A stretch of DNA of 9,209 nt from the NCBI GenBank assembly GCA_016209865.1, contig JACQVL010000250.1:1-9209 (forward strand). Direction: 5' to 3'. The stretch's first letter is position 1; each line of letters starts with the position of its first letter. Source of the stretch: Candidatus Latescibacterota bacterium (GTDB lineage: Bacteria > JAAXHH01 > JACQVL01). Made by a program: the position numbers and the translations under genes. The notes beneath the pieces were generated by a model. It was not told the DNA's origin. It saw only the letters and a program-made list of their open reading frames with translations, and ran no database searches. Below are positions 1-9,209 of this stretch, in pieces.

Positions 1-282
1 GGAGAAGGGATCACCGGAATCGGGTTAGGTGGGGTGGCACTCGGCGCGGGCGGGAAACTGAAAGGGCTGATGGCGAGCGGCGTGGCGATGGGGTCAGGCG
101 AAGGAATATCGGGCATCGCCCTGAGCGGGGTGGCGCTCGGCGCCGGAGGCCGGTTGACGGGCATCATGGCCAGCGGGTTCGCCGTGGGCTCAGGAAAAGG
201 GATCACCGGCCTCGCCCTGAGCGGCGGGGTGGTCGGTTCAGGGGGAGAGCTGAAGGGCATCGCGATCGGAGGACTCGGAGTG
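1..282 (+). repeat. 48-bp coding tandem repeat, about six units
   Basis: In-frame units start at about 43, 91, 139, 187 and 235, with a partial unit at 1-42 and a decayed seventh at 283-330. Odd and even units differ consistently: G-S-G-[EK]-G-I alternates with G-A-G-G-[KR]-L. The true period is therefore 96 bp (32 residues), which suggests duplication of a two-unit block. The array probably continues to the left of the window. Confidence 0.85.
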
Positions 283-501
283 AGTTTAGAGGAAGTGACC
301 GGCCTCGTCGTCGGGGGCATCAACGGGATCGTGGTGGATCATCTGAGCTTTAGCATCCATAACGAACGGTTCCACGGTCTCTCCATCGGAGTCCTGAACT
401 TCACCAGGCGGCTTCACGGGGTGCAGATCGGGCTGATTAACTACGCCCGAAACAACCCGAAATATCTACGAGTCGTGCCGTTCATCAATGTTCATCGGTG
501 A
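1..501 (+). CDS. Glycine-rich 16-residue-repeat protein, 3' part (function unknown)
   Basis: The reading frame is open to the left edge, so the start is missing; 166 residues are visible. The first ~94 residues are tandem 16-residue units of the pattern G-[SA]-G-x-x-[IL]-[STK]-G-[IL]-x-x-[SG]-G-x-x-x. The C-terminal ~65 residues switch to a less regular form with repeated hGhxIGhhN steps (LSIGVLNF, VQIGLINYARNNP) and end in VVPFINVHR. A tail of the type GVQIGLxNYxxxNPxxxxxLPxxN is familiar from bacterial surface or secreted repeat proteins (LA_2272-like), which supports an exported beta-solenoid-like protein. Neither signal peptide nor anchor is visible because the 5' end is absent. It converges on the oxygenase gene at 530 with only 28 bp between stop codons. 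It shares no visible function with the catabolic cluster. Confidence 0.75.
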   Translation, partial: GEGITGIGLGGVALGAGGKLKGLMASGVAMGSGEGISGIALSGVALGAGGRLTGIMASGFAVGSGKGITGLALSGGVVGSGGELKGIAIGGLGVSLEEVTGLVVGGINGIVVDHLSFSIHNERFHGLSIGVLNFTRRLHGVQIGLINYARNNPKYLRVVPFINVHR

Positions 502-529
502 GCACGTTGACCGAAACCTTCGTGCGTTC

Positions 530-1336
530 TCAAGGCCGGTGATTCGTGTTGACCGGCGGTTCCTCTCCCTTGACAAAGCGATCAATCGTGTTGATTGTCG
601 CGGGATTGGTTCGAAAATCCGCGTACCAAGTCTCCCGGAAATAGGCTTGTTTCTCACGAGGAAGCCCGGCCAGGACTGCCGGCGGGATGGTCAATCGGTG
701 CCAGTGTGTGGCCAGATGCGCGTAGGCGTTCAACACCGCGACCCGTGGCGTCTCTCGCTTCCAGACCGGTCCGGCATGGCAGAGGTTCTCGGTGAAGAAA
801 ATGGCGCTGCCCGCGGGACACTCATAGCTCATCAAAAACTCACTCCGCTTTCCGTCCTCCAGCGACAGATGATCCGGGTGCATCGGGAAGTTGGCTTTGT
901 GACTGCCGACGATGAAACAGGTCGCCCCATCCTCTTTATGCACATCGGTTAATTCAAAGATCACCCGCACCATCCCCGCATGAATCCGTCCGTTGTGGAC
1001 GCGATACCCGAAGATCGGGTCCCCCTGGCCTGGCCCACCCCCGTGGAGAGGACCGTGAGTTTCCCCTTTCTTCCGCCATACCGCGAAGGTGTTCTCAAGG
1101 CGGACGTCCGGTCCGATGATCTCGTGGAGGACGTCGATCACGCTGGGATGATCGATCAAGATGCTCGACGGCCCGCCCGGCACCGCCCGGTGCTCCGGGG
1201 GGAGCGATTCCGGGTCGTGCTTGATGCGATCGATCTGATCCACGATCGCAGCGACGTCATCCGGCGTGAGGATGGCGGGACGTACCAGATACCCCGCCAG
1301 GTCAAAACGAAACCGTTCTTCGTCGGTCATCGCCAT
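530..1336 (-). CDS. PhyH-family Fe(II)/2-oxoglutarate oxygenase, H-G-G variant
   Basis: This 268-residue protein has the phytanoyl-CoA dioxygenase fold order: an N-terminal helical part (residues 1-75), a double-stranded beta-helix core, the family step D-G-A-T-C-F-I-V-G-S-H-K (136-147), and a distal His region C-H-A-G-P-V-W (186-192) followed by R194 and R198, candidates for 2-oxoglutarate binding. The proximal iron motif, normally HxD, reads H98-G99-G100 within HGPLHGGG, so the carboxylate ligand is missing at its usual place. I recall similar LHGG versions in other bacterial PhyH proteins, so this looks like a natural subfamily rather than a broken gene. The start is set by TAAGGAGG about 10 nt upstream, which overlaps the stop of the isomerase gene and suggests translational coupling. 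Substrate unknown. Last gene of the cluster. Alternatives are an Fe-dependent halogenase-like enzyme or a non-redox binding protein. Confidence 0.85.
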   Translation of the reverse strand: MAMTDEERFRFDLAGYLVRPAILTPDDVAAIVDQIDRIKHDPESLPPEHRAVPGGPSSILIDHPSVIDVLHEIIGPDVRLENTFAVWRKKGETHGPLHGGGPGQGDPIFGYRVHNGRIHAGMVRVIFELTDVHKEDGATCFIVGSHKANFPMHPDHLSLEDGKRSEFLMSYECPAGSAIFFTENLCHAGPVWKRETPRVAVLNAYAHLATHWHRLTIPPAVLAGLPREKQAYFRETWYADFRTNPATINTIDRFVKGEEPPVNTNHRP

Positions 1337-1351
1337 GAACGTCTGTCCTCC

Positions 1352-2224
1352 TTACTCATTCACGTCGAGCACCCGGATGCTCAGTTCCTTCGCGGTGCCG
1401 TGAAACAACCCGCTGACGGCCGGCAGGTCGTCCGTGCTGTTCCCTTCGGCGATGACCGGGTAGTCGGGCGAGAGCGCCTCCATCCGGCGGAACAGCGTCT
1501 TGAAATCCATCAACCCCTTGCCCGGACACCCGTCCTGCAGGTGAAGCGTCAGCCGGTCTTCGATCCAGATGTCCTTCGCGTGGCAACTGACGATGTGATG
1601 ACCCAGGACATCGAAGTGGTGGTCGATGGCCGCCGTCGTGTTGTACACCGTCTCCCGCGTGATCCAGTTGGCGGAATCGTAGTCGGACCGCACCCAGGGG
1701 GAGTTAACCTCGTCTAAGATGGCCTTCGTCGCCTCGGCCGACTCTAAGGTGACGAGTTGATGGCCCTCTAAGCTGAGGTAAACCCCGCTGTCTTCCGCTG
1801 CCTTCGCGCACTCCTTCAGGCTCTTCACCAGTTGGCGCCGGCAGGGGTCCGTCCAGTTGTCGGGGTGGGGAAACCACGGCCCATCCGGACTCATCGAGCC
1901 TGGCCCGGTGTCGATCCCCCGCGCGCCCATCCAGCCGGCCAACCGGAGCGCCGCCTGGAGCGTCCGCACCCCTTCGTTCCGCTTCGTCTCATCCGGCGTC
2001 ACTAAGTTCTGCCAGTAGCCGGTCGCCTGGAACAGCCGGACGCCGTGGTCGGCCAGCAGGTCGCGGAGACGCTGGGCGCTCGCCCGGGGGGTGTCGTGGG
2101 GATTATTCTTGCCGAACCGGGTGAAAATCCCCGTGAACCCCAACTCCCGGACGCGCGTGCACAGCTCCGGCGTCATCTCGTTCATATCGGCGGGCAGAAA
2201 GCATCCACTCATCCCGAATCGCAT
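1352..2224 (-). CDS. Sugar phosphate isomerase/epimerase-like TIM-barrel protein
   Basis: A 290-residue protein of the xylose isomerase-like/AP-endonuclease-2 TIM-barrel superfamily, of usual length. Candidate divalent-metal ligands occur in the expected strand ends: E153 in LSLEGH, D181 or D183 in RSDYDSAN, H215 in SCHAKD, and E260 in VIAEGN. This E-D-H-E set is the signature of ketose 3-epimerases, hydroxypyruvate isomerases and related enzymes, so isomerisation or epimerisation of a keto-sugar or sugar acid is the likely reaction; the exact substrate cannot be read. No signal peptide is present, so it should be cytoplasmic. The ATG follows AAAGGAGA at 6-7 nt spacing. It lies 23 bp after the exported propeller gene and 15 bp before the H-G-G oxygenase, so it is an operon member. 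Its function inside this cluster is inferred only from context. Confidence 0.87.
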   Translation of the reverse strand: MRFGMSGCFLPADMNEMTPELCTRVRELGFTGIFTRFGKNNPHDTPRASAQRLRDLLADHGVRLFQATGYWQNLVTPDETKRNEGVRTLQAALRLAGWMGARGIDTGPGSMSPDGPWFPHPDNWTDPCRRQLVKSLKECAKAAEDSGVYLSLEGHQLVTLESAEATKAILDEVNSPWVRSDYDSANWITRETVYNTTAAIDHHFDVLGHHIVSCHAKDIWIEDRLTLHLQDGCPGKGLMDFKTLFRRMEALSPDYPVIAEGNSTDDLPAVSGLFHGTAKELSIRVLDVNE

Positions 2225-2247
2225 GGTGTTCTCCTTTGTCCCGTTCC

Positions 2248-3318
2248 CTACCGCTTGACGTATTTCTTCAACGCCCGGGAACCGACTTCCGCTCCGTACA
2301 CGTTGCCCTGAGCGTCCGCCGCCACGCCTTCCGCCGCGCTCGTTCCAGTGGGCTGCGTCTCAGGGTCCGGGATGAAGGACATCACCTTGCCGTCTTTGGC
2401 GCTCCCGATCCGGATGCCCCGCTTCCAGCCCGGGTTGGAGGTCGCATTCGACTCCGAGTCGGACCCATACAGGATATCGTTCCGGTCGATGTAAATCCCG
2501 CTCAGCCGGCTGAACTGCTTCCACTCTTCGAGGAACTTTCCCTCCTGGTCGAAGATCTGGATGCGAACATTCCCCCGGTCGGCGACGAACAGCCGTCCGC
2601 GGGAATCGAAGGCCAGCCCATGCGGCGTCCTGAACTCGCCCGGCGCCGAGCCGAGCTTGCCCCAGACCTTGACGAACTTTCCGTCTTTCGTGAACTTCAC
2701 GATGCGTGCGACCGTATTCGGGGGGACATTCGGGTTCTGGCCGCTGTGTCCGTCCGCGACGAAAATGTCGCCATTCGGAGCGGTCACGACATCGCACGGC
2801 TCGTTCAAGTACTCCGGAGGGTCCCCGGCCACTCCCGCCTTCCCGAGCGTCAACAGGACCTTGCCCTCCGGGCTGAACTTGACGACCTGGTGGCCCTTGC
2901 CATTCCGGTTCGGGTCCTTCCCGTCCGGGCCAAACGCGTCGGTCACCCAGACGTTCCCGTCCCGATCCACATGCATCCCGTGCGGAAAGATGAACAGACC
3001 CGCGCCAAAGCTCGTCACCAGCTTGCCTGACGGATCAAACTTGAGGACGGCCGGCAGGTTTGAGCCGGCGCAGGAGTTTTCACCGCATCGCTCCGCGACC
3101 CAGATCGACCGACCGTCACGATCAATATCGACCGCGCTCGTCGATCCCCATGTCCTCCCGTCGGGCATCTTCGCCCAGTTCTCGACGGTTTGGTACGGAT
3201 TGGGGAGGTCATTGATGGGTTGGACCGTGGCCTGGGTGTAGGCCCTGCCTCCAGCGAGTGCCATCACCGCGACGATCGACACGACAAGCGTGCATCTCAA
3301 GCAACCTGGAATTGACAT
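2248..3318 (-). CDS. Exported NHL-repeat beta-propeller protein (alpha-amidating-lyase-like)
   Basis: A 356-residue protein. Residues 1-29 look like a Sec signal peptide: a short polar start, a hydrophobic core (LVVSIVAVMALAGG) and small residues before ~TQA at 28-30. The mature part contains repeated NHL-type blades, seen as hVDxDGNVWVTD (117-127), NGDIFVADG (182-190), GRLFVADRG (241-249) and PGEF-x-x-P-H-G-L (226-235), plus two F-P-H-G/T-P-H-G loops with H113 and H233. This matches proteins annotated as the peptidyl-alpha-hydroxyglycine alpha-amidating lyase (PAL) family, whose zinc sites use His from such loops. The corresponding middle loop here is EPCDV (173-177), with Cys-Asp where other copies often have P-T/H. 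PAL activity is not assured; it may be a binding propeller or a lactonase-like enzyme. The only cluster product clearly predicted to leave the cytoplasm. ATG follows AAGGGAGA. Confidence 0.82.
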   Translation of the reverse strand: MSIPGCLRCTLVVSIVAVMALAGGRAYTQATVQPINDLPNPYQTVENWAKMPDGRTWGSTSAVDIDRDGRSIWVAERCGENSCAGSNLPAVLKFDPSGKLVTSFGAGLFIFPHGMHVDRDGNVWVTDAFGPDGKDPNRNGKGHQVVKFSPEGKVLLTLGKAGVAGDPPEYLNEPCDVVTAPNGDIFVADGHSGQNPNVPPNTVARIVKFTKDGKFVKVWGKLGSAPGEFRTPHGLAFDSRGRLFVADRGNVRIQIFDQEGKFLEEWKQFSRLSGIYIDRNDILYGSDSESNATSNPGWKRGIRIGSAKDGKVMSFIPDPETQPTGTSAAEGVAADAQGNVYGAEVGSRALKKYVKR

Positions 3319-3363
3319 CGCAGTCTCTCCCTTCGAAGAAGAATTCGGGGGACTTCCGTGAAC

Positions 3364-4272
3364 TCACGAGGAATGGTGGAACGAATCGTCTCTCAACGCG
3401 GCCTGCTCCTCCGCCCAGGCTTTGAGCGGAATGTCATCATCCTCCGGCCGCCAGTGCCGGGAGACCGGGTGCACCCGGAGGTCCTCTCCCATGTAGTCCC
3501 GGTGCCCGCTCCCCATCTCGCCCACGAGTTGCCGCTGGATGGGGGTGCAACGGGCGATCAGGCCGGGGTCTTGATGCACATAGTCGGACGGCCGGATCCA
3601 GCGGTAGTGGTAGCCGTAGTACAGACACTTCCGCGTCCGCGTCGACAGGTTGGGCGTGAGACAGTGCCACAGCGCCGTGCGCCAGAGCATGGCCGTGCCG
3701 GGACGGACGTTGACCTCGACGATCCGGTCCGGGGCGATGCGGTACGTCGCGTCCTGCAGCAGCGCCGGAGACATCCGATGACTCCCCCGGACGACGCAGA
3801 TCGCCCCGCTGTTGTGCTCCGTCAGGTCGGTCAGGTAGTAGCCCACTTTCACCTCGACAAACGGCACCTGTCCGTTCGTGATCGGATACCCGAAGTTCGG
3901 GCCGTCCGAATGCCAGGGAAAGAAGCTGTCCTTCGCCCCTAAGACCTGCTGCCCATACTCGGGCGGGCAAGTCGGTCGCACGTCCATGTGCGAGGTCCGG
4001 ATCTGGATGTTGCACCCCATGACGTCCACCACCAGCGGGAGCATCACTGGATGGTCGACGAGGCGCAGGAATAGGTCATGATGGGCTAAGACGTTGCGCA
4101 CCTGAAACGGCTCATCCGGCTTGAGTCCCTTCTCCCGCCGGTACCGGGCGTCCAGTTCGTCGGTAACTGCGATCAGGTCGTCCACCTCCGAGGGTGTCAG
4201 CGCATTCTCCATCAGGAAGAACCCGTCCTCGTCGAACCGCCGTCGCTGTTCGTCCGTGATGCAGATAGGCAT
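3364..4272 (-). CDS. PhyH-family Fe(II)/2-oxoglutarate dioxygenase
   Basis: A 302-residue phytanoyl-CoA dioxygenase-family enzyme with an intact metal site: H121-S-D123 in FFPWHSDGPNFG and the distal H203 in LWHCLTPNLSTRTRK, followed by R212/R214 as the likely 2-oxoglutarate anchor. The family step G-A-I-C-V-V-R-G-S-H (156-165) lies between them. It begins with the standard TDEQRRRFDEDGFFLMENALT helix-turn segment, which resembles the start of other PhyH proteins. The frame stays open 27 codons further upstream, but I choose the ATG at 4272 because AAAGGAGA lies 6 nt before it, homology begins there, and the upstream extension is translated repeat DNA. Expected reaction: O2- and 2-oxoglutarate-dependent hydroxylation or oxidative demethylation; substrate unknown. 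It lies 45 bp before the NHL gene and follows the enolase gene after a 137-bp hairpin-rich spacer. Confidence 0.9.
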   Translation of the reverse strand: MPICITDEQRRRFDEDGFFLMENALTPSEVDDLIAVTDELDARYRREKGLKPDEPFQVRNVLAHHDLFLRLVDHPVMLPLVVDVMGCNIQIRTSHMDVRPTCPPEYGQQVLGAKDSFFPWHSDGPNFGYPITNGQVPFVEVKVGYYLTDLTEHNSGAICVVRGSHRMSPALLQDATYRIAPDRIVEVNVRPGTAMLWRTALWHCLTPNLSTRTRKCLYYGYHYRWIRPSDYVHQDPGLIARCTPIQRQLVGEMGSGHRDYMGEDLRVHPVSRHWRPEDDDIPLKAWAEEQAALRDDSFHHSS

Positions 4273-4278
4273 GGTAAT

Positions 4279-4286
4279 TCTCCTTT
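4279..4286 (-). promoter_or_regulatory. Shine-Dalgarno site fixing the 4272 start
   Basis: AAAGGAGA on the minus strand, 6 nt before the ATG at 4272. No comparable site precedes the more upstream in-frame start at 4353, which lies inside repeat DNA. Confidence 0.8.
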
Positions 4287-4303
4287 CCCTTCCCTCCCCT
4301 ACC

Positions 4304-4380
4304 GGGCAGGTGGGCAGTGGGCAATGGGCAGTAGAAGCCGTTCCCCCGTCCACTGCCTACTGCCCATCTGCCTACTGCCC
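4304..4380. repeat. Heptamer array I (TGGGCAG), inverted arms, long hairpin
   Basis: The left arm (4304-4331) has 7-bp units gggcagg, tgggcag, tgggcaa, tgggcag. The right arm (4351-4380) has the complementary units cactgcc, tactgcc, an atctgcc variant after one extra base, and tactgcc. About 22 of 24 bases of 4311-4333 can pair with 4357-4380 around a ~23-nt loop, with an 11-bp perfect stretch (CTACTGCCCAT). It lies 29 bp after the stop of the enolase gene and ends about 18 bp before the Shine-Dalgarno site of the next oxygenase gene. A transcript hairpin here could stabilise, process or partly terminate the message. There is no clear U-tract for a classic terminator. Confidence 0.85.
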
Positions 4381-4409
4381 CGGAAGGGCGAGGGCGGGGG
4401 GCGGTCATC

Positions 4410-5699
4410 TCAGCTCCACAGCCGGTCCCACGACCGTTCCGTGTCCCATTCGGGCGTCGGCTTGAAGTAGCCAGAATCGGGGTTCAGGTGCTCCTTGATG
4501 ACATCCGGGTTGAGGTCGATCCCCAGTCCGGGTGCCTCCGGGACGGCAATGTACCCCTTCTGAATAATCGGGTTGGGGAGGCCGGTCACGACCTCATTCC
4601 ACCAGGGCACGTCGACGTAATGGTTCTCTAAGGCGACGAAGTTCTCGGTCGCCGCCGCGCAGTGGACGCTGGCCATCGTCGCCACCGGCATCGCCGCCAT
4701 GTGCATGGCCATGCTGACCCCATGCTCCTGGGCGAGGTCGCCGATCTTCTTCGTCTCCATGATCCCGCCGGAGGTGGCGAGATCAGGATGACAGACCGAG
4801 ATCGCCTTCGCCTCAAACAGCTTGAGGAACGGTTCTTTCAGGTAGATATCCTCGCCCGTGCAGATGGGCGTCGCGCACGAGTTGGACAGGCGGACGTACT
4901 GGTCGGTGTACTGCCAGGGGATCATGTCCTCCAGCCAGGCTAAGTTGAACCGGTCGAGAGCACGGGCTAAGCGGATGCAGTCCTCGACCCCGATGTGGCC
5001 GAAATGGTCGGCGGCTAAGGGAATCTCGTCCCCGATGATCGACCGGACAGCCTCGACGTAGTCGCAGAGGAGGCCGATGCCTTTTTCCGTGATGTGGATG
5101 CCCGTGAACGGGTGCATCACGGTGTACGTGTCGAGCATGCCTGACGGCGCGGAGAGGGTGCCGGGGATGTCCCGGAGCAGGCCGATGCCGATGTCCATCT
5201 TCAGGAACGTGAACCCTTGTTTGATCCGTGCTTTCAATCGCCGACCCATCGCCTGACCGTCCTTCTCGGACGTGGTGTCGCAGTAGACGCGGATGGCGTC
5301 CCGGAATTTCCCCCCGACGAGCTGGTAGGCGGGGATGCCATACGCTTTCCCCGCCAGGTCGATCAAGGCCATCTCGACCGCGCAGACGCCGCCGCCCTGC
5401 CGGGCATGGTGGCCGAACTGCTTGATCTTGCGGAACACCTGATCGACGTGGCACGGACTCTCCCCGATGAGACGGTGTTTCAGCAGCAACGCGTATGTCT
5501 TGCTCGCCCCGTCCCGCACTTCGCCCAGACCGTAGATGCCCTGATTGGTATCGATCTTGATGATCGTACACCCGCCGATCGTCGCCGTCCGCATGTCGGT
5601 GATCTTGAGCGCGCTCGGCCGGGACGCGGTCCGCACGCCCGCGCCGATCGTGGCCGTGCGAATGCGACGTGTCTGACGTTTTTTCGATACTGTTGCCAT
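4410..5699 (-). CDS. Mandelate-racemase-type enolase-superfamily enzyme (probable sugar-acid dehydratase)
   Basis: A 429-residue protein of the mandelate racemase/muconate lactonizing family. Three metal ligands are D231 (AADHFGH), E257 (WLED) and E283 (TGED). A His-Asp dyad is H333 (AMHMAA) with D306 (CHPDLATSGG), and E352 follows. The spacings 26, 26, 23 and 27 are those of mandelate racemase (D195, E221, E247, D270, H297), which places it in the MR subgroup. The KxK position reads K167-M-D169, so the second lysine is replaced by Asp. About 33 extra residues (roughly 172-205) sit between K167 and D231. Most such enzymes dehydrate sugar acids such as gluconate, galactonate, fuconate or tartrate; some racemise or cycloisomerise. 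Here the substrate is unknown. A 30-residue N-terminal extension precedes the usual LKITDMRTATIG start. The ATG follows GAGGAGG closely (4 nt). Confidence 0.9.
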   Translation of the reverse strand: MATVSKKRQTRRIRTATIGAGVRTASRPSALKITDMRTATIGGCTIIKIDTNQGIYGLGEVRDGASKTYALLLKHRLIGESPCHVDQVFRKIKQFGHHARQGGGVCAVEMALIDLAGKAYGIPAYQLVGGKFRDAIRVYCDTTSEKDGQAMGRRLKARIKQGFTFLKMDIGIGLLRDIPGTLSAPSGMLDTYTVMHPFTGIHITEKGIGLLCDYVEAVRSIIGDEIPLAADHFGHIGVEDCIRLARALDRFNLAWLEDMIPWQYTDQYVRLSNSCATPICTGEDIYLKEPFLKLFEAKAISVCHPDLATSGGIMETKKIGDLAQEHGVSMAMHMAAMPVATMASVHCAAATENFVALENHYVDVPWWNEVVTGLPNPIIQKGYIAVPEAPGLGIDLNPDVIKEHLNPDSGYFKPTPEWDTERSWDRLWS

Positions 5700-5723
5700 G
5701 AAGCCTCCTCAATTGTCATGAAG

Positions 5724-5771
5724 TACAATTCTGTCTGGACAAATTGTATTTTTCGATGAGAAAGTACAATT
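5724..5771 (-). promoter_or_regulatory. Palindromic operator and probable promoter for the enolase operon
   Basis: TACAATT at 5724-5730 and AATTGTA at 5742-5748 form a 25-bp palindrome with 11 bp between perfect 7-bp arms, and an inner TGTC-TG-GACA. A third exact copy, TACAATT, is at 5765-5771; a degenerate one, AATTGTC, is at 5711-5717. On the minus strand, TACAAT (5743-5748) is a good -10, and ATTGTA/TTGTAC about 15-16 bp upstream is a weak -35. Repressor or activator binding would therefore overlap the promoter. The implied leader is about 35-40 nt to the ATG at 5699. The family of the regulator cannot be told; GntR- and LacI-type dimers use sites of this shape. No regulator gene is present in the window. 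Confidence 0.6.
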
Positions 5772-5857
5772 TTGCTCCTACACGTTCCTTCACGCTGTCG
5801 AGAAGTCAATCTGTCTCCCGTCTCGATACATAGAATATTTCTCTACTATCTGCTCGT

Positions 5858-5889
5858 CCCGAACCCCGAACCCCTACTCCCGAACCCCG
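5858..5889. repeat. Heptamer array II (CCCGAAC) overlapping a gene end
   Basis: Units are cccgaac (5858-5864), cccgaac (5865-5871), ccctact (5872-5878), cccgaac (5879-5885), then cccg. The order is A-A-B-A with one divergent unit. The minus-strand stop TAG (5874-5876) of the upstream oxygenase gene lies in the B unit, and that protein's last residues are encoded by the array. No facing inverted arm is seen. Confidence 0.8.
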
Positions 5890-6701
5890 GGGGTTAACGG
5901 CCCCTTCTCCCACACCGTCGGGAAATACTCACCTTTCAGGATTTCGCCGGGCTTCACGTCCACCCGTACCTCCATCACGTGTCCCCCGACGGGCTCATAC
6001 CGGGTATAGCCAGGCATATAATGAATCGCGATCGCGCGCCGCGGCTTGTCGGACGGGTTGGGCGGGCTGCCATGCCAGGTCAGGCAATGGTGGAACATGC
6101 ATTCCCCTTTCATGACCTCGCACGGGACGATTTCAACGGACTCATTCGGTGGAAGAAGCGAGAGGTCGGGGTCGGGGGAGAAGTCGTCCGCTTTGGTTCC
6201 GACAGTGCCGCCCTTGTGCGGGCCCCACAGATGGCTCCGGGGCACCATCCGCATGCAGCCGTTCTCCGTCGTCGCGTCGTCGAGCGCGACCCAGGCGCTG
6301 ACCAGGTCCGCCGGCTGGATGATCGGCCAGTACGGATGATCCTGGTGCCAGTCGGTCGATCCGCCCTTCCGGGACGGCTTGTACTGGATCTGATCGTGCC
6401 ACACCCGCAGGGTATCCGTCCCGATCAGGTCGGTCGCCATCTCGCAGATCGTCGGGTTGTAGGTGAGCGCCTGGAACAGGTCGTCCGCTTCCCAGATGTT
6501 GACGATCTGGATGACGACCTGCTCGGCGTCCAGATCGCCCCCCTTCAGGTTGCGGAGGAGTTCCGGGTTGCTCTGCGATTGGCCCGCGATGACCAGGTCG
6601 AGCCGTTCGCGCAGGCGTTCGACCTGGTCGTCGTCGAGCACCCGGCCGACTTTGAGGAAGCCCCGTTCTCGGAATGTTTTGATCTGAGCGTCTGAGAGCA
6701 T
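5874..6701 (-). CDS. PhyH-family Fe(II)/2-oxoglutarate dioxygenase
   Basis: A 275-residue phytanoyl-CoA dioxygenase-family enzyme, the most canonical of the three here. The metal site is H119-Q-D121 in STDWHQDHPYWP with distal H210 in TWHGSPPNPSDKPRRAI, and R221 is the expected 2-oxoglutarate anchor. The E-N-G-C-M-R-M-V-P-R-S-H step (146-157) is typical. Expected chemistry is O2/2-oxoglutarate-dependent hydroxylation in the cytoplasm; the WHQD and NGC context is shared with large groups of bacterial PhyH enzymes of unknown substrate. I choose the ATG at 6701 because AAAGGAG lies 8 nt upstream and LSDAQIKTFRERGFLKV is the normal family start; the frame is open to 6770 but without a ribosome site. 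Its last codons and TAG stop lie in heptamer array II. It follows the glycosidase-like gene by 109 bp containing heptamer array III. Confidence 0.92.
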   Translation of the reverse strand: MLSDAQIKTFRERGFLKVGRVLDDDQVERLRERLDLVIAGQSQSNPELLRNLKGGDLDAEQVVIQIVNIWEADDLFQALTYNPTICEMATDLIGTDTLRVWHDQIQYKPSRKGGSTDWHQDHPYWPIIQPADLVSAWVALDDATTENGCMRMVPRSHLWGPHKGGTVGTKADDFSPDPDLSLLPPNESVEIVPCEVMKGECMFHHCLTWHGSPPNPSDKPRRAIAIHYMPGYTRYEPVGGHVMEVRVDVKPGEILKGEYFPTVWEKGPLTPGVRE

Positions 6702-6709
6702 GCGAGGTA

Positions 6710-6716
6710 CTCCTTT
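6710..6716 (-). promoter_or_regulatory. Shine-Dalgarno site fixing the 6701 start
   Basis: AAAGGAG on the minus strand, 8 nt before the ATG at 6701. It lies 10 bp downstream of the left arm of array III, so hairpin formation could affect access to it. Confidence 0.75.
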
Positions 6717-6725
6717 CGTGAAAGC

Positions 6726-6825
6726 GGTGGTCGGTAGCCGGTGATCGGTTAAGACCAAAAGCTTGTTCAATCTTCATCGCTCTTAGTGTTGACCGACCAC
6801 CGACCACTGATCACCGACCACCGAG
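6726..6825. repeat. Heptamer array III (GGTGGTC / CGACCAC), inverted arms
   Basis: The left arm (6726-6753) has ggtggtc, ggtagcc, ggtgatc, ggttaag. The right arm (6794-6825) has cgaccac, cgaccac, tgatcac, cgaccac, cgag, again A-A-B-A. The arms are mutually complementary (ten perfect pairs in GGTGGTCGGT against its complement, weaker beyond) around a ~40-nt AT-richer loop. The minus-strand stop TGA (6811-6813) of the glycosidase-like gene lies in the B unit tgatcac, and its last three residues (GGR) are encoded by the array. It lies between the glycosidase-like gene and the first oxygenase gene. Confidence 0.82.
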
Positions 6826-8334
6826 AAACTGAAACGCATACATCCGCATCGAACGAATCTTCACATGCAGCCGGACGGACTCTCTGGGAACCTCCGTGCC
6901 AATTCGATCAGAGTTCTTCCAGATCACCGGACTGTCAAGTCCATCAGTCGTGATCGGCTGGCAGGTGTCGAAGGTATAGCCGTCGATCGGTGTGTCCGTT
7001 TCTGATGAGAGCAATTGGATTCGGATTTCGGGCTCCGGCCCGGTGGGCTCAGCGTTGATCATCAGCCGCTCTCCGTCGAAACAAAGTGGACGGGTCGAAC
7101 AATGTCCGCCGCGCTGATCCCCCTCGATCCCGATGATGCGATCCCGTTTGAACGTCACCCGCGAGACCCGGCTCTGCGGCTTGTAATCGAGGGTGATCGG
7201 ATGAGACCCGCCGTGCGGGCCGTCCCCGCTGCGGTAGTAGAGCGCCCAGGTGTCGTGATCAACGGGCACGAACCCCGGCGCGACGGAGATGATGAAGCAG
7301 TCGAACGCGCCCGGTTCGCCGAGGGGGATGAACGTCTCGCGGCAGAGCCGGCCCCAATGCCGGTTGTCCCGGCTGGCGGCGACCTGGACGTGGAACGTGC
7401 CCTCGTAGTGCTGGTAGAAGCTGGGGAAGAGGTAGTGCGCGTTCACGTTGTCGGGATGCCGCGAGTACGCGCTGTTGTAGACGTCGGTGTTGAGGCTATC
7501 CTCCGAGTCGGCGGCGAGGACGAGGACGGACGGCGACCACTGCCGGAAGGAGTCCGACTCGATCCGCCCGACCGCCCGGCCGCGGTGCTGGGGTTTGACG
7601 CGGAGGGAGCCGGCCTCTACGTCGGCAAACTGGTTGCTCGTCCGGTGGTAGACGACGTACTGCTCTAACGTCGGGTCCCAGCAGGCGCAGTTCTGTGAAT
7701 CGGGATATCGGCCGAGGAAGTTTTCGTAGTAGCGCGTCCACCGGATGCCGTCGGGCGAGTACGCGCCCCGGAGGGTGCCTTGAGACCCATCATACAGCTC
7801 GAACACATACGGCCCATCCCATTCCGCGTAGACCATCTTGTACCGCTCCGCGTCGGGCGCGACCGGGTCGATGAACACGGTGCCCAGTTCCGGGCTCACC
7901 CCGTTGAATCCCCCCTCAAAGACGACGTTGTTCTCCGTTGAGCCTGCGACTGCGACCCGATGGAGGATCGGCTTCTCAAAATGGATCCCATCGTCAGACT
8001 CCGCATAGCTGACGCGCAGGCCGCGCCGGTCGGCGTGGGAGGAGTTGTACCACATCCGATACCGGCCGTCTTCTTTGAGGACACACAGCCACGCTGTCCC
8101 GCTCTCCCACGGCGCGTCCGCCTCCAGGATGGGCGTCCCGTGCTTCTCGACTTGCCCTAAGGAGAAGCGGACGCCGTAGGCGAGCTGGTCCCAGTGGGCC
8201 GGTGCGGCCATGTGGAGGAAGAAGTCGTCGAACAGCACTTGCCGGCGCGACCCGACATCAACCGGCGGCTGTCGTCTCCGGTATCGCTCCTGGTGGACGT
8301 CGTACTGCGGCTTCTCAGGCGTTGAGTCGCTCAT
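6811..8334 (-). CDS. Five-bladed beta-propeller glycosidase-like protein (GH32/GH43-like)
   Basis: A 507-residue protein. Near the N-terminus is GSRRQVLFDDFFL (28-40), the [GS]-R-R-Q-L-F-V-D-D-Y/F hallmark of a large planctomycete-type group usually annotated as glycosyl hydrolase family 32-like or hypothetical. It is followed by propeller-blade segments: RYRMWYNSS and LRVSYAESDDGIHFEKP (91-122), RYKMVYAEWDG (164-174), AYSPDGIRWTRY (191-202), QYVVYHRTS (225-233), and VAASRDNRHWGRL (318-330). The C-terminal ~110 residues form a likely beta-sandwich (LMINAEP, IRIQLLSS, GYTFDTCQPITTDGLDSPVIW, VRLHVKI, MYAFQFL), as is usual for this group. D36/D37 is a candidate nucleophile; acid/base residues cannot be placed with confidence. 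No signal peptide. Substrate unknown. It is the first cluster gene, 47 nt from a good promoter. The Shine-Dalgarno site (AAGAG) is weak. Confidence 0.8.
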   Translation of the reverse strand: MSDSTPEKPQYDVHQERYRRRQPPVDVGSRRQVLFDDFFLHMAAPAHWDQLAYGVRFSLGQVEKHGTPILEADAPWESGTAWLCVLKEDGRYRMWYNSSHADRRGLRVSYAESDDGIHFEKPILHRVAVAGSTENNVVFEGGFNGVSPELGTVFIDPVAPDAERYKMVYAEWDGPYVFELYDGSQGTLRGAYSPDGIRWTRYYENFLGRYPDSQNCACWDPTLEQYVVYHRTSNQFADVEAGSLRVKPQHRGRAVGRIESDSFRQWSPSVLVLAADSEDSLNTDVYNSAYSRHPDNVNAHYLFPSFYQHYEGTFHVQVAASRDNRHWGRLCRETFIPLGEPGAFDCFIISVAPGFVPVDHDTWALYYRSGDGPHGGSHPITLDYKPQSRVSRVTFKRDRIIGIEGDQRGGHCSTRPLCFDGERLMINAEPTGPEPEIRIQLLSSETDTPIDGYTFDTCQPITTDGLDSPVIWKNSDRIGTEVPRESVRLHVKIRSMRMYAFQFLGGR

Positions 8335-8388
8335 CGACCACTCTTTCAGGATGTCATGCGTCGTTACCGGCTACCGATTTGGAATGCA

Positions 8389-8417
8389 AGCATACGTTTG
8401 GGGAAGAGATTTGTCAA
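8389..8417 (-). promoter_or_regulatory. Sigma70-type promoter before the cluster
   Basis: On the minus strand TTGACA (8417-8412, perfect) is followed after exactly 17 bp by TATGCT (8394-8389, four of six matches to TATAAT). The start of transcription would lie near 8381, giving a leader of about 47 nt to the ATG at 8334. That leader contains CCGGCTACCGA (read on the plus strand), whose complement also occurs in the left arm of array III. Confidence 0.7.
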
Positions 8418-8528
8418 GGAGGTATTGCTGACGATTTATGGGAGACTATTGATGGAGTTAAGACAGGTGTTCAGGGAGAAGGCAGGAGTAGTGACGAAGA
8501 TGGGGGTGATCACGACCGTTGCCTCGCC

Positions 8529-8957
8529 TCAATTGCTCTGTGTCACTCGTTGAGCTATCAATACCGCATCCTCGGCTAAACTCAGTGCCCGGCGAGCATC
8601 CGTTTCATCGAATAACTCCCATGGCGTGCGCCCTCCGGCCTCATCACCATAGTCGCTCTCAATGTGAATATCAGGGCCTAATAGCTCCGCACACTCAGCT
8701 ACTCGTGCTACCTGTTGAACGATGTCGGATGGAAAGCGACCATCCTTTAATGCCTGTCGCAACGGCATTGCGGGGTTATGCGTCCGCCCCACTGGCCCCA
8801 AGAGGGCTAACATGGCTTTGGCGGCATTCTCGGTTGCCAGTTGACTATGATCGACGCATGCACGCCAACGCTGGGAAGCCATATCCTGACGGGCTTCATC
8901 CAGAAATCCGTCAGCCAGGCGGAGTCGATAGCGGACTTCTTCAGTGATCTGTATCAT
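8529..8957 (-). CDS. HEPN-domain protein (likely toxin of an MNT-HEPN pair)
   Basis: A 142-residue, mostly helical protein. The segment RWRACVDHSQLATENAAKAMLALLG (about residues 30-54) matches the core of HEPN proteins of the PF05168 type, where a x-H-x-Q-x-A-x-E-x-A-x-K-A-x-x-A helix is standard. R32-x4-H37 fits the R-x4-6-H spacing of HEPN ribonucleases, though it lies in the N-terminal helix and is not followed by the H-x-Y of typical HepT toxins, so nuclease activity is uncertain. The second helical part runs to ~136 (DARRALSLAEDAVLIAQRV). The start ATG directly follows the TAG stop of the nucleotidyltransferase gene (TAGATG), so translation is surely coupled. In HEPN/MNT modules the nucleotidyltransferase neutralises the HEPN protein, for example by AMP addition. 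Base composition looks less GC-rich than the neighbouring cluster. Confidence 0.82.
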   Translation of the reverse strand: MIQITEEVRYRLRLADGFLDEARQDMASQRWRACVDHSQLATENAAKAMLALLGPVGRTHNPAMPLRQALKDGRFPSDIVQQVARVAECAELLGPDIHIESDYGDEAGGRTPWELFDETDARRALSLAEDAVLIAQRVTQSN

Positions 8958-9209
8958 CTAAGGCTTCCATTCCAGAACCCACGGCCCGGATGGCTCGTGT
9001 TGCCATCGCCATACATCCCCTCCGTCGGTGTGCTCACGATACAGCCCCATCCGCTCGATCAACCGACATAAAGTCGCCAGTCGCTCAGCCGCATACCCGT
9101 GCGGGTCGTACAGAATATGCCCATCCAGTGCGATATCCAGATAGAGAGACGGCAGAGATGCTTCAAATTCCTGGGGGGTTTTCGCCAACACCGAAATCGC
9201 CCCACGATA
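8958..9209 (-). CDS. Minimal nucleotidyltransferase (MNT), C-terminal part
   Basis: The frame is open to the right edge; 83 codons are visible, beginning in-frame with YRGAISVLAKTP. The segment LPSLYLDIALDGHILYDP and the Trp-rich end (VWRWQHEPSGPWVLEWKP) resemble the C-terminal part of bacterial Pol-beta-like nucleotidyltransferases found beside HEPN genes. The GSxxxG...DxD catalytic motif lies outside the window, so activity cannot be judged. A GTG at 9191 could be read as a start, but homology continues upstream of it, so I treat the gene as cut by the edge. The stop TAG is immediately followed by the HEPN start. Confidence 0.8.
   Translation of the reverse strand, partial: YRGAISVLAKTPQEFEASLPSLYLDIALDGHILYDPHGYAAERLATLCRLIERMGLYREHTDGGDVWRWQHEPSGPWVLEWKP

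Follow-up and report, generated by a model that had tools for sequence, protein, structure and literature searches.

Among the repeats found between bacterial genes, REP/BIME elements with TnpA-REP (RAYT) are dispersed intergenic palindromes that lack a heptad period. Repeats with a 7-nt period have been described in several other systems. In Xanthomonas and Nostoc, the GGGAATC and GGGGA(C/T)T heptamer repeats mostly contain four units, are 89-93% intergenic, occur as convergent inverted pairs and are under-represented in divergent gaps (Rehm et al. 2015, PMC4692102). Near an ORF, the G-rich repeat lies on the coding strand when downstream and on the non-coding strand when upstream, and repeat length varies between relatives; a G-quadruplex interpretation was given (PMC4692102). 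The P6b stems of the Nostoc trnL intron are built from class I (TDNGATT) or class II (NNTGAGT) heptads, with two words at one site across related lineages, repeated shifts and single 7-nt indels (Kaasalainen et al. 2015, PMC4476775). The TAACTGA repeats of Beggiatoaceae are direct, with one indirect set, and are located mostly just upstream of starts (MacGregor 2015, PMC4679880). The GGACCGG four-heptamer elements of Geobacter metallireducens comprise 49 dispersed copies, some within genes, and were interpreted as regulatory RNA elements (PMC2700814). Over-representation of heptanucleotides in bacteria is a 2007 observation cited by PMC4692102, and the long-simple-sequence-repeat idea is attributed to Mrazek 2007 as cited there and in PMC4679880. 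Finally, the DRT10 reverse transcriptase makes tandem short repeats with fixed product phases from an A-B-A' template; the repeats are 9 nt long in the best-studied system, and entry of the cDNA into the genome was not demonstrated (PMC12632851).

The arrays described here are of a known kind, to which the heptanucleotide repeats between genes of Xanthomonas and Nostoc also belong. They share with them the excess of a 7-nt period, the mostly intergenic and ORF-proximal location, the G-rich strand polarity, arms of about four units and convergent pairs. However, one G-rich family is described per organism in Xanthomonas and Nostoc, whereas about ten families, several without GGG, were found in the present host genome, and unlike in their description, a change of word at fixed sites was seen here in Chloroflexi. 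Nostoc trnL P6b likewise shows a heptad hairpin, word replacement at a fixed site and single-repeat indels, but it is a single intron locus, whereas the present arrays are intergenic and genome-wide. The intergenic heptamers and patchy taxonomic spread recall the Beggiatoaceae repeats, and the dispersed sets of four tandem heptamers recall those of Geobacter, but TAACTGA is one word and GGACCGG is one family. What is new is the presence of many words per genome under one layout, words incapable of forming G-quadruplexes, and turnover at many gaps.

The window, by which we mean the whole 9,209-nt stretch of DNA that was analysed, is the entire contig C211. It comes from a draft genome (MAG) of 3.75 Mb in 356 contigs that is 83% complete. 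The protein encoded between the first two arrays had its top matches in Candidatus Poribacteria (71-77% identity), and the host genome was assigned to Candidatus Poribacteria in our analysis. The window encodes three PhyH dioxygenases, a mandelate racemase-like enzyme and a sugar isomerase-like barrel, along with an NHL protein, a HEPN protein and a 507-aa protein without a Pfam match. An initial annotation had placed three 7-bp arrays here, each behind a minus-strand gene, and all three were located in the sequence as claimed: array I downstream of the mandelate racemase/enolase-family (MR_MLE) gene, array II downstream of a PhyH gene and array III downstream of the 507-aa gene. These three arrays are members of a genome-wide system of intergenic heptad hairpins.

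Arrays I and III are two-arm hairpins, and array II is a single arm. Array I lies between the MR_MLE gene (4,410-5,699, minus strand) and a PhyH-like gene (3,364-4,272, minus strand), the start codon of which is 32 nt from the array start. Its G-rich arm of the TGGGCAG family (4,304-4,332, plus strand) reads GGGCAGG, TGGGCAG, TGGGCAA, TGGGCAG and a final T. It is followed by a loop (4,333-4,349) that reads GTGGACGGGGGAACGGCTTC on the minus strand and is common to six other copies in 930 kb, and then by the C-rich arm (4,350-4,380, minus strand), which reads ACTGCCT, ACTGCCC, ATCTGCCT and ACTGCCC on the plus strand. Array II (5,858-5,889, minus strand; CGGGGTT/CCCGAAC family) encloses the stop codon (5,874-5,876) of the middle PhyH-like dioxygenase gene (5,874-6,701, minus strand), the end of which (...PGVRE*) it encodes, with the variant CGGGAGT|AGGGG providing the TAG stop. 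Array III comprises a G-rich arm of the GGTGGTC family (6,725-6,749, plus strand), a spacer (6,750-6,791) and a C-rich arm (6,792-6,824, minus strand) that reads ACCGACC, ACCGACC, ACTGATC, ACCGACC and ACCGA on the plus strand. The stop codon (6,811-6,813) of the 507-aa gene (6,811-8,334, minus strand) falls within array III, which encodes the terminal residues LGGR*; the TGA is provided by the variant unit GGTGATC of the minus strand.

Base-by-base survey of 930 kb, approximately 25% of the host genome, yielded 203 period-7 arrays, compared with 0-14 arrays for each other period from 4 to 20 that was not a multiple of 7; multiples of 7 followed period 7 as expected. No period-7 arrays were encountered in order-2 Markov sequence, and a chance origin of the arrays is therefore excluded. 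Because some contigs had been selected for ACCGACC arrays, a 252 kb subset taken without regard to arrays was tallied separately, and it contained 55 period-7 arrays versus 0-6 for other periods. The whole host genome extrapolates to roughly 800 arrays. The word pattern of array III alone gave 437 matches in the host genome, compared with 2 for its reversed control. The initial annotation had staked its idea of a common generating process on a genome-wide excess of 7-bp arrays and on a repeated unit order, and the excess was found as given above.

A scan for ten unit families across the 930 kb recovered 319 arms, and about ten heptamer families of the host genome were found to share one layout. 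It had been proposed that the units of the three window arrays were unrelated and free to differ in each gap; their words do differ, but they are drawn from the roughly ten genome-wide families. Arm lengths peaked at 23-26 and 30-33 nt, which corresponds to 7n + 2-4 nt and about four units, and in several families the arms opened and closed with an identical short word (AGT...AGT, GATT...GATT, CGGG...CGGG, CAGG...CAGG). All 58 neighbouring same-family arm pairs less than 250 nt apart were convergent, with the G-rich arm on the left and the C-rich arm on the right, and none were divergent. In a family-independent count of the host genome, the G-richer arm was on the left (5') in 35/35 inverted pairs, and it was also on the left in 17 of the 21 neighbouring pairs with different words. 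This G-over-C rule took the place of one based on purine richness, which GATTTTG does not show. Outside the array I family, the spacers between arms were unrelated from locus to locus, with the exceptions of a dRS3-like palindrome and of two paralogous loci in the host genome that differ by one unit.

Capacity for G-quadruplexes is not required, because several families lack any GGG: the units AGTGACG, GGTGGTC, GATTTTG, AAGGACG and AATGATG are without a GGG run, whereas CAGGGGT, CGGGGTT, TGGGCAG and GGGGAAA possess one. G-tracts belong to the G-quadruplex interpretation and do not define heptamer repeats at large. To our knowledge, the published reasons for heptanucleotide over-representation (polymerase footprint, G-quadruplexes) were never settled. 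Shared descent of the host-genome unit families from one word was not supported by single-substitution linkage, which was not significant (P 0.14-0.31), and no Rfam families matched in 95 kb that included the window.

Using gene calls from our own simple caller, 250/319 arms were intergenic. Arms had their outer ends either at a stop codon, which often lay inside the arm, or mostly 8-25 nt ahead of a start codon. This placement raises the question of whether the hairpins reflect selection for transcription terminators working in both directions, or for stems at RNA ends, with the heptads as a by-product of keeping long stems. Arrays I and III (RNA folding z-scores of -6.0 and -5.7) and two Chloroflexi hairpins fold strongly (z -5.7 to -10), the arms at gene ends are G-rich on the 5' side and C-rich on the 3' side, and a mild excess of arms was noted between convergent genes relative to the count of such gaps. 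However, arms were also present between divergent genes and ahead of start codons, array II alone was unfolded (z +0.2), and such selection leaves both the period of 7 and the words common to several loci unexplained. We regard it as an unlikely source of the arrays.

The window gaps were then compared with those of relatives, all of which are distant from the host genome (60-77% protein identity). In the closest relative found (L104), gene order is identical across all three gaps, and the intergenic gap measures just 20 nt at the array III site and 9 nt at the array I site. The L104 homologue of the 507-aa protein ends in ...MRMYAFRFC*, while that of the window ends in ...MRMYAFQFLGGR*, with its final codons formed by the array. 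The syntenic comparison proposed in the initial annotation thus points to gain of the arrays in the host lineage, given the near-empty gaps in L104. No period-7 array was found in 400 kb of another relative (G002). The AGTGACN family, with 465 matches in the host genome, had none in 15 genomes of the same order and was matched in only 2 other genomes of a 191-genome sample. Judged from these sequences, loss in the relatives could strictly speaking stand in place of gain here, and it would need to have been general.

A gain of this type would also be expected if each heptamer family were a family of scattered palindromic transposons of MITE or REP type, moved by a transposase acting in trans. 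The near-empty gaps of L104, the lineage-specific amplification of the AGTGACN family and the pairing of arms within families all fit this explanation. The strongest resemblance is found in the array I family, whose loop and borders are conserved in seven copies in 930 kb, three of them with further common flank, and which therefore looks like a copied element. In families other than TGGGCAG, however, loops were unrelated between copies. Overall, repeats in the flanks equalled the shuffled control with no target-site duplication, and no transposase was seen between arms in the portion read. REP/BIME elements are similarly dispersed intergenic palindromes, but the present arrays differ in their heptad period and in that no Y1_Tnp (PF01797) was matched in the host genome, which is 83% complete. 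Change of the unit word at fixed sites in Chloroflexi is a further point against transposition, and we consider it unlikely as a general explanation. The earlier suggestion of a mobile family is accordingly not supported for most families; only that of array I has the look of a copied element. No autonomous arm-flanked element was found in the portion read, and the genes between distant same-family arms are ordinary cellular genes by appearance.

The initial annotation had further described an A-A-B-A layout with a divergent third unit. Among the four-unit arms of the host genome with exactly one variant unit (n = 51), the variant was second in 32/51, third in 16/51, fourth in 2/51 and first in 1/51 when counted from the gene side. 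The variant thus occupies an inner unit counted from the gene, and the right arm on the plus strand therefore reads A-A-B-A. A repeated unit order does recur across these 51 arms, but as an internal variant at position 2 or 3 and not strictly at the third. A strand-directional A-A-B-A code was set aside, as variant placement was independent of coding strand. Some variant units, including GGTGATC and CGGGAGT, give stop codons to genes running into the arrays; however, stop-bearing units were about equally frequent in arms upstream of starts, and the supply of stops is therefore not the whole reason for the variants. Alternatively, inner interruptions may stabilise tandem arrays and long palindromes. 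Variants in the two arms of one hairpin matched at 1/37 positions, compared with 15% for shuffled partners. The two arms of one hairpin thus resemble each other no more closely than arms paired at random within the family, which argues against recent arm-to-arm copying in the host genome.

Whether the word at a given gap can change was assessed in three Chloroflexi genomes, G191 and G192 (~94% identical) and G197 (~80%), which belong to a different phylum from the window's host. Similar hairpins with dozens of words were found in all three. In G192, the G-richer arm was on the left in 13/14 inverted pairs (13:1), and arms were again located at gene ends. Loci were taken as orthologous where both flanks matched, at 67-100% identity. 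The word was unchanged in all three genomes at two orthologous gaps (AAAATTT; AAAATCC with AATCCCC), whereas four others carried AAAGTGC in G191 and G192 versus TAAGTGC or TAAGTCC in G197, and one differed by GGCTCAT versus GGCTCTT. In a further gap (L310:7150), AGTTGAG in G192 and AGTTGAT in G191 correspond to an ordinary terminator-like hairpin in G197, a replacement that would suit selection for terminators. Within a glycyl-tRNA synthetase-like fused gene, an in-frame linker joining the two parts consists of CTGAGTT heptads in G192 and GCAAAGT heptads in G191, and its right arm in G197 carries CTGAGTT heptads as in G192. Where the word differed, both arms of the hairpin usually differed.

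Since the heptamer changed in gaps that retained their hairpin, the unit can change under a constant layout. TAAGTNC tracts numbered 6, 1 and 175 in G191, G192 and G197, respectively, and AAAGTNC tracts 117, 47 and 72. Independent mutations are unlikely to have produced the same change at several loci; the recurrence suggests that loci exchange units or draw on a common source. Different words at one gap could also result if arrays were re-inserted independently at sites that tolerate them. Copy number varied by whole heptads between the ~94% identical species, including a case of ~15 versus 3 units with flanks 100% identical, and one array was ~20 units longer in a sister species. Such whole-heptad indels would be produced if the polymerase simply slipped at heptads that had arisen by chance, as the long-simple-sequence-repeat idea holds. 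Slippage alone, however, would give no strict G-left polarity, no same-family arms across unrelated spacers, no single word at many loci and no gene-end position, and it is very improbable as the sole process.

With modest confidence, we favour an account in which the heptad hairpins probably arise by gain and loss of whole units together with homogenisation between arms and loci. In each hairpin, about four heptamers form a G-rich arm next to one gene end, and a C-rich arm of the same family follows across a short spacer, next to the other. Comparison of the window gaps with the diverged relative indicates that such hairpins were added in the host lineage to formerly compact gaps. The arms then gain or lose whole heptamers, as observed in the arrays compared. 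New unit variants would come to occupy the two arms of a hairpin as well as many other loci, and in this way one word could give way to another in a gap whose hairpin persists. This replacement has the pattern seen in the three Chloroflexi, and we infer it for the host genome. Within an arm, the contributing process may be slippage; the two arms of a hairpin may exchange units by template switching, and separate loci by gene conversion or re-copying. Placement at gene ends may reflect both tolerance of such DNA there and a role for the stem in terminating transcription in both directions or in structuring RNA ends. The initial idea of one process with a changeable unit is in keeping with the single architecture, the many words and the word change in Chloroflexi, but the unit is not free gap by gap.

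A sequence-templated, trans-acting writer (telomerase-like or other) with an exchangeable template, laying one word on both sides of gaps, is quite improbable. If true, it would explain the fixed start and end phases, the strict G-left polarity, the same-word pairs around unrelated spacers and the way in which the word changes throughout the genome from one sister species to another. In their fixed end phases the arms resemble the DRT10 product, but the repeat is 7 nt as opposed to 9 nt and the likeness is one of product form alone. A motif search of 930 kb recovered no credible reverse transcriptase; two regular-expression matches were rejected, as they do not resemble reverse transcriptases.

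The occurrence of ten words under one architecture, several of them without G-tracts, suggests that the architecture rather than the word is conserved. The heptads also enter genes, as stop codons in the host genome and as the in-frame linker of the glycyl-tRNA synthetase-like gene in Chloroflexi. Site-by-site change of the word between sister species offers a direct route to testing how such repeats form.

In the Poribacterium genome, a dRS3-like palindrome, TCATTCCCGCG-N-GCGGGAATCC, was frequently located in the loop that separates heptad arms, and was present in the loops of several pairs (L033, L035, L040, L214, L216, L220, and other loci). This palindrome gave 51 matches in the 930 kb of this genome that was read, with both strands counted, and 0 matches in 400 kb of its relative G002. 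It was also noted that arms of the GGTGGTC and AGTGACG families were connected via an A-rich linker of 6-7 nt (aaaatc, gaaaaac), forming nested outer and inner arms (L034:19252-19314, L039:2623-2675, and L061:6344-6411). AGTGACA heptad tracts were encountered in G079, a genome from a different group (22 matches; L225, L237, and L241), and some of these exceed the Poribacterium tracts in length.

At the ends of the window, we noted a reading frame encoding a protein of glycine-rich repeats (GSGEGITGIALSGVALGAGG-like) that is interrupted by the contig end (1-501), and a HEPN-domain gene followed by a second small minus-strand gene at the opposite contig end (8529-9209), the latter two possibly constituting a HEPN/MNT-type pair.

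Among the related Chloroflexi genomes, a 161-nt dispersed repeat (L125:7277-7437) has many copies in G191, G192, and G197. In a fused gene of two Chloroflexi sister species, an in-frame heptad hairpin serves as the linker joining the GlyQ-like and GlyS-like parts, and its heptad word differs between the two (L125:8905-9010 versus L129:8747-8850).
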